Part shown: one piece after another, positions 1 through 39,857 of the stretch
How positions within the stretch are numbered: the stretch's first letter is position 1
How the letters are laid out: each line of letters begins with the position of its first letter
Source of the DNA: Sphingobacteriia bacterium
Lineage (GTDB): Bacteria; Bacteroidota; Bacteroidia; B-17B0; Aurantibacillaceae
Direction of reading: 5' to 3'
DNA: 39,857 nt
NCBI GenBank assembly: GCA_009927275.1
Contig: RFNG01000152.1
Location: forward strand, 1 to 39,857
Notes under the pieces: model-generated
What the model was told of the DNA's origin: nothing
The model's input: the letters and a program-made list of their open reading frames with translations, nothing else
Databases searched by the model: none
Position numbers and translations under genes: made by a program

Positions 1-197
1 GGCTGGTGAAGCCCGTAAGACGTAGACCGCAAAGCTAGAAGGGCAAAAAAAATATCCTGAAAAAAATACAATTAGTTCTATGAATTTGGAATTGGTGTAT
101 CCATAAATATTATTACTTAAAACTAGCGGTTTTATATACAATTTTATACCCACAGAATAATAAAATTTTACATACGTAATGGTTTTATTGTTTAAGT
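1..197. other. Window edge, no gene assigned
   Basis: The first ~45 bases are clearly richer in G+C than the very AT-rich stretch that follows up to the stop of the hydrolase gene. They may be the tail of a gene cut by the window edge: on the plus strand one frame stays open to a TAG at 23-25 (ending GEARKT) and another to a TAG at 36-38 (ending RRRPQS). A GCCC at 11-14 could pair with GGGC at 41-44, so a structured RNA end is also possible. I recognise neither a protein family nor an RNA family. Bases 46-197 hold nothing I can name. Confidence 0.2.
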
Positions 198-1130
198 TTA
201 AATAGATTTTAAAAATTTTCGTAAAGCTTTTTTAAAACCAGAATGTAATTCTAATTGCACATTACTATATTCAAGAATTTGTTTTTTTTTATCTAAAGTT
301 TTGCTTTTTGTTAAAACATGATTCATTTTATGTACTAAGTGTAATTCTGCATTTGTAAATGCAGCATGTAATTTTTCAGCATCATTTACACCAATTTGAA
401 TATCATAATCACCTTGTATAATAAGTACCTTTGCTTTACATTTTTGAGCTTCCCGTTGCGGATCTATGGCAAACCAGGATATAAGATAGGGCTGTACATC
501 CGGACGAAAAAGAGCGTAAAATAATATTGGAACATTGGCAATACGTTTTCCGGTTTTAAGCGAATCTATCATAGGAAAAACCAGTTTTTTTACTTTTTCA
601 GGCAAAATGGTTAATTGTTCTTTTAGGATGGTATCTGCCGGACGTCCAGCTCCGCTGACACTTATTAAGTAGTTTAATTCGGGATGCATATTCATACATT
701 GAAGTGCTACAAGTGCACCTTCACTGTGTCCTAGCAAAATAATATTTTTAAATCCGGCTGAGTCCTTAGCCCAAGTAATCCATTCATGTAAATCATTAAC
801 ATATTGGCTGAACTGTAATTGCGCTTCAGATTCTAGGCCTAAATCACTTTTTCCAACACCACGTTTGTCTATTCGTAAACTTGAATAACCCAGCTGATTT
901 AAATATTCTGCAATTTTTAAATAGCAATTACTTTGCATGCCCTCTTGATTTCCATTACGATCTGTAGGACCTGAGCCGGGATGTATTATTACCAAACCCG
1001 AAGCGTGTTTTGTGCGCATTAGTGTACCATAAAGTTCCGCCTGATTAACTCGAATGGTAACCTCATGGGAGTTTTGTGCAAAATTGCAAAAGGAAATAAA
1101 AAGTAGATAAAACAGAATGAAGCGCTTCAT
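198..1130 (-). CDS. Secreted alpha/beta hydrolase (serine aminopeptidase S33-like)
   Basis: A 310-residue protein with an N-terminal signal peptide ending near residue 18 (FCNFAQ), so it should act in the periplasm or outside. The GSGPTDRNGN segment (residues 52-61) is typical of a Bacteroidota alpha/beta hydrolase family related to serine aminopeptidases. The nucleophile elbow is GHSEG with Ser136; the likely acid lies in GDYD (Asp241 or Asp243) and the base is His271 in MNH. All catalytic parts are present and the length is normal for the family. The substrate cannot be told: peptidase, esterase and lipase activities all occur in this fold. The gene is transcribed away from a tiny secreted protein starting 23 bases upstream. 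Confidence 0.85.
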   Translation of the reverse strand: MKRFILFYLLFISFCNFAQNSHEVTIRVNQAELYGTLMRTKHASGLVIIHPGSGPTDRNGNQEGMQSNCYLKIAEYLNQLGYSSLRIDKRGVGKSDLGLESEAQLQFSQYVNDLHEWITWAKDSAGFKNIILLGHSEGALVALQCMNMHPELNYLISVSGAGRPADTILKEQLTILPEKVKKLVFPMIDSLKTGKRIANVPILFYALFRPDVQPYLISWFAIDPQREAQKCKAKVLIIQGDYDIQIGVNDAEKLHAAFTNAELHLVHKMNHVLTKSKTLDKKKQILEYSNVQLELHSGFKKALRKFLKSI

Positions 1131-1153
1131 TTTAAAATTTGCATATTTGAACT

Positions 1154-1423
1154 ATGGCTTACAAATATCTGATTTTACTTTCTTTTACAAGTATTTATAT
1201 GAAGTTGCAAGCCCAAGAGGCGTTTTTTAAAGAATCACATGCGCACAAGCGATTATGGCGTAAGGTGTTTAAACATAAAAGGGAAGCGTATAATCCCTAT
1301 TTGGAAAAAAAGGCATCAAAAAAACCCAGTGCACAGTTACAACACGCAAATCATGCCAATGACGCTAAGATGAAACGCAAAGACCGCCGGCGTATGCGTA
1401 GGGCCAAACGGCATTTGCATTGA
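1154..1423 (+). CDS. Small basic secreted protein, hypothetical
   Basis: An 89-residue protein. Residues 1-20 form a signal peptide ending LQAQ; the mature part is short and extremely basic, rich in Lys, Arg and His, with the C-terminal ~20 residues mostly Lys/Arg (KRKDRRRMRRAKR). I know no family for it. A WRKVF...AY segment resembles the WRHLF...AW segment of the small secreted protein at 20.6 kb, so the two may be distant relatives. It could bind polyanions such as nucleic acid or LPS, but that is only a guess from charge. A promoter-like catatttg lies at 1142-1149, four bases before the ATG. The gene converges with the next one, with two bases between stop codons. Confidence 0.6.
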   Translation: MAYKYLILLSFTSIYMKLQAQEAFFKESHAHKRLWRKVFKHKREAYNPYLEKKASKKPSAQLQHANHANDAKMKRKDRRRMRRAKRHLH

Positions 1424-1425
1424 TG

Positions 1426-2055
1426 CTATTTTGAGGATTTCTGTTTTTTACGCCAATAATCTATAAATTCTGCCCATTTTACAGGATTTAAAAGATTGTT
1501 TACGGGTTGCTGGCCAGCAGAATAAATACGGGTATACTGATTTTGTAATTGATATAAATAATTTTCACCAGACTGCGCGGCGCTAAGCCGTTCACGGTAA
1601 GTTAATTCTTTTCGACTTAAATTTTGAGAAGCAAATTGCACCTCACTTGAGTTTAAATCCAGATTTAAAAAGGCCTGCCTAAAATCATCTTTACTGGGCC
1701 AGGGAAACACAGTTACTGCATCCAATTTAACAGTGTCTTGCTCTAGTACTTGTATGGCATAATAATACAATTGTGAAACGGTGTCAGGTATTTGATACGT
1801 TTGTGTTTTATGTGTTAATGAAGAAAATTCTATACGATCTCCAGGTTGTACCACCAGATTAAAAAAACCATAATAATCACTTCGGGTTCCCCGTTGTGAG
1901 CCTTTAACCATAACGGCAACGTATGGTAGCGGTTGTAAGCTGTCACGATCCATTACAACGCCCGAAAACTGTATAAGTTTAGGCGATTTTAGCTGGGCAT
2001 TGAGGCAACCCGAGTAAATACAGATAAATCCAATTAGAGCAAGCGCAAAACGCAT
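1426..2055 (-). CDS. Carboxypeptidase-regulatory-like (CarboxypepD_reg-like) domain protein
   Basis: A protein of 209 residues from the ATG at 2055; an upstream in-frame TTG at 2061 would add only two residues and makes a poorer start. A signal peptide is followed by a beta-sandwich of the CarboxypepD_reg-like type: FSGVVMDRDSLQPLPYVAV, then GTRSDYYGFF and the VQPGDRIEFSSLTHKT strand, roughly residues 30-105. This domain is usually found at the N-terminus of TonB-dependent receptors; here it stands alone with a ~100-residue Gln-rich tail, as in many short Bacteroidota envelope proteins of unknown role. A GACCTTTG box (2066 to 2059 on the minus strand) lies just ahead of the ATG. Confidence 0.7.
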   Translation of the reverse strand: MRFALALIGFICIYSGCLNAQLKSPKLIQFSGVVMDRDSLQPLPYVAVMVKGSQRGTRSDYYGFFNLVVQPGDRIEFSSLTHKTQTYQIPDTVSQLYYYAIQVLEQDTVKLDAVTVFPWPSKDDFRQAFLNLDLNSSEVQFASQNLSRKELTYRERLSAAQSGENYLYQLQNQYTRIYSAGQQPVNNLLNPVKWAEFIDYWRKKQKSSK

Positions 2056-2075
2056 GATCAAAGGTCATAAAATAT

Positions 2076-2106
2076 TTGAGTTATTGTTTAATTTGATTTA
2101 ATTTTA
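2076..2106 (+). promoter_or_regulatory. Putative promoter of the 2.1-kb gene and antiporter
   Basis: A TTG at 2076-2078 and TAATTTTA at 2099-2106 are 20 bases apart, close to the Bacteroidota TTG / TAnnTTTG arrangement with the last G replaced by A. The GTG start lies at 2111, so the leader would be almost absent. Confidence 0.35.
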
Positions 2107-2110
2107 TATA

Positions 2111-2788
2111 GTGTTAAAGCCTTTTTTTTTCATTTTAACAATATTTGTTTTTTTATTGCATGCTAAATCTCAATCAAGTTTACATGGGCCCTTTACTTTG
2201 GGCTATGGTCGCGTAAATGGTGTGGTGTACATGTCGCGAAATGTTGATATTGAAAACTCCGTTACCGGCAATGCCTATACCATGTTGTATACTTTTACAG
2301 ATATTTTCAGGGGTGAATTGTTATTTCAGCAATTTAAATCCTTTGATATGTTGCCTTCATGGAAACAGGTTAAGGCTCATGCATTAGAAATTAATATAAT
2401 GTGTATGGCACGAACAGCCTCGGGGTCTGTATTATTTTACCCCTTAGCAGGTTTAAGCTGGAATCGTTTTAATGCGTTTTATACTGGCATTCAAGATTAC
2501 ACACAAATGCGTAAATACAGCAAGCCGCTTACAACCTATAATTCTAATTGGCCGGGCTTTAATACAGGTGTTGGCGTGTCTTATTGTATAGGATCATGTG
2601 AATTAAGCCTGCAATATAAAATGCGCCTTGGGCAAACCTCACACATGAATGATTTTAACATTCAGGATGTTCAGTTTTCAATTTTTGCCTTTTATAACAT
2701 TCCTAAACTAATTAAAAGCTCTCCCCCAAATAAGGAGAAGTCACCCAAAACCAAACACCAGTGGTTTAAAGGAAGGTATTTTATATAA
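2111..2788 (+). CDS. Secreted/outer-membrane beta-barrel-like protein, hypothetical
   Basis: A 225-residue protein starting at a GTG (2111). It has a signal peptide ending LLHAKSQ and then alternating polar/aromatic stretches (FTLGYGRVNG, GLSWNRFNAFY, GVGVSYCIGSCELSLQYKMRLG, FSIFAFYNIP) that look like strands of a small outer-membrane barrel. The last ~25 residues are basic and prolinated. I recognise no named family. It sits five bases before the antiporter gene, so the two are probably cotranscribed; a TTG (2076-2078) and TAATTTTA (2099-2106) pair upstream could be the shared promoter. Confidence 0.55.
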   Translation: MLKPFFFILTIFVFLLHAKSQSSLHGPFTLGYGRVNGVVYMSRNVDIENSVTGNAYTMLYTFTDIFRGELLFQQFKSFDMLPSWKQVKAHALEINIMCMARTASGSVLFYPLAGLSWNRFNAFYTGIQDYTQMRKYSKPLTTYNSNWPGFNTGVGVSYCIGSCELSLQYKMRLGQTSHMNDFNIQDVQFSIFAFYNIPKLIKSSPPNKEKSPKTKHQWFKGRYFI

Positions 2789-2793
2789 CGGGT

Positions 2794-4899
2794 ATGAATT
2801 TTTGGTATCGGCATATGCCCCTAAATAATCCGGTTTTAGTTTTGGCTATTACGTTACTTATTATTTTATTATCGCCTTTACTGTATCGAAAATTTAGAAT
2901 TCCGGGAGTAATAGGATTAATTATTTCTGGGATTATTATTGGGCCACATGGTTTAAAAATTATTTCAAGTACAAGTAGTTTTGATTTTTTCTCAAAAACT
3001 GGCATGCTGTACATTATGTTTTTAGCAGGACTTGAAATTGATATGCAAGAGTTTTCAAAAAACAAAAATAAAAGCTTGATTTTTGGCATACTCACCTTTT
3101 GTATTCCCATTTTAATTGGATACGGTCTTTGTGTGTACTTTTTTCATATGGCGTTTTGGCCCTCATTACTTTTAGCCAGTATGTTCAGCACGCATACACT
3201 GATAAGCTACCCCATAGTGAGTCAAATGGGTGTTACTAAAAACCGGGCAGTGCAGGTTGCTTTTGGAGGCACTATAATTACCGATTCAGCAGTTTTAATT
3301 TTATTAGGAATAATTACAAATGCAGTAAAAGGGGATTTAAACGGTTCATTTTTTATTAAAACACTTTTTTCAATTAGCTCCTTGTTTATTATTGTTACGT
3401 TTTTAATACCACGCTTTAGCCGCTGGTTTTTTAAAGTACTCGATAATAATGCCGGATCGCATTATATATATGTATTAACCATTGTTTTTATTTCGGGGTA
3501 TTTTAGTGAGTTAGCTGGCGTGGAACCTATCATTGGTGCATTTTTAGCGGGTTTGGGCTTAAATCGTGTAATTCCGCACAATGGGCTTTTAATGAATCGT
3601 ATATTGTTTGTGGGCAATACGCTGTTTATACCGTTTTTTTTAATAAGCGCCGGTATGCTCGTAAATCCTTCGTTATTTATCAATGGGTATACGGCACTGG
3701 TGTTTGCAGCAATTTTAAGTTTAGCGGGGTTATTTACTAAATATATTGCAGCTGCTTTAACTGCGTGGTTTTATAAGTATACCAAGTTTGAGCGCCGCAT
3801 TCTTTTTGGATTAAGTGTTTCGCATGCAGCGGCAACGCTTGCCATCATTAAGGTGGGCTATGATTTAAAATTACTGGATATGCAAGTGGTTAACGGAACT
3901 ATTTTGTTAATTCTAATATCTTGTTTGGTAAGTTCATTTGTTACTGAAAAAGCAGCCCGAAACATTGCGTTAAATCAAAATGTAAATACCGACAAACCCG
4001 ATCAACATCACGGGCGGTATTTAATACCTATAAGTAATCCAGAAAACGTTCAGCGCTTGATGGAACTGGCACACATATTAAAGTCTAAAGATTCCAAGGA
4101 ACCTGTTTATCCCTTGTCGGTTATTGAAGATACTCCTAAAGCAAATCAGATTTTACAAACTTTGCGTAAATCAATTGATTACTATTCGGAGCCTTTAATT
4201 AATAGCGGTTATAGTATTGAACCCATTAAACGTATAGATGTAAATGTGATTGAGGGTATTATTGGTGCCGCAAAATCATATGACATATCGGATATTTTTA
4301 TAACGTATAAAAATATGCAGTCAACTACCAAATTTATATTTGGAAATGTACACGATGGTGTTATACAAAAGTCTGTACAAACAATTTGGCTTAACCGCTT
4401 ATTACAGCCGTTTACAAGTTATAAAGCCATTTATTTATGTATTACACCCCGAGCGTTGGCAGAACCCTCTTCGGGATATATTTCAAAATCACTTTGGCGT
4501 TTACTTTTACAATTTAAAGGACCTGTTTCGGTGTTTGCAGATAGTGAAACCTTGTTGGGTTTACAACAGTGGTTTCAGCGGTTTTCAGCGGCAAGCCTAA
4601 CAACAGGCCCATTACCAGATGCATTTTCTGAATTTGAGATACTTCAAGACACCTTGTTTTTATTTTGGAATGCCCGAGAACGTACCGTAAGCTATAATTA
4701 TACATTTGATACGATGGTACAGGGTTTTGTAAAACAATCGGATGTTAGAAGTTTTATTACATTGTATCCTGAAATATATATTGATCATGGGCAATTGGAC
4801 GATCTTGGCGTTTCAGAAATTGCCAATCCTAATTATCAAAGAATTCTTAATATTCCCGACCGGATTACAGAAATTTTTAAAACCGATGATGTAAAATAA
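2794..4899 (+). CDS. CPA2-family cation/proton antiporter with C-terminal USP-like region
   Basis: A 701-residue protein. Residues ~1-390 form the ~12-helix Na+/H+ exchanger domain of the KefB/CPA2 type: FRIPGVIGLIISGIIIGPHG in the second helix, MFLAGLEIDM, then the ITDSAVLIL segment holding the ion-binding Asp. Residues ~405-700 are cytoplasmic and resemble two degenerate universal-stress-type domains (GRYLIPISNPENVQRLMELA; KAIYLCITPR), as in many Bacteroidota antiporters, rather than the TrkA-N domain of KefB. It would exchange Na+ or K+ for protons at the inner membrane. An ATG at 2815 is an alternative start. Its stop is one base from the stop of convergent tamB. Ion specificity cannot be read from sequence. 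Confidence 0.88.
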   Translation: MNFWYRHMPLNNPVLVLAITLLIILLSPLLYRKFRIPGVIGLIISGIIIGPHGLKIISSTSSFDFFSKTGMLYIMFLAGLEIDMQEFSKNKNKSLIFGILTFCIPILIGYGLCVYFFHMAFWPSLLLASMFSTHTLISYPIVSQMGVTKNRAVQVAFGGTIITDSAVLILLGIITNAVKGDLNGSFFIKTLFSISSLFIIVTFLIPRFSRWFFKVLDNNAGSHYIYVLTIVFISGYFSELAGVEPIIGAFLAGLGLNRVIPHNGLLMNRILFVGNTLFIPFFLISAGMLVNPSLFINGYTALVFAAILSLAGLFTKYIAAALTAWFYKYTKFERRILFGLSVSHAAATLAIIKVGYDLKLLDMQVVNGTILLILISCLVSSFVTEKAARNIALNQNVNTDKPDQHHGRYLIPISNPENVQRLMELAHILKSKDSKEPVYPLSVIEDTPKANQILQTLRKSIDYYSEPLINSGYSIEPIKRIDVNVIEGIIGAAKSYDISDIFITYKNMQSTTKFIFGNVHDGVIQKSVQTIWLNRLLQPFTSYKAIYLCITPRALAEPSSGYISKSLWRLLLQFKGPVSVFADSETLLGLQQWFQRFSAASLTTGPLPDAFSEFEILQDTLFLFWNARERTVSYNYTFDTMVQGFVKQSDVRSFITLYPEIYIDHGQLDDLGVSEIANPNYQRILNIPDRITEIFKTDDVK

Positions 4900-4900
4900 A

Positions 4901-7900
4901 TTATTTTTTTGTAGCCTTTGATTTGCTTCGCGTTTCTATTTCTTTTAAATAAAATAAACCAATGCCCTGTGTATACGGACCACCAGTTGTTGTAATTTGA
5001 GTAATATCATTGGTTCGGTTAAATCCTTTTAATTTTAAATTCCCTTCGGGATGTAGTCGATATTCAATATTAACATCGCCAATCAATGAATTTGATAATC
5101 TGGAATCGGTTCGATTATAGCCAAATTCACCATCTATATTCAAACGGTTGTTAAAGAAATTTTTATTGATAGAAAAATCAAATGCATCTTTACTGCCGTT
5201 TTGATTGATTGGCCGATAATTTACCCCAAGTTTTAAGTCTTTTAAAATATTACCAAATGATTTATTTAACATGTTATTTAAGCGTTGACTTAAAAGTTCA
5301 CTGCCCGATGTTGCTGCTGCATTTTGAGCAGTGATTCCTCCACCGCTGTTTGTAAATAATTGAGGTTTAACAAAACTCTTAAACATTAAATAAGAAAACA
5401 CTTGTCGGTTAAGTTCTGTTTCATCCGACATAATGTTATCCACCATAGATTTAATATTACTGTTTAGGTTTTTAAATTCCAGTTTAAACCGAATATCGGG
5501 CTTCATCATGGTGCCGTTAAGTACAATTTGACATTCGGTGGGTACGCGGCTGGTAATAGTTGAATCATTAATTAATGGGGCAATAGAACAGTAATCGGCA
5601 TTGGTAGCTGTAGCTGTGATTATACCATTCATGGGATCGCCGTTCCATGTCATTTTACTACCGCGTACAAGCTGAAACGGTTTATCAATAACCTCTTCAA
5701 TTTTGTAGTTATAGCCTCCATCATCAATAGTATATTCGCCATTCATTGTAAACTCACCTTCATGTGAATAGTTTAGCTTTAAGTCACCATGTCCATTAAA
5801 TTTTATAAAATCTCTTTTTGATTGATCAATGTAAAAACGGTTGGCAAGTTCTTTATTGACTTTAAAATTCATCAAAAATGAAAACGTTTCACTTGGTTTA
5901 AACTTTGGTAAAGCGAGGGTATTGCTTTTAAACGTTACAAAACTTAAATCCGAACCCGAAGTGTAGGCATCGCTGTTAAATACAAATTGTGATAAGGGAT
6001 CGTTTTCGATACTGGCCATAAGATCCATACGATTTAAGCTGCCCGCTATTTTAAAATTACCCGTTCCAAAAACCGTACCGTAGTATAATTCATTTTGTAT
6101 TCTACTTGTGTTTAATACCATTGCGTTTTTAAAGTCGGCGTTTAAATTAATTTTATCAAATGTAAAATCCGTGTGGGTGGTTATTGCATGTAATGCACCA
6201 CAGGGTTTAGTAGTTGTAACTGTATCACTAAACATTAGGTTTTCCAGTTTTATGGCATTGGAACTTAGAATAATTTTACCGCTGATGGGAACATACATTA
6301 CATTAGTAAAATCTATTGAAACCCGGTTTTTTTTAGACGCTGAAATATCAAATGCCCCCCACATTTCAAGCTTGTTCCACGGGCCTTGTATACCGCCTAT
6401 ACCATTTATATCGGTATGATAAATACGTAAAATTTCAGTAAAGTACGGGTTAAGCCAAGTGGTAGGAAGTTCATTTACAGAGTAGGTTAACGATATAGGT
6501 AATGTTTGGGACGTGGGCTTGTAAATGGCATTAAATTGTAGCAACGATGGATTGTTGTTTTTAAAACACCATCCCTGACCTTGAAAAGCATCCAATTGAT
6601 CATTATATCCGAAGTGGCATTTTAAATCACCAAATGAAGTAGCATTTAGTTGTAATTCTTTACATATTAAACTTGCATCGAATTGTGGTGTATTATAGCG
6701 TTTATAAATATTAAAACGGCTGTTTAATACACCTGAAAATTGAAGGTAGTATGGTTTTAAATAGGGGTTTAAATTTTGTAATTGAAAATTATTTAAACTC
6801 ACCAATAGCGAATCACCGGGCAGGTTACCATATATGCCGTTAGCCGATAAAATTTGATTATTATGTTCTAAATTAAAATTATTAAGTCCAAATGTAAACT
6901 GGTTGTACCACCCATTACTTGATTGTTTTAAATTCCAAATTTGATTAAATGCTACAAATTTTAAAGCTTCAATATTAAAATTAACCTGATCATCATGAAA
7001 ATACACTAAACTCTCTATTACGCCAGCGCATATGGAATCAGCATAATCCTGATTAAAACGCGTTTTAATAGAGCCCTTATCTGCATGTTTTTGCGATTCA
7101 ATATTTAATTCCGTTAAGGTTTGATTAAAAGGCAGCTTTATGGCTTCAGCAGAAATGCGCGCATTAAAATTCGACATTAATTGAAGGTTTAATGCACTGC
7201 ACGCCAGTGTATTATATTCAATGTTGGATGCCTTAAATTGTATATAATTATCCTGTTTTCCTTCTTCGATTTTAATTTTAAGTTTTGAGCCGGCACTTAA
7301 AACTAATGGATTAAGGGGCTCAATAATTTGAGTTAAAAAATCTATAGAATGAAATGTTATGCCACAATTAAAAAATCGCGTATTTAATTTTTTAAAGACT
7401 GTTGTATCGGGAATATAAACGGATTGTAAAAACCTTGTACAAAATTCAGAAATGTTATTTCCTTTCCATGTTATATCCCCATGTAACATACCCGTCTTTA
7501 AATCTACTTGCATAAAATTTGCGTTGGATTTTATGTCTAAAAATTGTTCAAAGCGCTTAGTTGATTTTGAAGGCAGAACATGGAGTTCATTCATTTTAAT
7601 TTGCAACTCAAAACCATGGACGTTTTTATAAGTACCATCAATTATTACTTGTCCCGCAACATCCGAATTATTTATATACGGTAAATAGGCATGCAGGTTT
7701 AAAGAGTTAAAATCGAGTTTAGCATTTAGCTTAGAGCTTTTCGTATTATAGTTTAAAGAAAATTCAGAATTTACATGGGAGTCTACCACAGCGCCCTCTA
7801 CTTGTATGGAATTTGAATGTATACTTAAGGCATTTAGTTGTAAGGATTGCACTTGTAATGTTTGTATTTTCAATGCATTTAGGGTGCCATTTAAATCTAA

Positions 7901-9226
7901 AATAAAATTTTTACTATCCCCTTTTAAATTTAATATATCAACATGCGACGGACTTAGGTGAATGCTTTTTTTTGCATTTTCATAATTTGTAATATCAAGT
8001 GTTCCTTTTTGAAACTGAAATTGTTGTGAGGCATCAATATGTATACTTTGTTTGCTCTTAAGTTCTACGTAATTTGTTTTTAGTATGCCGTCCCATTTGA
8101 GTTGAGAGCGATTATAACTTACATCTCCCGTAAATTGATATAGATTACCTATCCATTCATCCAAAACGGTGTATAGTGAATCTGAAATGTAATTTTTAAT
8201 AAGATTCAGCTCGGCTTTTGCCTTCGTTGAATTTAATTCTGCTTTTTTAACTGCATAGGCAGAGTCAAGTAAAATTTCAAAACCTCCTTTTATAAAATTT
8301 GAGGGATTAATGATGGCCTGTAAGTTTGTGCTTATAATTTTAGATGCATTACACTTTATATTACCTTCTATTTGTACGCGGGTATGTTTGGGTTTTTTTC
8401 TTGTATTTAGTACGCTGTCTAATTCAAATAAATCAATGTATGAGCCCGATTTTAATGCCACAAACGACGCGTTTAAAAGATTATCGAATGTTATATGTGC
8501 TGTATCTGTTTGTATTTCAGAATAGGCTGTTTTTATATTTGCATGTTTACAAAATAACCCTTTTGAATAAAATGTAAATGCACCGTTTACATTATGAATA
8601 TCTATGAAATTGCTGCCGTTTAGAGCGAGTTTATAGAGTTGTAACCGAACATTGTTTTTGTACTCAAAATGGCCTTCACAATTAAGTTGCTTTGTTTTAT
8701 AAATAAGTTTTGTGGTATGCAGGTTTGGATGTAATTGCTTAATAACATCAATATTTTGCATATTTAAATTAAACGCCTTACAATCTATTAACCAGGGGGT
8801 AGATTGGTTTTTAGATGAATTTAGATAAAGGTCGAAATTATAGCTACCGTCTGCATAGGCAAGGGCGTGTAATTGCTTTGCTTTACAATTAAATGTGCGC
8901 AGTTTCAGGGTTTTAGCTTTAACATTCCAGTTTTGAATTTGACACGTTATATCGGCTTGAATAATAGTATCATTATTTTTACCGCAGAACACAAGATTTT
9001 TAATATTAATGGATTTATTAAGTGTAACATGTACCTTATCAAAACTTATTTTATAACCATAATTTGCATTTGCAACTTCGGTTATGCGTCTTAAAACATA
9101 AGTTTGAAATGTACTGTTAAACAAAAGTGTTATGGCCGCTGTAATTACAAAAATAAAAATACCCAATACAACCCGAAGCAAAGGTTTAAGCCAACTCTTT
9201 GATTTTTTTAACTGAGACGTATTCAA
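4901..9226 (-). CDS. tamB: Translocation and assembly module protein TamB (DUF490)
   Basis: A 1441-residue protein with one N-terminal membrane anchor (residues ~14-36), a very long repetitive beta-strand body and a C-terminal DUF490/TamB domain (about 1050-1430, with YNYKIEEVI, FQLVRGSKMTWNGDP, ITATATNADYC and the NGTMMKPDIRFKLEF segment). TamB-type proteins are AsmA-like bridges that span the periplasm and help outer-membrane protein assembly or move phospholipid to the outer membrane. The length and the Asn/Leu-rich body fit Bacteroidota members. The gene is divergent from tsaD with 42 bases between starts; a TAACTTTA box (9240 to 9233, minus) lies six bases before the ATG. The reading frame is intact over 4.3 kb. 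Confidence 0.9.
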   Translation of the reverse strand: MNTSQLKKSKSWLKPLLRVVLGIFIFVITAAITLLFNSTFQTYVLRRITEVANANYGYKISFDKVHVTLNKSINIKNLVFCGKNNDTIIQADITCQIQNWNVKAKTLKLRTFNCKAKQLHALAYADGSYNFDLYLNSSKNQSTPWLIDCKAFNLNMQNIDVIKQLHPNLHTTKLIYKTKQLNCEGHFEYKNNVRLQLYKLALNGSNFIDIHNVNGAFTFYSKGLFCKHANIKTAYSEIQTDTAHITFDNLLNASFVALKSGSYIDLFELDSVLNTRKKPKHTRVQIEGNIKCNASKIISTNLQAIINPSNFIKGGFEILLDSAYAVKKAELNSTKAKAELNLIKNYISDSLYTVLDEWIGNLYQFTGDVSYNRSQLKWDGILKTNYVELKSKQSIHIDASQQFQFQKGTLDITNYENAKKSIHLSPSHVDILNLKGDSKNFILDLNGTLNALKIQTLQVQSLQLNALSIHSNSIQVEGAVVDSHVNSEFSLNYNTKSSKLNAKLDFNSLNLHAYLPYINNSDVAGQVIIDGTYKNVHGFELQIKMNELHVLPSKSTKRFEQFLDIKSNANFMQVDLKTGMLHGDITWKGNNISEFCTRFLQSVYIPDTTVFKKLNTRFFNCGITFHSIDFLTQIIEPLNPLVLSAGSKLKIKIEEGKQDNYIQFKASNIEYNTLACSALNLQLMSNFNARISAEAIKLPFNQTLTELNIESQKHADKGSIKTRFNQDYADSICAGVIESLVYFHDDQVNFNIEALKFVAFNQIWNLKQSSNGWYNQFTFGLNNFNLEHNNQILSANGIYGNLPGDSLLVSLNNFQLQNLNPYLKPYYLQFSGVLNSRFNIYKRYNTPQFDASLICKELQLNATSFGDLKCHFGYNDQLDAFQGQGWCFKNNNPSLLQFNAIYKPTSQTLPISLTYSVNELPTTWLNPYFTEILRIYHTDINGIGGIQGPWNKLEMWGAFDISASKKNRVSIDFTNVMYVPISGKIILSSNAIKLENLMFSDTVTTTKPCGALHAITTHTDFTFDKINLNADFKNAMVLNTSRIQNELYYGTVFGTGNFKIAGSLNRMDLMASIENDPLSQFVFNSDAYTSGSDLSFVTFKSNTLALPKFKPSETFSFLMNFKVNKELANRFYIDQSKRDFIKFNGHGDLKLNYSHEGEFTMNGEYTIDDGGYNYKIEEVIDKPFQLVRGSKMTWNGDPMNGIITATATNADYCSIAPLINDSTITSRVPTECQIVLNGTMMKPDIRFKLEFKNLNSNIKSMVDNIMSDETELNRQVFSYLMFKSFVKPQLFTNSGGGITAQNAAATSGSELLSQRLNNMLNKSFGNILKDLKLGVNYRPINQNGSKDAFDFSINKNFFNNRLNIDGEFGYNRTDSRLSNSLIGDVNIEYRLHPEGNLKLKGFNRTNDITQITTTGGPYTQGIGLFYLKEIETRSKSKATKK

Positions 9227-9232
9227 GTTGCA

Positions 9233-9240
9233 TAAAGTTA
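9233..9240 (-). promoter_or_regulatory. Putative -7 box of tamB
   Basis: TAACTTTA on the minus strand, seven of eight positions of TAnnTTTG counting the final A as the mismatch, six bases ahead of the tamB ATG. No TTG at the expected distance is seen. Confidence 0.3.
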
Positions 9241-9268
9241 CTACTTTTACACTTGTAATGCTCAGGTT

Positions 9269-10300
9269 TTGAATACATTAACAAGCTATCATCTGGCCAT
9301 TGAAAGCACGTGTGATGATACTTCTGCGGCTATTTTACAAGGCCCAAAAGTAATCGCTTTAAAAACGCATCATCAAGTAATTCATGCCACGCATGGAGGC
9401 GTGGTTCCTGAAATGGCCAGCCGTGATCATCAGCGCAATTTGATTCCGGTTATTGAATCGGTTTTTAAAGCGGCGCACGTAAACTTAAGAGACATACAAT
9501 ATTGTTCTGTTGCTTCAGGTCCCGGACTTTTAGGTAGTTTATTAGTGGGAGTATCTTTTGCTAAATCATTAGCCATGTCATTACAAAAACCTATTATAGA
9601 AGTTAATCATTTACAAGCCCATGTTTTAAGTCCATGGATTCAAGATATGGAACAGGCTAAAAGTCCTGTGTTTCCCTATGTTTGTTTGTTAATTAGTGGT
9701 GGTAATACACAATTGCTATTGGTAAATTCACCAGTAGAATTTGAGGTATTAGGTAAAACTCTGGATGATGCATTAGGAGAAACCTTTGATAAAGCTGCAA
9801 AAATATTAGGTTTGCCATACCCGGGAGGTCCTGAAATTGATCGTTTGGCACAATCTGGAAATCCGCATGCATTCAGTTTTGCTAAGCCTAAAATAAAACC
9901 CTTTCATTACAGTTACAGTGGTGTTAAAAGTGATTTTTTAAGATTTATCAGTGAGTCCATTAAACAAGATTCTGATTTTATTTTAAAGCATTTGCAGGAT
10001 ATTTGCGCATCCTATCAAAACCATTTGATTGATATAACCTTAGCTCCGGTATATGAAGCCTTGCATAAGCATAAGGTTAAGGCATGTGTTATTGCTGGCG
10101 GCGTTTCTGCAAATAGCGGATTTCGAAATGCAGCACAAGCCATTACGCAACGTTTTTCAATACCAGTAATAATACCAAAACCCGCCTACTGTACCGATAA
10201 TGCAGCCATGATTGGACTTGCTGCGTATCTTCAAGCCCCCTATAAACACAATTTTAATTTTCATTTTACAGCTAAACCGCGTTTTCCAATATCCAATTAA
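9269..10300 (+). CDS. tsaD: tRNA N6-adenosine threonylcarbamoyltransferase TsaD
   Basis: A 343-residue protein, normal TsaD length. It transfers threonylcarbamoyl from threonylcarbamoyl-AMP to A37 of ANN-decoding tRNAs, together with TsaB (encoded at 29.6 kb here) and TsaE. The ASKHA fold is clear: LAIESTCDDTSAAI near the start, GGVVPEMASRDH, the metal-binding HLQAH (His114, His118), LISGGNTQLL, LGLPYPGGPEIDRLA, GGVSANSGFR and CTDNAAMIG. The start appears to be TTG at 9269, since the upstream ATG at 9258 is out of frame and family members begin just ahead of the IES motif. A TACTTTTA box lies at 9242-9249. The FTCD gene follows after three bases. Confidence 0.97.
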   Translation: MNTLTSYHLAIESTCDDTSAAILQGPKVIALKTHHQVIHATHGGVVPEMASRDHQRNLIPVIESVFKAAHVNLRDIQYCSVASGPGLLGSLLVGVSFAKSLAMSLQKPIIEVNHLQAHVLSPWIQDMEQAKSPVFPYVCLLISGGNTQLLLVNSPVEFEVLGKTLDDALGETFDKAAKILGLPYPGGPEIDRLAQSGNPHAFSFAKPKIKPFHYSYSGVKSDFLRFISESIKQDSDFILKHLQDICASYQNHLIDITLAPVYEALHKHKVKACVIAGGVSANSGFRNAAQAITQRFSIPVIIPKPAYCTDNAAMIGLAAYLQAPYKHNFNFHFTAKPRFPISN

Positions 10301-10303
10301 ATC

Positions 10304-11998
10304 ATGAATACACAACCATGCATTGAATGCGTACCAAATTTTAGTGAAGGTCAAAATCCAGAAATAATTAAACGTATTACCGATGCCATTGAATCGGTTT
10401 CGGGAATACAGCTTTTAAATGTTGATCCGGGTAAAGCTACAAACCGCACCGTGGTTACGTTTGTTGGGCATCCGGAAAAGGTAATTGAAGCGGCTTTCAG
10501 AGCCATTAAAACAGCCGGACAGTTAATTGACATGCAGCAGCATAAGGGGGAGCATCCGCGTATGGGGGCAACCGATGTTTGTCCGTTAATTCCCATATCG
10601 GGTATCTCCATGCTCGAAACTGTGCAATATGCTAATCGCTTGGCTCAACGCGTAGGCGAAGAACTTAATATACCTGTATATTTATACGAAGAAGCTCAGG
10701 CTAATCCCCTTCGTAAAAACCTTGCACATATACGTTCTGGCGAATATGAGGGTTTTTTCAAAAAAATTAAAGATCCGGCTTGGAAACCTGATTTTGGTCC
10801 AACCGAAATGGATTTAACACGTGGCGCTACAGTTATTGGGGCTCGTAATTTTTTAATTGCGTACAATGTTAATTTAAATACTACGTCAACACGTCGTGCC
10901 AATGCCGTTGCATTTGATGTTCGAGAGGCCGGTCGTGTTTTAAGAGAGGGCAATCGTCCAAACGGTAAAGTGCTTTTAAATGCAGATGGAACACCCCAAG
11001 TATTGCCCGGTTCACTAAAACATGTAAAAGCTATAGGTTGGTTTATTGACGAATATCAAATTGCTCAAATCTCCATGAATTTGACAAACATACTAGAAAC
11101 ACCCCTTCATGTTGTATTTGATGAGGTATGTGAAAAGGCACGTATTCGTGGATTACGGGTTACCGGTTCAGAGCTTGTAGGATTGGTACCCCTACAAACC
11201 ATGTTAGAGGCCGGACGCTATTTTTTAAAAAAACAACAACGCTCAATAGGAGTTTCAGAAGCTGAATTAATAAAAATTGCAGTTAAAACATTAGGCTTAG
11301 ATGAATTAGCACCATTTAATCCTTCTGAGCGTATCATTGAATATAACATTGCACAAAAATCTGTGCCGCGGCTTACAGCACTGTCATTAAATGCATTTTC
11401 AGAGTTAACAGCAAGCGAGTCGCCAGCACCCGGAGGCGGTTCAGTTGCAGCCTACATAGGAGCCTTGGGAGCATCTCTGGCAGCAATGGTTGCTAATTTA
11501 AGTGCACATAAAAAAGGATGGGATGAACGTTGGGAATTTTTTTCAGATTGGGCAGTACAAGCACACTCCCTGCAACAACAATTATGCACACTCGTGGATG
11601 CCGATACACAAGCCTTTAATAGTATTATAACAGCAATGCAATTGCCTAAAGCATCCAGTGAAGAACAACAGCTGCGAAAAGCAGCCATTGAGCAAGCTAC
11701 CCTTGAGGCTATCCGCGTACCATATCAAGTAATGCAATTGTCGTTTGCAGCCTTTGAATCTATCGCTGCTATGGCACGCGAAGGAAATCCCAACTCAGCC
11801 AGTGATGCTGGCGTTGCCGCACTTGCTGCACGGGCGGCAATTCGAGGTGCGTGGCTTAATGTAAAAATAAATGCGCAAGGTTATGCGCAGCATCCGGAGG
11901 TTATGCAGATGTTAGTAGCCGCAGCCACAATAGAACAAAAATCACAAGATATTGAAACTGAAATTTTACAATGTGTGGAATCGCACATCAAGCTATGA
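10304..11998 (+). CDS. Bifunctional glutamate formimidoyltransferase / formimidoyl-THF cyclodeaminase
   Basis: A 564-residue two-domain enzyme. Residues 1 to ~325 are the formiminotransferase (IECVPNFSEG at the N-terminus, VDPGKATNRTVVTFVG, HKGEHPRMGATDVCPLIP with the active-site His region, then the C-terminal subdomain). Residues ~360-564 are the helical cyclodeaminase (ELTASESPAPGGGSVAAY, LGASLAAMVANL, NPNSASDAGVAALAARAA). It moves the formimino group from formiminoglutamate to tetrahydrofolate and then releases ammonia to give methenyl-THF, linking histidine breakdown to the folate pool. The fused form is also known from animals. No other hut gene is in the window, so its context does not show histidine use. 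tsaD lies three bases upstream and the two are probably cotranscribed. Confidence 0.95.
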   Translation: MNTQPCIECVPNFSEGQNPEIIKRITDAIESVSGIQLLNVDPGKATNRTVVTFVGHPEKVIEAAFRAIKTAGQLIDMQQHKGEHPRMGATDVCPLIPISGISMLETVQYANRLAQRVGEELNIPVYLYEEAQANPLRKNLAHIRSGEYEGFFKKIKDPAWKPDFGPTEMDLTRGATVIGARNFLIAYNVNLNTTSTRRANAVAFDVREAGRVLREGNRPNGKVLLNADGTPQVLPGSLKHVKAIGWFIDEYQIAQISMNLTNILETPLHVVFDEVCEKARIRGLRVTGSELVGLVPLQTMLEAGRYFLKKQQRSIGVSEAELIKIAVKTLGLDELAPFNPSERIIEYNIAQKSVPRLTALSLNAFSELTASESPAPGGGSVAAYIGALGASLAAMVANLSAHKKGWDERWEFFSDWAVQAHSLQQQLCTLVDADTQAFNSIITAMQLPKASSEEQQLRKAAIEQATLEAIRVPYQVMQLSFAAFESIAAMAREGNPNSASDAGVAALAARAAIRGAWLNVKINAQGYAQHPEVMQMLVAAATIEQKSQDIETEILQCVESHIKL

Positions 11999-13505
11999 TT
12001 TGCCACGCCGGTATCTTTTAGGCATCGGCATTATATTATTAAGTGTATACACACTAACGCATTTCTGGGTATTAAATCATTTTAACTTTATTTACTCCGA
12101 TTCGGATCAGCCTTATATGTGGGCGGCATGGTTAGATTATTCGGATTTTAAATTTTATGAACCACGTTTTTACGGCCAAAACTATAATACACATTTTGAA
12201 GCATTAGTGGCACAATTAGTTCGTCCGTTCACCAAAAATCCCATTCAAGCTATAGCGCTTGCAACACATTTTATTTCATGGTCTTTTACTGTAATTTCTG
12301 CATGTATTTTATGGTACAACGATTTTAAATTACAAACTATAATGTGGTTGGGATTTTGGGTGTGTATGCCGGCAGAGTATGATTTGCTTTGTGCCTTGCC
12401 GCGTGGTTTTGTAAGCGGTTTTCCGTTTTTATTACCGGCCCTGCCACTACTTATAAAGTCACCAAATGATTGGCGACGACGCATAGCAATTTTAATTTTT
12501 ACGTTTGGATTATGTGTGCATCCCGGTATAATAATTGTTGTATTACCTATTATGGTTTTTGTGTATGTAAAACACAACATTTTATTAAAAATTTTAAAAA
12601 TAGATTTTTTATTTTTTATAGCATTTTTGTTTGTTGGAATACTTGTGTTGGATGCGTTTTACTTTCTCCATCCTAACTATATTCAAAACGATTTAAAATC
12701 TAATTTTTTATTATTTAATTTTTTAATAAACATTCAGCGATTAGATGTGCTTTGGTCTTATGTGAGTCCCATATTTACTTCTCAGGCACTCTGGCTTTTG
12801 CTTACCATTTTTACAATTTGGCTTTTTTCAAAAACACATGCTCGCTTTTATGCACTGGCCAGTGTAATGGGAATACTATTATTTTCCTTATGTTCAGAAA
12901 AATCTTTGGAGGGATCAAATTGGTTGTTTATGCCATTTAGCCGCTTGTACATTTACCTACCTGTATTTACTGCCTTGGGATTAATTTTGATTACTAAACC
13001 TAAAGTGATTGTAGTGTTACTATTTTTTGTAGTTGCATTAAGCAACAATTGGTATAAAATTACCTATGCTTACCACCAAGCCATTCAAAAAGCACTCAAT
13101 CCACAAACGTGGGTAGGAGTACGTGTATTTTCAAATACCCAACTTAAATCAACTTTTAATTTTTATGCAAGGGCTTTAAAATCTAATCATTGTAAAACAC
13201 TTTGTGTAGCGTCTACACATTGGCTTAAAAATCCTATAAGTTATGGATTACGCGCGTATTGCAATATGCCAAATTGGTATACTACCGATGGTGCTACCGA
13301 AAAACGTTATTGGATTCGGCAACAATCACAATACTACAGGCCAAAACAGTTTTTGTACCAGTCGTCTAATTTTAGTTTTAAAAATTTTAAAACACCGGTG
13401 CAATTTAAATTAAAAGCGTTAGATGATTTTGGCTTGGTTTATGTATATAATAATACATTTACTTTAAAGCAATTTCAGGATTGGGCTGCGCAATATGAAT
13501 TATAA
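11952..13505 (+). CDS. Multi-pass membrane protein, GT-C glycosyltransferase-like
   Basis: Up to 517 residues with about ten hydrophobic helices. The first begins near residue 20 (LLGIGIILLSVYTLTHFWVL) and is followed by an acidic loop YSDSDQPYMW, then FYGQNYNTHFEALVAQL; an acidic first loop plus a GQNY...EA segment is typical of GT-C-fold (ArnT/PMT-like) lipid-linked sugar transferases. The C-terminal ~130 residues are non-membrane. Three starts are possible in frame: TTG 11952, GTG 11973, TTG 12000; the first two overlap the end of FTCD, suggesting translational coupling. The assignment to GT-C is by motif resemblance only; donor and acceptor are unknown, and an unrelated polytopic protein cannot be excluded. 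Confidence 0.55.
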   Translation: MKLKFYNVWNRTSSYDLPRRYLLGIGIILLSVYTLTHFWVLNHFNFIYSDSDQPYMWAAWLDYSDFKFYEPRFYGQNYNTHFEALVAQLVRPFTKNPIQAIALATHFISWSFTVISACILWYNDFKLQTIMWLGFWVCMPAEYDLLCALPRGFVSGFPFLLPALPLLIKSPNDWRRRIAILIFTFGLCVHPGIIIVVLPIMVFVYVKHNILLKILKIDFLFFIAFLFVGILVLDAFYFLHPNYIQNDLKSNFLLFNFLINIQRLDVLWSYVSPIFTSQALWLLLTIFTIWLFSKTHARFYALASVMGILLFSLCSEKSLEGSNWLFMPFSRLYIYLPVFTALGLILITKPKVIVVLLFFVVALSNNWYKITYAYHQAIQKALNPQTWVGVRVFSNTQLKSTFNFYARALKSNHCKTLCVASTHWLKNPISYGLRAYCNMPNWYTTDGATEKRYWIRQQSQYYRPKQFLYQSSNFSFKNFKTPVQFKLKALDDFGLVYVYNNTFTLKQFQDWAAQYEL

Positions 13506-13526
13506 TATTATTCCGGTTAGATGCCA

Positions 13527-14144
13527 CTATCCGTTAAACAGTTTAAAGCGCTTAATGGGTTGGCCCTTTCTTAATTTATAAGCATGAAAACTCGATGGAA
13601 CATCGTGGTGCCACGATTTAATAATCATGTAAATCAAAAGCCGATCGGTATGTACAAAAATACCTGCAAATAATGCCACTTTAAAATGAATACCCTGTAT
13701 TTCCAGTAGTATAAGTGTAAATTCAAAAATTAAATACAAGCCCCAAAATTTTGACAATAACGCATGCGGTGAGGGGAACTTTTTAAAACGTAAAAGACTC
13801 ACTGCGTACATCATGCATTCAATACCAATTATTGTAAAGATTAAAAATTGATTATTGAAAAGTAAATGGGGTTTATTTTTGAAGATGTAACTTATAATTG
13901 AAGCATAAAAAATTAAATCAAAAAGGGTATCTAAAACTCTTAACTTTTCATTTGACACATTGAGTTTTCGGGCAATTATACCATCAAAGATGTCAGAAAT
14001 AACACCAAAATAAATTAAACCTAAAATCAGCGCATCGGTATTTTTAATTGGAAAAAACGTCAAAACGATTATAACAAATACAATACTTAATCTGCTATAT
14101 AACAGCAGCTCAGGAATTTTATATTTAAAGGCTGTATTGACCAT
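13527..14144 (-). CDS. CDP-alcohol phosphatidyltransferase family protein
   Basis: A 205-residue integral membrane protein of about six helices. It carries the CDP-alcohol phosphotransferase signature: Asp51, Asp54-Gly55, Ala58-Arg59, Asp72 and Asp76 (SDIFDGIIAR ... RVLDTLFD), which binds two metal ions and the CDP group. The second glycine of the classical D-x2-DG-x2-AR-x8-G-x3-D-x3-D motif is replaced by Leu68. Such enzymes make phospholipids (phosphatidylglycerophosphate, phosphatidylserine, phosphatidylinositol-like lipids) by displacing CMP; which alcohol is used here cannot be told. It is not clearly PgsA or PssA. The gene follows the DUF1648 gene on the same strand with 48 bases between and converges with the GT-C-like gene. 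Confidence 0.85.
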   Translation of the reverse strand: MVNTAFKYKIPELLLYSRLSIVFVIIVLTFFPIKNTDALILGLIYFGVISDIFDGIIARKLNVSNEKLRVLDTLFDLIFYASIISYIFKNKPHLLFNNQFLIFTIIGIECMMYAVSLLRFKKFPSPHALLSKFWGLYLIFEFTLILLEIQGIHFKVALFAGIFVHTDRLLIYMIIKSWHHDVPSSFHAYKLRKGQPIKRFKLFNG

Positions 14145-14192
14145 TCATGTTGCAGGAGCTAAGTTATTATCAAATTAAAATATGGTCTCAAT

Positions 14193-14686
14193 TTAATCGG
14201 GATTAGAATATTTGGCTTTATAGATGTAATACAGAAGGGGAATAAAAACAAGTCCTAAAATACATGGTAAAAACCAAATTCTTAAATTAGTTTGTGATGC
14301 AATATTGTAAATGATAAATTCAAATAGTATTACCAATATAAATTTTAAATAGCGTAAAAATCGCGTAGCTAAGGCATACTGATAGTTTGCATTTTTTTCT
14401 GTAATATCTACGGGATAATTAAAAACATGTGGAAAGCGATTTAAAATACTTATGCCCACATATAAAAACGTTGAAACAATGGGTAAGGCTAATACGTGCA
14501 TTTTATTTCCGTAACCATCTGGTTTTCCTAAAATATTATAATGTATAGGCAGTATTGAGGCAAATCCGTATAGATGCACACCGTAACAATCCAAACGGAA
14601 ATAACAGCGCCTAATCCAAGCCAATCCAAAACAGTATCTATTTGTGATTTTTGAAGTATTAATTTTGGTTTTTTAAAACTGTTCAC
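14193..14686 (-). CDS. DUF1648-domain membrane protein, frameshifted
   Basis: The gene reads as two frames. From a GTG at 14686 the first frame gives MNSFKKPKLILQ... with a membrane helix (LGLGAVISVWIVTVCIYTDLP) and then runs out; from about 14555 to 14193 a second frame gives LPIHYNILGKPDGYGNK, the hallmark of DUF1648, followed by two or three more helices. Adding one base in the CAATA at 14553-14557 (plus-strand TATTG) joins them into a ~164-residue protein of normal layout. DUF1648 is found in small membrane proteins, some related to the N-terminal part of the SdpI immunity protein; the role here is unknown. Only the C-terminal 143 residues form a continuous ORF, and its apparent start is an artefact of the frame change. 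Confidence 0.7.
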
Positions 14687-14703
14687 CTGGTAAATTATAT
14701 TTT

Positions 14704-15179
14704 TTAATCTGCAAATGGCTGCAAGCTGTTTTTAAAATTTGCATATTCTTTTTTATATAAATCCAACGCTTTAGCGTTTTTATACATAATTCCAAAAATA
14801 CAGGTTGTGTGAAATATTTTATGTGTCTTTTGTACGTAGCTTCTCTGATAGTTCCATTTGGTGATGTTATAGTCCACCAAGTAATTTCTGTATCGCCAGA
14901 AATTTGAGTTTTAGTATTACTTAGTTTTTCCTGCCCTTGAAGTTTAATATCATTTGCTTCACCTTCCCATTGAGGTGAAAATACATAAAATTCAACTTGT
15001 TTATTGGGGGATGTAAAAACAGCACTATCAAAACCATCAGCGGTTAAAGACTTCATAGATCCTGTAGCTATAAAATTTGAAGGGTATTGAATTTGAAACC
15101 ATGCGCCTTTAAACGTTGCTGTTTGAGCTGATGTTACAAGTGAATACCATACAAACAAAGTATATAAAAATGTTTTCAT
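14704..15179 (-). CDS. Secreted hypothetical protein, frameshifted near the C-terminus
   Basis: A signal peptide (residues 1-18, ending TSAQ) precedes a mature part with WFQIQYPSNF, a pattern seen in small Bacteroidota lipid-binding or PsbP-like periplasmic proteins of unknown function. As it stands the frame continues to 14673 (168 residues), but the last ~40 residues look non-native. Reading one base over from the A5 run at 14794-14798 gives GIMYKNAKALDLYKKEY and then NSLQPFAD with a stop at 14704, an amphipathic helix with natural codons; this restores a 158-residue protein. I therefore take 14704 as the real end. The DUF1648 gene starts at 14686, 17 bases on, so the pair is likely an operon. 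Confidence 0.6.
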
Positions 15180-15224
15180 ATAAAATGCTTAAATTCCTTT
15201 AAAAAAATAACATCGTATTTTTTG

Positions 15225-17084
15225 TTAAACGAGTAATAAAGGTATGTTAATGTCATGCCTAACTTTTTCTACCGTTGTGCCAAACATCCAGTCTTTAAAG
15301 GTTCGGTGTCCGTGTGTTCCCATAATGAGCAAATCGCATTTATTATTACTGCATAATTTGGGTATAACTTGTGCCGGGCTGCCAAAACCTAATTCAATCA
15401 TTACTGTATAGCCGGCATTACAAAGTTGATCTTGGTATGATTGTAATACTGCATAATCGTTTTCACGTTCTGCATCAAACGTATCCTCGCCATAAATCAG
15501 CGCACCAGCACTTTCAAGTACGTGAAATAAAATTAAGGTACCCTGTGCATCAACCAATGCCGTAGCTTGCTTAAGGGCATTAGAATCTGCACTGCTAAAA
15601 TCTAAACAAATACCAATGCGTTGTGGTTTTTGTGACGATTGTAAAATTAGTTTACCAGGATTGTGAATACTGTTGTGGCTTATATTTTTACGTGATTTAA
15701 GTAGCGGTAAAACCACTATAAATGCAAGTAATAGCAGGCATATTAATAGAATGGGAATCAGGGTTAAACCCCACCACATACCTTGATTATTTTTATAAAT
15801 TAGTTGTTGAATTTCTGAAAAAACCAATTTTAAGTTTAATCCAATTATTATAATTGCCCCACACCAGGATAGTATTTTTTGCCATAGGGGAATTGCAAAT
15901 TCTCCCATGGTATTTCGGTCACTAACTATATAGATGAGGGGTATAATGGCAAATCCTAATTGCAAACTCAGAATCACTTGACTAAAAACTAAAAGTTTTC
16001 CCAAAGCCGCTTCGCCCATTAAAAGTATAACAAGCGTAGCAGGAACTATAGCAATTAATCGTGTAATAAGGCGTCGTGCCCATGGGCTTAAACGTAAATT
16101 TAAATATCCTTCCATAACAACTTGTCCGGCTAATGTACCTGTTATGGTAGAACTCTGTCCAGCAGCAATTAATGATAAGGCAAATAAAATTGGCGCAAGG
16201 GTGCTTCCTAAAAGGGGCGCCAGCAGGCGGTGCGCATCTTCTATTTGAGTTATTTCAAAAAAGCCGTTTTTAAAAAAGGCACTGGCTGAAACTATCAATA
16301 TTGCAGCATTTACAAAAAATGCAAGGTTAAGTGCAATCGTACTGTCAATCAAATTAAAACGAAGGGCCCGTTTTATTTCCAATCGATTGCGGGGAATAGA
16401 ACGTGTTTGTACAAGCGAGGAGTGCAAGTATAAATTATGTGGCATTACCGTAGCGCCGATTATTCCAATGGCTAAATACAAGGCCTCCGTTGAGCTTAAA
16501 CCGGGAATAAAACCTTGGGCAATTTCAGAAAGAGCAGGTTTAGCCAAGAATAATTGAATAAAAAAGGAAATGCCAATTAGCGCTACTAAACTTATTATAA
16601 AGGCTTCAAGTTTGCGAATTCCTTTACGAATGAGCAATAATAAAATAAAACTGTCAAGCACTGTTATTAATACACCTGTTAACAGACTTACAGATGGAAA
16701 TAACAGGTGAAGACCTATTGCCATGCCAATTACCTCGGCCATATCACAGGCGGCAATAGCCAATTCGGCTAATATATATAATGCAACATTTATAATTTTA
16801 GGATAATACGCCTTTGATGCCTGAGCCAAATCTTTTCTGCAAACAATTCCCAATCGAATGCAATGGCTTTGCATTAACAATGCCATCAGATTACTCATCA
16901 ATAAGACCCAAAGCAATTCATAGCCCAGCGCACTGCCTCCCGCAATATCTGTAGCCCAATTGCCGGGATCCATATATCCCACCGAAATCATATAGGCCGG
17001 ACCTATAAATGCTAAAGCAGCACGCCAACCTTTGGCGGAATTTGTTTTAACGCTTGCATTTACTTGTTCTAATGAGGCCGGCAT
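15225..17084 (-). CDS. Nramp divalent metal transporter fused to a UspA domain (MntH-like)
   Basis: A 619-residue protein. Residues ~1-440 are an 11-helix Nramp transporter with the diagnostic first-helix DPGN (39-42) and sixth-helix MPH (214-216), which coordinate Mn2+, Fe2+ or similar ions for proton-coupled import; CDMAEVIG and the SSTITGTLAGQVVMEG loop are also conserved. Residues ~485-619 form a universal stress protein domain (RIGICLDFSSADSNAL; LIMGTHGHRTFKDWMFGTTVEKV), whose GTHG...G segment is the ATP-binding type. Nramp-Usp fusions recur in Bacteroidota; the Usp part presumably senses nucleotide or stress state. The start overlaps the stop region of the VWA gene by one base, so it is the last gene of a three-gene operon. 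Confidence 0.93.
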   Translation of the reverse strand: MPASLEQVNASVKTNSAKGWRAALAFIGPAYMISVGYMDPGNWATDIAGGSALGYELLWVLLMSNLMALLMQSHCIRLGIVCRKDLAQASKAYYPKIINVALYILAELAIAACDMAEVIGMAIGLHLLFPSVSLLTGVLITVLDSFILLLLIRKGIRKLEAFIISLVALIGISFFIQLFLAKPALSEIAQGFIPGLSSTEALYLAIGIIGATVMPHNLYLHSSLVQTRSIPRNRLEIKRALRFNLIDSTIALNLAFFVNAAILIVSASAFFKNGFFEITQIEDAHRLLAPLLGSTLAPILFALSLIAAGQSSTITGTLAGQVVMEGYLNLRLSPWARRLITRLIAIVPATLVILLMGEAALGKLLVFSQVILSLQLGFAIIPLIYIVSDRNTMGEFAIPLWQKILSWCGAIIIIGLNLKLVFSEIQQLIYKNNQGMWWGLTLIPILLICLLLLAFIVVLPLLKSRKNISHNSIHNPGKLILQSSQKPQRIGICLDFSSADSNALKQATALVDAQGTLILFHVLESAGALIYGEDTFDAERENDYAVLQSYQDQLCNAGYTVMIELGFGSPAQVIPKLCSNNKCDLLIMGTHGHRTFKDWMFGTTVEKVRHDINIPLLLV

Positions 17085-18436
17085 CAGTACGGAAAATTAA
17101 ATATTAGATGTTGATCGGACTGCATCGAAAAGGTTCGTTCAATGGTATTAATACTACTAGCTTGAATGCGATTTCGCCAAAATATGCGGTAAGTTCCGGG
17201 TTGTAATGTGAAACGTAATTGGTTTTTTGCATGAAATGGTACAATGCTTATCCATTGCTGATGTTCAGAGTTCCACACTTGTATACAACCATCACCGGCA
17301 CGTAAACTTTTAATTTCTACAGTGCCGGGCTTGGCAATATTTAAAATTTTTAAACTATCCGGTTTAACAGCATAATTTTTATAATGCATAGTTGGTAAGG
17401 TTAAAATATCAATGGCATAGGTGCCGGCAATATATTTTACGTTAGTATTTAATGGATGGCAATGAAAAATACTATCTGCATTTTCCGATCGTATAAGGGT
17501 ATATACAAATTGAGGATCATTGCCGTAACGCTCAGTCTGCCGAATTTCAATACTGCCTTGTTGTGCAGGTATTGGAATAATACTGTGTAATCCAAACTTT
17601 AGACGCTGTGTTGTTGAAACTTGTTCGGGTATCGTATGTAATTTTATTTTAAAAAATGGGGGAGCTTGGGTGTAAATGGTATCCGGAACTTCAATGGCAT
17701 TTAGGCTGTGTACCCACTGCGCGTGTGCAATACGCAAAGCTGTATCGGCAATACTAAAGGCTACACGCTCTTCAAGCGGTTGACCTTTACTATTTAATAA
17801 ATTGATTTGATAGGTGCCGGGTTTTTCAGAATTTGAGGCAATTATATTTAACACAGACGTAAACGTTTGCGGACTTTTGATATCAAAATAAGAACCCACA
17901 CAATTAAACAGGTTTTGTTGTGTTACCGTTAGCCCAATGCCAATAATACAGGGTTTAAATGCAATTTGACGGGCATGTAATTGTTCGGCACTGGCACACA
18001 TGTTTCCTGAACATTCTTCAATGCCATCAGTTATAATAAGAATGTGATTTTGTGCTAAACCTTTTGGAAAATCTTGTATGGCCTGTTGTAAACTATATGC
18101 AATGGGGGTAATTCCTTTTGGACGAATGGTTGAAATGTAAGTTCGTATGGCTTTTGCATTATGAGATTTAAAAGGAATAACTAATTTACTGTCTGTACAT
18201 TTACCGGGTGGATAGGCATATGCTGCCCCGTATACACGCAAACCCAGTTCAATTTTTGAATTTTTTTCTAATGAGTCTAAAAGTCGATAGCATAATTTTT
18301 GCGCAATTGAAAATTTAACTTCACCATTATAGCTTTGTGCCATACTTCGGCTGGCGTCTAAAATTAGCAATACTCTGTGGTTTTGAGCAGTATACCTGCT
18401 AATACATAAAAAAATAATTGCAACGAAAGCTTTCAA
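17084..18436 (-). CDS. VWA-domain secreted protein
   Basis: A 450-residue protein with a signal peptide (to about residue 18) and a von Willebrand factor A domain at ~20-205. The metal-ion-dependent adhesion site is complete: Asp27-Ala-Ser29-Arg-Ser31 (LILDASRSM), a Thr in GITPIAYSL and the Asp of IITDGIEECSGN. The remaining ~240 residues are beta-rich and unassigned, ending in RTFSMQSDQHLIFNFPY without a recognisable T9SS tail. The protein should sit in the periplasm or on the surface and bind a protein partner via a divalent ion. It overlaps the upstream gliding-type gene by four bases (ATGA) and mntH downstream by one base. Confidence 0.85.
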   Translation of the reverse strand: MKAFVAIIFLCISRYTAQNHRVLLILDASRSMAQSYNGEVKFSIAQKLCYRLLDSLEKNSKIELGLRVYGAAYAYPPGKCTDSKLVIPFKSHNAKAIRTYISTIRPKGITPIAYSLQQAIQDFPKGLAQNHILIITDGIEECSGNMCASAEQLHARQIAFKPCIIGIGLTVTQQNLFNCVGSYFDIKSPQTFTSVLNIIASNSEKPGTYQINLLNSKGQPLEERVAFSIADTALRIAHAQWVHSLNAIEVPDTIYTQAPPFFKIKLHTIPEQVSTTQRLKFGLHSIIPIPAQQGSIEIRQTERYGNDPQFVYTLIRSENADSIFHCHPLNTNVKYIAGTYAIDILTLPTMHYKNYAVKPDSLKILNIAKPGTVEIKSLRAGDGCIQVWNSEHQQWISIVPFHAKNQLRFTLQPGTYRIFWRNRIQASSINTIERTFSMQSDQHLIFNFPY

Positions 18437-20433
18437 CGCAGTAAAGTTAATGTTCCAAAGTGTGTAAATGCTTTATTTTTAGCATTTTTAAAAGTAATCC
18501 TGTAAGTATATTGTCCAGATGCCCAATTGCCGCCATCCCAGCCTTCATTCAGGTTTTTGGTTTCAAATATTACTATGCCAGAGCGGTCAAACACCTGAAC
18601 CTGGTATTGGTTAAGGGGTATAAAATATGGAACGGGTCGCCAAATACGATTAAAGCCGTTTGGATTAAACGCGTTAGGAATAAAAAAATAACTTTCAGGC
18701 TGAATGTAAGAGCGGTTAGAAAACACAGCGGTGCTTGAGTTAAGATTTTCAATAGTACTTAATACCCTATAGGAAATTTCACCCGTAATAGTGCTTAACG
18801 AATCGGGATTATCTAAAGCCTGTTGTGTGGTTTCAAATCTAAGCGTATCCCAAATTTGAGAATTGGGATTTAATCTAAATAATATGGATTTTACCGTGCT
18901 TAATGTATCATCGGTTAAACGGTTCCATTGCAACAAAGCAGTAAGTGGAAATTGATTTTCTATGCGTGTGTTTAGCCAATTGCTTTTTAGTATACACGGT
19001 GTACTTAAGTTTTGAAAACAAGAATCTAACAGGCGCAATTTAAACCAGAGCGGTTCATGGTGTTCAATTTTAACCATACGAAGCGATTGCATCGTGCCAA
19101 GTGTTGCGGAACGCAGTTCAAGCCTTTCCCATTTTTGATGATCCCGACTATAAGATAATTCAACAAACTGAACACGGGGATGCGTTGCGTGGGTATAGCT
19201 AATATTAAAATATCCATCATCTTGATCGTCGATTGTAACAAATGCAAGTGGTACCTGCGGAAAACTCATTGCCTTGTATAGATATGCATTTGAGCTTGAA
19301 CTTTTTTGTGTAAGTCGAGAAAATGCTCTTACTAAAAACTGCTTTGAAACAGTTGCATCAAAGTCTGAAATAATAATTTGCTGCAGTGTTGTTTGTATTA
19401 CAGAAACCCATGCTTGGCCCGGTTCTCTGGCATAAACCCTATATACTATCTGATCCGCAGCGTTTAAGGGTGTGTAAGGGGTCCAGTTAAGTTGTAATTC
19501 TGAGTTACAGGCATGCAATTGGCCTTGTAAAAAAATGGTTTTAGTTGCATAATTAATTGTACTGTTTCGGCCACAGCTGTCTACAGCACCAACAAATAAT
19601 GCCACCGACTGGCTATCGGCTTTTTGATTTATCCATTCATAACGCAGATTATAGCGACCTGTAAGGGTTTGTAATGGAATATTAATGCCGGCAGTATTAC
19701 GGTATTGAATTTGATAGGCCTTAACATCTTGGTCTGCAGGTAATTTCCAGGTTAACAGGGTATGTCCATTTGGTAATACTGTTATAGAATCAATTTCGGG
19801 TTGTTCGGGGTCTTTGGTGTCGTTGGCTTGCACTTTAATGCGGTTTGAAAGCGAAAGGCATCCCAAACTGTCTTTAAGCCATACCCTGTATCCAATAGAA
19901 TCTCGACATATGCTTAAGGTATCAAAATAATAATTAAAGGGTGTTTTTGCCAAAACGGAATATGTGCCCAATGGAAAGGCCCGCTCTATGGTATATGTGG
20001 AAAATGCAGTTGGTATTGTTTTTGGGCTAAGCGGATTATAACTTATTTTAAGTGCCGGTTGCGCCACAGCATAGGCAGCAGAAACAAAAAGAGTCTGCAA
20101 GGTATCAGAAGTTAAAATACCAGGATTGAGCGATGAACCGTGCAGGGTTTTTAAAACGTAATAATAGGGGCGAATTTGTGCATCACATCCGCTATCGGTA
20201 TAACTTATGGCCGTGCTAAGCGTTTGTGTATAAACAATGCTGTAAGGTCCATTTTTTTGGGTACTGCGGTGTAATTCATAACGTATAAATCCTAAACCAT
20301 TGTAGGCATTGCACTGAATACGGCAAAAACCGTTTTCCTGAACAAAAAGACAACGAATGGTGGCTGGCTGCTGCGCACGAAACACAGACATGTGTAAAAA
20401 TAAAAGGATTTGAATACCGTATTTCAACACCAC
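18433..20433 (-). CDS. Fibronectin-like protein with CHU_C/gliding-motility C-terminal (T9SS type B) domain
   Basis: A 666-residue exported protein. A signal peptide (FLHMSVFRAQQ) leads into several fibronectin type III-like beta domains, with repeated pieces of the type YYVLKTLHGS and VQFVELSYSRDHQKWE. The last ~85 residues are the gliding-motility-associated C-terminal (CHU_C) domain: FFIPNAFNPNGFNRIWRPV, QVQVFDRSG, NEGWDGG and SGQYTYRITFKN. That domain directs secretion through the type IX system and anchoring at the surface. The start codon is one of GTG 20433, GTG 20430 or TTG 20427, all adjacent; a TATTTTTA box abuts them. First gene of the operon with the VWA protein and mntH. Ligand unknown. 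Confidence 0.88.
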   Translation of the reverse strand: MVLKYGIQILLFLHMSVFRAQQPATIRCLFVQENGFCRIQCNAYNGLGFIRYELHRSTQKNGPYSIVYTQTLSTAISYTDSGCDAQIRPYYYVLKTLHGSSLNPGILTSDTLQTLFVSAAYAVAQPALKISYNPLSPKTIPTAFSTYTIERAFPLGTYSVLAKTPFNYYFDTLSICRDSIGYRVWLKDSLGCLSLSNRIKVQANDTKDPEQPEIDSITVLPNGHTLLTWKLPADQDVKAYQIQYRNTAGINIPLQTLTGRYNLRYEWINQKADSQSVALFVGAVDSCGRNSTINYATKTIFLQGQLHACNSELQLNWTPYTPLNAADQIVYRVYAREPGQAWVSVIQTTLQQIIISDFDATVSKQFLVRAFSRLTQKSSSSNAYLYKAMSFPQVPLAFVTIDDQDDGYFNISYTHATHPRVQFVELSYSRDHQKWERLELRSATLGTMQSLRMVKIEHHEPLWFKLRLLDSCFQNLSTPCILKSNWLNTRIENQFPLTALLQWNRLTDDTLSTVKSILFRLNPNSQIWDTLRFETTQQALDNPDSLSTITGEISYRVLSTIENLNSSTAVFSNRSYIQPESYFFIPNAFNPNGFNRIWRPVPYFIPLNQYQVQVFDRSGIVIFETKNLNEGWDGGNWASGQYTYRITFKNAKNKAFTHFGTLTLLR

Positions 20434-20538
20434 TAAAAATAAACAATTTGAAGCTATATCTGATTTAGTCCCTAAATGGGCTTATAAACTTTGCAATAGG
20501 GTTAAAAAAGCAATAAAATACTATATTTAAAATTACGG

Positions 20539-20546
20539 TACCTTTA
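20539..20546 (+). promoter_or_regulatory. Putative -7 box ahead of the small secreted protein and purD run
   Basis: TACCTTTA, one mismatch to TAnnTTTG, six bases before ATG 20553. No matching TTG element is visible upstream at the right spacing. Confidence 0.3.
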
Positions 20547-20552
20547 CATGGC

Positions 20553-20944
20553 ATGCGAATAGGATTAGGCATTTTATGTTGTTTGGTTTTTTTTTCGGTT
20601 TCTGCGCAATCAGGTGGGCGTAAAAATGAGCGTTCCATGCAGGGAAAATCAAGTTTTGGAGGGCGCGTTAAAAGTAAAGGGCATGCAGATGAATTTGCAA
20701 ATGGAAATCGGAGTAAAGGCTATTTTTGGAGGCATTTGTTTGGAATTCAAACACCGGCTTGGGAAAACAGAGTCAGTGGCAACAATGCTGTAAATTTAAA
20801 TACAACAGAACCCTATTTAGTTTTAAACGTCCGCAGGGGCATCATGACAATGATGAACTATTAAATGAAAATCGAAAAAAACGATTTCGTTGGATTGAGC
20901 AACATAGGGGAAATTCAAATTTTTCTCAAAAAAAATATAATTAA
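20553..20944 (+). CDS. Small basic secreted protein, frameshifted
   Basis: The first frame gives a signal peptide (ending FFSVSAQ) and a Gly/Lys/Arg-rich part up to 20864. From about 20726 to 20944 a second frame, shifted by one missing base, continues with KRPQGHHDNDELLNENRKK and RFRWIEQHRGNSNF. Adding a base, most simply in the TTT at 20815-20817 (giving EPYFSFKRP), yields one ~130-residue protein; the AAAA at 20764-20767 is another candidate site. No family recognised. The WRHLF...AW piece and basic tail recall the 89-residue protein at 1.2 kb. A TACCTTTA box at 20539-20546 lies six bases ahead of the ATG. The stop touches the purD start. Confidence 0.5.
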
Positions 20945-22234
20945 ATGGCCATAAACGTATTACTATTAGGATCGGGCGGCAGAGAACATGCGCTGGCATG
21001 GAAATTAGCCCAAAGCAAACATCTTGATCAATTATTTATAGCACCTGGAAATCCAGGAACTGCGGCGTGCGGAACAAATGTAAATTTAAATGTAAATGAT
21101 TTTGAAAGCATTCGGGATTTTGTGTGGACCCAAAATATACAAATGGTGGTTGTGGGTCCAGAAGAGCCCTTGGTAAATGGAATTTGGGATTTTTTTAAGG
21201 CGGATCCGGTATTAGCATCTATTCCGGTAATTGGTCCTTCTCAGGCAGGCGCTCAGCTTGAGGGAAGTAAAGCGTTTAGCAAGGCGTTTATGTCGAGACA
21301 TAATATTCCAACCGCCCGCTATGCCGAATTTGGAGCCCATGAGCTGGAGGCTGCTAAAGCTTGGATTGCGCAAATGCCTCCTCCCTATGTGTTAAAAGCC
21401 GATGGATTAGCTGCCGGCAAAGGCGTTATTATTACCTCGGATCAAGATGAAGCCTTTAAAAATTTAAATGCTATGCTCAATGGATCGGCATTTGGAAAAG
21501 CGGGCCAACGTCTGGTAATAGAATCATTTTTAAAAGGTATTGAAGTTTCTATGTTTGTACTTACCGACGGCAGCTCTTATATAATTTTGCCTGAAGCCAA
21601 AGATTACAAGCGCATTGGTAATGGTGATACAGGATTAAACACCGGCGGAATGGGAGCTGTAAGTCCAGTGCCATTTGTAGACGATACGTTTACGCAAAAG
21701 GTAAAAACACAAATAATTGAGCCCGTGTTAAAAGGTTTAAAATCTGAGTCTATTGCGTATCAGGGTTTTTTATTTATTGGATTAATGAATTGTAACGGAG
21801 ATCCTTATGTTATTGAGTTTAACTGCAGAATGGGCGATCCGGAAACGGAGGTTGTAATTCCCAGAATTGAATCCGATTTGCTGGATGTTTTTATTGCATT
21901 AAGCAAAACGGCATTACACACCGTAGCATTAAAAGTTACTCCCCGAAGTGCTATAAGTTTAGTAATGGTGAGTGGTGGATATCCCGAATCGTATCTTACC
22001 GGTAAAGCCATTACAATAGATTACACAGCTACTGATATGTTATTATTTCATGCTGGCACAACAATTCAAGACCAGCAATTGCTTACGCGTGGCGGAAGGG
22101 TTTTTGCTTTAACAGCATTTGGGGATACGTTAACAGAGGCCCAAAAAAAAGTTTACAGTCACAGCGTGGGTGTACAATATGAGGGTAAATACCAGCGTTC
22201 CGACATCGGTGATGATTTGTTGCAATATGCGTAA
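20945..22234 (+). CDS. purD: Phosphoribosylamine--glycine ligase (GAR synthetase)
   Basis: A 429-residue enzyme of standard length that joins glycine to 5-phosphoribosylamine with ATP, the second step of purine synthesis, in the cytoplasm. Visible are the N-domain LLLGSGGREHALAWKL and APGNPGT, the ATP-grasp region (VLKADGLAAGKGVII, GDTGLNTGGMGAVSPVPF) and the PurD signature NCRMGDPETEVVIPRI. The gene begins directly after the small secreted protein and its last eight bases overlap the ccmB start, so purD is head of the long purD-ccm-kdsC-maf run. No other pur gene is in the window. Confidence 0.97.
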   Translation: MAINVLLLGSGGREHALAWKLAQSKHLDQLFIAPGNPGTAACGTNVNLNVNDFESIRDFVWTQNIQMVVVGPEEPLVNGIWDFFKADPVLASIPVIGPSQAGAQLEGSKAFSKAFMSRHNIPTARYAEFGAHELEAAKAWIAQMPPPYVLKADGLAAGKGVIITSDQDEAFKNLNAMLNGSAFGKAGQRLVIESFLKGIEVSMFVLTDGSSYIILPEAKDYKRIGNGDTGLNTGGMGAVSPVPFVDDTFTQKVKTQIIEPVLKGLKSESIAYQGFLFIGLMNCNGDPYVIEFNCRMGDPETEVVIPRIESDLLDVFIALSKTALHTVALKVTPRSAISLVMVSGGYPESYLTGKAITIDYTATDMLLFHAGTTIQDQQLLTRGGRVFALTAFGDTLTEAQKKVYSHSVGVQYEGKYQRSDIGDDLLQYA

Positions 22235-22886
22235 CCTTAGTCATATTTTATATCGAGATTTTCGTCAGGAATGGCGGCAGTCAGCAATATGGTTGTCTGT
22301 AGTTTTGTTTATGGTTGGCTCAGTTTATATTACCTCTCTGTGTTTTAATGCTAAAATGGATAAGCCCAGCTGGAATGCAGTGTTTTGGATAATGTTGTTA
22401 TTTACGTCGCTTAGTTTGTCGGTTCGAAGTTTAAATGCCAGCAGTCAAGGCTATGCTTTGTATCAGTTTTTACTTTTTAACCCTATAGATTTTATAATTG
22501 CCCGATGGTTATTTCAGGTTATTTTAGCATTGGTACTTAATGTATTAACGGTATTAGTGTATGGATGGTTTATGGGATTTTCAGTACAACGTCCGGCACT
22601 TTTTTTAAGCATAACGGTTTTAAATACGCTGGCTGCTGCTTCGGTTCTGGTTTTTACGAATGCCCTTACTTCGTATGTTTCTGCGGGGTTTTCGCTTTTA
22701 AGTATTTTAAGCATCCCGTTACTTATACCCGTGTACAGCATTTCCGTAAAACTGGGAAAACAAGCAATGGATGGTATTGAAAATGCAGCATTTAGATGGG
22801 ATTTAATGGGGATTTTAAGTGCTGTGTTTTTAATCAGTTTTGGACTTCTCATCCTATTATTTCCGTATCTTTGGCGCAGCAGATAA
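22227..22886 (+). CDS. ccmB: Heme exporter protein CcmB
   Basis: A 219-residue inner-membrane protein with six hydrophobic helices. I start it at ATG 22227, inside the last codons of purD; an in-frame TTG at 22170 would add 19 residues entirely overlapping purD and is not credible. RDFRQEWRQ near the N-terminus and LFTSLSLSVRSL fit CcmB, the permease half of the CcmAB ABC transporter that works on holo-CcmE during cytochrome c maturation. The ATPase gene ccmA is not adjacent, as is common in Bacteroidota. ccmC follows after 44 bases. Confidence 0.85.
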   Translation: MRNLSHILYRDFRQEWRQSAIWLSVVLFMVGSVYITSLCFNAKMDKPSWNAVFWIMLLFTSLSLSVRSLNASSQGYALYQFLLFNPIDFIIARWLFQVILALVLNVLTVLVYGWFMGFSVQRPALFLSITVLNTLAAASVLVFTNALTSYVSAGFSLLSILSIPLLIPVYSISVKLGKQAMDGIENAAFRWDLMGILSAVFLISFGLLILLFPYLWRSR

Positions 22887-22930
22887 GTTTATTAAAAACT
22901 AAACTTAAAAACACGTGAATTATAATTTAC

Positions 22931-23602
22931 ATGCAACGTTCTTGGTATAAAGTAACAGTAGTAGTATTATTGTTATACAGTTGTATTGCGGGGTTATGGA
23001 TGCCGGTACCGCGGTTGCCAATATTAAATGAAACAATACGAAATGTTTATTTTCATGTACCCGTGTGGTTTGGTTTAATTGTAATGTGTGCATATTCTGC
23101 ATACGGGGCCCTACGGTATTTAAAAAACGCCTCAGCCAAATGGGACCAGGTATCTCATACCGCTGCACAAACAGCCATGTTTTTAAGTGTTCCAGGCATA
23201 TTAACAGGATCCATATGGGCAAAATTTACGTGGGGTACCTGGTGGACGTTTCAAGATCCAAAATTAAACGGTGTTGCATTGAGTATTTTAATTTATGGGG
23301 CTTATTTTATATTGCGTTCTGCGGCACACGAACCGCACAAAAAAGCGCAGCTTTCGGCGGTATATAATATTTTTGCATTTGTTATGCTTATTTTATTTCT
23401 GCTTGTTCTGCCGCGGTTAACAGCTTCATTGCATCCAGGTAATGGGGGTAATCCGGCATTTAGTAAATACGATTTGGATAATGGCATGCGCCTTATTTTT
23501 TATCCTGCCGTATTAGCATGGATTGGCTTAAGTTTTTGGCTTTTTGAACTTCAATACCGGTATCAACGTTTAAAAGAGTTATACAATCATGAAAACCATT
23601 AA
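22931..23602 (+). CDS. ccmC: Cytochrome c maturation protein CcmC (heme handling)
   Basis: A 223-residue protein with six helices of the CcmC/CcsA (WWD) family, which loads haem onto CcmE at the outer face of the inner membrane. Two conserved His contexts are present: RNVYFHVPVWFG (first axial His) and SLHPGNGGNP (second). The tryptophan-rich loop reads WGTWWTFQDPKLNG; the classical WWxWD is thus altered at the third Trp. Length fits the family. The last 14 bases overlap the ccmD-like gene. Confidence 0.9.
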   Translation: MQRSWYKVTVVVLLLYSCIAGLWMPVPRLPILNETIRNVYFHVPVWFGLIVMCAYSAYGALRYLKNASAKWDQVSHTAAQTAMFLSVPGILTGSIWAKFTWGTWWTFQDPKLNGVALSILIYGAYFILRSAAHEPHKKAQLSAVYNIFAFVMLILFLLVLPRLTASLHPGNGGNPAFSKYDLDNGMRLIFYPAVLAWIGLSFWLFELQYRYQRLKELYNHENH

Positions 23603-23810
23603 AACATTTATTTTTTTAAGTACATTGTTTTGTTCTGGCCTTAGCGCACAGGTTATAAATACAGACGTTGAAATGGCTGATCGCTTGCGTGCTGATGGAA
23701 AATGGGGTGTTGTTGTAGCCGTTATAGCATTGCTGCTTTTTTCACTTTGTATATGGTTAATACGATTAGATCGTAAACTAACAAAACTTGAAAATAAACG
23801 CAATGACTAA
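23589..23810 (+). CDS. ccmD: CcmD-family small membrane protein
   Basis: A 73-residue protein: a signal-like N-terminus (ending LSAQ), then ADRLRADGKWGVVVAVIALL leading into one membrane helix and the charged tail RLDRKLTKLENKRND. This pattern (AD..R..GK, helix, LDRKL.KLE) is the Bacteroidota CcmD-like family. CcmD helps release holo-CcmE from the CcmABC complex. The N-terminal hydrophobic stretch is extra compared with proteobacterial CcmD. It overlaps ccmC by 14 bases and ccmE by eight, which strongly supports its being translated. Confidence 0.8.
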   Translation: MKTIKTFIFLSTLFCSGLSAQVINTDVEMADRLRADGKWGVVVAVIALLLFSLCIWLIRLDRKLTKLENKRND

Positions 23811-24207
23811 ATCAAAAGCATTTGCATTACTTGCAATTTTAGTAGGAATTTCGGCAATAGGTTTTCAGCTTTGGAAAAGTATTGAAGCCCCTTCGAGTGG
23901 ATCATTGGGCTATGCCAATTTTACTCAGGCTGCACTTCAGCCCGGAAAAGAATTTCATGTTGTAGGTACTTGTGATAGAAAACGTCCTATGCTTTATAAT
24001 CCTAAAGTTAACCCGGATATATTCTCTTTTTTTCTTACAGATCAAAATGGAACCCAACGCCAAGTTAATTTGCATAAAAGCAAGCCGCAGGATTTTGATA
24101 AAAGCGAACAAATAGTTTTAATAGGAACCATACAGGATTCTGTTTTTGAAGCCAGTGATATTTTATTAAAATGCCCAAGCAAGTATAATGAAACTACTTC
24201 ACGTTAA
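23803..24207 (+). CDS. ccmE: Cytochrome c maturation protein CcmE, CxxxY variant
   Basis: A 134-residue haem chaperone from ATG 23803 (an upstream TTG at 23788 would add five residues inside ccmD). One N-terminal membrane helix (residues 5-22) precedes the OB-fold domain (HVVGTCDRKRPMLYNP; SFFLTDQNGTQRQVNLHK; VLIGTIQDSVFEASDILLK). In classical CcmE haem is bound covalently to His in HxxxY; here the position is Cys124 in CPSKY, giving Cys-x3-Tyr128. That replacement is known from the variant 'system I*' of archaea and some Desulfovibrio, where CcmG and CcmH are also missing. The stop is three bases before ccmF. Confidence 0.9.
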   Translation: MTKSKAFALLAILVGISAIGFQLWKSIEAPSSGSLGYANFTQAALQPGKEFHVVGTCDRKRPMLYNPKVNPDIFSFFLTDQNGTQRQVNLHKSKPQDFDKSEQIVLIGTIQDSVFEASDILLKCPSKYNETTSR

Positions 24208-24210
24208 ACC

Positions 24211-26745
24211 ATGATACCATACCGGGGAGAGCATATTTGGGCCGGACAGTGGGGGCATATGTTAGTAATTTTGAGTTTTGTTTCGGCTTTTTGTTTAGCC
24301 CTACTTTGTGTTGCTAAAACAAAATTTAATTTAAAACACTGGATTACAACAGGTGTTATCATTCATGCTATTTCGGTTGCTGCCGTTGCCGGTTTGCTCA
24401 TTTTTATGTTGTTGCAACATTTTTATGAGTATCAATATGTATGGCAGCACAGCAATTCAGAAATGGACATGCGTTATATTTTTTCATGTTTGTGGGAGGG
24501 GCAGGAAGGAAGTTTTTTATTGTGGCTTTTTTGGAATTCCTTGTTATGTATAGGTGTTTGGTATCAGTTACGTAACAGCACCCTGTTAAAGCCGGTTTTA
24601 AGTATTTTGTTTTTAATTCAGGCATTTATTGCCAGTATGTTGCTGGGCGTTTATGTTTTGGATTATAAAATTGGTAGTAGTCCGTTTTTATTATTGCGAG
24701 AACATTCGGATTTTATGCATTTACCTTTTGTAAAATCGCCTGAGTATTTAAATCGTTTAGATGGCAGAGGCCTTAATCCATTATTAATGAATGCATGGAT
24801 GACTATTCATCCGCCCACCTTGTTTTTGGGATTTGCATTAACCGGTATTCCATTTGCTTTTGCCCTTTCAGGATTATGGCAGTCTTCAAAACCCTCAATG
24901 TGGGCGCCTGCAGCATACCCTTGGGCTATTGCCGCTATGGCCGTATTAGGAATCGGAATCTTAATGGGAGGTGCCTGGGCATATGAAGCATTAAGTTTTG
25001 GAGGATTTTGGGCCTGGGATCCAGTAGAAAATTCATCACTTGTACCCTGGCTTTTAATGGTTGCCGGAACACACGCTATATTGTTAAACCTCCGAAAAAA
25101 GGGGTCAAACGCAAGCACCTACATTTCTACCATTCTTCCTTTTTTAACGGTTTTATATTCTACTTTTTTAACCCGCAGCGGTATATTGGGTAATGCCTCT
25201 GTACATGCTTTTACAGACTTGGGTATGACGGGACAATTATTAATTTACCTCATTACATTTGTGTATTTAGCTGTTGCTCCAGTAATATCCAATTCTATAG
25301 CACGTGCCGCATATTTGGTTTTAAGTCCATTAGTATTAATTATGGCTGCTGTATATCAGCATATTCCCTGGGGATTTTATATATGGATAAGTTATACGCT
25401 TATACATTTATTCATTTTGGTTTATTCATGGTTTATAGCATCTGAAAACCATTTATTTCATTCACAACGTTCCAGTTTTATGCGTATGGGAATACTTTGG
25501 ATACTGTTAACCAGTGCTATGATCCTGTTTTTTACATCTGTTCCGGTAATTAATACATTGTTTTCAAAACATTATGCGCCGCCTTCAATTGATACATATA
25601 ACCAGTGGATGACACCAATGGTTATTTTAATTTTATTTTTAATGACTTGGGCGCATCAATTAACATATTCCAAAAACTACGCTCTTCAAGTTTTATATAA
25701 AATACGATGGTGGTCTTTGCTGGCATTGGCAATTGCTATTTGTATTTGTGTACCGTTTTATATTTTAAATCCACCCAAGGGCTATTATAGCATATGGTAT
25801 TGGCAACTGGGCTTGTGTGTTTTGGTATTGATTTGTATTTGGGGTTTGTTTTTACATCTTCGTAACATACTTCGCATAAAAGCATCGGTTTGGATTGAAA
25901 CGGGTGGAGCATTAGCACATATCGGATTTATTTTAGTAATACTTGGTGCAGTAATGTCAACTTCAAAAAAAACAAATTTAACATCGCGTCCACAGGCAGA
26001 AATTCCCGGCATAAAAACCAATGCCGGAAGTATTATGTTAACCCGTGGTGATACGGTTCAATTGGGTCCCTATTGGGTTACCTATGCACAAAAAAAACGT
26101 GTTGGAATGGATGTGTTTTTTACAATACAGTATTTTCATAAAACGGCCTCTCAGCAATTTATCCCGGCGTTTACATTGCAGCCTAAAGTACAGGACAATC
26201 CCCGCATGGGTAAGGCCGCCGATCCGGATACTAAACATTTTTTAAGCCATGATGTATATACGCATGTTGCATATGCCGATTTAACCGATCAAACACAAGC
26301 GCAGGGTTATTCACAACCAGTAAACATGCTTGGCCACATTGGAGATACAATTTCATTGCGACAATACTTATTAATTTTAGACTCCATACGTACCCAGATT
26401 GGTAATGCGGATTCTTCCATGCGTGTAACATTGGTACTTCGTGGCATAGATGTTAAAGGCTCAGAATTTATGGCCTATCCAACGTTGGAAATTAAAAACC
26501 GCATGCTTATACCAAAACCTTACGAAATTAAAGACAAAGGTTTAAAATTGGTTTTTTGGAATATAAAACCCGAAGCGCAGTCCTTTGAAATAACTGTACA
26601 AGAAAATGCTGCATTGCAAAATGACTTTATTGTTATGGAAGCCTATGCGTTTCCGTTTATAAATATTCTTTGGATTGGTGTAATGGTGATGGCACTGGGT
26701 ACTTTTATGACCTTGTTTAAATATATTTTTAAATCTTCCAGCTGA
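24211..26745 (+). CDS. ccmF: Heme lyase component CcmF
   Basis: An 844-residue inner-membrane protein, longer than proteobacterial CcmF (~650) because of an extended C-terminal part. Conserved blocks: WEGQEGSFLLW (95-105), GRGLNPLLMNAWMTIHPP with His200, and the WWD-type loop GGFWAWDPVENSSLVPW (264-280). Residues ~600-800 form a periplasmic beta domain before the last helix. CcmF takes haem from CcmE and attaches it to the CxxCH of apocytochromes c. Normally it works with CcmH, which is not encoded here. Fifth ccm gene in a row; the next gene starts five bases after its stop. Confidence 0.93.
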   Translation: MIPYRGEHIWAGQWGHMLVILSFVSAFCLALLCVAKTKFNLKHWITTGVIIHAISVAAVAGLLIFMLLQHFYEYQYVWQHSNSEMDMRYIFSCLWEGQEGSFLLWLFWNSLLCIGVWYQLRNSTLLKPVLSILFLIQAFIASMLLGVYVLDYKIGSSPFLLLREHSDFMHLPFVKSPEYLNRLDGRGLNPLLMNAWMTIHPPTLFLGFALTGIPFAFALSGLWQSSKPSMWAPAAYPWAIAAMAVLGIGILMGGAWAYEALSFGGFWAWDPVENSSLVPWLLMVAGTHAILLNLRKKGSNASTYISTILPFLTVLYSTFLTRSGILGNASVHAFTDLGMTGQLLIYLITFVYLAVAPVISNSIARAAYLVLSPLVLIMAAVYQHIPWGFYIWISYTLIHLFILVYSWFIASENHLFHSQRSSFMRMGILWILLTSAMILFFTSVPVINTLFSKHYAPPSIDTYNQWMTPMVILILFLMTWAHQLTYSKNYALQVLYKIRWWSLLALAIAICICVPFYILNPPKGYYSIWYWQLGLCVLVLICIWGLFLHLRNILRIKASVWIETGGALAHIGFILVILGAVMSTSKKTNLTSRPQAEIPGIKTNAGSIMLTRGDTVQLGPYWVTYAQKKRVGMDVFFTIQYFHKTASQQFIPAFTLQPKVQDNPRMGKAADPDTKHFLSHDVYTHVAYADLTDQTQAQGYSQPVNMLGHIGDTISLRQYLLILDSIRTQIGNADSSMRVTLVLRGIDVKGSEFMAYPTLEIKNRMLIPKPYEIKDKGLKLVFWNIKPEAQSFEITVQENAALQNDFIVMEAYAFPFINILWIGVMVMALGTFMTLFKYIFKSSS

Positions 26746-26750
26746 TACCG

Positions 26751-27527
26751 GTGGTCCAAACGCAGTACAATATAGTTATTGCCGGCAGCGGTAAATTGGC
26801 CAAAGCCTGGTTTGCATTTTTTCGCCATCATAACGCTGTAGCGCATATTGAAGTTTTATCAAGAAGTTTCAAATTAAATGGTTTCCCTAAAGATGCGCAC
26901 TTAAAATATTCACTTCAACATATAAATTCTAAAAGTAATCTTTTTATAATTGCGGTATCCGACCGAGCTGTTTCAAAACTTGCAAAAACCATATATGCCC
27001 GTTTTCCAAAAGCCTTGGTATGTCATTGTTCTGGTACCGTATTGTTAAGTGACCTGCCACAGCCTTTGTCGCATAAAATGGTTGTATATCCTATGTATTC
27101 ATTTAACGGACAGTCTCAAACCGATTGGTCTCAAGTACCATTGTTTATTGAGGGCTTAACTACAAAAAATAAAAAAACCATCGTACAAGATTTATTTGCC
27201 AACCTGCACATTTATACATGTAATTCTAACGAACGTATACGTTTACATTGTGCTGCCGTTATTACACATAATTTTTCAAATGCCCTATTGGTTTGGGCAA
27301 ATTCAATTTTGCCACCTAAATATCAAAAACACAAAGTGTGGTACCCCCTGTTGCATCAATGGTTTACCGATTTAAATTCCCATTTGCCAAAAACCTTACA
27401 AACAGGTCCTGCTTTGCGAAACGATAAAACTACCATTCAAAAACATATACAATTATTTTCCACTCAAAATTCTAAAGTATTGTATCGTAAATTAACCCAG
27501 TTAATACAAACTCAGCATGAATTATAA
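26751..27527 (+). CDS. Rossmann-like / DUF2520 domain protein
   Basis: A 258-residue protein starting at GTG 26751. Residues ~7-125 are an NAD(P)-binding Rossmann domain with the loop VIAGSGKLAKAWF; residues ~130-250 match the DUF2520 helical domain (CAAVITHNFSNALLVWAN). The layout resembles ProC/6-phosphogluconate-dehydrogenase-like oxidoreductases, but substrate and reaction are not known for the family. It sits between ccmF and kdsC, overlapping kdsC by 11 bases, a gene order that I associate with Bacteroidota in general. Small-molecule dehydrogenase is the most I would infer. Confidence 0.85.
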   Translation: MVQTQYNIVIAGSGKLAKAWFAFFRHHNAVAHIEVLSRSFKLNGFPKDAHLKYSLQHINSKSNLFIIAVSDRAVSKLAKTIYARFPKALVCHCSGTVLLSDLPQPLSHKMVVYPMYSFNGQSQTDWSQVPLFIEGLTTKNKKTIVQDLFANLHIYTCNSNERIRLHCAAVITHNFSNALLVWANSILPPKYQKHKVWYPLLHQWFTDLNSHLPKTLQTGPALRNDKTTIQKHIQLFSTQNSKVLYRKLTQLIQTQHEL

Positions 27528-28023
27528 ACAACGGTTTACAAGGGTTAATACATTTATTTTTGATATTGACGGTGTGCTTACAAATGGCCAGGTTATTCTG
27601 GGGGCAGATAATCAACACACACGAAGTTTAAATGTTAAAGATGCTTATGCCTTGCATGTAGCGCATCAAACGGGTTTTAAGCTTTTTGTAATTAGCGGGG
27701 GCAATTCGGAGCCTGTTAGAGTATATCTAGAATCTATTGGAATCGTTGTTAATATGTCGGTTCATGATAAATGGGGCTGTTATAAAATGCTTGAACATAC
27801 CCATGCATTAGATTTAAATCAGGTGATGTACATGGGAGATGATGGTCCTGACCTACCGCTTTTAAGACAGGTTGGATGTGCCGTTTGTCCAAATGATGCT
27901 GCGCTGGATGTTAAACAAGTGGTGCATTATATATCACCTTTTACAGGCGGAAACGGTTGTGTTCGCGATGTTATCGAGCAAGTTTGTAAATCGCAAAACC
28001 GATGGAATACTATACCCTGGTGA
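27517..28023 (+). CDS. kdsC: KdsC-like HAD phosphatase (3-deoxy-D-manno-octulosonate-8-phosphate phosphatase)
   Basis: A 168-residue HAD-superfamily enzyme of the C0-capless (YrbI/KdsC) type. The catalytic DxD is Asp16/Asp18 in FDIDGVLTNG; the second motif is the Ser in FVISGGN, the Lys lies in HDKW, and the metal-binding motif is GDDGPDLPLL. GCAVCPNDA and the C-terminal GGNGCVRDVIEQV are specific to KdsC. It removes phosphate from KDO-8-P, giving KDO for LPS inner core. Other HAD phosphatases of similar length (e.g. for nonulosonic acids) cannot be excluded. The stop codon shares one base with the ubiA start. Confidence 0.88.
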   Translation: MNYKQRFTRVNTFIFDIDGVLTNGQVILGADNQHTRSLNVKDAYALHVAHQTGFKLFVISGGNSEPVRVYLESIGIVVNMSVHDKWGCYKMLEHTHALDLNQVMYMGDDGPDLPLLRQVGCAVCPNDAALDVKQVVHYISPFTGGNGCVRDVIEQVCKSQNRWNTIPW

Positions 28024-28982
28024 TGTACAACATTTGGAAATATTTAAAAGCTTGGTCAATTCTACTACGCGTTGAAAATTTAATAATGATTGCAGTAGCC
28101 ATGTGGATCATGAATTCCTACGTTGTAAATACAAAATTACAGGCTATTGGTATTTTGGTTTACGGCCAAAATACAGCATTTTGGATACTGGTAGTAAGTG
28201 TCGTTTTAATTGCTGCAGGTGGATATGCTATTAACGATTATTTTGATATCCGAACCGATGAAATTAATCGCCCGCACCGCGTAATTCTAAATAAAGTTGT
28301 AAAACGAAGGTCGGCCATTGTGGCGCATTTCTGTTTAAGTTTTTGCGGACTTCTATTGGCAGTGTTCTTAGCATTTAAAGTTCAATATCTCAGAATGCTG
28401 ATATATCACGGTTTGGCAATTATGTTATTATGGACGTACAGCACGCATTTTAAAAAAAACTGGTTAATTGGTAATATTATCATTGCACTTTTGTCTGCAG
28501 CAGTTTTAACCGTTCCGCTGGTATATGCTTTTGGCTTGTATAAAATTAAATTAGATCATTTTTCTGTATCACAATATTGGATTGTATCAAAACCTATTAT
28601 ACTGTACGCGTTATTTGCATTTTTGATAAGTTTTTCTAGAGAACTGGTTAAAGATCTTGAAGATATAAAGGGTGATAAAATAGATGGTGCCAATACATTT
28701 CCGATATATGCAGGTGTTATGCCTTCAAAAATGCTTTTTACATTTAGTAATGTATTAAGTGCTGTGTTTTTAAGTTTTATACTTTATAATACCATTACCT
28801 ACACTACAGTAAAACCTATCGGACCATTTTTATATATTTTATTCTTATTGTTTTGTCCAATATTTGTAACTGCAGTATTAATATGGCCCTCCAGTTCGTC
28901 TCGGCATTTTAAATATTTGAGTTGGGCATTAAAAAGTATAATGTTTTTGGGACTTTTGTTTGCAGTTTTATTTATTTCATGA
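28023..28982 (+). CDS. UbiA-family prenyltransferase
   Basis: A 319-residue polytopic membrane enzyme from ATG 28023, which overlaps the kdsC stop by one base (TGATG); the in-frame ATG at 28002 lies wholly inside kdsC. The first Asp-rich motif is NDYFDIRTD (71-79) and the second is RELVKDLEDIKGDKIDG, both needed to bind Mg2+ and the prenyl diphosphate. In Bacteroidota this position next to maf is commonly annotated as geranylgeranylglycerol-phosphate geranylgeranyltransferase; the real acceptor (quinone ring, glycerol phosphate lipid or other) cannot be told from sequence. It ends in ATGA, overlapping the maf start by four bases. Confidence 0.85.
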   Translation: MYNIWKYLKAWSILLRVENLIMIAVAMWIMNSYVVNTKLQAIGILVYGQNTAFWILVVSVVLIAAGGYAINDYFDIRTDEINRPHRVILNKVVKRRSAIVAHFCLSFCGLLLAVFLAFKVQYLRMLIYHGLAIMLLWTYSTHFKKNWLIGNIIIALLSAAVLTVPLVYAFGLYKIKLDHFSVSQYWIVSKPIILYALFAFLISFSRELVKDLEDIKGDKIDGANTFPIYAGVMPSKMLFTFSNVLSAVFLSFILYNTITYTTVKPIGPFLYILFLLFCPIFVTAVLIWPSSSSRHFKYLSWALKSIMFLGLLFAVLFIS

Positions 28983-29574
28983 GTGTTAAAAATATTTTTC
29001 CCTTTAAAGTTGTTTTAGGCTCAGCTTCGCCCAGGCGTATTGAATTGATGCGTGGTCTGGGTGTTGATATTACTGTAAAACCTTCACATGCCGATGAAAC
29101 CTATCCTCAAAATCTCACGGCCGAACAAATTCCCTGTTTTTTAGCCGAACAAAAGATGCATGCAATAGCTCCTTCCTGCAATGCAAACGACGTAATTTAA
29201 CAGCCGATACTATTGTATATTTTAAAGGCAAGGTTTTTAATAAACCTAAAAACGAACAAGAGGCCTTAACGATGCTCTCAGCCTTATCTGAAAATACCCA
29301 TACCGTTTTTACTGCAGTAGCATTAAAATATCAAGGGTACTCTAACACCTTCTACGATTCAGCAGATGTACACTTTACCAAACTTAGTTTACAAGAATTA
29401 CAGTTTTATATTTCAAATTATAAACCCTTTGATAAAGCGGGATCCTATGGTGTACAAGACTGGCTGGGATATATTGGTATAGAATCCGTAAAAGGTAGTT
29501 TTTATACTGTAATGGGTTTGCCCGTGCACAAGGTGTACCAGGAGTTAAAACGCATCAACTCATTTTGGGCTTAA
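28979..29574 (+). CDS. maf: Maf-family nucleotide pyrophosphatase, frameshifted
   Basis: From ATG 28979 the first frame holds the Maf N-terminus VVLGSASPRRIELMRGLGV and DETYPQNLTAEQI, then stops at 29200. The second frame, to 29574, holds the rest: TADTIVYFKGKVFNKP, EALTMLSALSENTHTVFT and the C-terminal YKPFDKAGSYGVQDWLG with GSFYTVMGLPV. Adding one T to the TTT at 29196-29198 joins them as DVILTADT, exactly the Maf consensus, and gives 198 residues, the usual length. Maf proteins hydrolyse non-canonical or modified nucleoside triphosphates (dTTP/UTP-type). Last gene of the purD-to-maf run; its end overlaps convergent tsaB by 20 bases. Confidence 0.88.
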
Positions 29575-30244
29575 AAAAATAAGGCTTTAAATATGCAGGT
29601 TCAAGATTACCATAATCGGCAGGCCATTGATTGTGAATGTACATTTCATGAGCGATTTCAATCATATCAGAAGCATGTGGATGTAAAATATCCTCCTGTA
29701 ATTTAATGGCTGATTTAATATTTTGAATAAAAGGTAACGTTTTAGAACTGCCGCTGCCGCATACACACAAAGTTAAACCCGTAAGAGAATTAAAAAAATC
29801 CGTTTGTGCTAAGTCAATAGCCCTGGGTTCGATTAAAGTTTTTAAATTGTTATTGTAAACAGCTACATAAATTTCCATACGTCCGGCATCTTGACAAATT
29901 ACATAGGTATTACAAAATGATTTTGCGCGGGCTGCAAATGCCATCAATTTTAATGAGTCTATCGGAATGAGCGGAATTTTTAAACCATAACACAGGCCTT
30001 TTGCGGTACTTAATCCAATGCGAAGTCCCGTGTACGAGCCCGGGCCAATACTAACAGCAATTGCATGCAATTGATTTATTGCTTTGTGGTTTTTTTTTAA
30101 AAGTTCTTGAATGCCAGTATGTATCCATTCGGCGTGTGCATGCGGCGTAGCATTTTGAATAACATCAATACAAACTCCAGATTCAGATAACCCAAGGGAG
30201 CAAACCGGACCAGAGGATTCAATATGAAGCAGCAGTACACTCAA
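29555..30244 (-). CDS. tsaB: tRNA threonylcarbamoyladenosine biosynthesis protein TsaB
   Basis: A 229-residue ASKHA-fold protein, the partner of TsaD (encoded at 9.3 kb). Typical features are LLHIESSGPVCSLGL at the N-terminus, AHAEWIHTGIQELL and the diagnostic AVSIGPGSYTGLRIGLSTAKGLCYG, followed by IPIDSL. TsaB lacks catalytic activity but forms the heterodimer needed for t6A37 formation. The start overlaps the stop of the upstream adaptor gene by four bases, so the two are cotranscribed. The terminal LEPAYLKPYFF is also usual for Bacteroidota TsaB. Confidence 0.95.
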   Translation of the reverse strand: MSVLLLHIESSGPVCSLGLSESGVCIDVIQNATPHAHAEWIHTGIQELLKKNHKAINQLHAIAVSIGPGSYTGLRIGLSTAKGLCYGLKIPLIPIDSLKLMAFAARAKSFCNTYVICQDAGRMEIYVAVYNNNLKTLIEPRAIDLAQTDFFNSLTGLTLCVCGSGSSKTLPFIQNIKSAIKLQEDILHPHASDMIEIAHEMYIHNQWPADYGNLEPAYLKPYFFKPKMS

Positions 30245-31536
30245 GGCTTTTCGGAGGGATTTAAAAAAGCGTCTTTTTCAACAATTTCAATTTCACTCTG
30301 GGGTTTTAGTGTTTCGTTTAATGCATCAAAAGGTCCGGCAATAATAGTTTCTCCAGCTTTTAATCCGGCTGTAAGTTCAATAAATTGAGCATCTTGTATT
30401 CCGGTTTTAACGGGCTTTAATACCGGTTTATTATTTAAAATTATAAATACACCAAGATTGCTTTCAGTTGATTTTTGGATTTGTTTTTTAATAGTGTCAG
30501 CGTTCCAATTACGTGAAATTACAGCCTGAATAGGAACAGAAAGGCATTTACTTTTAAAACGTGTCATAATAGAAACGCTGGCACTCATACCAGGCCTAAA
30601 CGGCGATTGTTCTTGGGCAACACTCAAATGCCGGTACGATTCCTGAATTAAGCGTACTTTCACAACAAAATTTGTTACTTGTTCGAGTGAACTTGTATTT
30701 TGTGAGGAGTTAGCAATTTCGGTTACAATACCGCGAATTCGTTCATTAGGATATGCTTCAACATCCACAATAGCAGAATCTTTGAGATGAATTTTTACAA
30801 TATCAATTTCATTAATTTCAACACTAACTTCCATTTCATTTAAATTAGCAAGCCGCATCAATTCTGTTCCAGACATTCCCGAAACACCTACCACGCGTTC
30901 GCCCTGTTCTACACTAAGTTTTGAAATGGTAGCATCGGCTGGGGCATATATAAATGTTTTTTCTAAATTATTACGGGCTTCTTTTAATGCAGCTTCATTT
31001 CCTTCAATACCATAGGTTGCAGATAGTACATTGGATTCAATACTTTTTACATTGGCCTCTGCGCTTTTATACTGGGTTAATGCAGCTTCAAAGTCTTGCT
31101 GTGCAATTAATTTGTTTTCAAACAGTGATTTTTGTCTTTCGTAAATTAAGCGTGCATTTTCAAACGAAGCTTTTGCCTGATCAAGCAATGCCAATGTGCT
31201 TTTTAATCCGGCTTGTGTAGATTTAACTGAGGCTTGAGCACGCTGAAGCAAACTTTCATAATTATCTGGTTTTATTCGGCAAAGCAGGTCGCCTTTTTTT
31301 ACGTGTTGGCCTTCCTTAACGTACATTTCGGTAATTTCACCGCTTACGTCACTACTTATTTTAATTTCAGTTTCAGGTTGAATTTTTCCGGAAGCATTTA
31401 CCGTTTCTAAAACTGACCGGTAGGCCACAACATCCGTATACACCTTTATAGTAGCTCTGCCGCTGCAGGTTTTAAACAATATGGCAATAATAAGTAATAC
31501 TACACCAATGATGATGTACAGTTTAAAGCGTTTCAT
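30241..31536 (-). CDS. RND/MacA-type periplasmic adaptor (HlyD family)
   Basis: A 431-residue membrane fusion protein. One N-terminal anchor helix (residues 5-24) is followed by a split lipoyl domain (ISSDVSGEITEMYVKEGQHVKKGDLL and later TFIYAPADATISKLSVEQGERV), a coiled-coil hairpin between (about 95-195, Ala/Gln/Lys-rich), a beta-barrel domain and a membrane-proximal domain. It would link an inner-membrane ABC (MacB-like) or RND pump to an outer-membrane TolC-type channel. Neither partner is in the window. A perfect TACTTTTG -7 box (31553 to 31546) lies nine bases before the ATG. Confidence 0.9.
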   Translation of the reverse strand: MKRFKLYIIIGVVLLIIAILFKTCSGRATIKVYTDVVAYRSVLETVNASGKIQPETEIKISSDVSGEITEMYVKEGQHVKKGDLLCRIKPDNYESLLQRAQASVKSTQAGLKSTLALLDQAKASFENARLIYERQKSLFENKLIAQQDFEAALTQYKSAEANVKSIESNVLSATYGIEGNEAALKEARNNLEKTFIYAPADATISKLSVEQGERVVGVSGMSGTELMRLANLNEMEVSVEINEIDIVKIHLKDSAIVDVEAYPNERIRGIVTEIANSSQNTSSLEQVTNFVVKVRLIQESYRHLSVAQEQSPFRPGMSASVSIMTRFKSKCLSVPIQAVISRNWNADTIKKQIQKSTESNLGVFIILNNKPVLKPVKTGIQDAQFIELTAGLKAGETIIAGPFDALNETLKPQSEIEIVEKDAFLNPSEKP

Positions 31537-31545
31537 GTAATATTA

Positions 31546-31553
31546 CAAAAGTA
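31546..31553 (-). promoter_or_regulatory. Putative -7 box of the adaptor-tsaB operon
   Basis: TACTTTTG on the minus strand, an exact match to the Bacteroidota TAnnTTTG consensus, nine bases ahead of ATG 31536. The upstream TTG element is not apparent. Confidence 0.45.
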
Positions 31554-31601
31554 CTATGTTAATTTGAATAGCACGTATTTTTACATTGTAATATTAAAAT
31601 T

Positions 31602-33595
31602 GTGAATTTATTAGAATTTGAATCGAGTCTGTATCTTAAACAGCATGCGCAGCAACCGGTACACTGGCACCCCTATAATGCAAAAGCTTGGCAGCGTGCT
31701 AAAGATGAAAATAAACCTGTAATTGTAAGCATAGGGTACAGCTCTTGTCACTGGTGTCATGTCATGGCTCATGAGTGTTTTGACGATTTTGAAGTAGCAG
31801 AGGTAATGAATCGCCATTTTGTTAGTATTAAAATAGATCGTGAAGAATTTCCAGATGCAGATCATTTTTATATGCGTGCCCTTCATGCCATGGGCGGCTC
31901 AGGTGGTTGGCCTTTAAACTGCATTACGCTTAGTGACGGCAGACCGCTTTATGCTGCAACGTATATTCCAAAGACCCGATGGATAGACCTGTTACAGCAA
32001 ATTATTCGTATAACCAGTGAACAGCCGCAAACCGCATTACAATACGCAGATCAAATAGAGCAGGCGATGCAACCGGTAAGTACATTTCAAAGTCACCATG
32101 CTAGTATTACCCCCATTAATTTTAAACAGGTCCTTAAATCCCTCGAACCACAATTGGATTTTGAAAATGGATTACTAAAGGGGGCACCAAAGTTTATTAT
32201 GCCCGAATTTTGGAATTTTCTTTTATCGTATTGTAATATGCCGGCCATGCTTCAAATTCAAAAAGCAGTTTCGCTAACACTGTTTAATTGTGCCTTAAAA
32301 GGGTTATACGATCCCATAAATGGTGGCTTTTACCGTTACGCTACCGATGAAAAATTAAAAATACCACATTTTGAAAAAATGCTGTACGATCAAGCGCAGT
32401 TAATAAGCTTATACTGGGATGCGTATGCACTTTTTAAAGAGCCGTTTTACAGGTATGTGGCAGTTCAGGTAATTGAATTTATAGAATCGCAAATGGGTCT
32501 TCCTGAATTTGGATTTTCAGCTGCACTCGACGCAGATAGTCCAGAGGGCGAGGGGGCCTTTTATGTGTGGCGCATGAACGATTTAAACACTCATTTTTCG
32601 GATAAGCAACAAAATAGTTTTAAGCTGTTTTTTGATACTACTGAAAACTCGTATTGGCATGAGGCGGATGCGCATATATTTTTATTTAAAGATGTACGCG
32701 CGCGTCCTCCCTTAGTGGATGCTCATGGAATCCCAAGTAAGAATTGGTTGGATGTGCAGGGGTTATTAAAATCGCTTCAACAGCATCGTACTTTACCTCA
32801 ATGTGACACTAAACAAATTTTAGCATGGAATGCCTTGGTATTAAAAGCCTATGTAAAAAGTTATGAAACAAGTGGTTCAGCGCACTATTTGCTAAAAGCC
32901 CACAGCCTTTATAACTACATTACATCTAATTTTAAAAAAAGTAATACATCGTGGTTTCATCAAAACATTAACCAAACACCCTCTGGAATAGCAAATTTTG
33001 AAGATTTATCATACCTTATATCTGCATTTCTTGATCTGTCCAATTGCATTTCAGAACCCATCCTTTTACAGGATTGTAAAAACCTTACCGAACAAATTGA
33101 ATTTGAATTTAAAAACCCTGTTTCACCATTGTATTTTTTTGGACCCGAAGCCATCCTACACCGTTTAGAACTGTTGAAACTCAGGACGGCGTACAACCTT
33201 CGGCGAATGCCGTTATGGCCGAAAATTTTTTACGAATGGGACTTATTTTACAAAATCAATCCTATGTCCAAAAGGCACAACACATGGTTTCTTATATGCA
33301 TTCGCAAATACAATCTGCATTACCTTTTTATGCATACTGGGCTAAAGTAGCGCGTTATTTTTATGAACCCATGGTTTTTTTAAAAATCGTTGGTAAGTCT
33401 GTGGATGAAATTTGGAATCAATTATCAGGCAGGTATCGAAATAATTGTGTTCTTTGGGTTTTTACCGATGATACTTGTTCACAGATTAGTGCAACTACAT
33501 GTTCACTTACGGCATGTGATGCGCCCGATGTTAACTTTAATGCTACTCTTAAACGTCTTGAACGTTTACAAACTTTTGGCTCAAAATCAAACTAA
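31602..33595 (+). CDS. Thioredoxin-domain protein, YyaL/DUF255 family, frameshifted
   Basis: From GTG 31602: residues ~1-160 are the DUF255 thioredoxin-like domain ([22 protein letters not shown] in [26 protein letters not shown]), then a six-hairpin alpha/alpha-barrel region ([32 protein letters not shown]). The first frame goes wrong after ~33140 and stops at 33350. The next frame, to 33595, gives [20 protein letters not shown], the known C-terminal DG..PS.N motif. An extra T in the T7 run at 33134-33140 would join them into ~664 residues, normal for the family. The biochemical role is unclear; members include human SPATA20 and bacterial YyaL. Confidence 0.85.
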
Positions 33596-34460
33596 GTTCT
33601 GTCAACAACTTAATTTTGAAACCGAACACCCGCCCTTTTTTACTTTTAATTCTTGTTTTATAGCTTCTCATCACATTCAAAAACTGGAGGTAACCGTTTC
33701 AAAAAAGCCCGATTTTAAAACCGTTAAATCAGCAGTAGAATTGTGGGTGTATGATTTTAACAATCTGGGGCAATGCATGCAGCTAAAGCGTTATCACCGG
33801 CCCGTTAAATCCTCAAAACACACCAAGGCCTATGCCGATTCAACCATTTATGTATGGACGTATGCGGGCACCTTTTGTATAGCCCAAAGGGTTTTAGAAA
33901 ATACCATATGGAAAAGTGTTTACCGTGTATTAAATAAAACCGATTCTGCTTTTGTACAATATTATACGGAAGAGATACAAAACCCATTTATAAAGTCCTC
34001 AGAGTTTCCTTATATTTTAAAATCCATAGCAAAAGATAGTATCGGTATTCAAAAACTTTCAGCACATGTAACACTGCAAACCTATTTTAACATGCAGCAC
34101 AAGCCGTATAAAGAAATAATTTCACGATTTTATTCTGATGGTTCGCTAGAATCTAAATCCGAACATTATTTTGCTGCTCCCTGGATGCAACAAATGGGGC
34201 AATGGCATAAAAATGCCGGTCTCCTCAAGCGTTATGAATTTACATTTCAAAACAATATGCAGGTTAAAACAGAACGTCGCTTTACCTACGATTCGCGGGG
34301 TGTATTATATGCCGATTCAGTGTTTACAGACACTCGTTTTGTACAGCAAAGTGCCTATCTTATAAATTCCGACGGATGTTTTAAAAGTATTGTACTACAA
34401 TCCATAGATGAAGGGCATGTAACTATTTTTGACTTTAAGTATACGCAAACTAAACCCTAA
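33540..34460 (+). CDS. Secreted hypothetical protein with YD-like strands
   Basis: A 306-residue protein from ATG 33540, starting 56 bases inside the YyaL-like gene; ORF positions further upstream overlap that gene fully and are not credible starts. A short hydrophobic leader ([15 protein letters not shown]) probably acts as signal peptide. The body contains strand-turn units such as ISRFYSDGSLESKSEHYF and RRFTYDSRGVLYADSVF that look like YwqK/RHS-type YD repeats, usual in small Bacteroidota surface or periplasmic proteins. No function can be assigned. It converges with pheT across 116 bases. Confidence 0.55.
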   Translation: MLLLNVLNVYKLLAQNQTKFCQQLNFETEHPPFFTFNSCFIASHHIQKLEVTVSKKPDFKTVKSAVELWVYDFNNLGQCMQLKRYHRPVKSSKHTKAYADSTIYVWTYAGTFCIAQRVLENTIWKSVYRVLNKTDSAFVQYYTEEIQNPFIKSSEFPYILKSIAKDSIGIQKLSAHVTLQTYFNMQHKPYKEIISRFYSDGSLESKSEHYFAAPWMQQMGQWHKNAGLLKRYEFTFQNNMQVKTERRFTYDSRGVLYADSVFTDTRFVQQSAYLINSDGCFKSIVLQSIDEGHVTIFDFKYTQTKP

Positions 34461-34576
34461 TGTTAGGCATGTTACACAAAGTTGCTTATATAAAATTGGT
34501 ATTATGTTTTAAACGGTAAACATTAAAACGCAAAAAGAACAATTTAATACTATATCAGTTTTAATTATTGTGCTTA
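34461..34576. other. Intergenic gap between convergent genes
   Basis: A 116-base AT-rich spacer between the stops of the 33.5-kb secreted gene and pheT. I see no tRNA and no strong terminator. A weak pairing (TGTTT with AAACA around 34505-34522) is too short to call. Confidence 0.3.
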
Positions 34577-36987
34577 CTATCTTAACGTACACGCATGTTC
34601 TTGCTTTAGTTTTTCAATAACACGTTGCATAACAGTATCAATTTCAAAATCCGTTAATGTTTTATCAGCGCGCTGTAGCTTCAATCTTATACCAATGGCA
34701 TGTTCTGTGCCCATTTCAGATTTTTTAAAACGATCAAAAAGCTTTACATCCTGTATATAACCTTCTGTATTACATGTTAAAATAAGGCTTTGAATGGCCT
34801 CAAAACTTACAGATTCATCAATTTGTATGGACATATCACGCTCAACAAATGGAAACTTAATAAAATCCGAAAATACGGTTTGTAGGCGGTGTTTTAAATC
34901 TAATAAAACATGAGCATCGAGTTCGGCATAATAAATGGTTCCGTGTAAATCAAAGTGTTTTAAATATTCAGAATTTACTATTCCCCAATAGCCAATGGGG
35001 GTATTTTCAAATATAATTTCAAAGGCGTTTAGTAATCCGTTATAGTTTTTGCTATGCTGCTGTAGTGTTTTTATACCCACATAATTTAAAATTTGTAAAA
35101 GCAATGCCTTAATATAGCCAGATTGCGTTTTGTATGTTAATCCGTAAGGATTAGCTTCTAACATGTCTCCGGCGCACACTATTGCTAATGATTTGCGTTC
35201 GGTATGGTGTTCTGCTATTTTATAAACAGAGCCCCATTCAAAAAAGCGCAAGGGGCTGTTTTTATGATTTTGATTTAAGCTCAATGTTTTTAAAGCACCA
35301 TAAAGTAATTGGGTTCTCAGCGCTGCAAGTTCCTGACTTAACGGATTTTTTAAAAGCACCTGTGGATGTTGTAATTTAAGTTGAGGTTCAAAAGAAAGGT
35401 TCATCATTTCATGCCATCCTGAACCTTGTAATATCGTACTTATTTCATTTTCAAACCGCATCATACCACCGTCCATGGTGCCTGCAACACGGTACCGGAT
35501 TTGTCCAGACGCTAAAATTTTATCGTAGCCATACAGCCTCATAATTTCTTCCACAACATCTGCTTCTCTGGTAATTTCTGATTTTGAGGCAGGAATTTGC
35601 AATAACATACCGTCACTGCCTTCACTATCTATAATAAATCCTAAAGTTTCAAAAATACGTCGTATATCAGCTTTTGGTATTTCCATACCAATCAAATCAA
35701 AACAACGTTTGTATGAAAATGCCAAGGGATGCGTTTCAGGCTTTGTTGTGAGCTGTAAACTTTGTATGTTTTGAGCAATTTGAGCTCCGGTAATTTCACA
35801 AATTAAATGCACACATTCAGATAATACCTGCATTAAACCATGAGGATTAACACCCCGTTCAAATCGGTAAGAGGCATCCGTATGTATGGCATGTCGCTTA
35901 GAGGTGCGACGCACCATTGCCGCATTAAATATAGCACACTCTATAATTACAGTACTGGTATGTTCTGATACGCCGGAGGTTTTACCGCCCATTATTCCGG
36001 CAAATGCCAGGGGTTTTTCCGCATCGGCAATAATTAAATCATCTGTATGGAGCACATAGCTTTTTCCGTCAAGAGCCAGCATTTGTTCGCCATTGCGTGC
36101 ATGGCGCACCTCCAGTAATGACCCTTTCAGCGCATTAAAATCATAAGCATGTAAGGGTTGGCCCCATTCATGCATTAAAAAATTAGTAATGTCAACAACG
36201 GCATTAATAGATTTAACCCCAATACTGTTTAATCGTTGCTGAAGCCATTCAGGACTTTGCGTTTGGCTAATACCGTTTAAAATAACCCAATGAAATGCGT
36301 CGCACGCATCAGCGCTGGATACTTGTGCTTTAACTTTTAATGTTTCACTTGCGTGATACGTTTTAACGGGTGCAGGAGTTCGTAGGGTATAAGGTTGTTG
36401 CAGGCGCACGGCTAAAGCTGCAACTAAATCACGAGCTACACCAAAATGTGAAAGTGCATCACCACGGTTTGGTGTTATTCCTATTTCAAAACAAGTATCG
36501 GCATTATCAGAAATTATATCAGCTACTAAACTACCTGCTTGCAGGTCTTTTGAATTTAAAATTACAATGCCATCATGGGACAGTCCAATTCCAATTTCAT
36601 CTTCAGCGCAAAGCATACCTTCGCTAATTTCGCCTCTAATTTTAGATTTTTTAATGGTTATGGGCCCACCGTTTTTAGGATGTAACGTACACCCTACAGG
36701 GGCAAAAATTACAAACTGTCCTTCCGCTACATTTGGTGCTCCGCAAACTACAGATTTTAATTGCCCGCTTCCATCATCAATTTGGGTGCAAGTTAATCGA
36801 TCTGCTTGAGGATGCTTTGTACATGATTTTACCTGCGCTACCAGTAATCCTTTAAGCTGGTCTTTACTAACACCTTTGTTTCAACAGATTCCACTTCAAG
36901 TCCTATTTCTGTGAGTATTGCAGCGGTTTCTGCAGGTTCAGGTATAGTATGAATAAAGGTTTTTAACCAATTATATGAAATTTTCAT
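34577..36987 (-). CDS. pheT: Phenylalanine--tRNA ligase beta subunit, frameshifted near the N-terminus
   Basis: From ATG 36987 the first frame gives MKISYNWLKTF...LTEIGLEVESVETK and hits a stop soon after; the second frame, from just past it to 34577, gives DQLKGLLVAQVKSCTKHPQ and the tRNA-binding domain, then B3/B4 (ISQTQSPEWLQQRL), B5 (FDLIGMEIPKADIRRIFETLG; ADVVEEIMRLYGYDKI), the catalytic-like core and the C-terminal FDX-ACB domain (FPFVERDMSIQIDESV). Adding one base in the TTT at 36875-36877 (AAA on the minus strand, ETKGVSKDQ) restores ~803 residues, the usual length. It charges tRNA-Phe together with PheS, which is not in the window. A continuous ORF exists only from 36616. Confidence 0.93.
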
Positions 36988-36995
36988 ATGCCTTG

Positions 36996-37023
36996 TAAAG
37001 ATAACTATTTATATGCGCGGCAA
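36996..37023 (-). promoter_or_regulatory. Putative pheT promoter
   Basis: On the minus strand a TTG (37023 to 37021) is followed after 17 bases by TATCTTTA (37003 to 36996), one mismatch to TAnnTTTG, eight bases ahead of ATG 36987. This is the best two-part match in the window. Confidence 0.45.
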
Positions 37024-37050
37024 CGCAATAAACCCCTGCTGTGGCTTTAA

Positions 37051-39330
37051 TCAGGTTTTAATGAGCCTGTGTACAACCCATGCGCCCTCGCGTGTTTTAA
37101 TTTTTAAAAAATAAATTCCGGCAGCATTATTCACGCGTAAAATGTGCGATTGATTTTGGTTTAAATCGGTATGCCATAGTAAATTACCTGTATAAGAAAA
37201 TAATTCTAGCTCCACAGCCTGATAAGTTACTATATTAAAGCTGCCTGAACTGGGATTTGGAAATATGCGAATTAGGTTATTAGTGTTAAATTCATTAATT
37301 GAGCTTACGTCACAGCTTTTATCCACATAGATATTCAAAAGGGTATCAGCTAAACAATTCGAGGGGCCAATCCCACTAATCGTATAAGTTTGAGTTTGAT
37401 AAATAATAAGCGGTATTTGAATTCCGCTGTAATTTCCGGGTTGAATAGTAATGGCATTTGATCCAAAATCAGTAATCATTACAGTGCCGCCGTTACAGGC
37501 TATGGTATCAGAAATACTTAAGTTAAAATTCCAAGGCGCAGCTACTTGAATTAATTTGTAGGTTGATTTAATACAGGTGCCGTCACTGGCTACTACCGTA
37601 TAATTGGTATTAAAGGTAGGGCTAAAAACTGCAGGGTTAGCAGTGATGCCGCCCGGATAAAAGGTATAATTTAATGCGCCGGTAGCCGTTAAACTTACAC
37701 TTGTGCCCGGGCATATAGAATTTAAGTTTGCACTTACTAACGGTGTAAAACTGGGATTAACACTTAACGTTTGAATAGTGGTTTGCGAGCAATTTCCAAT
37801 AGCGCCCATTAAAGTATACTGAGTATTAACACTGGGCGATACAATAATAAAACTACCGGTGTACGATCCCGGATACCAGGTATAATTTGTGGCTCCTGAA
37901 GCTAAAAGGGTACGCGTAGCGGGTGCGCAAAGTGCATTTTGAATACCACTGATTGCAAGTGTTGGCACAGGGCTAATTGCAATAGTTCGTGTTACGGGAC
38001 AATTTGTACCAGATCCGTTTACCAAAAGCGTAATAGTATAAATTCCAGCGGTACTGCAATTAAAGCTGGGATTGGGCGAGGTAAGGGTTTGGCTTATAGG
38101 TGCAGAAATAGTCCAAAGCCATGCTGTTGGAGTTCCAATGGCAGATGCACTCAGTTGTGCATTTTGACCAAGACAATAGGAATTATTAGATTGAATTTGA
38201 GCCGAAATGGGAGGTGGGTTGGTAGCTTTCACACTTAAATAATAGCGTCCTAAACTTCCATAGTCAGAATAATTGTTTGATCCGGCACCATCAATGGTAA
38301 AATAATACGATCCGGCAGTTAAATTTAAACCGCATAGCGCATTTAATTTTGTAAGGGATGAATCTGCAGCAATTAAACTGTTAGTAATGGCATTATAAAG
38401 TTTTAGTTTTATATCCAAATTGGCGCCATTATACCCCGTAACGCTTGTATCTAAAGCCCAGGGCTTTGCATTAATTGAAACATAACGGGGACCGCAAATC
38501 GAAAACCGGTACACATCAATATCCGAGGGTGTTGTTATAAGTCCAGAATCTTGTGTGGTAAGCGTATTTAAATTGAGCCATTTGGCATTAGTGAGATTAT
38601 CGCCAACATCATCGTTTTCAAAATTTAAAAATGCATTCCCGGTTATTCCAACACTGCCATTTGAATGATCTAATTGCGTAAGCGTGCACGAGGTGGCGCT
38701 TTTACCATTATGCCATATGGTTACATTTTTAGAATATCCAACACCCATTATGGGCGCCCAGGATGTAACGCCGGTGCCTTGTCCGGGGTGGTATTCATTG
38801 GTTTTGTTGCAATTTACATCGTAAGTACTTTGGTGTCTTAAACTGAGTGTATGGCCGGCTTCATGCGCAGCTGCTTCAGCCATGTTTTTAGAATTGTATC
38901 CCAATTGATTTTCAAAAACCCAGCAGGGTGTACCGGGCGTTCCGCCCCATGCAAAACTGCCAACATAAGCTACACCACCGGCTGAACCAAACCACGCACT
39001 GGTGGGTGTAAATACAATACGCATTCTGCGGTTTGGAAGCGCATTATTAAAGCGGGATGAATCGGTAGTAATATTAACATCAAATGGAACATAGTCCTCA
39101 GCGATACGTTTAAATATTAAAATTTTATTTGCATTTGAAACCGTAGAAGGCGCTGCATTTATAGTGTTTCCCGAGTTCCATGCCGTTCCGCTTACAACTT
39201 GACCATCAAAATCTAAGTAAAGTACCTTATCGGTAATTTGCGGCTTACTGTTTAAAATGGGAATTTGAGCAATGGTATTAATGGTTTTGCCTAATATAAA
39301 ACACAAAAGAAAAAGATGCTTTAGGTTCAT
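37051..39330 (-). CDS. Secreted metalloprotease-like protein with T9SS type A sorting domain
   Basis: A 759-residue protein from ATG 39330, which gives a clean signal peptide (MNLKHLFLLCFILGKTINTIAQ); the longer ORF from 39474 adds 48 unlikely residues overlapping the upstream gene. The catalytic zinc motif is HEAGHTLSLRH (His156, Glu157, His160, His166), a metzincin-like HExxHxxxxxH. A long middle region follows with a PPC-like domain (SGLITTPSDIDVYRFSI; GSYYFTIDGAG) and PKD/Ig-like repeats (GIYTITLLVNGSG). The last ~75 residues are the type A sorting signal: IRIFPNPSSGSFNI ... GNLLWH ... GIYFLKI. It should be exported by the type IX system. Substrate unknown. It starts one base after the stop of the small gene upstream. 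Confidence 0.88.
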   Translation of the reverse strand: MNLKHLFLLCFILGKTINTIAQIPILNSKPQITDKVLYLDFDGQVVSGTAWNSGNTINAAPSTVSNANKILIFKRIAEDYVPFDVNITTDSSRFNNALPNRRMRIVFTPTSAWFGSAGGVAYVGSFAWGGTPGTPCWVFENQLGYNSKNMAEAAAHEAGHTLSLRHQSTYDVNCNKTNEYHPGQGTGVTSWAPIMGVGYSKNVTIWHNGKSATSCTLTQLDHSNGSVGITGNAFLNFENDDVGDNLTNAKWLNLNTLTTQDSGLITTPSDIDVYRFSICGPRYVSINAKPWALDTSVTGYNGANLDIKLKLYNAITNSLIAADSSLTKLNALCGLNLTAGSYYFTIDGAGSNNYSDYGSLGRYYLSVKATNPPPISAQIQSNNSYCLGQNAQLSASAIGTPTAWLWTISAPISQTLTSPNPSFNCSTAGIYTITLLVNGSGTNCPVTRTIAISPVPTLAISGIQNALCAPATRTLLASGATNYTWYPGSYTGSFIIVSPSVNTQYTLMGAIGNCSQTTIQTLSVNPSFTPLVSANLNSICPGTSVSLTATGALNYTFYPGGITANPAVFSPTFNTNYTVVASDGTCIKSTYKLIQVAAPWNFNLSISDTIACNGGTVMITDFGSNAITIQPGNYSGIQIPLIIYQTQTYTISGIGPSNCLADTLLNIYVDKSCDVSSINEFNTNNLIRIFPNPSSGSFNIVTYQAVELELFSYTGNLLWHTDLNQNQSHILRVNNAAGIYFLKIKTREGAWVVHRLIKT

Positions 39331-39331
39331 G

Positions 39332-39753
39332 TTATTCGGAGTAAAGTGCATCGGTTGCGGTTCTGGTAAAAATAATTTCAGTTTCATTCTTTGTACCCGT
39401 ATAACTCCATGTTTCGTTTTGATTTGACTTTGGCGAAGCGGGCAACAAATGTAGAATTGTGCTATACACGCCATTAATTTGAATGTTTAAATAGTAATTC
39501 ATAAAATCCGGAAGTTGGGCTTGTATAAACTCCATATCACCTTGACGGGTATGTTTTAAAATTAGGATTCGTTTAAAGGCATCTGCTTCGGTAGTATTTA
39601 ATTCTGTTCCGGGTGTGCTATTAAAAATTTGTTTAAAGCGGCCGCACTTAATTTTAAAGTTTCAGGTGGCAAGCCATGGGATTGAGATTTTGAAAATAAG
39701 GCCGAACATAAAAATACAGTTAAAAAAAAGCCTTGGATACAATTTGAGATCAT
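39332..39753 (-). CDS. Small secreted hypothetical protein, frameshifted
   Basis: From ATG 39753 (ATG 39759 also possible) the first frame gives MISNCIQGFFLTVFLCSALF, a signal peptide, and LPPETLKLSAAA before running into a stop. The second frame, to 39332, gives FKQIFNSTPGTELNTTEADA, then LKHTRQGDMEFIQAQLPDF and a C-terminal NETWSYTGTKNETEIIF. Adding one base to the AAA at 39635-39637 (TTT on the minus strand) makes a 140-residue protein. No family recognised. The stop codon is separated by one base from the start of the metalloprotease gene, so the two form an operon, and it may be related in function (for example an inhibitor or chaperone), but that is inference from position only. Confidence 0.5.
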
Positions 39754-39857
39754 GTACATAAAAGTAATAATTAAAATTATGATTATAGCATAATGATTAT
39801 TGGTACACGTAATTTAAAACACATTCATAACCTATAAAAACAGCAATACGATTTACC

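Follow-up and report, generated by a model that had tools for sequence, protein, structure and literature searches.

A probable System I*-like cytochrome c maturation locus with a cysteine-type CcmE in a Bacteroidota bacterium and its relatives

Introduction

How might cytochromes c be matured by a set of Ccm proteins whose haem chaperone, CcmE, carries a cysteine in the place of the classical histidine, and beside which no CcmH is found? The question is raised by a gene cluster in the window analysed here, the whole 39,857-nucleotide stretch of contig RFNG01000152.1 from a Sphingobacteriia bacterium of the phylum Bacteroidota. System II, too, is not known to have a CcmH.

Passages of a 2011 review (PMC3601427) report Cys-type CcmE in delta-proteobacteria, Chloroflexi and Firmicutes as well, give CPSKY as its commonest form, and state that CcmH is kept in about a third of Cys-type bacteria. 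A preliminary description of the locus had likened it to the variant System I*; the likeness stands as regards a Cys-type CcmE and the absence of CcmH, but the range given for the variant, archaea and some Desulfovibrio, is too narrow when set against that review. Covalent attachment of haem to the CcmE cysteine is reported for System I* relatives, CcmABCEF is reported to be sufficient in Methanosarcina acetivorans, and the title of a 2022 Methanosarcina study calls CcmH-less machinery archaea-specific. The portions of the literature drawn on here describe System I* for other groups and not for Bacteroidota.

Results

Analysis of open reading frames and Pfam families bore out the contiguity of ccmB-C-D-E-F claimed in the preliminary description, with all five genes lying head to tail on the + strand at 22227-26745:

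22227..22886, + strand: ccmB, ATG start, membrane subunit of the haem ABC exporter (Pfam CcmB)
22931..23602, + strand: ccmC, haem-handling WWD protein (Cytochrom_C_asm, 59.6 bits, cut-off 29.9)
23589..23810, + strand: ccmD, 73 residues, CcmD_alt family (PF20077, 60.4 bits, cut-off 23.5)
23803..24207, + strand: ccmE, 134 residues, periplasmic haem chaperone of the Cys type (Pfam CcmE, 39.4 bits, cut-off 24.6)
24211..26745, + strand: ccmF, 844 residues, as first described; cytochrome c synthase (Cytochrom_C_asm, 77.8 bits; CcmF_C, 33.1 bits, cut-off 28.7)

The Pfam cut-offs are exceeded by the homologues of CcmB, CcmC, CcmE and CcmF alike, as System I (Ccm) calls for. For the ccmB product the Pfam score was 32.9 bits against a cut-off of 24.9, with the reading frame run from 22233, while the NCBIfam ccmB model returned only E 0.023; the NCBIfam ccmC model matched the ccmC product at E 4.4e-15, under its own cut-off. 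Two histidines of CcmC match those of E. coli CcmC in the alignment, and its WWD core reads WWTFQDPKLN. Neither ccmA nor ccmG, ccmH or ccmI was recognised among the neighbouring open reading frames listed, in agreement with the preliminary description. From its ATG, ccmB shares 8 bases with the end of purD.

The feature that sets this CcmE apart lies near its C-terminus:

24172..24186, + strand: CPSKY motif, CcmE residues 124-128 (alignments)

In alignment with the E. coli protein, HDENY falls on CPSKY and Cys124 takes the place of His130, confirming that CPSKY stands where the classical CcmE has HxxxY. A second CcmE, with HxxxY, was sought genome-wide, and a single CcmE was found. A profile of 25 CcmE sequences matches PDB entries 8ce8, 1sr3, 2kct and 1j6q and brings the KCP of D. 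vulgaris 2kct into line with the motif; phmmer with the single CcmE as query matched no CcmE structure.

The source assembly is 99.3% complete and consists of 165 contigs. Across it, CcmH gave no match with either of two profiles, Pfam and one of the diverged type, which extends the absence from the neighbourhood to the genome. Searches with the Pfam ResB model, which also misses a Bacteroides control, gave no match, and Cytochrom_C_asm, which does detect the Bacteroides control, matched only ccmC and ccmF, leaving no separate CcsA. By these models the genome shows neither the ResB/CcsB with CcsA of System II nor the CcmH with CcmF of classical System I. Eleven proteins match the CcmG (dsbE) model, all under its cut-off (best 71 against 123.15 bits); the best, G000:C93:9286-9666, has 177 residues and a CTPC motif, and two short matches that were checked are AhpC-TSA/Redoxin family proteins. 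With no CcmH and only sub-cut-off matches for CcmG, the ccmGH pair that might have lain elsewhere is absent by these models. DsbD and redoxin-family proteins occur in the genome, as do three Cytochrome_CBB3 matches over cut-off, one of them within a protein bearing six CXXCH motifs, showing that c-type cytochromes exist to be matured.

The preliminary description had ccmA missing from the neighbourhood as well. This holds locally, but genome-wide there is a probable unlinked candidate, an ATPase encoded where contig C10 begins: with our own CcmA profile it scores 154.8 bits, the best of 16 open reading frames in 15 loci compared, and it fits best to ATPases that adjoin ccmB in relatives. Its two top NCBIfam families are CcmA, but at 107 bits against a cut-off of 131.6, and a third, an ABC-F model, is almost equal at 102.0 bits. 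Another ATPase of the same genome reaches 146.2 bits with our profile, and the comparison covers 15 of the 35 CcmA-model matches in the genome. On sequence evidence, ccmA is probably kept but unlinked, in the form of the C10 candidate.

CcmF combines a conserved core with an enlarged periplasmic segment:

25000..25032, + strand: WWD core GGFWAWDPVEN, CcmF residues 264-274 (alignment)
25285..25464, + strand: two extra predicted helices, CcmF 359-418, shared by 10 of 67 sequences (the window's among them)
26008..26301, + strand: predicted periplasmic beta domain 1, CcmF 600-697 (AF2 models; sequence likeness to the E. coli CcmF domain)
26302..26655, + strand: predicted periplasmic beta domain 2, CcmF 698-815 (fold resembling those of the 6zmq domain and of the beta cap in CcsBA)

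Beside the WWD core, all four histidines are present, H200, H288, H332 and H570 aligning with E. coli H173, H261, H303 and H491, whose numbers and roles we take to be those generally assigned. A profile of 67 CcmF sequences (from 79, window included; 5 dropped at 85% identity or more and 7 by hand, with the domain alignment differing by one member) matches 6zmq at E 2.9e-60, and the CcmF model superimposes on 6zmq with Z 32.4 over 514 aligned residues (rmsd 3.2). The segment from H570 to P815 spans 245 residues against 117 in E. coli, about twice the length. Its two-beta-domain form, predicted from one protein's model, is new here. Which half corresponds to the classical beta domain depends on the method, and the two answers disagree: sequence favours half 1 (hhalign of the E. 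coli domain, score 24.61, probability 38%, against 14.43 for half 2, neither with shuffles), whereas fold favours half 2 by comparison with the Thermus structure. In VIA-align, beta domain 2 gives Z 11.7 with 6zmq, 9.4 with CcsBA (7s9y), 7.8 with closed CcsBA (7s9z) and 7.7 with an unrelated S-layer domain; since the last two are nearly equal, only 6zmq and 7s9y stand clear. Foldseek alone returned nothing below 0.001 for the beta domain (6zmq at rank 40, E 0.39, probability 0.94), the beta-domain profile matched no PDB sequence up to E 10, and a viral structure library gave no match to CcmF below 0.001. Sequence gives no support to a tandem duplication of the beta domains, the score of half 1 against half 2 (11.07) falling within those of 30 column-shuffled profiles (top 17.11).

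Is this locus an isolated case? CcmE is present in 264 of 392 sampled Bacteroidota genomes, about two thirds. Its motif was read in 104 of these (the 30 best-scoring, others chosen mainly as at least one per family among those listed, 30 low scorers or members of uncovered families, and the window), and all 104 are Cys-type: 103 with CPSKY and one with CPSRY. Leaving the window aside, one or other form occurs in 103 of the 103 further genomes. The profile used for the survey also picks up a CcmE of the His type, that of E. coli, at 36.5 bits (E 6e-9). At the level of loci, Cys-type CcmE was found in all 73 of the 80 named loci that have CcmE, counting only the best CcmE per locus, as extra CcmE-like reading frames without the motif exist; the other seven (L147, L170, L175, L182, L198, L199 and L206) were left out, no CcmE being recognised beside CcmF. 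In L199 and L206 CcmF begins at a contig end, and in L137 an HPLRF upstream is a chance occurrence, the CcmE ending in CPSKY.

As for CcmH, the Pfam model exceeded its cut-off in 5 of 392 genomes, in odd proteins on contigs other than that of ccmE, and the diverged-type profile found clear CcmH-like domains in 13 of 392, which counts against a CcmH-less reading; with both, CcmH was undetected in at least 379. The comparison of CcmE across Bacteroidota upholds the Cys type but not the isolated case that the preliminary description implied, as this type is the rule in the sampled phylum. For relatives in the phylum, a cut-down Ccm machine with a Cys haem carrier seems, from these comparisons, to be the norm. 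We reject local gene loss in one organism, because the same pattern recurs throughout the sample.

With our own profiles, 22 of the 80 named loci and 10 of the 55 unnamed ones show the order BCDEF; CDEF accounts for 8 and 15, respectively, and E and F alone together for 37 and 7. About half of the named loci have ccmB, C and D away from ccmE-F. In 17 of the 55 unnamed loci no CcmF of at least 400 residues was recognised, and CcmF counts cover only sequences that our profile recognises. The recurrence of the BCDEF and CDEF orders indicates that the arrangement is not due to chance, though it is often split.

Discussion

We consider it highly probable that the locus encodes a working System I*-type machinery for cytochrome c maturation, and that this machinery is widespread among Bacteroidota. 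In the mechanism that we infer for this organism, in its every step and including the identity of CcmA, the reductants and the role of the beta domains, CcmB with the unlinked CcmA, CcmC and the alternative CcmD would pass haem to CcmE, which would hold it covalently at Cys124. CcmF would then receive the haem and join it to the CXXCH of the apocytochrome without CcmH. The thiols would probably be kept reduced by DsbD and TlpA/ResA-like thioredoxin-fold proteins rather than by a CcmGH pair, and the enlarged periplasmic segment of CcmF itself would probably guide the apocytochrome. Counting against this reading, the CcmF segment in locus L085 has only 122 residues, yet the CcmE there carries CPSKY.

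The Desulfovibrio System I* shares with the locus a Cys-type CcmE, with CPSKY as the commonest form, the lack of CcmH and the presence of CcmD; CcmI is helpful there, whereas none was seen beside the locus here, and the PF20077 CcmD and long CcmF segment are stated for this locus alone. M. acetivorans CcmABCEF likewise has a CxxxY CcmE and no CcmH, but CcmD is kept here and CcmF is one chain rather than two. With the classical E. coli CcmABCDEFGH the locus shares the order B, C, D, E, F, the four CcmF histidines and the CcmE family; it differs in the cysteine for His130, the unfound CcmH and the longer CcmF segment.

It is possible, although we think it unlikely, that the system is System I*-like and that an unrecognised Bacteroidota-specific protein, such as a TlpA/ResA-like thioredoxin, replaces CcmH as the partner of CcmF. 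CcmF itself was rejected as the source of the missing thiols, as no column has cysteine at 30% or more in 39 CcmF sequences, so some thiol donor is needed, and the eleven dsbE-model matches, with the CTPC protein at their head, offer candidates. According to the part of the Methanosarcina work drawn on here, its authors likewise could not exclude an unknown helper. Against a replacement, a crude motif screen, its positive control not run, found no thioredoxin-like reading frame in the 80 named loci, and passages of the 2011 review report that the Desulfovibrio Ccm set functions in E. coli lacking CcmG and CcmH (PMC3601427).

It is very improbable that this is an ordinary System I with CcmG, CcmH and CcmI encoded at another site, falling in an assembly gap or diverged too far for recognition. 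The 165 contigs leave room for gaps, redoxin-family proteins with CXXC are present, and a few members of the phylum have CcmH-like proteins with changed motifs; however, two profiles failed to find CcmH in a 99.3% complete genome and in at least 379 of the 392 sampled, and the Cys-type CcmE speaks against this explanation. A function in haem export or some other process instead of cytochrome c maturation is scarcely credible for these genes, given that CcmF keeps its active-site residues, that no other synthase was found in the genome and that c-type cytochromes are present.

Returning to the System I* reading, if about two thirds of Bacteroidota genomes carry only Cys-type CcmE and no CcmH, the phylum could rank among the larger groups in which the variant occurs. 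Some of its members grow easily and lend themselves to genetic work, and both the cleavage of the thioether between haem and CcmE and the purpose of CcmH would then become open to ordinary genetics.

We hypothesize, further, that CcmF takes over the job of CcmH through its enlarged segment. A bolder and rather doubtful extension is a third workable maturation design, phylum-wide, in which the System I* Cys relay is combined with a two-beta-domain CcmF, one domain resembling the CcsB beta cap, that binds the apocytochrome itself without CcmH. If true, the enlarged-CcmF design would link Systems I and II functionally. Relative to the System II protein CcsBA, the genome has no ResB and the locus retains a CcmE relay; the likeness to Helicobacter hepaticus CcsBA (7s9y) lies in the CcmF core, with Z 20.1, and in beta domain 2, whose Z of 9.4 is with the CcsB part.

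The ccm locus and its CcmE

ORF reading of the window places five predicted cytochrome c maturation genes head to tail on one strand, ccmB, ccmC, ccmD, ccmE and ccmF, as the preliminary description had observed.

Predicted ccm genes of the window
22227-22886, +, ccmB; Pfam CcmB above cut-off
22931-23602, +, ccmC; Pfam Cytochrom_C_asm above cut-off
23589-23810, +, ccmD; Pfam CcmD_alt (PF20077) above cut-off
23803-24207, +, ccmE; Pfam CcmE above cut-off
24211-26745, +, ccmF; Pfam Cytochrom_C_asm and CcmF_C above cut-off

NCBIfam models for CcmB, CcmC, CcmE and CcmF/NrfE also match these proteins, but all below their cut-offs. The upstream neighbour of ccmB is an ORF at 20945-22234, read as a putative purD, and a DUF2520 protein follows ccmF. 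CcmE carries the C-terminal motif CPSKY, and on alignment its Cys124 falls opposite His130 of E. coli CcmE (HDENY). A profile of 25 Bacteroidota CcmE sequences, the window's among them, matched solved CcmE structures at E values of 1.7e-7 to 1.1e-5 (8ce8 and 1sr3 for E. coli CcmE; 2kct from D. vulgaris, whose own KCP aligns; and 1j6q), and also an unrelated chain, 9hcj, a Nup160, at 6.9e-7.

Distribution in the phylum

The locus had been presented as an isolated, reduced oddity, a view that the phylum does not bear out. CcmE is present in 264 of 392 genomes that are 90% complete or better, from a phylum taken to be Bacteroidota on the titles of the closest titled loci (Bacteroidetes, Bacteroidia, Flavobacteriales and similar). 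The motif in 103 phylum genomes besides that of the window is CPSKY in 102, CPSRY in one and His type in none. Since the CcmE profile used detects the His-type E. coli protein (36.5 bits), it stood a reasonable chance of revealing His types. CcmE was recognised beside CcmF in 73 of 80 loci found via CcmF and bearing taxon titles, with CPSKY in all 73; these titled loci and a second set of phylum loci may overlap in genomes, and their counts are kept separate. CcmH (PF03918) matches in 12 of the 392 genomes and exceeds the cut-off in five, each time on a contig other than that of ccmE; a profile from those five CcmH matched 14 genomes, 13 of them strongly, across three families, the window's genome not among them.

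This Ccm set looks like the ordinary machine of Bacteroidota, unremarked in print within the literature searched. Passages of PMC3601427 describe System I* as having a Cys-type CcmE, name delta-proteobacteria, Chloroflexi and Firmicutes as its groups, and report CPSKY in 25 of 36 bacterial cases and CcmH in about a third. No word starting 'bacteroid' occurs in excerpts of PMC3601427, PMC4429474 and PMC11868835, and among the matches listed from open-licence full-text literature no title or abstract start concerns Cys-type CcmE in Bacteroidota. A System I alignment takes in Cytophagia and Chitinophagia (PMC12077264), so System I in Bacteroidota was already known; excerpts of that paper make no mention of their CcmE type. 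A passage of PMC13170271 places 'bacteroides' under System II.

Several variants were seen. CcmF lacks a recognised adjoining CcmE in L170, L175 and L198 (assemblies titled Bacteroidetes and Bacteroidales), and L141 and L194, titled Salinisphaeraceae and Sphingomonadales, yet with Bacteroidota-type CcmF and CPSKY CcmE, are probably mislabelled records. CcmE-like ORFs without Cys or His motif lie at L071:6771-7130, L082:7632-8012, L086:7615-8040, L160:9102-9488 and L109:461-823, four of the five near a CPSKY CcmE and the last sharing its stretch with a CcmH-like protein. Proteins resembling CcmH, with F.C.CG.C...C.C motifs, occur at L106:9008-9814, L107:7844-8695, L110:9399-10220, L108:4720-5166 and L109:13866-14315; some hold two such domains, that of L106 has an additional N-terminal zinc ribbon, and L106, L107 and L110 each have a second CcmF at a distance of 4 to 6 kb. 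The WWD core of CcmC varies too. Among the 45 commonest motif patterns of 81 sequences, most titled loci (L127-L204) lack both its third Trp and its Arg, reading FTWG.[WF]W..D.K.N; many second-set loci outside the window's class retain W.WDPR. The window CcmC (22931-23602) reads WWTFQDPKLN, with one extra residue, as does L127.

The rest of the genome

The likening of the locus to System I* stands: CcmE is of the Cys type, and no CcmH was found genome-wide. In the 2.29 Mb assembly (99.3% complete, the window being contig 99 of 165), genome-wide searches found a single CcmE, and so no second copy of the HxxxY type sought; no CcmH, whether with the Pfam model or with a profile built on diverged CcmH-like domains; no ResB; and no Cytochrom_C_asm protein, CcsA-type included, beyond the CcmC and CcmF of the locus. 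With neither ResB nor a further Cytochrom_C_asm protein, the searches gave no sign of System II or of another synthase. One DsbD is present, and three Cytochrome_CBB3 domains exceed the cut-off, one within a protein bearing six CXXCH, so that the machine has substrates.

The reported absence of ccmA probably reflects an unlinked gene. None of 35 ATPase matches in the genome passed the CcmA cut-off. An ABC ATPase lies immediately upstream of ccmB in 10 of 60 second-set loci screened, and a profile of those ten, run on 15 loci retained from the 35 matches, gave its highest score, 154.8 bits, to L005 (contig C10, bases 2-652), followed by L008 with 146.2. L005 starts at the edge of its contig, with 217 residues in open frame and 203 if counted from the first plausible Met. 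It shares the SSG.KQRLK stretch, and its best NCBIfam families are two CcmA models (107 bits against 131.6, and 102.3 against 195), then an ABC-F model (102.0). L008 is longer, with a permease-like ORF read alongside. From these sequence comparisons, L005 is likely, though unproved, to be the CcmA of this organism.

An enlarged CcmF

The window CcmF retains the WWD core, and four of its His line up with E. coli H173, H261, H303 and H491; no conserved Cys column was found among 39 CcmF sequences. The H570-P815 segment of the window protein is 245 residues long, its E. coli counterpart 117. Of 39 phylum sequences including that of the window, 38 have 210 to 374 residues in this segment and one, L085, has 122; in all 67 sequences from titled loci and the window it has 246 to 327, counted inclusively. 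AlphaFold2 predicts the window segment as all beta and in two parts; pLDDT is 91.8 when the segment is modelled by itself and 89.6 for the entire protein. Structural comparison of the entire model gives Z 32.4 with Thermus CcmF (6zmq) and Z 20.1 with CcsBA (7s9y). Residues 701-801 match the 6zmq beta domain (Z 11.7, rmsd 2.2, 94 aligned) and CcsBA at Z 9.4 and 7.8, where an unrelated domain reaches 7.7. Contrary to this fold match, the E. coli beta domain fits the first part of the segment by sequence. What can safely be said is that the window CcmF is predicted to carry one more beta domain in its periplasmic part than the CcmF of E. coli and Thermus; length and alignment suggest a second beta domain in other phylum CcmF as well. 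A beta cap in CcsB and a beta structure in CcmF are noted in passages of PMC10663686.

Our best guess is that the enlarged CcmF may dispense with CcmH. The main alternative is that some thioredoxin would stand in for CcmH. The CcmG model has 11 matches in the genome, all under cut-off. Of these, two short proteins were checked, those ranked 1 and 4; both are AhpC-TSA/Redoxin proteins, with the motifs CTPC and CAPC, and we read them as TlpA/ResA-like. Elsewhere, a Desulfovibrio operon needs neither CcmG nor CcmH to function in E. coli (PMC3601427), and in Methanosarcina archaeal CcmABCEF is sufficient and the Cys of CxxxY in CcmE is required (PMC9084895); the latter title calls the machinery 'archaea-specific', and its authors leave room for an unknown helper.

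Residues 359-418 of the window CcmF (window 25285-25464) form two extra predicted helices, seen in 10 of the 67 sequences, window included.
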